Shown here: positions 1 to 64,000 of the stretch, one piece after another
How positions within the stretch are numbered: position 1 is the stretch's first letter
Layout: every line of letters starts with the position of its first letter
Assembly: GCF_963678975.1 (NCBI RefSeq)
Contig: NC_089274.1
Span: 372,001-436,000 of the forward strand
DNA: 64,000 nt
Reading direction: 5' to 3'
From: Dysidea avara
Taxonomy: Eukaryota > Porifera > Demospongiae > Dictyoceratida > Dysideidae
Notes under the pieces: model-generated
Seen by the model: only the letters and a program-made list of their open reading frames with translations
What the model was told of the DNA's origin: nothing
Databases searched by the model: none
Program-made: the position numbers and the translations under genes

Positions 1-46
1 AGTTTTATACTTGTTTAACTGAGTACAATACATGGTCAACACTCAC

Positions 47-8361
<8,315 letters not shown>

Positions 8362-9363
8362 CTGTTACCATAACAATCATGTCAACACCAACCCATTGGG
8401 CTATTGTACTGTTATATGGTTAAGTCTGTGTAATAACTATAGCAAGTCACTGGACAGTGTCACAGTAGTACAGTGTTGGGGTAATGACACACACTTACTG
8501 GAGCAGAGTTGACCCCACCCAACTATAAATTTTGCTCTTGGCTAAATATCTAGACTGTTGGAACCTTTGGTTTCTCCAGTTTGAATGACCTACCATATAC
8601 ATATAATCTTCTGCTTTTCATTTTACTATGAGGTGGTGGTCTTTTTAGATCTAGTTTGTACAAACTGCACGGTGAATAATAATTGGCAACTAATTTTATC
8701 ACTTGGCAAACCTAATATCAGTTGGACAAACTAGCTGTACACTATCAACAGCAACTTATCACTGCATTCAAAATAGCAACCAATTTCTATCCAACATAGT
8801 GAGCACACAGTCAGACTTGTTCACTGACCACACAGTGTACAGATCAAGTCACCACTTGGTCTGACTTCACTTAATGTTTCTGATTTCCTAATGTGACCAT
8901 GTAGTAGTGTAACTAACTTGTACTGGCTACTTCCTTACCATAACTACTTGTCCCCCTCCCCAAGTTCATACAGGTCAGCAAGACTAACTATATCTCTAAA
9001 GCAACTGTGTCAAGGAAGACTATTAACATACTCATGGTGTGGCATTGGCCTGTTAATTAAGTAAAAGTTTCACAGCTCAACACCCTTGGGGGGTGAATGC
9101 CATTGTTGTTTCCTTGAGCAAGTAACCTTATTTCCAAATGCAGCCAGCCTATGTACCCAGTTTTAAACTAGCAAATAATTGCGGTAGAGCCAAGAACAGC
9201 CGACTGATGCTCAATAGATCAGTGATCATTAGTGAGGTGTGGTGACTCCCTCAACTGGAGATAAGCAGGGGGTCTCTAATCATTTTAGAGAACCTCTCCA
9301 GAGGTCCCTTAAACTCCCATCATTTTCTAAATGATGTTCTAACGCTACAGCACTAGCCAGTGT
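8362..9363. other. Intergenic or 5' region of NEK10, no resolved exon
   Basis: About 1 kb upstream of the first resolved kinase exon. A possible small minus-strand exon near 8497-8520 (LGGVNSAP before a GTAAGT donor) resembles the LGGIENLA segment of NEK10, but its link to the next exon was not settled. I see nothing else that can be supported. Confidence 0.4.
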
Positions 9364-9404
9364 CATAGATAATATACCTACTGTCAATAGGTATATTATC
9401 TATG
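9364..9404. repeat. 41-bp perfect inverted repeat (hairpin)
   Basis: CATAGATAATATACCTA, a 7-base loop, then the exact reverse complement TAGGTATATTATCTATG. It lies 8 bp before the left end of the MITE at 9413 and may be the remnant of another small element. Confidence 0.85.
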
Positions 9405-9412
9405 CCGGTGTA

Positions 9413-9710
9413 AGGCTACTCCAAGAAAATTCATTGTTTCCCATTTCATTGATCTCAAAACTGCATGCGGGCGGGCAGTTCATTAGCTATGTTACTAATT
9501 TTTAAATCCTGACCCACACAACAGCTATTAGAGCTAAACTAAGGGCATGAAATAGCTCCATGAGTTATGACTCTGAATAAGGTTATTGCTAGAAATAGTG
9601 CCTGTGTACAACTGCTACACATTCACGTGATAAATAATGAATAAATGTTCAGTTTACAGCATAGCATGCGGGCGGGAAATGGGAAACAATGAATTTTCTT
9701 GGAGTGGCCT
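9413..9710. mobile_element. MITE with 36-bp TIRs starting AGGC
   Basis: The left end (AGGCTACTCCAAGAAAATTC onward to 9448) and the right end (reading back from GGAGTGGCCT at 9710) match as inverted repeats with one mismatch. Both ends are followed inward by TGCGGGCGGG. The element at 54352-54703 has the same layout, so the two are probably one family. It lies about 215 bp upstream of the TATA box of the next gene. Confidence 0.88.
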
Positions 9711-9925
9711 ATTAAATACCGGCGAGGGAGGGACCAAATATGCCAAACAAGGGACTAAATGTTCTCGTACCACCTGCAACATGTCATGTACTATATCTAT
9801 CATATTTATTCCAATACCTTTAGTAGCTTCCGAACAATGAGGTTTATATTCTTATTATCGCCCATCAGTTGTTATAACAACAGTTGTGTCACGTGATGCT
9901 TTAGCTGTGACGTACCATGACTGAT

Positions 9926-9934
9926 TATATAAAG
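9926..9934 (+). promoter_or_regulatory. TATA box of the CUB-domain gene
   Basis: TATATAAAG lies 97 bp before the ATG at 10023, preceded by GTGACGTACC (CRE-like) at about 9906. With a start site 25-30 bp downstream the 5' leader would be about 65 bp. The position fits the clear signal-peptide exon that follows. Confidence 0.55.
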
Positions 9935-10022
9935 CCTACTTCCTACTTAAGGCGAAGTAGTTGTAAAATAATTCCTAAACTAATTTGTATCATACCGCGT
10001 TATCTCTAGTTGAGCAGAGAAG

Positions 10023-13000
10023 ATGTATAGCTATACATTGTTGTTTGGGCTGCTTAATACGTTCCTTGTATCTCGTCTCGTGTCAGCAGGTACTAAAGTA
10101 GCACTAGTCAATAAGTTGTTACTTGTCTGTACTGTATTGTTAATGGTGCACTGTATGTTAATGTACTGAATATGTCTATAAGCACTGGGGGCCAGAATCT
10201 TAAAAAACACCTTACAGCTCTTGTTCTCAATTTGCAAGAACGACTAGCTAGACGTGTTATAGTAATTTGACTGTAGCTGGGATGCCACTCTATTCACTAA
10301 CAACTTCACATATGAAGAATATAATCAATGACAGCTAGTTTAGAGACGTGGTAATCATCAACTCTGGTACGTACATGAATAACCTTGTAACCTGATACTG
10401 TGTGTGTGTGGCTTCTCCTGAGATCCTCATTTGTAACTGCCATATCATGTGTATTGCATCATATCAATGATGACTAGATCAGCACCCACATGTACAAAAC
10501 AATTTTTGCTGAAAGAATGATAGTCAACCTTCAAACAATAGATTGCTTGAAACAAGAGCTCATATTATATAATAGAAAACTTGAAACGATTAGCTCTAAA
10601 TATCCTCATGCCTGTTGTCCTATTATTATGACTTTAATTTCTATGATCTTTAAGTGTTAATTGCTCTATAGCTAGTATAAGATGATTATAAAGTGACTAT
10701 ATACTCACAAGAATGTACTTGCCAGCTGTCATCAGCCAGACTTGACTGTGGTTAAATATTATATCCTTTTAGTGTTTGATTTCTTATGATGGGCAATTAA
10801 ATTGTAATTCCTCTGATATTCTGGTCAGTATGGCACCATAGTATTACCATATATGGCATAGAGTCATGTTGAGTATGAAATAATCACATATAGTATAAAC
10901 AAACAGAATTTATTAGACCACAATTGCCATCCTATGTAGACTTGTTGCTTGCCAACCAGACAGTGAAACTGGACCTGACTGGACGTCTTTCTGGTGCAAA
11001 TTGCAGTGACAATGATGTGATAGATTCGTTAGAGGATCGGTTAATCAGCTACCTTAACCTCTATGCTACTAGTGTTGTTGATATGCATTGTACATTCATA
11101 GCAACCAGTGACAGGCAATGTAACAGGGCTTCTGTTGAAATGTGTGTATTGTTAACATGTGTTGCAAATATGCTGAGCGATGATCTGGTCACCAGTGTTA
11201 GACAGCAACAGGCAGCTATCAAAAAGATTATGGACAGGAAAACTAGTGAACGCTTTACAGCTGATGGTGTTACCATGACCGTGAGACTGTTCAGTAATTC
11301 TGAACAGCGTAAAACAGCATCACCGACTTGTGCTGAGGACTGCAGCCAAGTGGAGCAGGGTCCAGTCTACCTGTGCAATTGTACATGTAAGTTGATCAAT
11401 ATTAACAGTTAAGTGGCCCATTAAATGCTGTTCAATGTATCTATTCAATATTTAACCCAAACAATCCATATACATGATATTCTTGCAGCCAAACAGATGT
11501 CAAGATCATCCTGTCTTCCTAATGTCTTATTGGACATCACAAACATTTATACAGTCAACAATACCAGCTGTGCTCAACAGAGCTGGGCTGACATACCTTC
11601 TCTCCACCAGTATCCAGTTAGTCCTATCTTATTTGAAGGATTGAGGTTCTCAGTAACTACTGGCTCTGCAGACACTTCATCTGTTTGTAATGACACCATC
11701 ACAGGATTGCAGTTACATGTTACGACATCTTTACTTGTTGAGGTTGAGAGGCCACAGTGTGGAGCAGATAACTCTTGTGTTATGAAGTTCAACACTAAAC
11801 AACTGGCAACTGTCAAGCGCTTCTTTCAGTGTATTCTATCAAGTGTGCCTCAAGCAACCATTTCTGGACAGGTAGCTACATCACTCAAGGTTGACACTAG
11901 TCTGATGTGTGAGAATGGATCAGTTCTGGCTGCTAATGGAAAGTGTTGCTCTGAAGGTGAGTACTATTATAGGGAAATATCCTATTGTAAATTTTCCATA
12001 TTAGGTTGTGATTGTGGCAGCCGACCTCCAGTGGATATTACTATAGTACTACACTTTACTGTTGAACAATTATCATCTACTCAATGTTCTCAACTCAACT
12101 ATACTAAACTCATCAGTACTATAGTGTCATGGATGAGTATCGGCGGTGAACTGGTACGACAATTTGGTGGACACTTGGAACTGTGTGCTAACCCAACCGC
12201 TGACTGTGATGAAATGGTAAGATTATTACTTGCATCACATGATCCCATGGTTACCATACCCTAGGATGGAGCAGTAACCAGTCTGATAGCTGATGTGCCA
12301 CTAAAACTAATTCTAGCACCATACGTGTCTGTATCCTCTCAAGATGAGCTAAGGGTCTTCATCGCTAGCAGCATCAGAGGATTTATTGAAGGATCTGGTG
12401 ATGTCTTGTTAGGTGATGGGAAGTATGTGTCTGCTAAAAACTTTACTGTTGAGTTTGGAAATGGTTAGTGATGTAATGATCATGGTATGGTGATCACATA
12501 CAACATGTTTTATATGTCTTATAGAAAGTAACGTGTTTTAAACCAGGCGCACACCCACAGCCAGCCGAAAGCCAGCTGTGGGCACACACCTGGTTTACTG
12601 AAATTGTTTTCGTAAAAGTGTATGTGTGTGTGTTCATTTCGCTTTTACCTAGCTATGTTTGTCTGTACGCACCCATGTGAGCAAAATTGTTAAATAATGG
12701 TAAAAGTAGCTTTTACATAAGAGTAAGAGCGAAAAGAAGTCTGTATTAAGCTTCTGCACAGGTAAACTTTGCTCTGAGGTGATTTCTTTTCGGCGGTCTG
12801 AAATATGGGTATGGCAACTCTCCTCAGACTTTGTGAATTACCTTCCCTTCAGGCATTTAACAACTGAAAAACAACAGTGCAGGCCTCGTAGAATAGCCTA
12901 TCAAGTTGAAAGGGGGCATATCCCTTACGTATGCGATGAGGCTTTGTCAAGAGAATTTGTTGGAAAAAACATGATAGTCAAACTATAAAACAGTTTAGAA

Positions 13001-14811
13001 GATACTTCTGTGCATAATATGTTGGTAAAAGCGGTTTGTTTAACAAGCGCTTCCTTAGCAGTGCATAGCAACGTAATTAAAAGAATTACGAAAATTTCAT
13101 AAATTATGAAATACGAGAATTACACACTAGTAATAAATGTATTATTGAACAAATAACCCTATTTGTTATAATACATAGTTGGTTAATTCCAGATGAGTTA
13201 GCTAGCTGCATGGCGCCTGGTTTTTAGAAGTAGCACACACAACATCAACTTGTTATATATGTTGCAATAAGACGGTTTGGTTATTTTACTATCTGTGAAG
13301 GTACCAACCGTTAACTGGTTAACACATAGTCTGCACATGTTGTTGTGCTGTTCATGTCATAACAGGATGTACAGCAACTACTTTGACTACAACAACTACT
13401 ATTACTCCGGAATCACCAACTCGTAAGAATTGTTGTAATTCTCATATAGTTATATCAGTTCCTAACAGCTACCTGTCTTCCTGGGTCATATGTTAAGGGT
13501 AGAAATTGTAGACTATGTCCCACTGGCCACTACACAGATCAACCTAACCAAGATGCTTGTGTCCAGTGTCCACAGGGTAGGACAACTGTAGGGAAGGGAT
13601 CGACCAGTGTGGACCAGTGTGTAGGTATGTGTTTTGTGTAATGTGTGATGTCATGCGATGTAATATGATGTCACATGCAATATAATTTATGATGTTATGT
13701 GAGGTAATATGATGTCATGTAATGTAATACAGTGAAAACTCTATAATCCAACAAGTATATTCACTATATGATGTAATATGACCACAGCACCTTGCCAACC
13801 TGGTCACTTCTCTGGCGATGGTCATCTCCCATGTGATCCTTGTCCTATTGGATCTTATCAACCGTACATTGGCCAGACTTCTTGTAGGAAATGTCTCTCA
13901 GGATATACCACTATCATTAGTGGTGCTACAGAACCGCTGGAATGTAGTTCTGTAACAGTAGCTCCACCCACTACTACAGCTCCACCCACTACCACAGCTC
14001 CACCCACTACCACAGCTCCACCATGCAATATCATAACTTGTAGGTGTATACCATACTAGTGTGTTACAAGTGACATATATACTAATGTATAGATCCCATG
14101 GTGAATGTGGCTGACAACTTCTTCACTTCCCCGAACTATCCTAACAATTATCCTGTTTTGCAGCGGAGGAGCTACAATTTGCAGTGTGCTAGTAACCAGC
14201 AAATACTAGTATTTATTATCGACCAATCTATGGGCTCTGGTGACTCCTTATCAGTTGGTACCAATCAATACACTGGTAGTATTAGTGTTCCCTTATCAGT
14301 AACCCCTCTTACCAGCAGTACCACCATCACATTTGTATCTGACTGTCAAGGAACCAGCAAAGGTTTTAAGATAGCATATGGATGTTATGGTAAGTTGTGT
14401 TAATACTCAGAGGGAGCTATATGTCATGAACTCCACAGCTTTTGTCCTATACAACTTATTTTGCTGAAAATAGTTTCACTGAATATTTTTAGGATCACAA
14501 TGTTGTTACAAAGTTTCCTCCTGTAAAACTTATTTACTATGCAGTAGTTTGTGCCATCTGTGTTACAGGTAGTGATCTTGCTGAAAGTGTGAATAGGATA
14601 GCATTTGACTGTGAAGTTCGGAAATATCTCGAGGTAAATAGACAAGTAATTATACATGATCCATATAGTTACCCAACAATAGACTAGAGATGATGTGATT
14701 AGGAAGTTACTGAAAGTGTTAGATGGAACAATCGACATTTTATCAGTTGCTGCTGACCCTGATTTTGCTCCATTGACAAAGGCCTTTATCAGTGGAGGAA
14801 GTCTTTGCTGA
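10023..14811 (+). CDS. Secreted cysteine-rich protein with two GCC2/GCC3-like modules and a CUB domain
   Basis: Complete gene model, 793 aa. Exons: 10023-10089, 10907-11386, 11489-11956, 12005-12216, 12265-12463, 13366-13422, 13469-13624, 13788-14039, 14093-14389, 14569-14633, 14683-14811. All junctions are GT-AG and phases match throughout. Exon 1 is a signal peptide (MYSYTLLFGLLNTFLVSRLV...). Residues about 23-475 are extracellular with many Cys and N-glycosylation sites and match no family I recognise. A Thr-rich linker (TTLTTTTTITPES) follows. Two ephrin-receptor-like GCC2/GCC3 modules come next (CLPGSYVKGRNCRLCPTG and CQPGHFSGDG...CPIGSYQ), then three APPTTT repeats, a CUB domain (FFTSPNYPNNYP ... 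GFKIAYGCYG) and a short acidic tail. No transmembrane helix is seen, so it is probably secreted. Role unknown; extracellular matrix, adhesion or recognition is inference. Confidence 0.88.
12537..13227. mobile_element. TIR element in intron 5 of the CUB gene
   Basis: TTTTAAACCAGGCGC at the left and GCGCCTGGTTTTTAG at the right form imperfect terminal inverted repeats about 690 bp apart. Near the left end is a short hairpin (CCACAGCCAGC...GCTGTGGG). It accounts for most of the 902-bp intron, whereas several neighbouring introns are 48-110 bp. The open frame at 12779-12988 inside it has no recognisable homology. Confidence 0.6.
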
Positions 14812-14916
14812 CTTGTATAATAGACATCCGCACAAACTGTATAGTATTAATCATATGTGTCAATACTACGTCTAATTCAGTATATTCATGATACATTGTA
14901 CACTCAACATGCATAT

Positions 14917-15515
14917 AATAGACAAATTCCATAATAAGACTTTATAACATAGAAATAACTGTTGCCCCTAGCAACCTGAATTTCCCATTATTTTTAGGTG
15001 ATAACATCTAAAGTGACTTCTCCAAATTTTGAGGATAGCATATATATGTCATAAGATATGACATTTTGAAATTTGTGGTTTTCCCATACATATCTATGTG
15101 AGAGGGCTACAGTGGCCCCTTCTGGGAAATCACAAAAATGAGGTATTTCAACATATGCAAAAACTAAAAATTCAAAAGTACATGTACTCAATTTTACATA
15201 ATTTGTAGGTGTGATTGTCAACAATAATCTCTCCAAGTTATAAATGGATAGTGTATATAGGTCATAAGATATGACCATAGATAACTACACCTTGAATCCC
15301 ATGATTTGTGTGATTACTGAGAAGGGGCAACTGTTGTCCCTCTCATTAACAATGTATGGGAAAATTGCAACTTCAAAATGTCATATCTCATGACTTATTT
15401 ATGCTGTCCTTTTAAAACTTGGAGAGGTGACTTTAGACATTGACACCTACAAATAATGTAAAATTTAGGTTGCTAGGGGCAACAGTTGAATTTTTCATTA
15501 TGAAATTTGTCTATT
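14917..15515. mobile_element. Foldback element, about 600 bp
   Basis: ATAGACAAATTCCATAATAA at the left is mirrored by TATGAAATTTGTCTAT at the right. Inward, TTGCCCCTAGCAACCTGAAT at 14963 is mirrored by TTGCTAGGGGCAACAGTTGA near 15470, and the inner arms (GATATGACATTTTGAAAT and TTCAAAATGTCATATCTCAT) also pair. The whole element can fold into one long imperfect hairpin. The minus-strand open frame 14994-15278 is a by-product of this. Confidence 0.8.
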
Positions 15516-17656
15516 GCAAGAAGGGATTTGTAGCCTTTATTGACTAAAGCAACCACCAATGAGCTGTTCCAGCTGCATGGTGTACAATATAGTTATTCCA
15601 AGGTGATGGGTGTGTGACTCATTACTGTTGTTATACTCACCAGAGGAATAGAAGTACCAATTTATAAAAAAGTTGTACAATGAATATGATCTGTCAAACC
15701 TTCTTCTGTGCAGTGTAGCTGATTATAGTGAATTCTACCATAACCTTAACAGCATACGTAACTACATGACAAACTCAACTTGACAGCTACCATTGTTTGT
15801 ATACAGTAAATTCACAAGTTTACTGTTACAAGAGTCAGTAATTGTTTCATCAATTAGCTGATGCAGTAACTATAGACGAATGCCTATAACTATTTATGAA
15901 AAGTTTACAATCATATAGACATGGTAACTCCATATATAGACATGGTAACTCTATATATAGACATGGTAACTCCAGTTTAAATTGCATGGCTGTTTTCCAT
16001 GGGCTATGAATAACTGTTTTACATTAGTTTTATAAATTTATTCATTTTTAAAAAAATTTGCAGACAGCATTATAATTTATTTATTCATTTTAAACACTTT
16101 GAATGCGATGCAGTTTGACAAGTCTGCATTAACTGCAGGTCTGTGGGAAACTGAGCTGTTTATATATATAGTATACGTGTAACAGTGCATAGCTACTGAC
16201 ATGGCATACAATCTGTATCAAAGTTGTGGGGAGTAGATCGGGATTGGTATCTTGAACATTAGCATAGTATAAAACATCTACTTTACAGCACATGCGAGGG
16301 AATATATAGATATCATGAATTATTAAATGATTCAGCTGTCTTTTGATGATGCATGTACATTGATTGATTGAGATTGATAATTGGTAGGGTGTTCATATAG
16401 GTAAGAAATTCTACTGAAATAAGAACATCTTGTGGCAATGTTCGAATGAAGATAGTACGTGTTTCAATTTCTGAGCTTTAACGAGTTGAGTAGTTCCTGA
16501 GAAAAAGATAATGTAACCAAAATAATGAAGCGCAGTGGCCACTTCACTTTCAGGTCAACAACTGATAGCTGAGGCGTGCGTTCAGATGACTCTGGCGCCA
16601 TCCTTTCATTTGATGCGGTATGTGTGGGTTCACCATTCATAATATCCCTTGTGGGTTCACCATTCATAATATCCCTCCATTATCCCTCCATTACTTGTTT
16701 CCCTATACATTTTCCCATGATCCCTAATCAAACTTAAAATTTCTAATTAATTTGTTTACTTTTTATAACATGGAGGTCACCTACACCTAACATTTAATCC
16801 CTGTAATTCATTCATGGGTATAAACTACATGATAAATGTACACTAGTATATCTGCAGGTGTATACTGAGGCGACCTCCCTTGTTTCCCTACTTTTTTCTA
16901 TGATCCCTATAGCTAATCGAACTTAAAATTCCTAATTTTTCCTTATACTTGTACAATTATATATATGTGCATGTCACATGCATGAACGCATGGTCATTAA
17001 TTTGTTAGTGAATTTTGAACCATTTAAATGTTCAAGGTCCATAGCTCTTAATCCTTAATTGATTATTATAGCTCCTTAATTGTTGTACCCCATCATATAC
17101 AATTACAACAATTATTATTATTACTGCATGGACATATAGTGTTTACTGATTATGCCCAGGGGGAAGAAAATTACAAGGGTGGGGGGATTTATAAGAGGGG
17201 GGGGGGGGGGGGGGGAACATAATGTACAATTAGCAATTAGCTATTTACAAATGATTAGTTATAGCTACAGATGTTATCTAGAAATAATTTCTTATCAGTC
17301 ATTTCAATTAATGAGGTTAATATTGGGTTCCACTGAATCAATGATAGTTCTTGGGAAGTATAGCTGTTTCAATATGCTGTGGTGTTTGCACTTGGGTGGA
17401 TAAAATGAAGTGGATGGTGGTGGCAAGTGTGTATAGTTGTCCTCAAAAAATGTTGTGCACACTACACATGCAGCATAGCTAATTCATATACTGACTGTAT
17501 TTATTCCAGGCATCTATGTTTTGGTGTTGGAACCAACAGTCCAAAAATTCTACCTTGGCTCAAACAAAAATAGACCACAGCCCTCAATAGCGAATAACAT
17601 TAGAGTCATTTATAGATTTGAGGTTCATTTTGTCTCATTATAGGGAGAGTTTTTTA
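15516..17656. other. Non-coding stretch
   Basis: I see no gene. There is a short direct repeat of TATAGACATGGTAACTC (15916-15972, three copies), a duplicated ATAATATCCCTCCATTATCC block near 16660, and a G run (17187-17214). Confidence 0.6.
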
Positions 17657-18061
17657 AAGGCAGTGGTTACTGAACCGAAAGTCGGTTCCGAATAAGCCGG
17701 ACTCACTATTGAACCGACAGTAAAACTTAGATAAAAAGGGTAACTAAATGAAAAAAAACCCACAAAACTCAACCTGGGCTCAAACCCTGGACTACTGCAA
17801 CTGTAGGCAGTGTGCTAACCACTATGCTACCGCTGCTAGCTACCCACTACCCCTACTTTTCTACCTTATAAATGCTACTCACGTAGTAGTCTCACTATAT
17901 AGTAAGAAGAACGAACCTAAAGGTGAAGAAGAAACCAAAGCTGAACCTGAACCTATCCCTAAACTAAATAATGCTACTTTTCACGTCCCCTAAAGTTGAA
18001 TGCTCGGCAAAACTACTAGATGCGAAAATAAAAAACCTTTCGGTTCAGTAACCACTTCCTT
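17657..18061. mobile_element. TIR element with 25-bp ends containing a tRNA-like segment
   Basis: AAGGCAGTGGTTACTGAACC... at the left and the reverse complement (...GGTTCAGTAACCACTTCCTT) at the right differ at one base in 25. The length is 405 bp. The interior carries a tRNA-like sequence on the minus strand (separate entry). Superfamily not assigned. Confidence 0.85.
17768..17850 (-). repeat. tRNA-derived sequence (SINE head or tRNA pseudogene)
   Basis: On the minus strand TAGCATAGTGGTTAGCACAC fits an RNA polymerase III A box. About 30 bases on, GGGTTTGAGCCC fits a degenerate B box inside a T-arm-like hairpin (CCAGG...CCAGG region). A stem ACTGC/GCAGT with an 8-base loop sits where the anticodon arm would be. 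The acceptor stem does not pair well, so it is not a working tRNA. Confidence 0.6.
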
Positions 18062-18391
18062 ATATAAAATAGTTGTTCCAATACTGAAGACGGGGTTAGA
18101 ATATAGGTACTTGAACACTTTAGTAGAATCATAGACACAGTATACCATAGGGATTGGAAACGGAGACTCGCGCACAAACATATCCGTGTCTCGCATGACG
18201 TAAAGAACGCACCGTCACTAGGGCTTTCATCCGTAGCTAGTAATCATAGATAATAGAGGGCGTAAACGGGATTGGAAACGCGCTCGTATTTACCTAGCAA
18301 CCGCTTTCTATCCGTGTTATCAGTGCGTAGTGACTAAATTCAGCGAAGTTTTGGTTCTTCTAGTTATCGGTTTAACAGCTAAAGAAAGTGT

Positions 18392-19615
18392 ATGGCAGGT
18401 GCAGGTACTTAACTCGGTTCTTGTTGTCTGCTAACTAATTATTTGACGTTGTAAAGGGTGTGGCTTACAGCGTGCGGTTTACCGCATTAGCAGTGACAAA
18501 CTATAGGACTAATTGCCAGCTTCGCCTACATTTTGGTTACAAATTGAACCATATTTCCATAGCTGATAACTTTATACCAAAAGCTAATGTTCAAATAGTC
18601 CATTCTCCTGAGAATTATATCCATGCCATATATTATTGTTTTTTACTCTCTATCTACAGCTAATGGATCCGGATATGTGAAAAGTGGAATTGAGTCCATT
18701 TTGAAAGAAGAATCTTTTACAGTGCCATCACATACAGCAAGAAATGTAATTAATATAGCAAAAGAAATGAAGAAATGGATTGAACAGCCTGAGAACAATG
18801 CGGAAACGAAAAGATTTGAAGAAAACCTAATGAAATCCATCGAATCATGCTTCACATACAAGGGAAAAATTCCAAAGAAACAGAGGGAGAAAATGTGGAG
18901 CGCATACCACACACTGCGTACATCAGCTAACTATCTGAGCTTATGGAAGAACTTTTGTAAAACAGTGGGCACTGAAGGGTCACCAATTTTTTACCAGTAC
19001 ATTGGAGATCATGTGCTGAAGGAACTAGCTAAACTAAAATACCCAATTTCCACTAATATTACCATCGAAACTGAAGAGGCTGCACTTACATATGAAGAAA
19101 GGAATGGACTTCACTATGCTACAGGGTACGTGCCAAGGTCATTAAAGAAGAAGCTATATCGGTCAAGCCATCAGCATAAAGAGGTATTAATTTCTCTTTT
19201 GAGAAATCTGCTCGATGAAAGAAATGATGATTTTGATGACTCAACAGATTGGATCAGTTTGATAGACAGAGGTGGACTGAAAAGAGTCAACAATGATACA
19301 TACCAGTTGTTTGTGGCCTTTGAAACACAATTACGAAAGCAGATCAATTCACAACATATTCCACTACTAGGGGCAGAGAGCAAACAAATTCTGCTGAACA
19401 ATGACAATGTCTAGTTCTTTTGGAGCATAGTTTGTACAGAATGGGAAGAAGAGATTGGCAATGTCCTACTTGAGATGATTGTAAATGAATGGGTCACAAT
19501 ACGTGGATTTTCATATGCTAATAATTGGATAGAGAAGTATAAGCAGGATACCCAGACAACAACTGGGAAGTCTAAAGGATTACGAAAACAACTATTGGCA
19601 ACTAAAAGTGAATAA
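18392..19615 (+). CDS. Second (non-transposase) gene of the P-like transposon, with one in-frame TAG
   Basis: Exon 1 is only MAGA (18392-18404), then a 255-bp intron, then exon 2 (18660-19615). The product would be about 322 aa. It is acidic/basic mixed, without signal peptide or membrane segments. Notable stretches are KMWSAYHTLRTSANYLSLWK, HYATGYVPRSLKKK, WISLIDRGGLKRVNNDTYQL and a conserved end WVTIRGFSYANNWIEKYK. The frame is interrupted once by TAG at 19412-19414 and resumes in the same frame. An AATAAA follows at 19738. A homologue lies at 23678-28292, so the gene belongs to the element. The pattern 'Y-x-AGYV ... (N/D)RGG(L)' loosely recalls the C-terminal part of THAP9-like transposases; function unknown. 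Confidence 0.75.
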
Positions 19616-19737
19616 AAAGCAGCATGTACAATACTCACTTCACACACATGTACACATGCACGCACGCACACAAACCCACACACTACTAATCTGCTACCAA
19701 TACTGCTATACATATGCACATTTCATGTAGCTAATGA

Positions 19738-19743
19738 AATAAA
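19738..19743 (+). promoter_or_regulatory. Polyadenylation signal of the transposon's second gene
   Basis: AATAAA lies 123 bp after the TAA of the plus-strand gene and 14 bp short of the stop codon of the convergent transposase gene, so the two transcripts would nearly meet or overlap at their 3' ends. Confidence 0.5.
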
Positions 19744-19756
19744 GATATAAATCTAG

Positions 19757-22700
19757 TCAACATTTCTTTGATATGCGTGCTCGCTTTGGTAGTGGCTCAT
19801 TAATATCTTCATTACTTAGTGAAGTGTCTTGTTTTCCTTTGCGACAGTTTCCTCCCCTTGGAGCCCTGGCTACTGAGTTCACAACTCTCAGTGCTTGAGT
19901 GTTGTTGCGAAATTCTTTAGCATTTGGATTATCATGTACACCACCACGTTGTCTCTGTATTCCAAAAAAATCGTTCTAAAGGATCCTGACACAGCCGCTG
20001 ACTTAAGAAAGATTTTACCCCAGGAATAGTGAAAATGTATTGAACCAGCTCTTTGAATGACATACCTATTAACAAAATAATTTATTTTAATATAACTTAT
20101 GTACCCTTACAATCCATTCTAAGTCCAAGACGTGTTTCTCTGCTTAGTAGCATAAATGCTTTCTCTTCTTTACAGTAGCCAGATCGTTGGTCAACTGCTT
20201 CTTCCCAGTCTGTGAGGTACTGTTGGAATTCATCCATGAACTGCATGTATGTCATAGAAACAATAGCTTATTATGTTATGTTCACATTTCAATTAACATA
20301 CCACTAATCGGTCATCCTTTGCTGATTCATAAGGCTTTTGAAAATCTTTGCGAGTGTGTATACCTTCATAGTAGTTGTGTACATTCATTGCATCAAACCA
20401 CTTATCGCACATCTCCACAAATCTAGCTGTTTCATCTGCCTCTTCTCCAATACTTAATTTCATACCACTGGCAACACTTTGGCTCAATACCTAAATATAA
20501 CATTGACTAGAAGAATAAAACATTGGCTGTACAATTTTGTACTTGTGCAGCCAAGTCAACACGCATCTTAGAGAAAGATGTAAGCTTGATATGTTCCATC
20601 TTGATTTTGGGAATCAGTCTGACTCCCATACCTGGATCAGTATCTCTGCTATATAGCGTTGTTAGGTGTGACCATAAAATGCTTTTCCCATTATTCTACA
20701 GGAAGATTAGTCAACTTGTAAATGGCCTTGCAGAGTAATACTTACCCAAAGGTGGCGAGATTTTGACTCCCAGCAGTTCCGAATGGTTTTCATCAAATGA
20801 GGAGGATCGGAAAAAAAGTAAATGTAACGGTCTTCTTCAGTAAACGGATTTTTTGTCTTGTGCACAATCTCTTGGAATGGATTATGCATTTTCATAAACT
20901 TTCGGTTGATGGAGTTGCCATCCAGTGTTGCAGCAAGAACCTACATGCATAATGCATTACATGCTAATCAACAATACTTTAAATATCACCTTAAACCCAC
21001 AAGTTTCTACCCTCCTCACTGCTTCCCAAAAAGGATCATAAAGTTGGTCTCCAGACAAGTTTGCACAAGGAAATTGTGCATATGGAAACTGCAGCTTGGT
21101 AAACAATCCTCGTACCATGATTACCAGCATTGACTTGGCAAGTTGGGGCTTAGGTGGACTATCTGCCTTCAGTCTCCCTTCATATTGTAGCAAATGTGTA
21201 TTGATATCCCCCAAATCTACAAAGCCAATCAGTTCTCCTGAGTGTTTGTCAAAGACCAAGTCTTCCTTGATGTGCATCTCATCCAACAGGAGTAAGACAT
21301 GCTTATCTCTTGTTGGACAAGATTCTATGTTGGCAGCTTTCATCAGCATTCTGTCTACATCACTGGAAAATCCATTGCTGGCTTTTACATAATAAGTGTA
21401 ATCCCTGAGTGTTCGTTGGGATGGAAGATGTATACATCCTGTGTTCCTCATTGATTCATATGCACCCCCAGACCTATTAGAACAAGTACTCTTGTAGCAA
21501 AGATAACTTGTAGATTTACCTGTGCCTAATGTAAAGACACCAGCGTATTATCAAGGGATGCCAACGCATGGTACGAGCATCTGTTTTGCTGGCTGCTTCA
21601 AGTTGTTGCTTCCAAAATATATGCTTAAAGGAGTCCTCAGGCTCATTCTCAAGGAATTTTAGTCCTTCACTTGCAATAGTCTGTGAACACAATATGCATT
21701 TATTTGTGATATATATATACATTTAAACATACCTTGATATCTTCATGGGTTTCTTCATCAAGGGTAATGCCATCAACCTCCACACTTGCAGCTATCTGTT
21801 CTTTAAGTTGTTTAATTCTGACTTTGGCTGCATGATATTGTTTCTCCACTTCACCAAGTCGACTTACAAGAGTAGGTAAGGTCTGATGCCTGTTCAATTG
21901 TGAGTAGATGCTGAATTGAAATACTGCTATGTACTTGTTACCTGTAGTTAGTATGGCTACTGGTACTTGCTTCAAGGTCAATGTTTCTGAAGCGATGCAC
22001 TTGTGTTCTTAGATTCTTACGAAGTGTACTACATTGAGTACAACGGTCATACCGGTTGGTGCTTGTAAGCAAGTAGTGGCAATCATTGTGATGAACAGAA
22101 GGCTCTATTGTATCTTCCAAATGCCCAGAACCTGGATCTTAAAAAAGTAAGTGATGGTGTACATGTAGTCAGTAATGCAATTTAGATTATTTAATTCTGT
22201 GGCACTGAGCTTGATGCTCAGCTTTGATGCAGGATACCAAAATATCAACAAACTTTTAATTTTCATGCTAATATACTCTAATAGAGGGGTCATGTATACC
22301 TCTTTAAAAGTTATATATAATAATAATTATTATTATGTTGCTCCTTTGATTACAAGGTATGTAGAAACTGACAACCATACAGTCACCTAATTTCTAGAGT
22401 TATACTGGATTGAGTCACTTACTGGCAATTCCATGTAGTGTTGATAGCCGATACTGCCGACACTCAACAAAATCTTGATCAGGGTTGCCTACACAATACT
22501 TAGCAGCATCCAGAGTTTCAATTATTTCCATTACTTTTGCTACATTGCTAATGGTATCTGGTAAAGAACTAAGTAAGGGACAATTTGCTGCTGTGAGTTG
22601 ATGATGCAGGTAGTGCACTGTCCACTTCAGTTCTGAATTGATACTTAAGCTCATCATTACACAGCCACACAATGCTTCACTTGTAGACAACTGTTGAACC

Positions 22701-22978
22701 TCCAACTTACAAAGAGTCAGTGGATCTGCAGTGGCTATCTTCCAAGATGGGTGTAAGTGTGTGAAGAAAGGAGAACTCATCAGTGTAGTTATTCGAGAAT
22801 GCAAAACATCACTAGACGCAACTGGTCTGGTAGCATATATGTCAAGGGGAAGTGGTACTGGTGCTTCATGAATCACCACTTCTGAAGGCTGGCTATTACA
22901 TTCTCTCTTCTTCTTCATAGCCTTCTTCCTTTCTTCATTCTTACGGTGTGCACTAAGTCGAAACCTTCTGCCACCCAT
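19757..22978 (-). CDS. P-element/THAP9-type transposase, ten exons, one frame slip
   Basis: Cut-and-paste transposase of the P superfamily, about 840 aa. Exons: 22978-22423, 22131-21942, 21889-21733, 21680-21520, 21473-20990, 20940-20746, 20695-20543, 20490-20302, 20240-20111, 20065-19757. GT-AG sites and phases agree at every joint. After a basic N-terminus (MGGRRFRLSAHRK) come a Cys/His cluster (HHNDCHYLL...RCTQCSTLR), a coiled coil (residues about 250-300), TMRWHPLIIRWCL, LPSQRTLRDYTYY, the catalytic LLLDEMHIKEDLVF, SDPPHLMKTIRN, the GTP-binding-like insertion HIKLTSFSKMRVDLAAQ, and RLCQDPLERFFG with RQRGGVHDNP. No canonical THAP zinc finger was found at the N-terminus. A T7 run near 19970 shifts the frame by +1 between LERFF and RQRGG; otherwise it looks intact. 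Confidence 0.9.
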
Positions 22979-24142
22979 TCTTCTGCAAGAGTCATTCAAC
23001 AAGTTAGCCTGAATGATAGCTATATATGCCAGTGGTGACAATAAAAATCCACATTGTTTATGCTTTACATACTATACCTAGCCTAACACGTGATGTAGTT
23101 TACAAACGCTATGCAAAAGTAGAGCATTTAAGCAGCCCAACACATTCAAGTATTGGTCTCTACGAAGTTTAGAATAAGAGAATCCCCCCCCACAAAATCA
23201 GGTGGTGAGACAACCCGAATTTTAAGATGTCTTACTGAATAACTTGTAAACCTCTATATTTACAGCAGCATTTTATGCAGCATGCAAAATAACACTCAGA
23301 GAGTAGTTAAATGCGTTAATTACCGTCTATGTAGAGTGTGTAGTAGAGCGACGCTACCCCCACAAAAAGTTTGTCTCGAAGCCATAAACATTACGTTAAC
23401 ATTTTCGACGTAACTAACCACACACTGTGCGGTTTTGTGACATAAGTATCTAACATACCAGCTATACAGTTCCTGCGGTAGCAATAGAGCGACACGAGAT
23501 ACGACACAAGACGAAGCCTGTTACACCAGCGTAGCAACAAAGTTCTCTTTCCAAAAAGGAGGGAAACTAACCGCGAAAACTTCGCATTACACGGATAGAA
23601 AGTGGTAGAAAGTATTAGACTATTGGGTGCACGTGAGCCGTTTCCAATCCCGTTTACGCCCTCTATTATCTCTGGTAATGGCGAGTGGAATTGTCCGTAG
23701 CTTTATAAGTGGGTTTTGTGACGAAGCGGAAGAATCTTCCCGGATGGAGAGTGGTAGAAAGTTTGTTGAAGCATTTTTGGGTTACCATTATTCCACGGAA
23801 CGGCACGGAACGGAATGGCATATTCCGTGGCATTATTCTCCGGAACGGAACGCCTAAAGTGCCTAGATATATCCTCTAAATCACTTTCAAACACTATACT
23901 ATGTTACTTTTGTGACAAACAAAACGAGCCGGCTGTTTCTTGTAGCCGATAACTAGCCTTTCGGCTATAGTTATGCCTCGAATTATGCTAATGTGAAATT
24001 TTATCACGTGACCTGCAACTGTCACAGAGGTGACAACACGAGGAAACACAAGATGAAGAAGGTGAGTTGGTGACGAATGCAAATAAGTCCTTTTGTGGTG
24101 AATTCAGTCTTTGCTGTAGTTATAGAAAGTGCTTATAGCAGA

Positions 24143-24262
24143 AAGAACCAGAATGGAAGGCAATTCTGACGGCAGAACCAGAGTGGAAGACGGCGACCTG
24201 GATGACAGAACCAGAGTAGAAAACAATCTGGACTGCAGAACCAGGGTGGTAGACCAGAGCTA
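24143..24262. repeat. Short minisatellite, unit about 36-40 bp
   Basis: Repeats of GCAGAACCAGAGTGGAAGAC-type units, about three to four copies with drift, inside the 2.9-kb transposon. Confidence 0.7.
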
Positions 24263-25197
24263 AGAAGGACTGAGAATTACATTTTAGGTATACTAGAGCA
24301 GATCTCTGTGATTTTGATAAGAGATTCAGAGTTTTATAAACAAAGGCCACTCAGTTGAAAACTGAATTTTTGACTTGGTTTATGAAAGAGAAATTTAGTA
24401 CTGCTGTATGTTGCAATACGTATGGCCCTAACACAGAATTTGAAAACTTGCGTGAGTGGACAAGAATCAGTAAAAGAGGTGAGTGTGTGTTTGTTTGACA
24501 TATTGTCTATCAGCGGAACAGCCTGACTGCTCCAAACCTAGCTACAATTTATAATCTTCTTAAATGCAACAACTTTGTAAAGATCAGGCTTTACAGGCTC
24601 CTTGAGCCTCCTTATCTGTAAACCTAATGCTAACTTGAGAATGGATTTACCATCAATTGAACAAAATGAACACTAGTGGTGATAATTTTAATGGCTGAAA
24701 GTTAAGCTAAAATTTTATCAAATCTCTTTCTTTGATATCTGCATGGGTTTGCTAAGCCTGTGGTGGAGTTACCGAAGTGTTGGTAGCCTGTGGTTGTTTA
24801 CTAGATAGGGAAAAAATGGCAAGGCCAACAACCAAATATCATTGCTTACTTTCTGGACAAGAATAGCATTGATAGTAGTTTTTTGATGCACTGCAGTGTC
24901 ACATTGTGGTGGTGATATACAAACATCTAATGGTAGCACTCATTTTGCCACTTTCTCTCTCAATACTTTTCTTTGACTGCTTGGTTCACACCAATGAAAT
25001 TATATAGAACATGCTGACCAGGTTTCTACTCTATTTAGAGCTAATTTTAATATGGGCTCTGCTACTAACAATTAACCATACATGTTTATTTTTTAGTGGG
25101 AAAAAAAGGATTAATATTTCCTTACTTTTTTTGTAGTTAATATCATTATGTTAACAGTTAATATGTTTGCTCCAACATGCAGATCATCTAGTGTGCA

Positions 25198-25920
25198 GTG
25201 AGGAAGACTCATCACACAGTGGATCACTCCTTTTGGACAGCTCTCCATCGAGTCAACCTGTCAATGAAGCTTCCAAAAACTTGTTCAAAAGTATACGACT
25301 CAGTGAAAAGAAGCAGCATCCTCCTACAAAATAAAAGACTGCTGATACATACAGAGAATTGTCCAAAGATGAAGACACCCATTCCTGGATTGATGAATTA
25401 CACTTCATGGATGGGGACAAAGCTGTGCATGGTATTGTCGGGTGATTGGATTAATGTTGCAATTATCAATGCTAACCAATATAATATTGAACAAGTAGTT
25501 CAAACAAAATTTCAAGATGTTGGCTATTGAGTTGTTTGATTGTTGAAAGTGCTTTCTTTCAAGTTATACTTGACAGCAACAGAAATCACTGGGTGACAAT
25601 TAGTAACTCAACCAGAAAAAGATGCGTTGGTTTTTGATAGTATGTTTTCTTATGACAACTAATGCAAGTGGCCTGTTTACTGCACACCAACAAAATCAGA
25701 AATTACCCTGAACTTTGTAGATGTTCATAAACAGACTAGATGTAATGATTGTGGTTTGTTCAGCATTGCATATGCAGTGCTCCTGTGTTTAGGTGAAAAC
25801 CCTGGCACACTAGTATTTGGCTACCCTATAAGATGTGTAGCCATCTCTCATCTTGTATTGAACAACAATGTTTTTCTATGTTACCAATCAGAGGCAAAAG
25901 AAGAAAAATCTGAAAATAAA
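25198..25920 (+). pseudogene. Decayed Ulp1/SENP-like cysteine protease segment
   Basis: Open stretches encode HSWIDELHFMDGD, then downstream TRCNDCGLFSIAYAVLLCLG followed by ENPGTLVF. The NDCGLFSIAYA block matches the catalytic-Cys region (x-DCGLFAIAFA) of Ulp1-like proteases carried by several animal DNA transposons, and GENP is the usual continuation. The frames are broken several times between these blocks, so no full protein is encoded. It lies within the 2.9-kb element. Confidence 0.6.
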
Positions 25921-26847
25921 ATAAACTGAACAAGCAAAGGCTTACTGGATGCCTGGCATGCCACGTTGACCTCCAATGATATGCTGTTTGGAGTGTTCAG
26001 AATGGTACCATGCATGGGGATGTATGCATTTCTCCAGTTTCTGTTGAAGCACCTTAGACAAAGAATGTACACTGGAGTTGTCAAGACTGTATTGAAACTA
26101 ACTAGTGTTTAGTAATTGTTACAGTGTAGTATATCATTGTACCATTTATTTGCTGTACTGCTTTTAATTTAATTGTGTTAATTTACTGTATATGCTAATA
26201 CTTTGTCACTTATTTTACTCGATAATGTTGGTGTTATCACCATAGTTAATTGTATTCAATTTTTGCTGTTCAACTGTATTCTTGCTTCCTGTAAGAATTT
26301 TTTTCACTGTGGCATCAACCTATGTAGCAAGGTTAAATTAGACATGCTGTATAGCTACATACACAGTTGAGGCTTGGGGACTGGTCCAAGTTGAGAGACA
26401 ACCTTTAAGTTTATTAGTACTGTAATAAAACAGACATAATACTGCGACTACTAGTTTTTATGCTATAGCTTTGCAGACCTGATAGCTATAGATTTAGAGT
26501 TGAATGTAGTCTATAAAACTTCCTTTATAGATCTAGCCGTTCCAGGACTCCCATGGCCACCAAGAAATACTATAGTTGATGCGTTGGGGGGAACGTGTGT
26601 CTGCTCTGTTCCGTTCCGGAGAATAATGCCACGGAATATGCCATTCCGTTCCGTGCCGTTCCGTGGAATAATGGTAACCCATTTTTGCACCATATTACGA
26701 ACGGAGACGCTTCAATGGACGCTTTTGACGAATTCAGCGAAGAGCTAGTGATGTCACTTAAGGAAATATTCGACAATTTGAGGGAGTACAAGTCCATCTC
26801 CACAAAGAAAGAGAAACTCTGGTGTGAATTCCACCGTAAAAGACTCC

Positions 26848-27559
26848 GGACATGACTAAAACACGGAACGGACTGGGAAAACGGACTAGCAAACGGACTG
26901 GAAAGAACTTGCCTGAAAACGTTTTTTGGCCATAGAAATTCACTGTATAGGTGCTAGAAAGAATATAACACGCAACAACGACCTGAAACAAACCTCTGAA
27001 CTGCTCTGAACACGATGTCGAAGTTTGCTCAAGCCGATATTAAGCCCTGCGCTTAAAGATAGTCTGAAATTAAATTCATTTTGTGTTTAATTAAAAGCGC
27101 ACTTTCGTTTCTAATGTGTAAACAAGACAAGACACAAGCTTTAAGCCTTATGTTACTTGGTCTGGTTAATTGCTGCAATTAGTTTGACGGCTGATCTTCA
27201 GTTTTACAGGTGACAGCTCGTGACAGGTAGGCTTCGTGGCGGCCACGTTGTATTTAATCAGCTGGCAAGAAACTGGCTACTACAAATCTTTGTTTGCTTA
27301 AACTGTTAGTAGCTAACCGACAACTTCGCTGTCACAGGCGCTCAAACTGGCAGACTGGCGCTTTGTAAATTATCTCAGGGTAGTAATGGTGGCTCGAGCA
27401 CACGTTTAGAGGTTTGTTTAAGGCTGTTGTTACGTGTTATATTCTTTGTAGCAGTGATTTAGTGAGTTTCTATGGCAAAAAAAAACGTTTTCAGGGGAGT
27501 TCCTTCCAGTCCGTTTGTGAGTCCGTTTTCCCAGTCCGTTCCGTGTTTTAGTCATCTCC
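26848..27559. mobile_element. 712-bp MITE with 9-bp target-site duplication
   Basis: The left end GGACATGACTAAAACACGGA and the reverse complement of the right end, GGAGATGACTAAAACACGGA, match over about 85 bp with few differences. AAAGACTCC flanks both sides (26839-26847 and 27560-27568). Inner TIR parts repeat AACGGACT. The CACGGAACGG block is shared with the TIR of the 2.9-kb element, so the two may be mobilised by related transposases. It interrupts the accessory gene of P-like copy 2. Confidence 0.88.
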
Positions 27560-28439
27560 AAAGACTCCACACGTTTCCTGATATTTGGAAGCGTTTTTGC
27601 AGGGGTTTAGACATCCCATGCAACCTGAGCTGGTGGCACAAACAGTCAACCTGAAGCTATTTGAAAGCCTATTAACAACCTTTTTTGCCAAAAATTCGGA
27701 AACAGTGGCTGCACCAACATCTAGTAGAACTACTTCTTTCTCTTTTTCTGATGACGAGTTGAATGCACTAAGATATGTTGCAGGATATGTCCCATATTCC
27801 ATACTAAAGAGATATGAAAGAAACCACCAGACAAAACCAGCAGTATTGGAGTGCCTTGGAAATATGGCGGTAGCCGGGGATGACAGTGACATCCACAACT
27901 ATACAACAAAGTGGATTGAGACAGTGAACCGAGGAGGATTATTTCCCATCAACGATAAATCATTTCAATTATTCATTGCCATTGAGAGCATAGTTATACA
28001 GACACTATCTACCAGTTATATGAACACTGTACAACATGACAACATCAAAACACATACAATAAATACATGCATAAAAAATACACAAGTTCAGGAAAAATGG
28101 ACTGTGTTGACCAAATACATTGATTTTGAGAAGCCAGATGATGAGATAAAGTTATTAGAAGAAATTGTAAATCTTTGGGTTACTATACGTGGATTTTCTG
28201 TAGCAGCAACATGGTTGGAAACATTCAAACAGCAAGTTAAAGTGAACACAAAGAAGAAAAAAAGCTTACGCCAGTCTCTTTTATCAGAGTAGCTAATGCA
28301 TGCAGTTCCTTCAATATATATAGCTACAGTTAACAAACATGATCACATTCCTATATATATATCTATATAGTTAGTTGTTTGGCTGTTGTATAATATTCCT
28401 GTTATTAATATACATTAATGCATTATATACAATCAATGT

Positions 28440-28640
28440 AGACATTCGGATCGCCTTTTTGGCAGAGGAATCATTGCTGCAGCTGTTAAATCAGACCGCT
28501 CCAAATTCCTCTTCCGTGAGCAGTTGCCTCTCACAGGATCCAGGGCCATGGATTTTTGGATACGAAGAGCCCCTGCATTTGTCAAACATTGTTGTAGTGT
28601 TGGATTGGTGTTTCTACCCCCTCTTGCCCTTTGTTTTCCA
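28440..28640 (-). pseudogene. P-like transposase C-terminal remnant
   Basis: One open minus-strand frame reads ARGGRNTNPTLQQCLTNAGA, then LRIQKSMALDPVRGNCSRK, ending LPKRRSEC. It aligns with the last exon of the copy-1 transposase (RQRGGVHDNPNAKEFRNNTQ, ALRVV, RGGNCRK, LPKRA). It sits convergent to the accessory gene ending at 28292, in the same order as in copy 1. The rest of this transposase is missing. Confidence 0.75.
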
Positions 28641-28664
28641 TAATATACACTGTTAAAAATGAAG

Positions 28665-28815
28665 TTTGAAGGTTATACCATGGAGTATGACGGTTATCCC
28701 TACCTTGTTGGTATAAAAAACGCTCGGTATGAAGGTTATACTATATGGGATGAAGGTTATCCCTACACGTTGGTATAAAACTTCACAGGTATAACGTTTA
28801 TACCTTCGTAATGTC
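28665..28815. repeat. Two tandem copies of a 60-65 bp unit
   Basis: Units contain GAAGGTTATACCATGGAGTA / GAAGGTTATACTATATGGGA, each followed by GGTTATCCCTAC and GTTGGTATAAAA. They begin where recognisable P-like sequence stops, so a further insertion may have truncated copy 2 here. Confidence 0.65.
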
Positions 28816-28984
28816 CTTATTCCGTTTTCTTCCGTGCATTTACTACGTATTTCAATCTAAAGCGTAGCGCGTCATTTTTATGCGGCGCTTGAACCATAGA
28901 TTATATGATTCGTTACTATGCTGCCACATGGGTGCTTTGGCGGACCAGTGTCACGATTTATCTACTTAATGGATTCAAGCACAG

Positions 28985-30435
28985 AGAGATAAAAGTGGAA
29001 CACCAGTAAATACGGGACACCTAAGGGGTTTGTCAGCTGCCCGGGTACCAGCTGCCCTTGGATCGCCTTGGATCACTGGAACAGATGTAAGAGGATTAAA
29101 AGCGGTAGAAATATGATACAACCAGTCCTTTAAAATTGTACATTTCATTGCTCCTGTTGATATGCATCCGTGAAATTTTGTGGCAGCCGCTATAAAATGG
29201 AGTAATATTTTGATTCATGTAAAGTGAGTGGGACAACTATTAAAACTTTGTATGCATGTACATACACATTGCACAAGGAGGTGCCACAGGGACTAGTCTG
29301 GCACCGCCGCAAAAAGTTAAGTACAGATACTAAATGATTTCTACCACTCAGATTTAGTAGTGCGTGTCAATCACTTTTGCACACAAATCACCTTGGCAAC
29401 GCAATGCTTTTGAAGGGTAATCATCTGACATAACTAGTAGATACATACACTGTCTAATTGAATTCCTTTTGAAATTATTTAGTATCTGTATTTCACCAGC
29501 TGCAGACCCTTATTTTTGCGAAGGGATGGATGACATGAAACTAACTTGCTGCACAGTCTACCAAAGTCGATATACAATCAAGACAAGACTTGAGACTACA
29601 CAATATTGCTACTAGTAACAATGAGTCAAAATCTCAAGGCATATACGAAGGGTTCATATGTAGTGTGCAACACAGGCCAGCATGATACTCCCTTGCATAT
29701 ACATGCATGATCGGTTTAGAAGTGAAATAAAGCTAAGCAGTTCAGAGTGACTAGTGCAGGGTACACAGAATCCCTTATGACATCATATTTACTTCCTCGG
29801 CCATGTCTTTTAAATTAAAACTTCGTCGATTCTTATTTTCTATGTAATTGTACTGGTTTGTCTTGTTTTTGTATTTATGTTTATTGTACGGTTTCTGGTG
29901 TATTTGTGTTTATTGTACGGTTTCTTTTTGTTTTGTTGGGGACCACTTTATACAGGCACTTAGCCTTTTGTGTACCCTGTCATTGACGAAATTGATAATA
30001 ATAATAATTATACAACCAAGTACTAAGAATAATACGAAATGCGGTTAACATTACGTCATTAATAATGAATGAATAAATAATAAATAAATAATGTTTGAAA
30101 AAACTACGAGGCCTAGAGACATGAACTAAGTGGGGATAGATTCGCCTGTGAATGAAGGCACAATCGTATAATAAGTATGCCTGTTCGTGCTGATGACTTT
30201 ACCGTACATGTAATTCTATATAACGCCCGGCATCACACCCTTGTTTAATTACAGATTGCTCAAAGGAGAAGATTAGTAAAAGTCCTAGGAGAGGCCAGAC
30301 ACCACTTTACTGGTAAACAACAACATTACAAGTATGTTTAAATGTTTGTAACTGTGTATTTTGTGTGCAGGGTATGGGTCGTGCAGTGAACAACCAGCTG
30401 ATGACCAGTTGGGTTACCAGCTGATGTGCTCATAA
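28985..30435 (+). CDS. Possible small gene, 3' exons only (weak)
   Basis: Three open segments join in phase with GT-AG sites: one ending at 29086 (GTPVNTGHLRGLSAARVPAA, then LGSPWITGTD), 30255-30312 (IAQRRRLVKVLGEARHHFT) and 30371-30435 (GYGSCSEQPADDQLGYQL...stop). No ATG was found upstream and the family is not recognised. The last exon overlaps a short ACCAGCTG-rich repeat. It may be the 3' end of a host gene or coincidence. Confidence 0.22.
29770..30012 (+). mobile_element. LINE 3'-end fragment
   Basis: An open segment ending FKLKLRRFLFSM-stop near 29848 has the look of a LINE ORF2 tail. It is followed by about 150 bp of 3' UTR-like sequence and a GATAATAATAATAATTA simple tail at 29993-30011, the same kind of tail as the LINE at 31.3 kb. 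No reverse-transcriptase part is present. Confidence 0.35.
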
Positions 30436-31317
30436 ACAACCAGCTGGAACAACAAGGTAATGAGTAATGTAATACTTGTACTGGTAGTTGTATTATACAT
30501 CTTCATCCTTCATCTGGCTTGCTAGCGGCTAGAATTATTTTCCACTGGACTTATCTACTACTCTACTGTGAGTCTGTATAATAGCTAAACTAGCAGCCGA
30601 TGCAGTGCTGCATATACAACAATGTGTAACTATCTCCTGTATGTTGTGCATGGCTGTATGCATAATATTATAGACTGTGATCACTGTGCCAATGCCACAC
30701 CGCTGATATACTGGCACATCACCAGTGGCCTCTAGTTACAACAGAGTCTGTTGTGCCATATTGGCTTGATTGGGATCAATTGTTAATTGTACCTTCACCA
30801 TGTCCCTTGTTCTACATAGCCTCACTTCACTGCTGAGTCATCTTGAGAGACACATCACACCTACAATATATAGCTACTTTCAATATAGTTAGGGTTTTGT
30901 TGTAGGTTGTGTTTTAGTATTGTGGTTTTCTGATGCCAGTTAAACTCCCTTGTCTGTGTACATATGCCCATGTATCATTTCCACCGGTACACGCACACTG
31001 CTCTGAGTGCTGCCTATGGCACTGTTTATACTTTCCCAATGGGTAGGTTGCAACGTTGGTGTATGTACTTGGTTGTATGTGACACGGTCCTAGAAAATAA
31101 TAATAATACTTTTAATTTCTTACACACAATCTTGTATGCAACAGAGAATATCTACTAGGTACATGAGTTTTGTACTTCCAAGGCAGGGGCAAGTTTTAGG
31201 AAACCCCTTTACATAAATTCAAACCACAGGTATACAGAAATCATGGGATCTTTCATGAAATAGGAGCCTTCGCCTTGTATTAATAGTGTTTGTCATGCAA
31301 TAGCAATGCTTGTTCTG

Positions 31318-32815
31318 AAGAATATTATTATTATTATTATCAATTTACCACAGACCGGGAAGGACAAGTACAAAAGGTGTAAGCCTGTACAAGGTACTGT
31401 CCAGAATACAAAAATAACTACAAAATACAACATTACAAAACAAAGACAACATTACACAACAAAATACCAATACACGAAAGCAATACAATATTAACAATAA
31501 ATTACTTAGAAAATGCCACAGAAGTGTTTATATGCAGCATGGCGAAAGGCAGTACGGGTTGCAATTCCCAAGATATCAATAGGCACTTGATTCCAGACAA
31601 AACATACCCATACAAAGTAAGAATATATACCTCCTAGCATTAATTGTTGACAGGGGTGGTACAAGAGAAAGAGAATGACTACGTGTAGCCAACGTGTTGT
31701 AAGTACAGTACTTCAGAAAAGGAATGGAACCATTGTGACGAATGTCCTGAAGAGTACAAACTGATAAATAGTCACGCCTGGAACACAAGGGAGGTAAATG
31801 CAACTTTTGATAACAGGTTTCATGGGGAAGAGACCAAGAACATGTGGTTGGGTTCCAACGACTACCACAAGCCCACTGTGCAGCACGTCTCTGGACAGCC
31901 TCCAACAAATTCACATCTTTAGCAGTATGTGGTGACCACACTACACAAGCATACTCCAACAATGCCCTTAATATAGCCTTGTATGCTCTACATCTAGCCT
32001 CCGAATCACACCCAAACATGGTACGTCTTAAAACATTCCAAACCCTAGTAGCCTTAGTAGCAGCAGCCTGACATTGAGTAGACCATTGTAATTTGCTATT
32101 AATTTGAATCCCCAGATACTTCACAAGATTAGTCCATTGTAGTGGTTGATCTCCAATAAAATAAGTAAAAGTAATAGGCTTCCTTTTGTTGGTAATAGAT
32201 AAAGCCTCACACTTAAGAGGATTCAAATTAAGCTGCCACAGTTTAGACCATGAGACTATAGCAGAAAGATCATTCTGTAATAGCTGGCAATCTTTTACTG
32301 ATTTCACACTAAAATAAAGGAGTACATCATCGGCAAACAGCTTTAATTTGCACACATTAGGTATTGAAGACAGCTCATCTATGTAAAGTAAAAACAACAG
32401 AGGGCCCAGAACAGACCCTTGTGGCACTCCAGAAGTGACTGGTGCCCAATCTGAGTAAGAACCATTTACAACCACCCTCTGAAATCTCTTAGTAAGGAAG
32501 GAGCGCATCCATTCTAACAGATTACCACTTATCCCAAGGGATTCTAATTTCAGAAGTAGCCGTTCATGTGGAACCGAGTCAAAAGCTTTGGCATAGTCCA
32601 AAAACAAGCAGTGAACAGACTCACGGTGCTCCAGTGAGAGTGTCCAGCCATCTAAAGCTTGAAGCAGAAGTTTAGTTGTAGAATGATTCGGTTGAAAGCC
32701 ATACTGGTGCTGACTCAAAAGGTCATTTTTTCTCAATACTGAATATAAATGTTTGTGAATTATACGTTCCAAAACTTTCACAATGATTGAGGTCAAACTA
32801 ATAAGATATAATTTG
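31318..32815 (-). mobile_element. 5'-truncated LINE retrotransposon (reverse transcriptase ORF open)
   Basis: A minus-strand frame open for about 410 codons (32815-31576) covers most of a non-LTR reverse transcriptase. It starts within LISLTSIIVKVLERIIHKHL. Then come QYGFQPNHSTTK, DYAKAFDSVPHERLLLKL, SGVPQGSVLGPLLFLLYIDE, the catalytic FADDVLLYF, NPLKCEALSITN, KYLGIQI and the C-terminal ALLEYACVVWSPHT. The endonuclease and ORF1 are missing. About 250 bp of 3' UTR ends in an (ATA/AAT)n tail at 31321-31340. The style (C-terminal YACVVW, simple-repeat tail) points to the Jockey/CR1/L2 group. The open frame suggests a fairly young insertion. Confidence 0.9.
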
Positions 32816-34289
32816 GTGAGATACTCTAATAAAGCAGTCAGGCAATTATAATACTCTAATATAACAGTCACTTAGCTGTAGAGAAAACTCTTTTCAAAAT
32901 TACTGCATGTGTATGCCCTGCAAGATGACATGATAAAAGGAAGCGTTGCTTGTAATATTTGTGTACTTGTACATATTAATAGTGTTGCAGGGTGAACTGT
33001 TTATAATTGTTGCAGGGTAAAAGAGGCATGAATCCCAATGAGCAGCTTGTTACTACCAACTGGATTGAACATAGCTGACTCTAGAGTCTGATCAAAGTTT
33101 GTAACTCATCACCTATGTGTCAAGCAGTTGTAAAAACTATTCACAAGCAAGGAACTCAACTGAAATATTATTGCATAATTCAATGAACAGCATTACTTGT
33201 GATCACAATGTTATAGCATAACTAGTGTTTGTGTTATTTGTACTTGATTTGTTATTTCAATGACCAAGGGCTATTTGGTATACTAGCAATACCTTTCGTA
33301 AATATAATTCCTAAAGGGAACTAGTGGTTACCTACAAACAACTTGAGAGTTCCACACTGTGTATGTAAATAATTCATCATAAGGCTGCTTGACAATGTAC
33401 TGTAATATAACATGTTCGGTCAGTTATAGTCTACACATCCATGTTCCTTGCAGATGATAAGCACATACATTATCACAACTTCAAACCACAAACACATTAT
33501 GGAGCATTACTATCATCTAGTGACAGTTGGATATTTAAATGTTCTCTTCCTTTACAGTTCTTATGCACCCCTCAGCCCTTGGCCCAATATCTTTTACGCT
33601 ATGATTTCAGTTTCTCAGAATGCCTGTGAATTAAGAAAATATACATTTTAATTCAACGAAATAGTCCACATACCTCTCTCAGTGCTATTACATTGGCTGA
33701 ACATAATTTGACACTAAACAAACAAGAAAGTAAATCATGAAATTTAATGATAAAATAAGACTCATATCTTTCCTATTAATGCACTACAGCCAGTCCCATA
33801 TAATTATATCATAAACACTGTAGTTGCTAGATATGGTGTAGAGCCGTACGACAGAAATAAATTCCAGGTTTCACAGGAACTCCTAGTACAAAACAGTGAA
33901 GCAAAAGCATTTTACAGCATTTCTTTAAACTTGAAATCTATGTGGAATATATCAAGAAAAGAATATCTCAAGTTGATCCCAAGGAATATGATTTTTGATC
34001 TTGTAAGTTATAGTCACCAGTCTTGTGGCTAGGGTAAACACTTGCCTGAAAGTAATAAGTGCCTGGGCCATAATTGACAATACAGTACTTGAAATCAGGA
34101 CATGTACCTTAGCGCCATTAATGGTCTCATTTGTAGTTGTTTAGACCTCTCAAATTAGGACACTTTGGGTATACTAGCATCACTAACGTGCTAGTTTCGT
34201 CCCTGATTAGGAACAATGTATGACACATAATCAACAAATGTTTAAGAAATTACTGGCTCAGTTCTACATACTACACACATGCACACACG
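32816..34289. other. Non-coding stretch
   Basis: No gene is supported. Two copies of the dispersed ACTCTAATAGAGCAGTCA motif (TACTCTAATAAAGCAGTCAG and TACTCTAATATAACAGTCAC, 32822-32870) lie right at the 5' truncation point of the LINE. Confidence 0.55.
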
Positions 34290-34294
34290 CGTGC

Positions 34295-34344
<50 letters not shown>
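34270..34344. repeat. (CA)n microsatellite
   Basis: About 25 CA units, preceded by an imperfect ACACATGCACACACGCGTGC segment. Confidence 0.93.
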
Positions 34345-34346
<2 letters not shown>

Positions 34347-34554
34347 GTTGAAACAGGTCATTTGCGTCACATTTGTCTGGGGCTCAGTGGGTTACTTGGG
34401 TAGGTAATCCAGATATGACCCGTTTTATGGACTAACCTGTATTGAGGCCTGGGTAAAATTTCATGAAGTTTTTGCCTATTATGCTCTTCAGTGTTCTCAA
34501 TGTGCTCAAAAACATTTCTTACAATTATATTTGAAATTTTTAATCAGTGAATGC

Positions 34555-34960
34555 TCAAATAGAGTAATTGACTACAAAGTGACTGTTGTATTAGAGAGTA
34601 TCGATCTAAGGAGCTATGGACAATGCATTGGAGTGCTCTATTGCAGTTTCCACTAACTGCTCTATTAGAGAGTATCAGTAGTATTCATAACATCCACCTA
34701 ATATGCTAGCATTGTGCTGGTGTAGCACTCCAGCCTATCAGTAGTGAGCCACACACACGCACGTACGCACACAGTTTAATAGTTACCAATGTGTTTAATG
34801 AACATGCAGTATAGCTACAGTTTAATAGGAAACTTACAATTAGTCCTCAAACATGGATTAAGGCTATGTATTGAAAAGCCTTTACAGAAGATCGAGATAC
34901 TCTAATAAAAAAGTCTGACGTACTCTAATAGAGCAGTCAAAAGTACGTACTCTTATACAA
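34555..34960. repeat. Cluster of the dispersed CTCTAATAGAG motif
   Basis: At least five copies in both orientations: GTGACTGTTGTATTAGAGAG (34580), GTGCTCTATTGCAGTTTC (34630), AACTGCTCTATTAGAGAGTA (34657), GATACTCTAATAAAAAAGTC (34894) and GTACTCTAATAGAGCAGTCA (34919). The last is followed by a weaker ACTCTTATACAACATTCA. In several copies the sequence upstream is GATCGAGAT. Confidence 0.75.
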
Positions 34961-36076
34961 CATTCATAACAGAATACAATTTTAAAAATGGGTGTTAAAA
35001 TGTTTACATTTAAAATACCTATATCATTTTAATTGGAAATGTACTTGGTCACTACAATATATACCTGACCAGCCACAAATCATGAGGAACCAAGTACAAA
35101 TTAAAATAGTTACTATTTATGAAATCAAAAATCTAGTAAATTTGAAGCACTTTCTAAATCTGTCAGTGGCTGGGAGCACAGCCCCAGATCTCTGTACCTC
35201 ACTGCTAAATCTGGAAGCCACTTTGGAAATATCTTGGATACGCCCATGGAATTGATGAACTTAAAATAAGCAACTATTGTAATTACTTTGTTTGTGGTTA
35301 CAAATTGCAGCAAGCACTGTGACAACACTGTCAGAACAGACTCCAGTACACACTCAGGTAGTACTAGCACAGTTGATTTCAGATTGCTTTTGAACAGTTC
35401 ACACACATGGCTTGCAAACGTGCTCTACTTGCAGTATTTATATATACTCCTGGCATTGCTTGACGATAAAGGGGTGAGTATTTATTGTGCTAGTATTTAG
35501 TTTTACAAGTAAAGGAGCTAGGTTGCAAACAATTAGCTCATATGTTCGAACAGTCATAATTATTGCAAATTATTCAATTGCATGCAGAAAGTAATCTGAA
35601 ATCGACTGTACATGATCACAAAACACTAATATAGTATTTATGTCTCACTTTAGTTTTACTGCATTAGTCACAGTAGATTACTAATGGAGTTAGACTAGGA
35701 GAAGAAGTTGAGGAACGGTGGCTTGCCTACCCATATACTCAACTGAACATTTTGGATGATTCTGATCTACAAAAGTACATAATGCTCTAGAGTATTTATA
35801 ATCTTACTTTACTTAGAGTCTCCCGCTGGCAGCATACAACCACTGATGCAACGAGATAATCTCAATTTTCCATTTAATACTCACTCCCCGTGACGTAGCG
35901 TTTACGTACGTTACTTAACGACGAAAGTTACCGTGGTAACGAATATACTGAAAATTCCTCTGAAAGTTCGTTCAGTTTGTTCATAAAATAAACTGGTTTT
36001 GGCAAAGAAGATATTTGAAATTTTGTGAGTTATTATGTCTACAAGAACAGGAAGGATGCAGGGATCACTCCGCCAT
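34961..36076. other. Non-coding stretch
   Basis: No gene is supported. Open frames at 34992-35255 and 35125-35406 lack recognisable motifs and splice context. Around 35890-35935 there is a GC-richer segment with ACGTAGCG, TTACGTACGTTA and GTTACCGTGGTAAC, possibly a repeat end. Confidence 0.5.
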
Positions 36077-36460
36077 CCAAATACTATATCTATGCAAAGC
36101 ATAAAACTTTAGCGCTTGGCGCGCGCAGCGCGCCAAGCGCTAAAGTTTTATGCTTTGCATAGATATAGTATTTGGAAGTTGGAATTAATGAATTCCAATT
36201 TGCAAAGTTTATATTTTTAAGTGCTTCCAGCTTTTAATGCGATGGTTACGGTGGTTGCTGTGGCTTATAGGCGATAATTGAAGCCATTGTATACAGACCT
36301 TACTGTAAGATTTTCTAGGTTTTCTGTGTGGGTATTGTTTAAAGGAAGCATGCTAAATGCATTATCTACATTACACAGCTACAAGATACAGGCTTTGAGC
36401 TGCAGCACTAGCTCCTGCTAAACGTCGAACTATCCTAATAGAACAGTCAGTACAATTATT
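36030..36460 (+). repeat. Dispersed repeat, copy A (with palindrome)
   Basis: From GATGCAGGGATCACTCCGCC to CTATCCTAATAGAACAGTCA this matches, in inverted orientation, the segment 62265-62590. Shared blocks are GGAATTAATGAATTCC, GTGCTTCCAGCTTTTAATGC, GATGGTTACGGTGGTTGCTG, ATAGGCGATAATTGAAGCCA and AGCATGCTAAATGCATTATC. No coding capacity is recognised. Confidence 0.85.
36077..36175. repeat. 99-bp near-perfect palindrome
   Basis: The arms begin CCAAATACTATATCTATGCA and include AGCGCTTGGCGCGC, with 48 bp pairing exactly around a GCGCGCAGCGCGC centre. It would extrude as a very stable hairpin. It is embedded in a dispersed repeat whose second copy (62265-62590) has only one arm. Confidence 0.93.
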
Positions 36461-36539
36461 CATAAAAATGAAGTCATTGTGATTAATGATTTGGCTATAG
36501 CTATAACCACAAAATAATATGTTTGGAAGCATGATCATG

Positions 36540-37075
36540 AAGGCTTGCAATTGCAAGATGTGAAGACAGAGACTAGTCATCTAATCAGCGCTACATTGCT
36601 TGCAGTAGCCCAACACTTGCAGCTTCCTGTCAGGATAACTATGCAATTTAAGCGAGGTGGTTTTCAGTGTACATGTAGGACTGTTCAATTTATTGGACCA
36701 TGTCTTCTCACTGACCAAAGATATATACTGCTGCTCCTGTGTCAAGTTCCATCACTAGGTGATTGCCATTCAGTTATTAAACAGGCACTTTGTAGCTTTC
36801 AGGAACTGTTGATGAGACTGAATGTACGTGGATTATGTCGGCAGTGGAATCTTCATCTGAAGGCTCAGTGTTCAGCGGTCGGAGGTCATCATTGTTAATG
36901 TGATCCACTCCATCCATTGCATTTGCCAGACTTTGTTTCTGAGGACTCTTTCTTATGACTGTTGTGACTCTGCTGTGTCCTCCTCTTTCCAGGAGCTTTG
37001 CTTCTGCCAGCTTTAGCAATGTGGTCTGTGCGAAAGCGCTTGCAATTGTTGCAAACCAACTAAACTACTCCTCGC
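36540..37075 (-). mobile_element. Fossil fragment of a Ty3/Gypsy-type LTR retroelement
   Basis: On the minus strand a zinc-knuckle-like stretch (CNNCK...DHIAKAG, near 37050) is followed about 300 bp later by an aspartic-protease signature (LVMELDTGAAV, near 36750). This is the gag-end to protease order of Ty3/Gypsy elements. Only this short internal piece is seen, without reverse transcriptase, integrase or recognisable LTRs. It is broken in several places and looks old. Confidence 0.55.
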
Positions 37076-37946
37076 CATTTGTTACATTTTAAGTTAACGA
37101 ACAAGATGTATGAATAGATAGTTAACACAGAGCCATAACATGTACAAATTCTAAATATTATATTACAAGCACACATACAGAATATATTGTAAATCAGTTA
37201 CACACACTTACATCAATAGAAGATTACATCATATGCAATTACAACATTTAAATGTATACAATCACATTGACTATCCTAATGTGTGTGTTACTTTAATTTT
37301 AGTTGTCAGTGAAAATCTGGTTTTCCATCTTTTAAACCTAAACGTTAAGATCAGAATACACATAAAACTTGTTTTATGTTGCTTACCCACATACCAGTTG
37401 GTCAGATGTAAGGCATAACTACTTGTGGTGTCTCCTCTTCATTGACCTCTCCTTCTCTTATTGACCCCTGCCTCGCACTTGCCTTTTATTTGTCACTTGA
37501 CATACTAGCAGAGAGTTGATGACGAATAGCGGGCATGTCATCCTACAAATGTTTCAGCAGAGTGACTTTGACTGTTCGTCTAGAGTATTTATGATAGCAA
37601 GTGTTTCACAAAATTAATAGTCACTGTATGTGTTACCTCCTTTTTATCCATACTGCTGTCCTGAGATCGACACCATAACCATGAAAATCTTGTTTGAACT
37701 TTCTTTGGGCATAAGGTTCTTGTACAAACTAAATGCAGTAAAGACATTACCACAAAGTGCATACTGACACAATGCTATAACATACCGATGGAAGTGGTTG
37801 TTGAAATAGTAAAATAGATTGGTGTAGCCAAATGCCAACTGTAATACCTAACACGAAACAGAATTTTTCATACTGTATGTGGCAAGATGTTATACATACA
37901 TAATATAAAGAACTTCGTGTGGGAGGATCATGCTCATGCACATTAC
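37076..37946. other. Non-coding stretch
   Basis: No gene or repeat I can support; short open frames only. Confidence 0.5.
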
Positions 37947-38190
37947 GGGATACTAAGTATTGCAAGATCTAGAGGCTCCCTGCTATCAGACACCCTGCTA
38001 TCAGACATCCAGAATGTACCCAGGTATCTTGGGATACTAAGTATTATAGGATCTAGAAGCTTCCCACTATCAGACATCCTGGGATGTACTCAGGTATCTC
38101 GGCATACTTAGTATTGTAGGATCTAGTGGATCCATGCTATGAGACGTCCTGGGATATACTCAGGTATCTCGGGATACTAAGTATAATGAC
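37947..38190. repeat. Tandem repeat, unit about 66-70 bp, about 3.5 copies
   Basis: Units run GGGATACTAAGTATTATAGG, ATCTAGAAGCTTCCC, CTATCAGACATCC, TGGGATGTACTCAGGTATCT. The first copy has an internal duplication of CCCTGCTATCAGACA. Confidence 0.88.
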
Positions 38191-39782
38191 TTCAGACACA
38201 CTGATATGAATATTTAAAGTATCCTTTTAGAACTTCATGAGGTGACAAAGTTGCACTAGTTCAAAAGCAGCTCTCAAGATGCATGCTCAACCTCCTCTGG
38301 TCCCAGGTCATTGACCATCCCTTCATATTCCCATGCTCACCTGAGCGGTGACCTTCAACTCCTTCACTTTAGTTTAAAAGTATTAGTGTAACTCCTTCAC
38401 AAAAGTGCACTCTTGTAAGATAGGGTATAGCTACTGTAGATAATGTATATAGGTTTCATCACTTTTGCAGGATTTTATCACTAAAAGCTTGATATATCGG
38501 TCATTATGTGATGTATAAGGGTCATTTGTCAATTTAAATATAATGTACCTTGAATAACACCTTCTATGAAATTTTTTAGCCTGGTGGGTGGGTCCTCGCG
38601 AAAATAGGTTTTACGTCAATTTTTACAGTAATTCCCCTTTGAAGCATTGTTTTCATGTTTAAATGGTGTGAGATGTCGTAAATGTCACAAAGGAGCTTTA
38701 AAATGTGTAACAGAACATGTGGGTGTGTCTTGTGGTCAGAATATGGACTTGAAATTGGGAGCAGATTTCACAGCTATTATTTCCGACTGGATATCAGTTC
38801 TGATGTTTGAAACTTATTTAATGGGTAAAGGTACTGTGTGTCTACGCATGCGTGAAAAATTGTGGTCAAGGAGGAGTTTCATTTTGAGATATCGATTTCC
38901 GTAAAAATTGCTAGATCTTCCATTCTATCAAGTTACCTTTCAATAGAACACTCCCACAACACATCAAATATGTACACCATACACCGACCAACTACCTGAC
39001 AACATGTTACTATGTGGTTCTGGTCACAAAACATAACCATCGGCATTTCCAAGTACTGCAAGTACTGATGTTCTATTTGGTTATGAGCAGAGCAGAACTT
39101 GGTCTCCTGTCCACCTTATTTGGATGCTATGGGAAGCCATATGAGGCAACTACACAATTTTTTTACAACTTTCACATATATATACAGAAACGAATGTTGT
39201 GTGGTGCACTTAATGATAGCTTAATTTACCCAAGCATATTGTATGTTACAAAGGTATGTTTCTTATGTGAAGTCATATAGTTTCATTTGATTAACCATCG
39301 TGATTATTATATATACAAGTAGATCGATCACTATTAAGTATTATAATGCACATCGTACTGTTTTTTTTTTAATCACTTAATATTATAAGAAGTACGTACG
39401 AATGTATTATGCATCACTACACTATTATGTCACAATATTGATAATGAACAGATCTGGTGATGACAAACTTGGCACGACCACTGCATCAATACACCTCCAT
39501 CGAAGAGACACTACTTCAAAGTTATTTAGTGTGCAACGGATTAGGTAAAACAAGTAAGTGTAAAAGAGGGACTCACTATGTACGATAGCACATCCACTCA
39601 ATAGCACACTCAATCATTGTGTCATGGAGAAGTGGTAGATACAAAAAAGGCTTGGTTGATACCAACATTTCGTTGCTACGTATATGGAATACGTTCAGAA
39701 GCAACGACATGCTTGTAACAAGCAACCCTAAGTGATGAATCTCATCTGTAAGTAAAAGAGATATAAATAATATAGTCCACTG
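38191..39782. other. Non-coding stretch
   Basis: Open frames at 38647-38904 and 39014-39280 have no family motif or clear splice context. I see nothing else that can be supported. Confidence 0.5.
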
Positions 39783-39878
39783 GAGTGTATGCATGTGTGT
39801 GTTGTGTGTGTGTAGATATGTGTGCGCATGTGTGTAGTGTGTGTGTGCATGCGTGAATGTAGTGTGGTATGTGTAGTG

Positions 39879-39943
<65 letters not shown>

Positions 39944-40130
39944 TGTGTATGTGTACATGTACATGTATAGTGTGCGTGTGTGTAATATGTGTGTCTTTCT
40001 AGTTGGGTGTGTGTTATGTGCGTGTGATGTGGTGTGGTGTGTGTTGGGTCATGTAAGTGTGTATACAGTATGTATGCATGAATTTGTGTCTGTAGTATGT
40101 GTACATGCAAGTGTCTCTAGATATTAATGT
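39783..40130. repeat. GT-rich microsatellite block
   Basis: Irregular GT-rich sequence with a pure (TG)n core at about 39881-39941, flanked by TGTGTGCATG-like variants. Translated frames here are Cys/Val or His/Thr artefacts. Confidence 0.93.
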
Positions 40131-40339
40131 GTACCAAAAATTAAATTTTACAATAGCTCATACACTGTATTCTAACATGTATGTTATATGTTACAATAAT
40201 ATATGTACCTTTCAATATAGTTGCTGCTTGAAATCATTGTAGCACTGTCAGACATACACATATTTATCAGATAATTTTTTTTACAGCAATGAATCTGTAA
40301 TAAGGAGTGACAAAGCCACGTGAAATCCTGACACACAAT

Positions 40340-43300
40340 AACACAATAGTGTGATATAGTGAGGGGAAGGGCATCACGACACACAATAACATAGTGAGGG
40401 TAGGGGCATCACAACACACAATATTACAATAGTGTAACATAGTGAGGGGAAGGGCATCACGACACACAATAATACAATAGTGTAACATAGTGAGGGTAGG
40501 GGCATCACAACACACAATAATACAATAGTGTAACATAGTGAGGGTAGGGGCATCACAACACACAATAATACAATAGTGTAACATAGTGAGGGTAGGGGCA
40601 TCACAACACACAATAATACAATAGTGTAACATAGTGAGGGTAGGGGCATCACAACACACAATAATACAATAGAGTAACATAGTGAGGGGAGGGGCATCAC
40701 AAAACACAATAATACAATAGTGTAACATAGTGAGGGCAGGGGCATCACAAAACACAATAATACAATAGTGTAACATAGTGAGGGTAGGGGCATCACGACA
40801 CACAATAATACAATAGAGTAACATAGTGAGGGTAGGGGCATCACAAAACACAATAATACAATAGTGTAACATAGTGAGGGTAGGGGCATCACAAAACACA
40901 ATAATACAATAGTGTAACATAGTGAGGGTAGGGGCATCACGACACACAATAATACAATAGAGTAACATAGTGAGGGGAGGGGCATCACAAAACACAATAA
41001 TACAATAGTGTAACATAGTGAGGGTAGGGGCATCACAACACACAATAATACAATAGAGTAACATAGTGAGGGGAGGGGCATCACAAAACACAATAATACA
41101 ATAGTGTAACATAGTGAGGGTAGGGGCATCACAAAACACAATAATACAATAGTGTAACATAGTGAGGGTAGGGGCATCACAAAACACAATAATACAATAG
41201 AGTAACATAGTGAGGGTAGGGGCATCACAAAACACAATAATACAATAGTGTAACATAGTGAGGGTAGGGGCATCACAACACAAAATAATACAATAGTGTA
41301 ACATAGTGAGGGTAGGGGCATCACGACACACAATAATACAATATTGTAACATAGTGAGGGTAGGGGCATCACAACACACAATAATACAATAGTGTAACAT
41401 AGTGAGGGTAGGGGCATCACGACACACAATAATACAATATTGTAACATAGTGAGGGTAGGGGCATCACAACACACAATAATACAATAGTGTAACATAGTG
41501 AGGGTAGGGGCATCACAACACATAATAATACAATATTGTAACATAGTGAGGGTAGGGGCATCACGACACACAATAATACAATAGTGTAACATAGTGAGGG
41601 TAGGGGCATCACAAAACACAATAATACAATATTGTAACATAGTGAGGGTAGGGGCATCACGACACACAATAATACAATAGTGTAACATAGTGAGGGTAGG
41701 GGCATCACAAAACACAATAATACAATAGTGTAACATAGTGAGGGTAGGGGCATCACAAAACACAATAATACAATAGTGTAACATAGTGAGGGTAGGGGCA
41801 TCACGACACACAATAATACAATAGTGTAACATAGTGAGGGCAGGGGCATCACGACACACAATAATACAATAGTGTAACATAGTGAGGGTAGGGGCATCAC
41901 AACACACAATAATACAATAGTGTAACATAGTGAGGGTAGGGGCATCACAAAACACAATAATACAATAGTGTAACATAGTGAGGGTAGGGGCATCACAAAA
42001 CACAATAATACAATAGTGTAACATAGTGAGGGTAGGGGCATCACAAAACACAATAATACAATAGAGTAACATAGTGAGGGTAGGGGCATCACAAAACACA
42101 ATAATACAATAGTGTAACATAGTGAGGGGAGGGGCATCACAACACAAAATAATACAATAGTGTAACATAGTGAGGGTAGGGGCATCACGACACACAATAA
42201 TACAATAGTGTAACATAGTGAGGGTAGGGGCATCACAACACAAAATAATACAATAGTGTAACATAGTGAGGGTAGGGGCATCACGACAGACAATAATACA
42301 ATAGAGTAACATAGTGAGGGTAGGGGCATCACAAAACACAATAATACAATAGTGTAACATAGTGAGGGGAGGGGCATCACGACAGACAATAATACAATAG
42401 TGTAACATAGTGAGGGTAGGGGCATCACAACACACAATAATACAATAGAGTAACATAGTGAGGGTAGGGGCATTACGACAGACAATAATACAATAGTGTA
42501 ACATAGTGAGGGCAGGGGCATTACGACAGACAATAATACAATAGAGTAACATAGTGAGGGTAGGGGCATCACAAAACACAATAATACAATAGTGTAACAT
42601 AGTGAGGGTAGGGGCATTACGACAGACAATAATACAATAGTGTAACATAGTGAGGGGAGGGGCATCACAACACAAAATAATACAATAGTGTAACATAGTG
42701 AGGGCAGGGGCATCACGACACACAATAATACAATAGTGTAACATAGTGAGGGTAGGGGCATCACAACACACAATAATACAATAGTGTAACATAGTGAGGG
42801 TAGGGGCATCACAAAACACAATAATACAATAGTGTAACATAGTGAGGGTAGGGGCATTACGACAGACAATAATACAATAGTGTAACATAGTGAGGGCAGG
42901 GGCATTACGACAGACAATAATACAATAGAGTAACATAGTGAGGGTAGGGGCATCACAAAACACAATAATACAATAGTGTAACATAGTGAGGGTAGGGGCA
43001 TTACGACAGACAATAATACAATAGTGTAACATAGTGAGGGGAGGGGCATCACAACACAAAATAATACAATAGTGTAACATAGTGAGGGCAGGGGCATCAC
43101 GACACACAATAATACAATAGTGTAACATAGTGAGGGTAGGGGCATCACAAAACACAATAATACAATAGTGTAACATAGTGAGGGTAGGGGCATTACGACA
43201 CACAATAATACAATAGTGTAACATAGTGAGGGTAGGGGCATCACAACACAAAATAATACAATAGTGTAACATAGTGAGGGTAGGGGCATCACGACAGACA

Positions 43301-45450
43301 ATAATACAATAGAGTAACATAGTGAGGGTAGGGGCATCACAAAACACAATAATACAATAGTGTAACATAGTGAGGGGAGGGGCATCATGACAGACAATAA
43401 TACAATAGTGTAACATAGTGAGGGTAGGGGCATCACAAAACACAATAATACAATAGAGTAACATAGTGAGGGTAGGGGCATCACAAAACACAATAATACA
43501 ATAGTGTAACATAGTGAGGGTAGGGGCATCACAAAACACAATAATACAATAGTGTAACATAGTGAGGGTAGGGGCATCACGACAGACAATAATACAATAG
43601 AGTAACATAGTGAGGGTAGGGGCATCACAAAACACAATAATACAATAGTGTAACATAGTGAGGGTAGGGGCATCACAACACACAATAATACAATAGAGTA
43701 ACATAGTGAGGGTAGGGGCATCACAAAACACAATAATACAATAGTGTAACATAGTGAGGGTAGGGGCATTACGACAGACAATAATACAATAATGTAACAT
43801 AGTGAGGGTAGGGGCATCACAACACAAAATAATACAATAGTGTAACATAGTGAGGGCAGGGGCATCACGACACACAATAATACAATAGTGTAACATAGTG
43901 AGGGTAGGGGCATCACAAAACACAATAATACAATAGTGTAACATAGTGAGGGTAGGGGCATTACGACAGACAATAATACAATAGAGTAACATAGTGAGGG
44001 TAGGGGCATCACAAAACACAATAATACAATAGTGTAACATAGTGAGGGTAGGGGCATCACAACACAAAATAATACAATAGTGTAACATAGTGAGGGTAGG
44101 GGCATCACGACAGACAATAATACAATAGTGTAACATAGTGAGGGTAGGGGCATCACGACACACAATAATACAATAGTGTAACATAGTGAGGGTAGGGGCA
44201 TCACAAAACACAATAATACAATAGTGTAACATAGTGAGGGTAGGGGCATCACAAAACACAATAATACAATAGTGTAACATAGTGAGGGTAGGGGCATCAC
44301 GACAGACAATAATACAATAGAGTAACATAGTGAGGGTAGGGGCATCACAAAACACAATAATACAATAGTGTAACATAGTGAGGGTAGGGGCATCACAACA
44401 CAAAATAATACAATAGTGTAACATAGTGAGGGTAGGGGCATTACGACACACAATAATACAATAGTGTAACATAGTGAGGGTAGGGGCATCACAACACAAA
44501 ATAATACAATAGTGTAACATAGTGAGGGCAGGGGCATCACGACACACAATAATACAATAGTGTAACATAGTGAGGGTAGGGGCATCACAAAACACAATAA
44601 TACAATAGTGTAACATAGTGAGGGTAGGGGCATCACAAAACACAATAATACAATAGTGTAACATAGTGAGGGGAGGGGCATCACAAAACACAATAATACA
44701 ATAGTGTAACATAGTGAGGGTAGGGGCATCACAAAACACAATAATACAATAGTGTAACATAGTGAGGGTAGGGGCATCACGACAGACAATAATACAATAG
44801 AGTAACATAGTGAGGGTAGGGGCATCACAAAACACAATAATACAATAGTGTAACATAGTGAGGGTAGGGGCATTACGACAGACAATAATACAATAGTGTA
44901 ACATAGTGAGGGTAGGGGCATTACGACACACAAAAGTACAATAGCGTAACATAGTGAGGGTAGGGGCATCACGACAGACAATAATACAATAGTGTAACAT
45001 AGTGAGGGTAGGGGCATCACAAAACACAATAATACAATAGTGTAACATAGTGAGGGGAGGGGCATCACGACAGACAATAATACAATAGTGTAACATAGTG
45101 AGGGTAGGGGCATCACGACAGACAATAATACAATAGTGTAACATAGTGAGGGCAGGGGCATCACAACACACAGTAATACAATAGACAATAATACAATAGT
45201 GTATCACAACACAAAATAATACAATAGTGTAACATAGTGAGGGTAGGGGCATTACGACAGACAATAATACAATAGTGTAACATAGTGAGGGTAGGGGCAT
45301 TACGACACACAAAAGTACAATAGCGTAACATAGTGAGGGTAGGGGCATCACGACGCACAATAATACAATAGCGTAACATAGTGAGGGGAGGGGCATCACG
45401 ACGCACAATAATACAATAGCGTAACATAGTGAGGGGAGGGGTATCATAGC
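40340..45450. repeat. Giant 48-bp minisatellite, about 106 copies
   Basis: Unit ACATAGTGAGGGTAGGGGCA, TCACGACACACAATAATACA, ATAGTGTA (48 bp), repeated over 5.1 kb with about 5-10% divergence between units. Variation is concentrated at a few positions: GGGTAGG/GGGGAGG/GGGCAGG, CACGACACAC/CACAAAACAC/TACGACAGAC/CACAACACAA, and ATAGTG/ATAGAG/ATATTG. Variant units recur in the same order in blocks, a higher-order pattern. As 48 is a multiple of 3 and the unit has no stop in two minus-strand frames, frames of 1,740 and 1,604 codons arise with 16-residue repeats (e.g. LHYCIIVCRDAPTLTM). I regard these as artefacts. Confidence 0.95.
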
Positions 45451-45931
45451 TTCACAACTTAGGGGTGGGAGACATATACACAAAATCATATGGTACTACT
45501 GTGTTTTATTGAGTACTTTATGGTTGCATGCATGTCCACTAGGCCAAGCCGTAGAAAATTTCTATGATGTATTATGTGGCCATTGCAAAGTGGCATTAAT
45601 TTAGTGCAGTGTGAAACGTGTCTATTTTAACAAGTAGTGTTACATAAAAAATCTGACTGGTTATTGGCAAACCATATATCGTCCGCATTTTTGCATATCG
45701 CTATCAGATCGTCACCAAAACAGACATGTTTAAGTGCAACAAATAATGTTTGCAAATGCATTTTCTGCAATGCAATTATCTTTGGCTGATTGCAAAATTC
45801 TAGCTTCACTTTGATTTTCGCCTTGACCAAGGATGAACACTAGAGTACAGGATATATTGGAGTGCCACCTTGATATAGGCCTGTCAAGGCTAAAATTAAT
45901 TTATTGCTAAAGCTATAGAACTTTGTTACGA

Positions 45932-46730
45932 TCAAGGGTGTAGGCAGTGGGGGGTTCGGATGAACCCCCCTTTCAGAAGCAGAATTTCTTAAAAATTAAA
46001 AATCACACCAAATCTTACAGCCCTGTAGCTCTCCGGTAGCTATTTGCCCACTGGTGCTCCTTTGTACTACTCTTGAGGGTCACATCACATTAATGCTGAA
46101 CCATATCTATTGCATCACATGATCAATTGTGTACGTGATGCATGGTTGAAATGGCGTTAGTGAAATGGCGAAGGACTGTTCTATGGTTTATTACAAGGCA
46201 GAACTTGAGTGGTCGTGTTATACATGTGTCAGGTTAGCACAAACTGTGAATTGTTGATGTATATTTACCTGATGAATGATTTGTTTATTTGGTAAATGTT
46301 GTGGGCACATGATGTCTCCAACATACTGGAGTACAAGCCATGTCTGAAGTTATTGACCATCAACAGCTGGATCAGCTGAGAGCTGAGAATAATGTTTAGC
46401 TGGAAAAAAGTATTGCCAACTAAGGGACTCGAGTGTGGAGGGCTTCCGTGCACTAGGAAATTGAAGTTGGCTGTCAGTATGCTGTCTGGAAGTAAAGATA
46501 AGTTAGTTTTACAATAGGCTTATAGTTTCTATAGCTGCATAAACAGCAGTGTGTAGGTTTTAGCTAGTTAGATGCACAAACAGCACCTTTTAATCTTACT
46601 GCCTAAGGGCATATTTTGTGTATGCACTATTTTAGTAACATGGTCTAGGGGAAGCACCCAGGCCTTCCTCTTAAGACATTCCACTTTAAATCCGAACCTC
46701 CTTCAAAAAAAATCCTGGCTACGCCCCTGA
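45932..46730. mobile_element. TIR element, about 0.8 kb, with TCAGGGGCGTAGCCAG-type ends
   Basis: The left end TCAAGGGTGTAGGCAGTGGG then GGTTCGGA is mirrored by the right end TCCGAACCTCC ... ATCCTGGCTACGCCCCTGA. Ends of this kind are common in non-autonomous elements of marine invertebrates. No transposase is inside, and the open frame 46265-46453 shows no homology. Confidence 0.75.
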
Positions 46731-47234
46731 TGATGCTTACAATAAAACCTAACAGTACACATTTAAACAGTATGCTTAGTAAGGACAAGCTCTCAGCTCA
46801 AAAGTTATATACAATTATTGATACATTTAGAACAATTTAAATGTACTTTACAAAAATGTACTAAATTTAAGAGTCAAGTGCAACTTTTAGTGAAAGTCAG
46901 AAGTCAAAGCATATTTTTTGAGGTTGACCACTTTGACTGAGGATGAACATAGGAGTACAGGATATGTTGGTGTGGCACCCCCTCACTGTTTATATATATA
47001 TAACTAGGCACTAAGGTGTTTTAGTGTTACGAAAACACTCTCCAACAAATCTGTGTGACACTATCTTTCAAGTTAAGCGCAAGAGTGCTGTCTTAAAACA
47101 TCATATTGCATCTTAGCTACCTGTCACTTGATGCAGTGATTATTCAAACATTTATAAGTATTCTCCACTAATTTGCAGTGGTGTTTTAGTAGATCAAAAT
47201 ATCAAGGTAGTGTTACTTGTAATATTGTAGAATG

Positions 47235-47635
47235 AATAGACCGTATTCCAAATGATGTCACACGGATTTTCTATTTGGGGGATTCTTATATTTTCGAGTA
47301 TTATCACCAATGGCGATCGAGATTTCAAAGATTGATATAGAAGCTAACAAACTAGATATCGAGGCGAAATTACCAGGTTTGGTTATTACAGCAAAGAAAC
47401 AATAGTTTTTCTTCTAAACTTTGAAAACCAGCTGAAAATTTTTAACCTGGCATTAGAGAATAGATTTTATACCCTTATAATTGTACCTGTTAGTTTTAGG
47501 TCAATATCTTCTTCCAGGGTTGAACAGCGATTTGAATATTATTAAGCCCCATTGGAACTCTCACTCGAAATTGTTAGAATACCCCAAATAGCTACAGCCA
47601 TTTTATTTTGTGACGTCATTTGGAATACGGTCTAT
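47235..47635. mobile_element. MITE with 28-bp TIRs and probable TA target duplication
   Basis: AATAGACCGTATTCCAAATG... at the left and the reverse complement (...CATTTGGAATACGGTCTATT) at the right, 401 bp apart. If the ends are taken as GACCG...CGGTC, both are flanked by TA, which fits a Tc1/mariner-type MITE. Confidence 0.85.
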
Positions 47636-48489
47636 TGTGGCACTGTTCAAGTGTGATGGTACAGCATTTAATCAAGAAAAAATTTCCTGACCTTATACTT
47701 TATGTATAATTGACACATTTAATTCAGCAGGTGGCTACATTAGGCAGGTCACAATTGACATTCTTCATAAGAATGGTCAGCTAGACATATTCTGGGACCA
47801 TCACATAGTGTTATGTGCCATCCCTCCCCATTGTTAAATAGACTACCGACTACCCAGCTTGCCAGTGCTAGGACAGCCGTGTATCATCCCCATACCTTTC
47901 GCGTTCCAGTCAAAATGTAGCACGCGCTTCTTTTCTCCCGTTAGCATACGCAAATACATGTCTTATCACCATTCGCCACTATATACTCCTCTGACAGCAA
48001 CCTCTCGTCCACTGTTGTCACAAAGTACACCCCAATGTAAGCGCCTGGCATGAAAAAAGGGCGGATTGTCGTTTGATAAAACATTTTAAATCGATCGATG
48101 GAACAAAAATAAGATGGCGTTGAGAGAATGCTGAAACTTTACTAAGGAAAAGCCAGTCGTGTTTCATTGTCAGCTGAAAGTAAATCACCGATAAACACCT
48201 CTGCTGTGATAATGATTTGTTTAAACCCAGACTCGAATAGATTTGACGTCACCAGGTGGATCTACCAGCAACTTCAAGCCAAAATGGTATGTTTTTTTTA
48301 AAATTCATAGCCAGGTGTTAACCCCTCGTAATCGCTACACTTTATGTAGAAGTATGGTATATACGGTGTGCTTTAGGTCCTACACCCAGACCCAAAGGTG
48401 TAACCCTCGCGTATGGAAAGTTCCCCAATGGGTGCCTATACTTTGGCCATCGATTTTTTTAAATAGCTCATGACCTAGGATTTCCGGTA

Positions 48490-48649
48490 GCGCCCTCTGC
48501 AGGGTAATTCGATCGGATTCAGTAGCCCTATCAGCCATATGGTTAAGCAAATGCAGTTTATCTGATGCCTGTCACAGCACGTAGGCTATTTATACCTTGT
48601 GTGCAGTAGCTAATAGACCTCTACTAGACCTCAAACCATACTCATATCA
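48490..48649 (-). repeat. Inverted copy of the RING gene promoter and first codons
   Basis: About 160 bp match 49633-49788 in reverse orientation at over 90% identity. The match includes the ATG and about 14 codons of the RING gene; on the minus strand here they read MADRATESDRITLQ. After the matching part the copy runs into an unrelated frame (RALPEILGHELF) that stops within about 40 codons. The arrangement is head-to-head with the real gene. Confidence 0.85.
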
Positions 48650-49340
48650 AAACTCGTGTCAAATTAACCCATACATTACAATTTTCCGTAAAATATTATT
48701 ATGCGTAAAATCAATGTACAGCAGCCTATGGAGATAAGTTAGTTTTAAGTTACATTATTCATCATAACTCTGGTTCTGAAGGCGGTATCAAAATTGTTCG
48801 GCCGCCATTACACACGCATAACACTCCTCTATCCGATGATAACAAAATTTATTCGAAGCTAAAGTGTTTACAGCTTGCAAATTTACAACAAATGATGGTA
48901 AGTAGCAACTTACGCAATACAAAATCCATTGGAGAGCAAATCACGAATTTCGCGTTCTAATTAAATAGCGGCATAACGCCATCACCATGGCGATTACGAA
49001 TTTTGTTCGGCCGGAATCGGATAGAGCAATTCATAAGGAAATGAATGATATCAAGTTTTATGGTATTCGATCGTGTCTAGTGCTTGCAATTATTGAATAT
49101 ACAAAATGATGTAAAATGTATGGAGTTTGTATTGGAGAAATTGAAAAAGTGATCCATCCATCCTGAGACCTTTGAAAAAATCAGTGTTTAATCAGTCCAT
49201 TTCATGATCTAAGGGCAGAAAACAAACAAAGGACACTGTTAATGTACAATATTGCTGATAAAATGATTATTGGCTGTAAATTTGATTTAGTCATTTTTGC
49301 CATTCTGACTTTACAAATCCCAATAGCATGTTTTGATATG

Positions 49341-49634
49341 TTTCAAATACAATACACATTATGCTCCTTCTTTGTTCAACCTGTAACATTCTTTGTTAGT
49401 TACTGGATTTGACACTTAAGTATGCTTAGCTATATATTCCGGCACAGTATAGAAACTTGTGGTTAGTGGGTACTAGAAGAAAGAACTAAACTGGCAAGCA
49501 GCCATATAGTTCTTAATTACCTAGCTAAACCTCTATGTCAGAGTAGCTAGCTAACTACGTGTCAAATCTAGTATCTAATAAAGAATGCTACAGGTCGAAC
49601 AAAGAAGGAGCATAATGTGTATTGTATTTGAAAG
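49341..49634. repeat. Inner inverted repeat pair upstream of the RING gene
   Basis: TTTCAAATACAATACACATT and onward to TTGTTCAACCTGTA (49341-49392) pair with 49583-49634, about 45 bp at high identity with a 190-bp spacer. The right arm touches the right arm of the larger 160-bp inverted repeat. Confidence 0.85.
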
Positions 49635-49742
49635 TATGGTTTGAGGTCTAGTAGAGGTAGCTAGTAGCTACTGCACATGCACAAGGTATAAATAGCCTAC
49701 GTGCTGTGACAGGCATCAGATAAACTGCATTTGCGTAACCAT

Positions 49743-51125
49743 ATGGCTGATAGGGCTACTCAATCTGATCGAATTACCCTGCAGAAGGGAGAACAGCAAG
49801 CTGATGTGTTCATGCATCAAGTGACTACTGAAAATCTCCGCCGCTTGTTTCAGGTTAGCTATAGCTAGCTAACAGAGGGACGTGGATCTACCTTGCAGGA
49901 TTGCTATGGCTAGCTATATCATAGCTATACGTACAGTGTATAATGGTGTTTTTTATTTTTTATATATATTTTTTGTTTTAAACTAGCTATAGCTAAGTAC
50001 TTCATAGATTGCATTTTTTTCCTTTCACATACAGGTTGACCCTTCAGTCGTCTTCTTGAAGGACAGTATTGACGAATCGATGTATTTTCCAAGTGAGAAT
50101 GGGACCTTTAACCTGTCTCAAGAAGGTGTGATGCCCTTTTCAACTCTACTGGTGGAAGGCAGGAACTTGACAGAGGGCCGTACCAGGACCCCAACTGGGA
50201 CCCCATCTTCCCATGTCCAGTCTTTAAACAGCAGCAACAGCAGTATACCCGGGACCAATCCACCTGTACATGTACTTGCATCGTCCACTCCCTACCAGGG
50301 GTCATCTAACTCTATGTTCAGATCGGTGGTGGCAAGGCGTCCTCCACCATCTTCCACTGTGAAACTGGTGCAAGCCAAGCTAACAAAGAACGGCAGGACA
50401 ATAAGGTTTCATGATAAAGCCCAGATATTTGTGAATATCACAGAATCTACAGCTCACACTGAGTTTATATTGGCTGCGATACAACAAAAGTGGGGATCGG
50501 ATCACGTTATTGTGACAAATAATGGCCTAAAAATTGAAAATTCATCTGCCACTCAAGGTAGCTAGCTGTATGTAAAAGCAATGTGCATATACTGTACACA
50601 GTAACAATACAGGACTTGTGGTTTACCGTATGTATAACTTTATCATTTTCAGGGTTAGCTTTCTGGACGGCACCCAGAAGGAAATTATATGCCATGACAC
50701 AGAGGGATCTCAATATGATTCAAGATGATGCTGACGATGACATTGACGAAGAGCTGGCACCTCGTGCTGCCAAAAGGATCAAAAATGAACTGAGGGATAT
50801 GAGGGATGAGTTTAGAGGCTTAAGATCAATCATTGAAAGGACATTGCCAATCTCATTAAGGGACAAATTGAAAGATATATTAAAATGTTGTATATGTCAG
50901 GTGGTCCCGATAAGGCCACCGATGGTTGTATCAATGTGCTGCAAGTCAATCGTAGGATGTGAACAATGTGTTCAGCAGTTGCTGGCAACCAGTCGTTCAG
51001 CAAATTGCCCGCTGTGCAGGGACACGGACTTTGAGACTGTCAAAGTTCTCGGTCTTGATGGCTTGATTACTGCTGTAAGCAGTTACTTAGAAGATGAGAC
51101 TGACACTGCTGGAGATGAGAGTTGA
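49743..51125 (+). CDS. RING-like zinc-finger protein, three exons, complete
   Basis: Exons 49743-49853, 50035-50557 and 50653-51125, GT-AG with matching phases, 368 aa. The N-terminus is MADRATQSDRITLQKGEQQA. Residues about 75-135 are Ser/Thr/Pro-rich and probably disordered. A small folded segment follows (KLVQAKLTKNGRTIRF...WGSDHVIVTNNGLKI). Then come an acidic/basic helical stretch (MIQDDADDDIDEELAPRAAK) and a C-terminal RING-like cluster (CCICQVVPIRPPMVVSMCCK, GCEQCVQQLL, CPLCR). The Cys pattern suggests an E3-ligase-type or structural zinc site, though a classic C3HC4 His is not evident. I recall similar uncharacterised proteins as multicopy families in sponges and cnidarians. Its start codon lies inside an inverted duplication. 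Substrate and role unknown. Confidence 0.83.
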
Positions 51126-51515
51126 CCAAAGTTAAACTGTATAGCTAGCTAGTAGTTTGTTGTAACCTTCTTCATTATTATAATTACAGGTATATTTCAC
51201 TTGAATTAATATTTGTTATTGTAGTCATTGTAGCTATCTAGCTACATTGCTCATATTATTTATTATTTGTATTGTAAGTGATCACATGCAATCTTTAAAT
51301 TGACATTAAATTTAAAACAAACAAGTTGAAAGTCAAGGAGAGGATGGGGATGGGGTTTAGAGAAACTAAAATAAAACTAGATGATATCTGGCTGTATATG
51401 TCTGTTGACATGAAAGTGCTTATAATACAGGTTACGTAGCAACGCGCATGATCAACCAAGTCTCACGATCACGTGACAAATTCAAAATTATAGCGGTTTT
51501 CACGAGTGATCCGGC

Positions 51516-51579
51516 ATGACTGGAGAAGAAGCAGTGAAGATTTGCAACAGACATGGACCATGGGCTATGAAATACACTA
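51516..51579 (+). CDS. Possible first exon of an unrecognised gene
   Basis: ATG then MTGEEAVKICNRHGPWAMKY before a good GTAAGT donor at 51580. A possible second exon begins at about 51658 (LKAAELSC), but it soon meets a stop. Sequence with CACGTGAC lies just upstream. Further exons were not found, since the following kilobase is occupied by a duplicated repeat. Weak. Confidence 0.25.
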
Positions 51580-51797
51580 GTAAGTGTTCCGTATTCTACA
51601 GTATATGCATATACATACACGCATGTTCCCAAGCTACGTAGCTAGCTAACCAACCAGGACTGAAGGCTGCAGAGCTCAGTTGCCGTGTCATGTGTATCTA
51701 TAGCTAGCTAGCTAAGTACAAATGTGAATTTATTTGTCAAATCCCCTAGTGTCAAGGGAGAAAGGCTACGTAAAGTAAAAAACAAGTGGAAAAAAAA

Positions 51798-52174
51798 TTT
51801 TAGATGGAAGACATTCAAAACAATTAGACCAGACCTCAAACAATGGAAGTGACCAGTGCTAATTATAACCAGTGCTACCACATTGGCTTCTAAAATAAAT
51901 TGCCAGAACAACAACAACAACAACAAAAAACCACTCCTTTTTCTATTATGCAATCCATGTGGTACATAAATATAACTTCTATTGTTCAACCAACCATTGT
52001 ACCATTTAACCAGTGTGGTTTTGTTTCATTTGGGATTACCATATGTGTGCATCGAACCACTGGACTGAACTATACTATGACCACCCTTCTATTTCCATTC
52101 TGCAATCCATGTGGTACATATATATTTTATTTAATTTCGATTGTTTAACAATTGCAGTGTGATTGTGCCATGTA

Positions 52175-52225
<51 letters not shown>
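51798..52225. repeat. Direct repeat copy 1 ending in a GT tract
   Basis: TAGATGGAAGACATTCAAAA onward is nearly identical to 52746-53118 (about 375 bp, over 95% by eye). It contains an internal duplication of TTCTATTATGCAATCCATGT. Each copy runs into a (GT)n tract after GATTGTGCCATGTATC. Confidence 0.9.
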
Positions 52226-52227
<2 letters not shown>

Positions 52228-52745
52228 CAAGTACGGCAAACATGTGGAGAGTGTGTGAAAAAGGGGGGGGGGGAATCATGACCAGCACAAGTAAAGTACC
52301 GGTGGAGGAGAGGGATATATAGTTTGTGCAGTACATCAAAAGGTGCATACAACCACTTTATGGCTATAATTATATGATCGTTTTACAATCATATCGCTTC
52401 ATACGTCCAAACAATTTCAAATCTAGCCAGGCTTGTAGTCAGTGTAGCTATACGGCCAGACCATATGACAATTATATGATATTTTTATTAATTAATTTAA
52501 AAATAATTTTCCTTTGTCTTCCCCAGCATATCATCTGCTATATAGTTATTAGCCAGTTGATTTATTTTTGTTTATTCATTTTTTTGTTTAAAAAAAAAAA
52601 TTATCGATTTGACAGTTATGGTACAGCTACAAGCTAACAATACATGCAGTTGATATATAGATGGCTAGATTGTGGTGTAGATGAAATGTACAAGTCGTGC
52701 ATGTTGTCTCAGTCGAAATTAAAGCAGGCAGGATACTTTTTTTTT

Positions 52746-53115
52746 TTAGATGGAAGACATGCAAAACAATTAGACCAAGCCTCAAACAATGGAAGTGACC
52801 AGTGCTAATTATAACCATTGCTACCACATTGGCTTCTAAATTAAACAGCCAGACACACACACAAAAAAAACCACTCCTTTTTCTATTATGCAATCCATGT
52901 GGTACATAAATATAACTTCTATTGTTCAACCAACCATTGTACCATTTAACCAGTGTGGTTTTGTTTCATTTGGGATTACCATATGTGTGCATCGAACCAC
53001 TGGACTGAACTATACTATGACCACCCTTCTATTTCCATTCTGCAATCCATGTGGTACATATATATTTTATTTAATTTCGATTGTTTAACAATTGCAGTGT
53101 GATTGTGCCATGTAT

Positions 53116-53186
<71 letters not shown>

Positions 53187-53225
53187 ATGCGTGCGTGTGT
53201 GTGTATGTGTGTGTGTGTGTGTGTG

Positions 53226-53292
<67 letters not shown>
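52746..53292. repeat. Direct repeat copy 2 ending in a long GT tract
   Basis: The second copy of the 375-bp unit, followed by a GT tract of about 175 bp (53119-53292). Copy 1 has only about 50 bp. The main other differences are indels in A-rich spots. Confidence 0.9.
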
Positions 53293-53294
<2 letters not shown>

Positions 53295-53917
53295 CATGAT
53301 CATGTAGCTGCTAGACAAATAATAGGGGCACATGACACCTCACTAGCCAATATGACTATAACCCTGGGCATTGGGGAGGAGGCATTGGTAGTTTATGTAA
53401 CATGACCCAGGCACTCAGTATTCCCAGAGTGCCTTTGCACTGATACTCTATAGCACCATGTAACTATAGATTCCCTGTAGACATAATTAAACATTACATT
53501 ATATTTGTTTTATTCTTCTAGATGAATTAACAATATTACTTTATTTTTTTTATAGATAGCTAATTAACCATAAGATTACAACCTGCTCATGGATTGCTTT
53601 ACATTGTATCAAGAGAAAATTAAAGTGTAGCTGTACAGAAGGAGACCAAAGTGAGTAGTAGTGATTAGCATACGGGCTGTGTTTTATTTGCTTATGCTTG
53701 CTGTTGTTACAGGCTACTGGCCTAAAACACATGGATACAATTAACTCACATGGATGCAATTAACTGTAGTTATAATTATATATAGCTAATGATGTTAAAA
53801 ATATTACCATTTTTTTGTTGTGTGTGTATGTGTACATATGTGTGTGTACAGATGTATACAGTTTCACTGTAGCTACATAAGAAGCTAATTGAAGTGTATT
53901 TTTTTGTTGCACCTATA

Positions 53918-54138
53918 AATGTCAAGCCCCACCCCCAGTAGGGTGGATATAGTGGGGATTTGATGAAGTAGAAAGTCAAATTCCCCTACCTAGCTGGGAC
54001 GAATTATATAATTATTAGATCAAATCCCACATATAGTCCCATGCACCATGTGACGAAGGGGATTTGACACAAAAAAGTACTTGTGCTGCCCAACCCCCAC
54101 ATATCCCGTACTGGCTTGGTGGGAGTGGGGTTGACATT
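53918..54138. mobile_element. Small MITE with AATGTCAA ends
   Basis: AATGTCAAGCCCCACCCCCA at the left and TGGGAGTGGGGTTGACATT at the right pair as imperfect TIRs. Inner GGGGATTTGA segments also pair. Length 221 bp. Confidence 0.7.
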
Positions 54139-54351
54139 GATAGGTCAGTGCATGATTACGTGATTCAGTACTGATGTAGCAAGTATTGAAATGCTCAGTG
54201 CAGGCCTCCAGTAGCAATATAATTATACTAACTGCAATTAGCTACTTAGCTCTATTGTTATGTGAAGATTAGATCTTATCTAGCTAGCTATCATTGCTTG
54301 TTAATTAATCTCAACTAGAGGGGATGCGCTAATTATAATGTACAGATAGTT

Positions 54352-54703
54352 AGGCCAATGAAACTTGATTACTATAGTTTCTCGCTCAGATTTTTGAAAT
54401 TTTGATGCGGGCGGGCGGTTTTTATTCATTATTCATTATTGCCTACTCAGGGTGTGCTGAGATCAGAAACCTTCATATTGTCACTAAAGTGTTGTAAAAT
54501 TGCATGGATAACACTTCTCATTTGAATAAAAAGAATATTAGTACTCCTGGCATGCCTATAATAAAGTGACTTCTTTATTAGAGTAAAAGTGACTGCTCTA
54601 TTAGAGTATTTCGATCTAAATTGCCAATAATGAAATTCCATGCGGGTGCTAGTGAAGGGATGTGGGCGGTGACGCGAAACTGCTAATCAAGTTTCATTGG
54701 CCT
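54352..54703. mobile_element. MITE of the AGGC/GCGGGCGG family
   Basis: AGGCCAATGAAACTTGATTA and its exact reverse complement bound 352 bp. Inside the left TIR is GATGCGGGCGGGCGG. The layout matches the element at 9413-9710, though the TIR sequences differ beyond AGGC. Two copies of the dispersed CTCTATTAGAG motif lie inside (54575-54612). Confidence 0.85.
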
Positions 54704-54829
54704 TAGTTAGCCTCAGGGCCAGCCGCTTACATTTATTGTATAGACGCGAGAGGCGCAGTTCAACAATAGCTAATTGGTTGGCACCATGCAAATAAGTAGC
54801 TACAGGTATATAGCCTCGAATATATAGCC

Positions 54830-57287
54830 ATGGCTGGGATACGCTTGCTGGATGAGTTGGAAGAGTTCATAAGGGAGAAAATAGAGAAGGAGCGATGGAC
54901 CCACAAACGTATGAGTCTTCACCTGCAATACAAATATCCTAGCAGGAAAGGACTGAGTGTTCGCTCATTGGAGAGGTTTGTATACATATAGCTAGCTAAG
55001 TAGCTTGGTACATGAACCTACTGTATATAGCTACAAACAGCTGCAAGCCCGTTGCAGAGTCAGAACTGTATTATATATATAGTTACTTACAGTTGCAAAA
55101 AGAGCTCACTAGTGCTGCATACGTAGGTAATAGCTATGGGTATATAACTATAGATAATATAACTAGCTATATAAAGGGTCCGTGCTGCTGCATTCAGTTT
55201 TCAACAATAATTAATTGCATCATGTTTGATTGAGACGGGCTAACAAGCTAGATTACCGCGTAAGTAGCTAGTAATTTTTTTTCACCTACTTGTCCACATG
55301 TGTTTGTGTAGCTTGTATGTATACATGCATGCATGCTCTACAGTGAATATCACCAGTCTAGCCCCACATTGAAGCGCAAACATTAGGTACTATATTGTAT
55401 ACCAGACCAGACGATCACCATTATTATGATCATGAATAGTCTAACTAATACATGCACTGATTCCAATTATTACTGGCTAAGTAATTTAAGACTGAGAATC
55501 ATATATGTGTAGTAATTCACTACCAGTTTATTTAATAGTATAGCTACATTGCTATATAATGCATGGCAAAATTTTAGAGACTCAAATGTAGGCTTCATTC
55601 AATGTACACTGTAGCTATATATAGGGTTTGCATATATGTTTATGAATAATCAGCATACAAAAGTAATATAGTCCTTAGATTGGTTCATCCTATATATAGG
55701 TTCTGCCGTGAAAGGAACATTCACAAAACAAGCCGGCTGACAAAACCTGAGTTAGATGAGGTCGTAGCCGCTGCTGTCAGTGAGGTACAACATGATATAA
55801 CCATTTATTTAAAACCATACTATGTGTTATATACATATAGGTGGGTCCTGTGTATGGACGCAGAACATTTACAGGGGTATTGGCATCAAGGGGAATCAGA
55901 ACAGGAGAAAAGAGAGTTGGCGAATCATTGAGATATGTCTCACCTGTGTACTGCCATGCCCGTACAAACTCCACTGCCAGGATGACAAATCCTACAACAT
56001 ACAGGGCAGATTATTTTGGTCACAAACTACACATCAACCAAAATGAAAAAAATGTTATGTTTGGTGTGACCCACATATGTGCAGTGGATGGTTTTAGCCG
56101 GAAAATTGTGGCATTTAGCACTATGCCTATTAAAAACAACAGTGTGATTTATGATACAGTGTACAGGTACTTCATTACTTGTAGCAACTACACTAGCACT
56201 GCATTACTACCCACACATTCATCCATAACGTTAACAGTGATTATTAAAATTCTATGAAGTATTGTTAGAATCACATTTCTTTTAATTATTAGCATTTGAA
56301 TTGTTTAGGCAAACCATATGCCAGTATGGTATGTGGGATCAGATCAGGGTTGACCATGGAAGGGAGTGGTATCTTATGTTGTACATCCAAGAACACCTGG
56401 CAGGATATAGACGAAACCCTTCTGGACCACCTCACCTGCAGACATCCTCTACTCAAGTGAGATTGTATTTGTCACATTATCATGATGTAACAAGAATAAC
56501 CTATAGTGGACTACTGATGTTTAGCAGCAGCTATTGTAGTTGGATAAGCAGGGTAAACCCCCAAATTAAAAAAAAAACAATATATTAATGCTGACTAGAT
56601 GACATTCTAAAACAATGATATAAGAGTGGGACACACATACAATAACTGTTGTTTCATTTCATGTGATGTTCATACTGATTTGCTTTGGTGTCTTGTAATA
56701 GAATCATGTGATCGAAAGGATATGGGTAGAGGTCAACGGAAGGGTCAACTACCCCATAAAGGCCGCTCTAATAGAAATGCAAGAAAATGGCGATTTCAAC
56801 CTGGAAGACAATCACATTAAACATTGCGTCTCCTGGTACACTTTACACGTCAGCCAAGTTGGGACTACAATGTTTGTGACAGCCTGGAACGAGCATCGCA
56901 TATCAGGTATATTTCACTATAGATAGCTAGCTACTTTATGAAATTTTTATCACCGTTACTTTAGGTACAAACAAAGGCATCCCGAATGTGATGATGGCAC
57001 GAAATAATCAGACCAAGCAAATTGATAACACTCTGGTTCCAGCAGCAGATGAAGCTGTTAGAATGTACGAAGAAAACGGAGGACATATAACTATATTCAA
57101 TGAGTTTGGACAAGACCCTTTAAGAGGAAGACAAGAGTTAATAACCATTAGAAAGGAACGATTTGCTGAGCAATGGCCAAGCTTTGGCAATATTTTTCAT
57201 TCACTTGTAAATGGTGACAATACAATGTTCCATGATGGACTGCTATGTTTTATTAATATAAGCATGCAACTAACAGCACAGCTGTGA
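54830..57287 (+). CDS. DDE integrase-core protein, six exons, complete
   Basis: Exons 54830-54975, 55700-55784, 55841-56166, 56309-56456, 56702-56906 and 56965-57287, all GT-AG with matching phases, 410 aa. The N-terminus (MAGIRLLDELEEFIREKIEK ... SVRSLERFCRERNI) looks like a helix-turn-helix. The integrase core follows with all three acidic residues in place: D in HICAVDGFSRKIVAF, D in QIRVDHGREWYLMLYIQEHL, and E in NHVIERIWVEVNGRVNYPI. Then come VGTTMFVTAWNEHRISGTN, KGIPN and a C-terminal tail (NEFGQDPLRGR). It belongs to an intron-bearing integrase family that I recall from sponges, cnidarians and fish. No LTRs or reverse transcriptase are nearby. It may be the transposase of an undescribed DNA transposon or a domesticated gene. 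It looks whole. Confidence 0.88.
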
Positions 57288-59303
57288 GAGAGTTTTACAT
57301 GCAATTGTATTTTATTGTTAACTTTATTTACTTCATTTCTATTTATCTGTTGCTAAGATATATCATGTTATGGTTATTGACACTTGTATTTTGCATGTTT
57401 GATGCTTGCATAAATGGTTTCTTCTCTGTATAGTAGGCTAGTTATCAGTTTTTTTTTGCATAAAAACAACACTTGAAGTGATATACCAATATTCTGTTGT
57501 AGGGATTAAACCTCAAAATAATGTTGGTGAAGAGCATAACAAAGTTTCCACAATAAATCCTATTACTTCTGGGTTCCCAACTATACAACATTATGGTGTA
57601 TAATTTCATTTATATAATGAGAAGTTACTGTACAAGACTTAGAATTGAGCATAAAAGTACAAATTTAATTTAATTATCGCTTAAACTGTTCTTATAAATG
57701 GGAGGGATGTTTATGATACTGTATTGCCGCTTGATTTGGTAACTGGCTATTCCACGTAAGAATGGTTGAAAGAGAGAATCAATATTAATATTTGTATCAG
57801 TCTATAGCCTGGTAGCTGGCTAAATGAATCTGCATGAATGGCGTCGAGAGATGTTATTATGGTTTAATGGTAAATTGTGCTGACTATATGCAAGTATATG
57901 GATGATTCTGTACAACATTATCAGTTTCATCTTATCTCTTCTTCAATATAAAATGGGCCAAATGCAATCTAGCTGTTGTAAGATGCTTGTAACACACTCG
58001 TATATCTAGTAGCAGTTAACAGTAAACCTAGCTGATCTTCTCTGGATATTATTTAGATAGTCTGGTGACCAGACAGTGCTGGTGTACTCTAAAGTCTGTT
58101 GTGGGAGTGGGTGGAGGGTGTGTACTGATTTTAAGCAATATGAGATGAGCTATTGTCACAGTTACATTTAAATGTGTTGTGAATTGATTGACGGTTGATA
58201 GCTAACTGCTAAAGCATAACCCCTGCTGTGAACTCACCAACATTGACAAAATAACAAATTGTATATACAGTGTAGAACGCGACAAAATAAATATTGTATT
58301 GGAATGATTTTATTGGAGTGGTTGGGGGCATATTAAATAAAGGTATAGGCACATATATATGGGATATTTTGTTATAGTGTGCGCCCCCTTTTTTTATTAC
58401 GTGAACATCAGACCATCCATCTGTGCATGTCTGTCACTCTGTTATGTAATGTGTTTATCTTCACTATTAAGGGGGAGGCTATAGCTAGTGATTTGAAATG
58501 ACAAATCCTTGGATATCAAACTCTAGTTTAGATCTAGAAGAGCTAAAGTGAAAACTACCTTCGTGAATGTGAGAATATGTATTTACGCATAATATTGCCT
58601 ATACACTATAGGGAATATTGTTGCTAATGGGGTATGCAAAACTTGTCCAACATTAACGTACAGTAGTATGTTAAAGCAGCATGCCATGACTATACATGGA
58701 TTTTAAAGAACAGTATACACAGGCATATAATTAATTTTTTTTTGGAAAGTTTGGGGTTTTAACAGCTTGACCACAAACCACACCAACATAACATACATAA
58801 AGTGGAATGCAGAGGGTAATGATGATACACTCAATAACACATGCAGCTAATGGATTTGCCAGTAAAGTGTGGGAATTAATTCAGCTAGGGTGACACGAGT
58901 GATGTGATTCATAATCTGATCAACAAGCCTCCATGCAATTCCTCACTGCATGCAGTCTGCAGTTACAAGGACGTATTAAGACACTTGGTACTTGGTAGCT
59001 GCCCGCTGTACAGTGCACTGCTATAGCAGAGTTCTATGATTCCTCCTGAAGCAGTGACAAATTGGTAGTTCCACAAAAGTTGCGATGTCTACTCTTCCTC
59101 CACAAACTGCGACCACAAGGACGTATTAAGACACACTCACACACACACACACACATGCACATACTGATTGTTACCGAACAAATGTCACAGAAATTAACAT
59201 CTAGTGATAATTGTATTAAAAGTGACATCATCTGTAAGAATGTTGTATTAGAGAGTATATACCTGTATTTACCTTAATGGAGTATACGTATATGTGGAGT
59301 ACC
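57288..59303. other. Non-coding stretch
   Basis: No gene is supported. A 20-base direct repeat ACAAGGACGTATTAAGACAC occurs at 58967 and 59115. Confidence 0.5.
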
Positions 59304-59352
59304 AAACTAACGTATGTATATAACGTATAGTGAACATAACGTATAGTGAACA
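59304..59352. repeat. Short tandem repeat, three copies of TAACGTATAGTGAACA
   Basis: A 16-bp unit repeated three times in a region with no gene. Confidence 0.85.
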
Positions 59353-61106
59353 TAACGTATAGTGAAATACTATAATTGTGATGGTGACAACCCACAGCCT
59401 TAATAGTAATGCCTGCAGGAGTGATCTTAATTGAAACTGTACGTGTGCTTTATAATGACATGAATATGGTTATGCAGGGCTGTGTGATTAATACATACAT
59501 ATGTACAATACAATAGTGATATTGACGTTATTCACACCTTTAAAAACTTTAGATAAATATTGACCCCCTGTACATGTGATTTAATAAATTTGACGTCCGC
59601 CATATATGGGGTTTTAAGGAGGGAATCATGAACTGCCAACATCCAACTGCAAGGTGTACATGCATAATTCAAAGACGATTGCTGGTCCAATATCACAACA
59701 ATGTCATTTTATTAAGTTCTGTGATTACAAGTGTATGAACGACATTACCCTGCTTGCAGCATCATGTAAGAACGACACAGAGCATATCAATGAATCATGT
59801 GAAAGTACATACAATATGAATACGTTTACAAATGTGTGTGCATCTATGATTTTCATTGTTCATGTTCTAATTACAGAGTTCCTACAACTAGTATTGCAAA
59901 TGTTGAGTGTAGTTTGGTTACATTGTGCATACTATTACATGGAGCTTGTAAAGTTTAACACGGTTTGTATATACATGGTGGGCCGGGAAAAAAATTACAT
60001 AAAAGTGCTGATATCTACATTCTTGTAAACATTAAATGGCATTCTAAATTATCACCTGTTGTTAGAACTATTTAGGAATCAATGCTTCTTATCAAACTGC
60101 ATGCATGGTTCCATTCATACTTAAACAACACACCCCAGTGTGTTTCTATGGACTATACGCGTCTGCCTTTAATTCTGGTGTACTATATATATGGAAGCAT
60201 ATAATGGACGGTAATGATTTACCATCTGTCATTACCTTACAATTGCATCTAATTGCAGAAGATACAGAGTACTTCAGACAAATTAATTCTCTGGGTGCAT
60301 GGTGTGGAGATTTGGTTGGTTTTTTTACACCCCTTCTGAGATATTTGTCCCTTTTCACTTAAAGTGATTTAGCTCTAAGATTTTCACTTAGGCGCCTGGG
60401 CTATGGGTAAATACTTCGTACAGGCTCTACCTTCTGTGTACTCCCTCCAGAAAACAAAATTTGTTTGTTAGTATACTTTACATTGGCCAGCACTGAAGGT
60501 CTGACTGCAAAATATTCTACATCCTTAGCTACATAACGTAACCTAAACTGTACTTGGGACACTGAACTACTTTTAGACCGAAAATAACTGGGAAAACAAT
60601 GGACGATTGGTATTATAAAAATAACAATAGAACACTGTGCACTTGGGGCCCACTACTCAGGGGATTAGGTTATAAAAAAAGAATAATTATAGAAATGCAT
60701 TTAATCTTTGCATCTTTATTAGAATTTAGTAGGCCTAACAGGCTTCGAATCCATATCTCATCATCTCAAAAGTAGCCGTGACCCATACTTATACAGAGCC
60801 TAGTTCAATTATTGTAGACAAAATAATAGAATAGAGAGAGTTGGATTAGCAAGTATTTGTCATCATCAGCACTTCGGCAGGGGTTCTGTACTGTCCATTC
60901 AGCTATCTCTTCAAGTCCTCTTATCATTGCCACATTCATAGATACAATTTTGCCTTCTATAGTGATTTAAGGATGTTCAGGATGTTCGTATGGTCCATGG
61001 ATTATACCAACAGTTGGTCATACAATGTGATAATTACATCCGTGAATAGTTTATAAAAAGTCATAGTCCCTAACTTATACATGTAGCTACTTTAATATAA
61101 TAATAT
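59353..61106. other. Non-coding stretch
   Basis: Open frames 59654-60028 and 60105-60362 show no recognisable domain. I see nothing that can be supported. Confidence 0.45.
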
Positions 61107-61347
61107 ATGTGACTGGATTTGACAAAACCAGGCTTCCACACACATCCAATTCTTCGACTTTAATCACTTGTAACTTGATCACTCAGTATGCTATTGACCT
61201 ACAATTTTCACAAAATTCTTTCATTGCATTATGTAATAACAGGTAAAAATGTGAAAGTGATAGCTTACTCCTACAGTGAGTTATGGTCCTTCAAAGTCAC
61301 ACATCTGGATGTGTGTGGAAGCCTGGTTTTGTCAAATCCGGTCACAT
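61107..61347. mobile_element. MITE with TIRs of about 40 bp
   Basis: ATGTGACTGGATTTGACAAA then ACCAGGCTTCCACACACATCC at the left. The reverse complement with one or two mismatches (GGATGTGTGTGGAAGCCTGG ... TCCGGTCACAT) is at the right. Length 241 bp. Confidence 0.9.
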
Positions 61348-62264
61348 ATGTTAAAAAATGAATGACCTGTTGGATTGTTCTTGGTCTCCATTGTACGATA
61401 TGGAAATCAAGCTGGTCTTCATCCCAGAATTCGGAATGAATAAGTTACTGTGTTCAAATGAGGTGACGGACTTGTCTTGGTCCAAGGAATGTCCCAAGAA
61501 TATCACTTGCTTTTACTAGAAACTTTTATCACTTGTATCCTACATACTACCAAAATACTACTTCAATTTCTTTACTTTCTTTATATAGCTATATGGTGAG
61601 TGTTCTATTAGGATACTATGCATGCTTGACTGTTGCAATTGGGTAAATAGGGTGACTGATTGTCAGTGTATTTCAAGTGGACCTTACACAACTGATCTGT
61701 ACATCATTACATGGAGTGGGGTTTCTCTGTGTCTCTTTATTCTTACCAGTCACCAATGCCAAGGAGATGAGGTCAACTTGTGATTGTGCTGCGTAAGCAT
61801 TAATTGATTATCAAAAGATGTGGTCATCTTGCTCCTAGCTGGTTGATACAAGATTCACAAGTTCTGAGGCATACTGCGTGTGCATAAATAATGTAGTGGC
61901 AATCTTAATATTGAACACAGTAAGGCTTTGTTACCGAAGCTAAATATTCAGCATTATAAATATATATATGCAGGGCTGGAAGGTATATCCCACAGGCAGA
62001 ATACGGTGACCATATACTGTGTTGTTTAAATTCTAGCCTTGTTGTGATCATATAGAGGCTTGTAGATAAAAATTTTGTAAGATGCTTCTATGGTGTAGTT
62101 TTAAGGGGATGTCCATTTGGAAGGGGGGTGGTGGGGTGTTACTTTAGGGAGTCACTACTATACAGTACACTGAGACCTCATTTAGTGACCACTTCTGCAA
62201 TTAGATCATGCAAGTTATAGTTAAATCATTAAACTCAGTGACTGGTCATTTACGAATATACCGA
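61348..62264. other. Non-coding stretch
   Basis: No gene is supported. One copy of the dispersed motif (GTGTTCTATTAGGATACTAT) lies at 61599. Confidence 0.45.
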
Positions 62265-62590
62265 CTGTTCTATTAGGGTAGTTCGATCTTTAGCAAGGGC
62301 TACCTGTATAATATAGATATATAATGTAGATAATACATTTAGCATGCTTCCTTAAAGCAATAGCCACAAGGAAACCATATCGTAGAGAGTAAATCTTACA
62401 GTAATGTCTGTATACAATGGCTTCAATTATCGCCTATAAGCCACAGCAACCACCGTAACCATCGCATTAAAAGCTGGAAGCACTTAAAAATATAAACTTT
62501 GCAAATTGGAATTCATTAATTCCAACTTCCAAGTTTTATGCTTTGCATAGATATAGTATTTGGATGGCGGAAAGATCCCTGCATCAGGAA
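62265..62590 (-). repeat. Dispersed repeat, copy B (no palindrome)
   Basis: The inverted match of 36030-36460. Here AAGTTTTATGCTTTGCATAG then ATATAGTATTTGGATGGCGG is present once, directly joined to GGAATTCATTAATTCCAACT, so the second palindrome arm and GC-rich centre of copy A are absent. Confidence 0.85.
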
Positions 62591-62699
62591 GCTTGACTAA
62601 GCGGGAGGGTTTTGCAATGCGTTTAACAGGAAGGCCGTTCGCAACTGACTGAAACAGCTGACCTACTGAAGAATACGAAGGTGACGTTTCTACTAGCAG

Positions 62700-62800
62700 T
62701 GTTCTATACCATATGCGTATTTTGTACCATACGCGTATGGTACATACCATATGCGTATACGCGTATGCATACGGTACAACCATACGCGTATGGTACGGAA
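62700..62800. repeat. Cluster of ACGCGTAT palindromes
   Basis: At least five overlapping or adjacent palindromic blocks of the type CCATACGCGTATGG and CATATGCGTATACGCGTATG within 100 bp, interleaved with GGTAC. Confidence 0.85.
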
Positions 62801-63119
62801 AATCACTTGCTCCTGTCGACTACGTATACGGCTCTTTCTATATGAGGTGAATTTCGTTATAAAAAACTTACCACAAAATACTGACTACTGTGGCCAGCTG
62901 TTCCATACACGCCGGGCGCCGGCACTCACAACTCTACAAAAAAAAAAGTCCGCCCCTCTTCAATAGAACACTCAGCAGATACTGAACTACGAGTAACTAG
63001 CTAGTCAATGTCAACGTAGAGCACGAAAAGTATCTCGGTATGAAAGTTTCTATAGTGACGGTCGCTCGCGCACTGCCGACTTTCAAGACTGACCAGACTG
63101 GCGGGGGTCCGATGGAACT

Positions 63120-63275
63120 AGCCAACCGGTTGTGACTGCTACACCCACAGTAGAAACATTCAAGCAGCGATTTAGATGAGTACTGGAAGCAATCTAGATA
63201 TGGGCACTCTCACGTCAGTGGCCTAGCCCTGGCATCAGTTGGATTAGATTGATTTATTAGTTAGTCACTTACCCT
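63120..63275 (+). mobile_element. LINE 3'-end fragment
   Basis: Short open segments (VETFKQRF and EYWKQSRYGH) resemble the extreme C-terminus of LINE ORF2 proteins (pattern 'V...FK.RLD.YW'). They are followed by GGATTAGATTGATTTATTAG. Only this tail is seen, and the two segments are not in one frame. Confidence 0.35.
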
Positions 63276-64000
63276 CTGGAACTAAGTCGGAAACTATATT
63301 GCCTGTTGTTCCTTTCCAGCCATTGCTGGGTGGCAGTCATTAATGTGTATACATGTTTACTCTGTCAGACCATGTGGTGGTGGGACTGGTATGAGCTGGT
63401 TAATGCCTGGCAGTGTAACTGATAGACGCAAGACCATGATTTCGTGTTACTAGCAAGCACAACTCCGGTTTCATACAACCCACATGCACCCTTCATGCCA
63501 GCTTGTCTACACTACACATTCAACAGAGCTAGTACCTTCTATATACAACACAATTTAAAGCTCAGTATATTAGTGACCAACTGATAATGCGCATGCTCAT
63601 TGCTATAATAGTACAACACAATAGCTAACATTAATTTTGCAACACTACACAAGCAAAACGTAAAGGAAGGTAAAAAAACAAAAACAAATATAACCAGTTA
63701 CCACCAAGTGCACTGATGTGAGAAGCACAGCTCAAGATTCACTATCAATATCTTCTGGTAAATGATACTTCCGTGTTAATGTATTGACAACATGGCTTCA
63801 AGTTCACTATCTGACCACTTGATTGTTCTGCACATACATATACTGGAATATATTTTGTTGCTGAATGTGTGTTCTTCATCCTTATGGTAAACAACTCTCA
63901 GATTCTTCAGTGTTAACAGTGGTTATTCAGCAATATTGTGTGTAGGTATGGATTCCATCATTGCACCTCCCATTTCCTGTAGGATTGATTTCAGAACAAT
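63276..64000. other. Non-coding stretch to the right edge
   Basis: No gene or repeat that I can support. Confidence 0.45.

Follow-up and report, generated by a model that had tools for sequence, protein, structure and literature searches.

The transposase of the P element is a textbook enzyme whose C-terminal domain (CTD) is, to our knowledge, known only within one chain, with a disordered linker. The 64-kb window of Dysidea avara DNA analysed here (coordinates below are positions in this window) contains a P-type element with a second gene that points at the transposase gene, and the locus raises the question of what this second gene contributes. The initial annotation took it for perhaps a target, regulator or DNA-binding partner; that it is such an addition to a complete transposase finds no support here, and the second gene appears to encode the CTD that the transposase gene lacks. 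We propose, as the probable reading of this locus, that the element is a P-superfamily transposon whose transposase is made up of two convergent genes, referred to here as TNP and ACC.

The element (element 1) occupies 18245–23674, a length of 5.43 kb, and carries the P-type transposase gene TNP and the convergent 320-codon gene ACC between near-perfect terminal inverted repeats (TIRs). Its first letters are CATAGATAAT and its last letters ATTATCTCTG. The TIRs, noted at first as matching repeats about 5.4 kb apart, are indeed present as 36 nt each, 97% complementary and separated by 5358 nt, with the left repeat (18245–18280, plus strand) on the ACC side and the right repeat (23639–23674, minus strand), recognised from the inverted-repeat match, on the transposase side. 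Inside them lies a subterminal pair of inverted repeats of 21 nt with 90% complementarity, at 18300–18320 (plus) and 23586–23606 (minus, from the inverted-repeat match). TNP is on the minus strand, and its description as a nearly intact ten-exon gene holds, all nine introns being of the GT-AG type. The gene model places exons 1 to 4 at 22423–22978, 21942–22137, 21733–21889 and 21520–21680, exon 5 at 20990–21473, exons 6 and 7 at 20746–20940 and 20543–20695, exon 8 at 20302–20490, exon 9 at 20105–20240 and exon 10, which includes a short tail, at 19757–20065. ACC, on the plus strand and of about 320 codons as first described, is modelled with a first exon consisting of the start codon and four further nucleotides (18392–18398) and a second exon at 18660–19615, a candidate separate CTD of P type judged by its homologues and fold. 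The two genes are arranged tail to tail with 141 bp between the stop codons of the gene models (19616–19756). Both are disabled in the window copy, TNP by a 1-nt insertion that breaks the frame of the last exon near 19964 and ACC by one in-frame TAG at 19412–19414. An Rfam scan of the 64-kb window gave no match.

The TNP product is an RNase H-like transposase of P type, and element 1 belongs to the P superfamily as judged by transposase homology. With single exons as queries in Pfam, the TNP-like RNaseH_N domain (PF21787, exon 5) matches at E 2.8e-18, and the TNP-like GTP-binding domain (GBD; PF21788, the end of which is in exon 8) and the TNP-like RNaseH_C domain (PF21789, exon 10) match at E 1.8e-4 and E 1.1e-3 respectively, both under the Pfam cut-off. 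PF21788 is above the cut-off in the full-length relatives P0023, P0025, P0026, P0029, P0052 and P0068; the GTP-binding domain is inserted in the RNase H fold, and the structural match also covers it. Across 30 aligned transposases other than the window protein, D506 and D609 (P0029 numbering) are invariant and E854 is conserved in at least 90%. Alignment to the fly chain suggests that these are the conserved acidic catalytic residues, which would form the catalytic triad. The first coding exon of TNP gave no Pfam match, to a THAP domain or otherwise, at a threshold of E≤1, although an exon upstream of it may have escaped recognition. At its other end the 844-aa protein terminates soon after RNaseH_C, with no CTD in the same polypeptide.

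To what extent the two-gene arrangement characterises the family can be seen from its other copies. A search of the genome (550.8 Mb, 108 contigs) with the first 500 bases of element 1 gave at least 35 pieces (27 candidates scored), which were fetched as 17 regions. At least eight of these are full-length copies with both ends (L009, which is the window copy, L010, L011, L012, L013, L016, L017 and L019), and they are 98.5–99.4% identical in pairwise comparison; L021 is an internally deleted derivative of 1.2 kb, and the remaining eight regions are truncated or diverged. The count of elements holding both genes between their TIRs, which the initial annotation had put forward as a check, is eight of eight full-length copies, spread over six contigs. 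The ACC start exon and splice sites recur as well, with donor and acceptor present in all eight, and the ATGGCAG of the start exon followed by GT is also found at the diverged subfamily loci L022, L024 and L025, where the intron beyond it differs. The TNP frame is open in one of the eight copies (L019, 844 aa) and the ACC frame in three (L010, L016 and L019; 320 aa, with a changed end in L019), so that one copy with both frames open exists. Of nine two-ended copies inspected, six have perfect 7-bp target duplications and L011 has one with a single mismatch; none was seen for the window copy or for L017. A second, much diverged family (L073, L074) is 5.1 kb long, starts CATAGATATTAGAG and ends CTCTAATATCTATG, and has its own TIRs, perfect 7-bp duplications around each of the two copies and a convergent TNP-ACC pair in which ACC is about 31% identical. 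Terminal inverted repeats are therefore present in the eight full-length copies and in the second family alike.

The same arrangement extends over the genome. With the ACC homologue P0001 (97% identical) as query, 121 matches are listed of 435 candidates, with identities down to 27% and with 74 of the 121 free of stops; with TNP exon 5 as query, 150 matches are listed of 402 candidates. D. avara has many and varied P-type transposases, the 402 first-look candidates ranging from 100% to about 37% identity among the 150 listed. A transposase match, among the 150 listed, lies within 10 kb of 86 of the 121 listed ACC matches, and 84 of these 86 pairs are convergent, one is on the same strand and one is scored as divergent, the last being the older copy in the window (described below) measured against the neighbouring element. 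The distances among listed pairs are 1.2–7.5 kb with a median of 1.46 kb. When fragments are merged, the 116 listed ACC loci divide into 80 convergent, one same-strand, one divergent and 34 unpaired. Under random placement, with contigs of unlisted size taken to end at the last match, the mean is 0.77 pairs and the maximum 4, an expectation of about 1 of 121. Among the 67 transposase matches that have no listed ACC, four were fetched (probably two families) and all four have a convergent ACC that simply fell below the limit of the ACC list. Of the 35 ACC matches with no listed partner, five are truncated or diverged copies of the element 1 family (L014, L015, L018 twice and L022). The suggestion that this lineage stably carries the second gene is thus upheld by the eight full-length copies, the second family and the 84 of 86 listed pairs, and an ACC found for the most part as a gene of the host, away from elements, the outcome that had been named as counting against it, was not seen; as the main state we reject it on the strength of the same convergent pairs, the 35 of 121 listed matches with no listed partner notwithstanding.

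These data also bear on whether the two genes are a local artefact, that is, the result of an inversion of the last exons of an ordinary one-gene P element in the window copy, or of misassembly. A same-strand arrangement does occur at one D. avara locus, L058 (G000 C1:59513500–59518500), where transposase and ACC are both broken and which may represent a fusion, an intermediate state or a rearranged copy, and fused forms are found in Ephydatia. However, convergence in all eight full-length copies on six contigs, in a second family that carries target duplications of its own and in 84 of 86 listed pairs, together with an ACC start exon and intron that are conserved across subfamilies, refutes a copy-specific inversion or misassembly as an account of the family, and we regard this explanation as extremely improbable.

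Element 1 itself lies inside an older P-type copy, at the point where the ACC gene of that copy begins, and the ATG of the older gene (23678) lies three bases past the right TIR. The initial annotation had described a diverged second copy at 23.7–28.6 kb; its gene order and convergence stand, but its limits and its integrity do not, as it hosts element 1 and is cut by two further insertions. A putative TIR-like motif of the older copy lies at about 18146–18162 (plus), with a 13-nt exact match to the TIR core. Its ACC probably starts at 23678–23780 (plus, the end being approximate) and continues with a second piece placed by eye at 26682–26843 (plus) and a main piece at 27582–28292 (plus); the older ACC is 35% identical to P0001 over 179 aa. 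Convergent to it is a remnant transposase tail at 28433–28672 (minus), 41% identical to the window's own tail over 64 aa. One of the two interruptions is an unrelated insertion at about 23778–26681 with perfect TIRs of 74 nt (GGTTACCATTATTCC...) and an apparent 8-bp flanking duplication, CATTTTTG; one 88-aa ORF remnant in it had no credible match in Pfam, and the guess that the ORF at 25663–25929 encodes an Ulp1-like protease was unsupported by Pfam. The other is a MITE-like insertion at 26841–27566, whose ends of 87 nt are 90% complementary. Elsewhere in the window there are a 431-aa open frame with a reverse transcriptase domain (31576–32871, minus; RVT_1, E 9.6e-36), which is a retroelement fragment, a 5-kb array of a 48-bp tandem repeat (40387–45446; about 105 copies, 93% matches), in which the very long open frames are probably not genes, and a 187-aa open frame that matches a RING finger weakly, below the Pfam cut-off (50562–51125, plus; E 2.3e-4).

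Purifying selection on ACC, a second check proposed at the outset, is seen against diverged subfamilies and not among near-identical copies. Compared with the subfamily locus L018, dN/dS of ACC is 0.59 (309 codons), with L022 it is 0.31 (247 codons, dS 0.31), and with L023, L024 and L025 it is 0.25, 0.21 and 0.21 (70–71 codons); the transposase compared with the subfamily loci other than L022 gives 0.56–0.69 over 75–216 codons. Between very diverged families dS is saturated. Among the near-identical copies (10 pairs from 5 copies) the ACC values scatter around 1, with 0–2 synonymous and 3–10 nonsynonymous changes, and since copies that are 98.5–99.4% identical differ by so few changes the comparison is uninformative about selection there, the pattern being that expected of decaying copies. 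The coding capacity has thus been retained during the evolution of the family, and it decays in individual copies.

What ACC encodes is suggested by its predicted structure. The model is all-helical and has the fold of the Drosophila CTD, with an extra helical region of about 120 residues at the N-terminus, ahead of the CTD. On this model, ACC appears to represent the CTD of the transposase itself, which is absent from TNP. Alternatively, ACC might be a captured and unrelated host gene, or an accessory DNA-binding protein in the manner of ORF1/Myb-like proteins, the second ORF of PIF/Harbinger elements being a Myb-like protein, and the likeness to the CTD would then be a chance match between helical folds. 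The fold match does concern a small helical domain, and of 52 Foldseek matches obtained with the ACC model at E≤10 none reaches E≤0.001. PDB sequences searched with ACC, as a protein and as two profiles, gave nothing meaningful and no sequence-level match to the fly CTD, and Pfam gave no significant, consistent family for ACC and its homologues. Five ACC homologues (P0014, P0160, P0161, P0163 and P0194) carry a precomputed label, PF22824, which may denote a THAP9-type C-terminal family; the label was not reproduced when the five were rescanned with Pfam and we give it no weight. No relatives of ACC were found in bacterial, archaeal or viral contigs. ACC-like domains are fused to transposase C-termini in Ephydatia. 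An unrelated origin of ACC seems to us improbable.

These fused proteins are found among the closest transposase relatives listed, which are P-type transposases of Ephydatia muelleri and Amphimedon with a C-terminal ACC-like domain (P0023, P0025, P0026, P0038 and others); P0023 is 58% identical to the element transposase. In those sponges the ACC-like domain is in cis at the C-terminus, whereas in the D. avara element it is a separate gene on the opposite strand. In a tree of the transposase core, for which 66 of 121 rows were retained by coverage, the rows with a fused domain comprise a single group of six from Ephydatia, beside the element 1 transposase, and one Amphimedon protein. This corresponds to two changes of state, the order of splitting and fusion not being set by a tree that is unrooted (drawn at the midpoint) and lacks canonical P/THAP9 rows with the CTD in cis; some of the short tails in it may be incomplete gene models. 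The THAP-bearing P-type transposases P0052 (Holothuria leucospilota) and P0068 (Hydra vulgaris) end about 57 residues past the RNase H end, with no C-terminal domain in cis.

The likely explanation is that TNP supplies DNA binding, RNase H catalysis and GTP binding in a protein that ends just past RNase H, and that ACC, whose transcription would start at the opposite end of the element, supplies an all-helical CTD with its extra N-terminal helical region. ACC would dock as the CTD on TNP and both proteins would be needed. As the CTD is loosely tethered and packed between subunits, it could be supplied as a separate protein, and the extra helices may stand in for the tether; the fused Ephydatia proteins retain these helices, which leaves their docking role a guess. 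A different possibility is that TNP alone catalyses with no CTD, and that ACC is a free CTD-derived regulator, a repressor or modulator acting on the transpososome or the ends. Separate promoters of the two genes would permit independent control, the tailless Hydra and sea cucumber relatives (P0068, P0052), for which no ACC partner is shown, may manage with the transposase alone, and in fly a truncated P transposase represses (PMC7776569). On the other hand, the Drosophila CTD contacts transposon and target DNA at many points (PMC7776569), in Ephydatia the same domain belongs to the transposase itself, which favours a core role, and a self-inflicted repressor would have to account for an ACC that is kept under purifying selection in many families. 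We consider a purely regulatory ACC rather unlikely, though a stronger contender than an unrelated origin, and continue to prefer a transposase divided between TNP and ACC.

If the enzyme is divided in this way, the natural split would let the function of the CTD be tested, as each half could be added or omitted, and it could serve as the basis of a two-component gene-delivery tool, each protein being predicted to be inactive by itself. Annotations such as 'THAP9-like' or 'P-like' may miss a subunit encoded on the opposite strand. More tentatively, and we would sooner doubt than accept it, the split may be the long-standing and common condition of a large clade of animal P elements, parallel to RAG1/RAG2, with the one-gene forms of Ephydatia type having arisen by fusion. 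Were it ancestral, the tailless transposases with a THAP domain in Hydra and sea cucumber would depend on ACC partners that are yet to be recognised.

In the CC-licensed PMC literature, a scope that excludes Repbase and Repbase Reports, we found no P element described as having its C-terminal domain encoded by a second gene. The D. avara element departs from two marks of a canonical P element, the 8-bp duplication and the CTD in cis. In Drosophila P (6P5A, 6PE2) the CTD is in the same chain, whereas in D. avara a convergent gene of its own would encode it, together with a further helical region at the N-terminus. The window transposase has no THAP domain that we could find in its first exon. 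Target duplications are 8 bp in fly and zebrafish, according to PMC10983969, compared with 7 bp in the D. avara families. Zebrafish Pdre2/THAP9, modelled with HTH, RNase H, GBD and CTD, resembles the element in belonging to the P superfamily and in TIRs that start with CATA (PMC10983969), but differs in its CTD in cis, its 8-bp duplication and a TIR of 13 bp as opposed to 36 bp. PIF/Harbinger elements likewise encode a second protein beside the transposase (PMC5543537), although they belong to another transposase superfamily. The nearest parallel in layout is the convergent RAG1L-RAG2L pair of RAGL (ProtoRAG-type) elements, in which two tail-to-tail genes between TIRs encode a catalytic and a partner subunit (PMC7204232); RAG2L is of Kelch type and not a piece of the transposase, the duplications are 5 bp and RAG1L is another transposase. 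The D. avara element does not match this combination of a RAG1-like transposase, a RAG2-like Kelch partner and 5-bp duplications, and its partner would instead be the CTD of the transposase itself. Should this prove true, it would be a second case, beside RAG1/RAG2, of an animal transposon recombinase built from two convergent genes.
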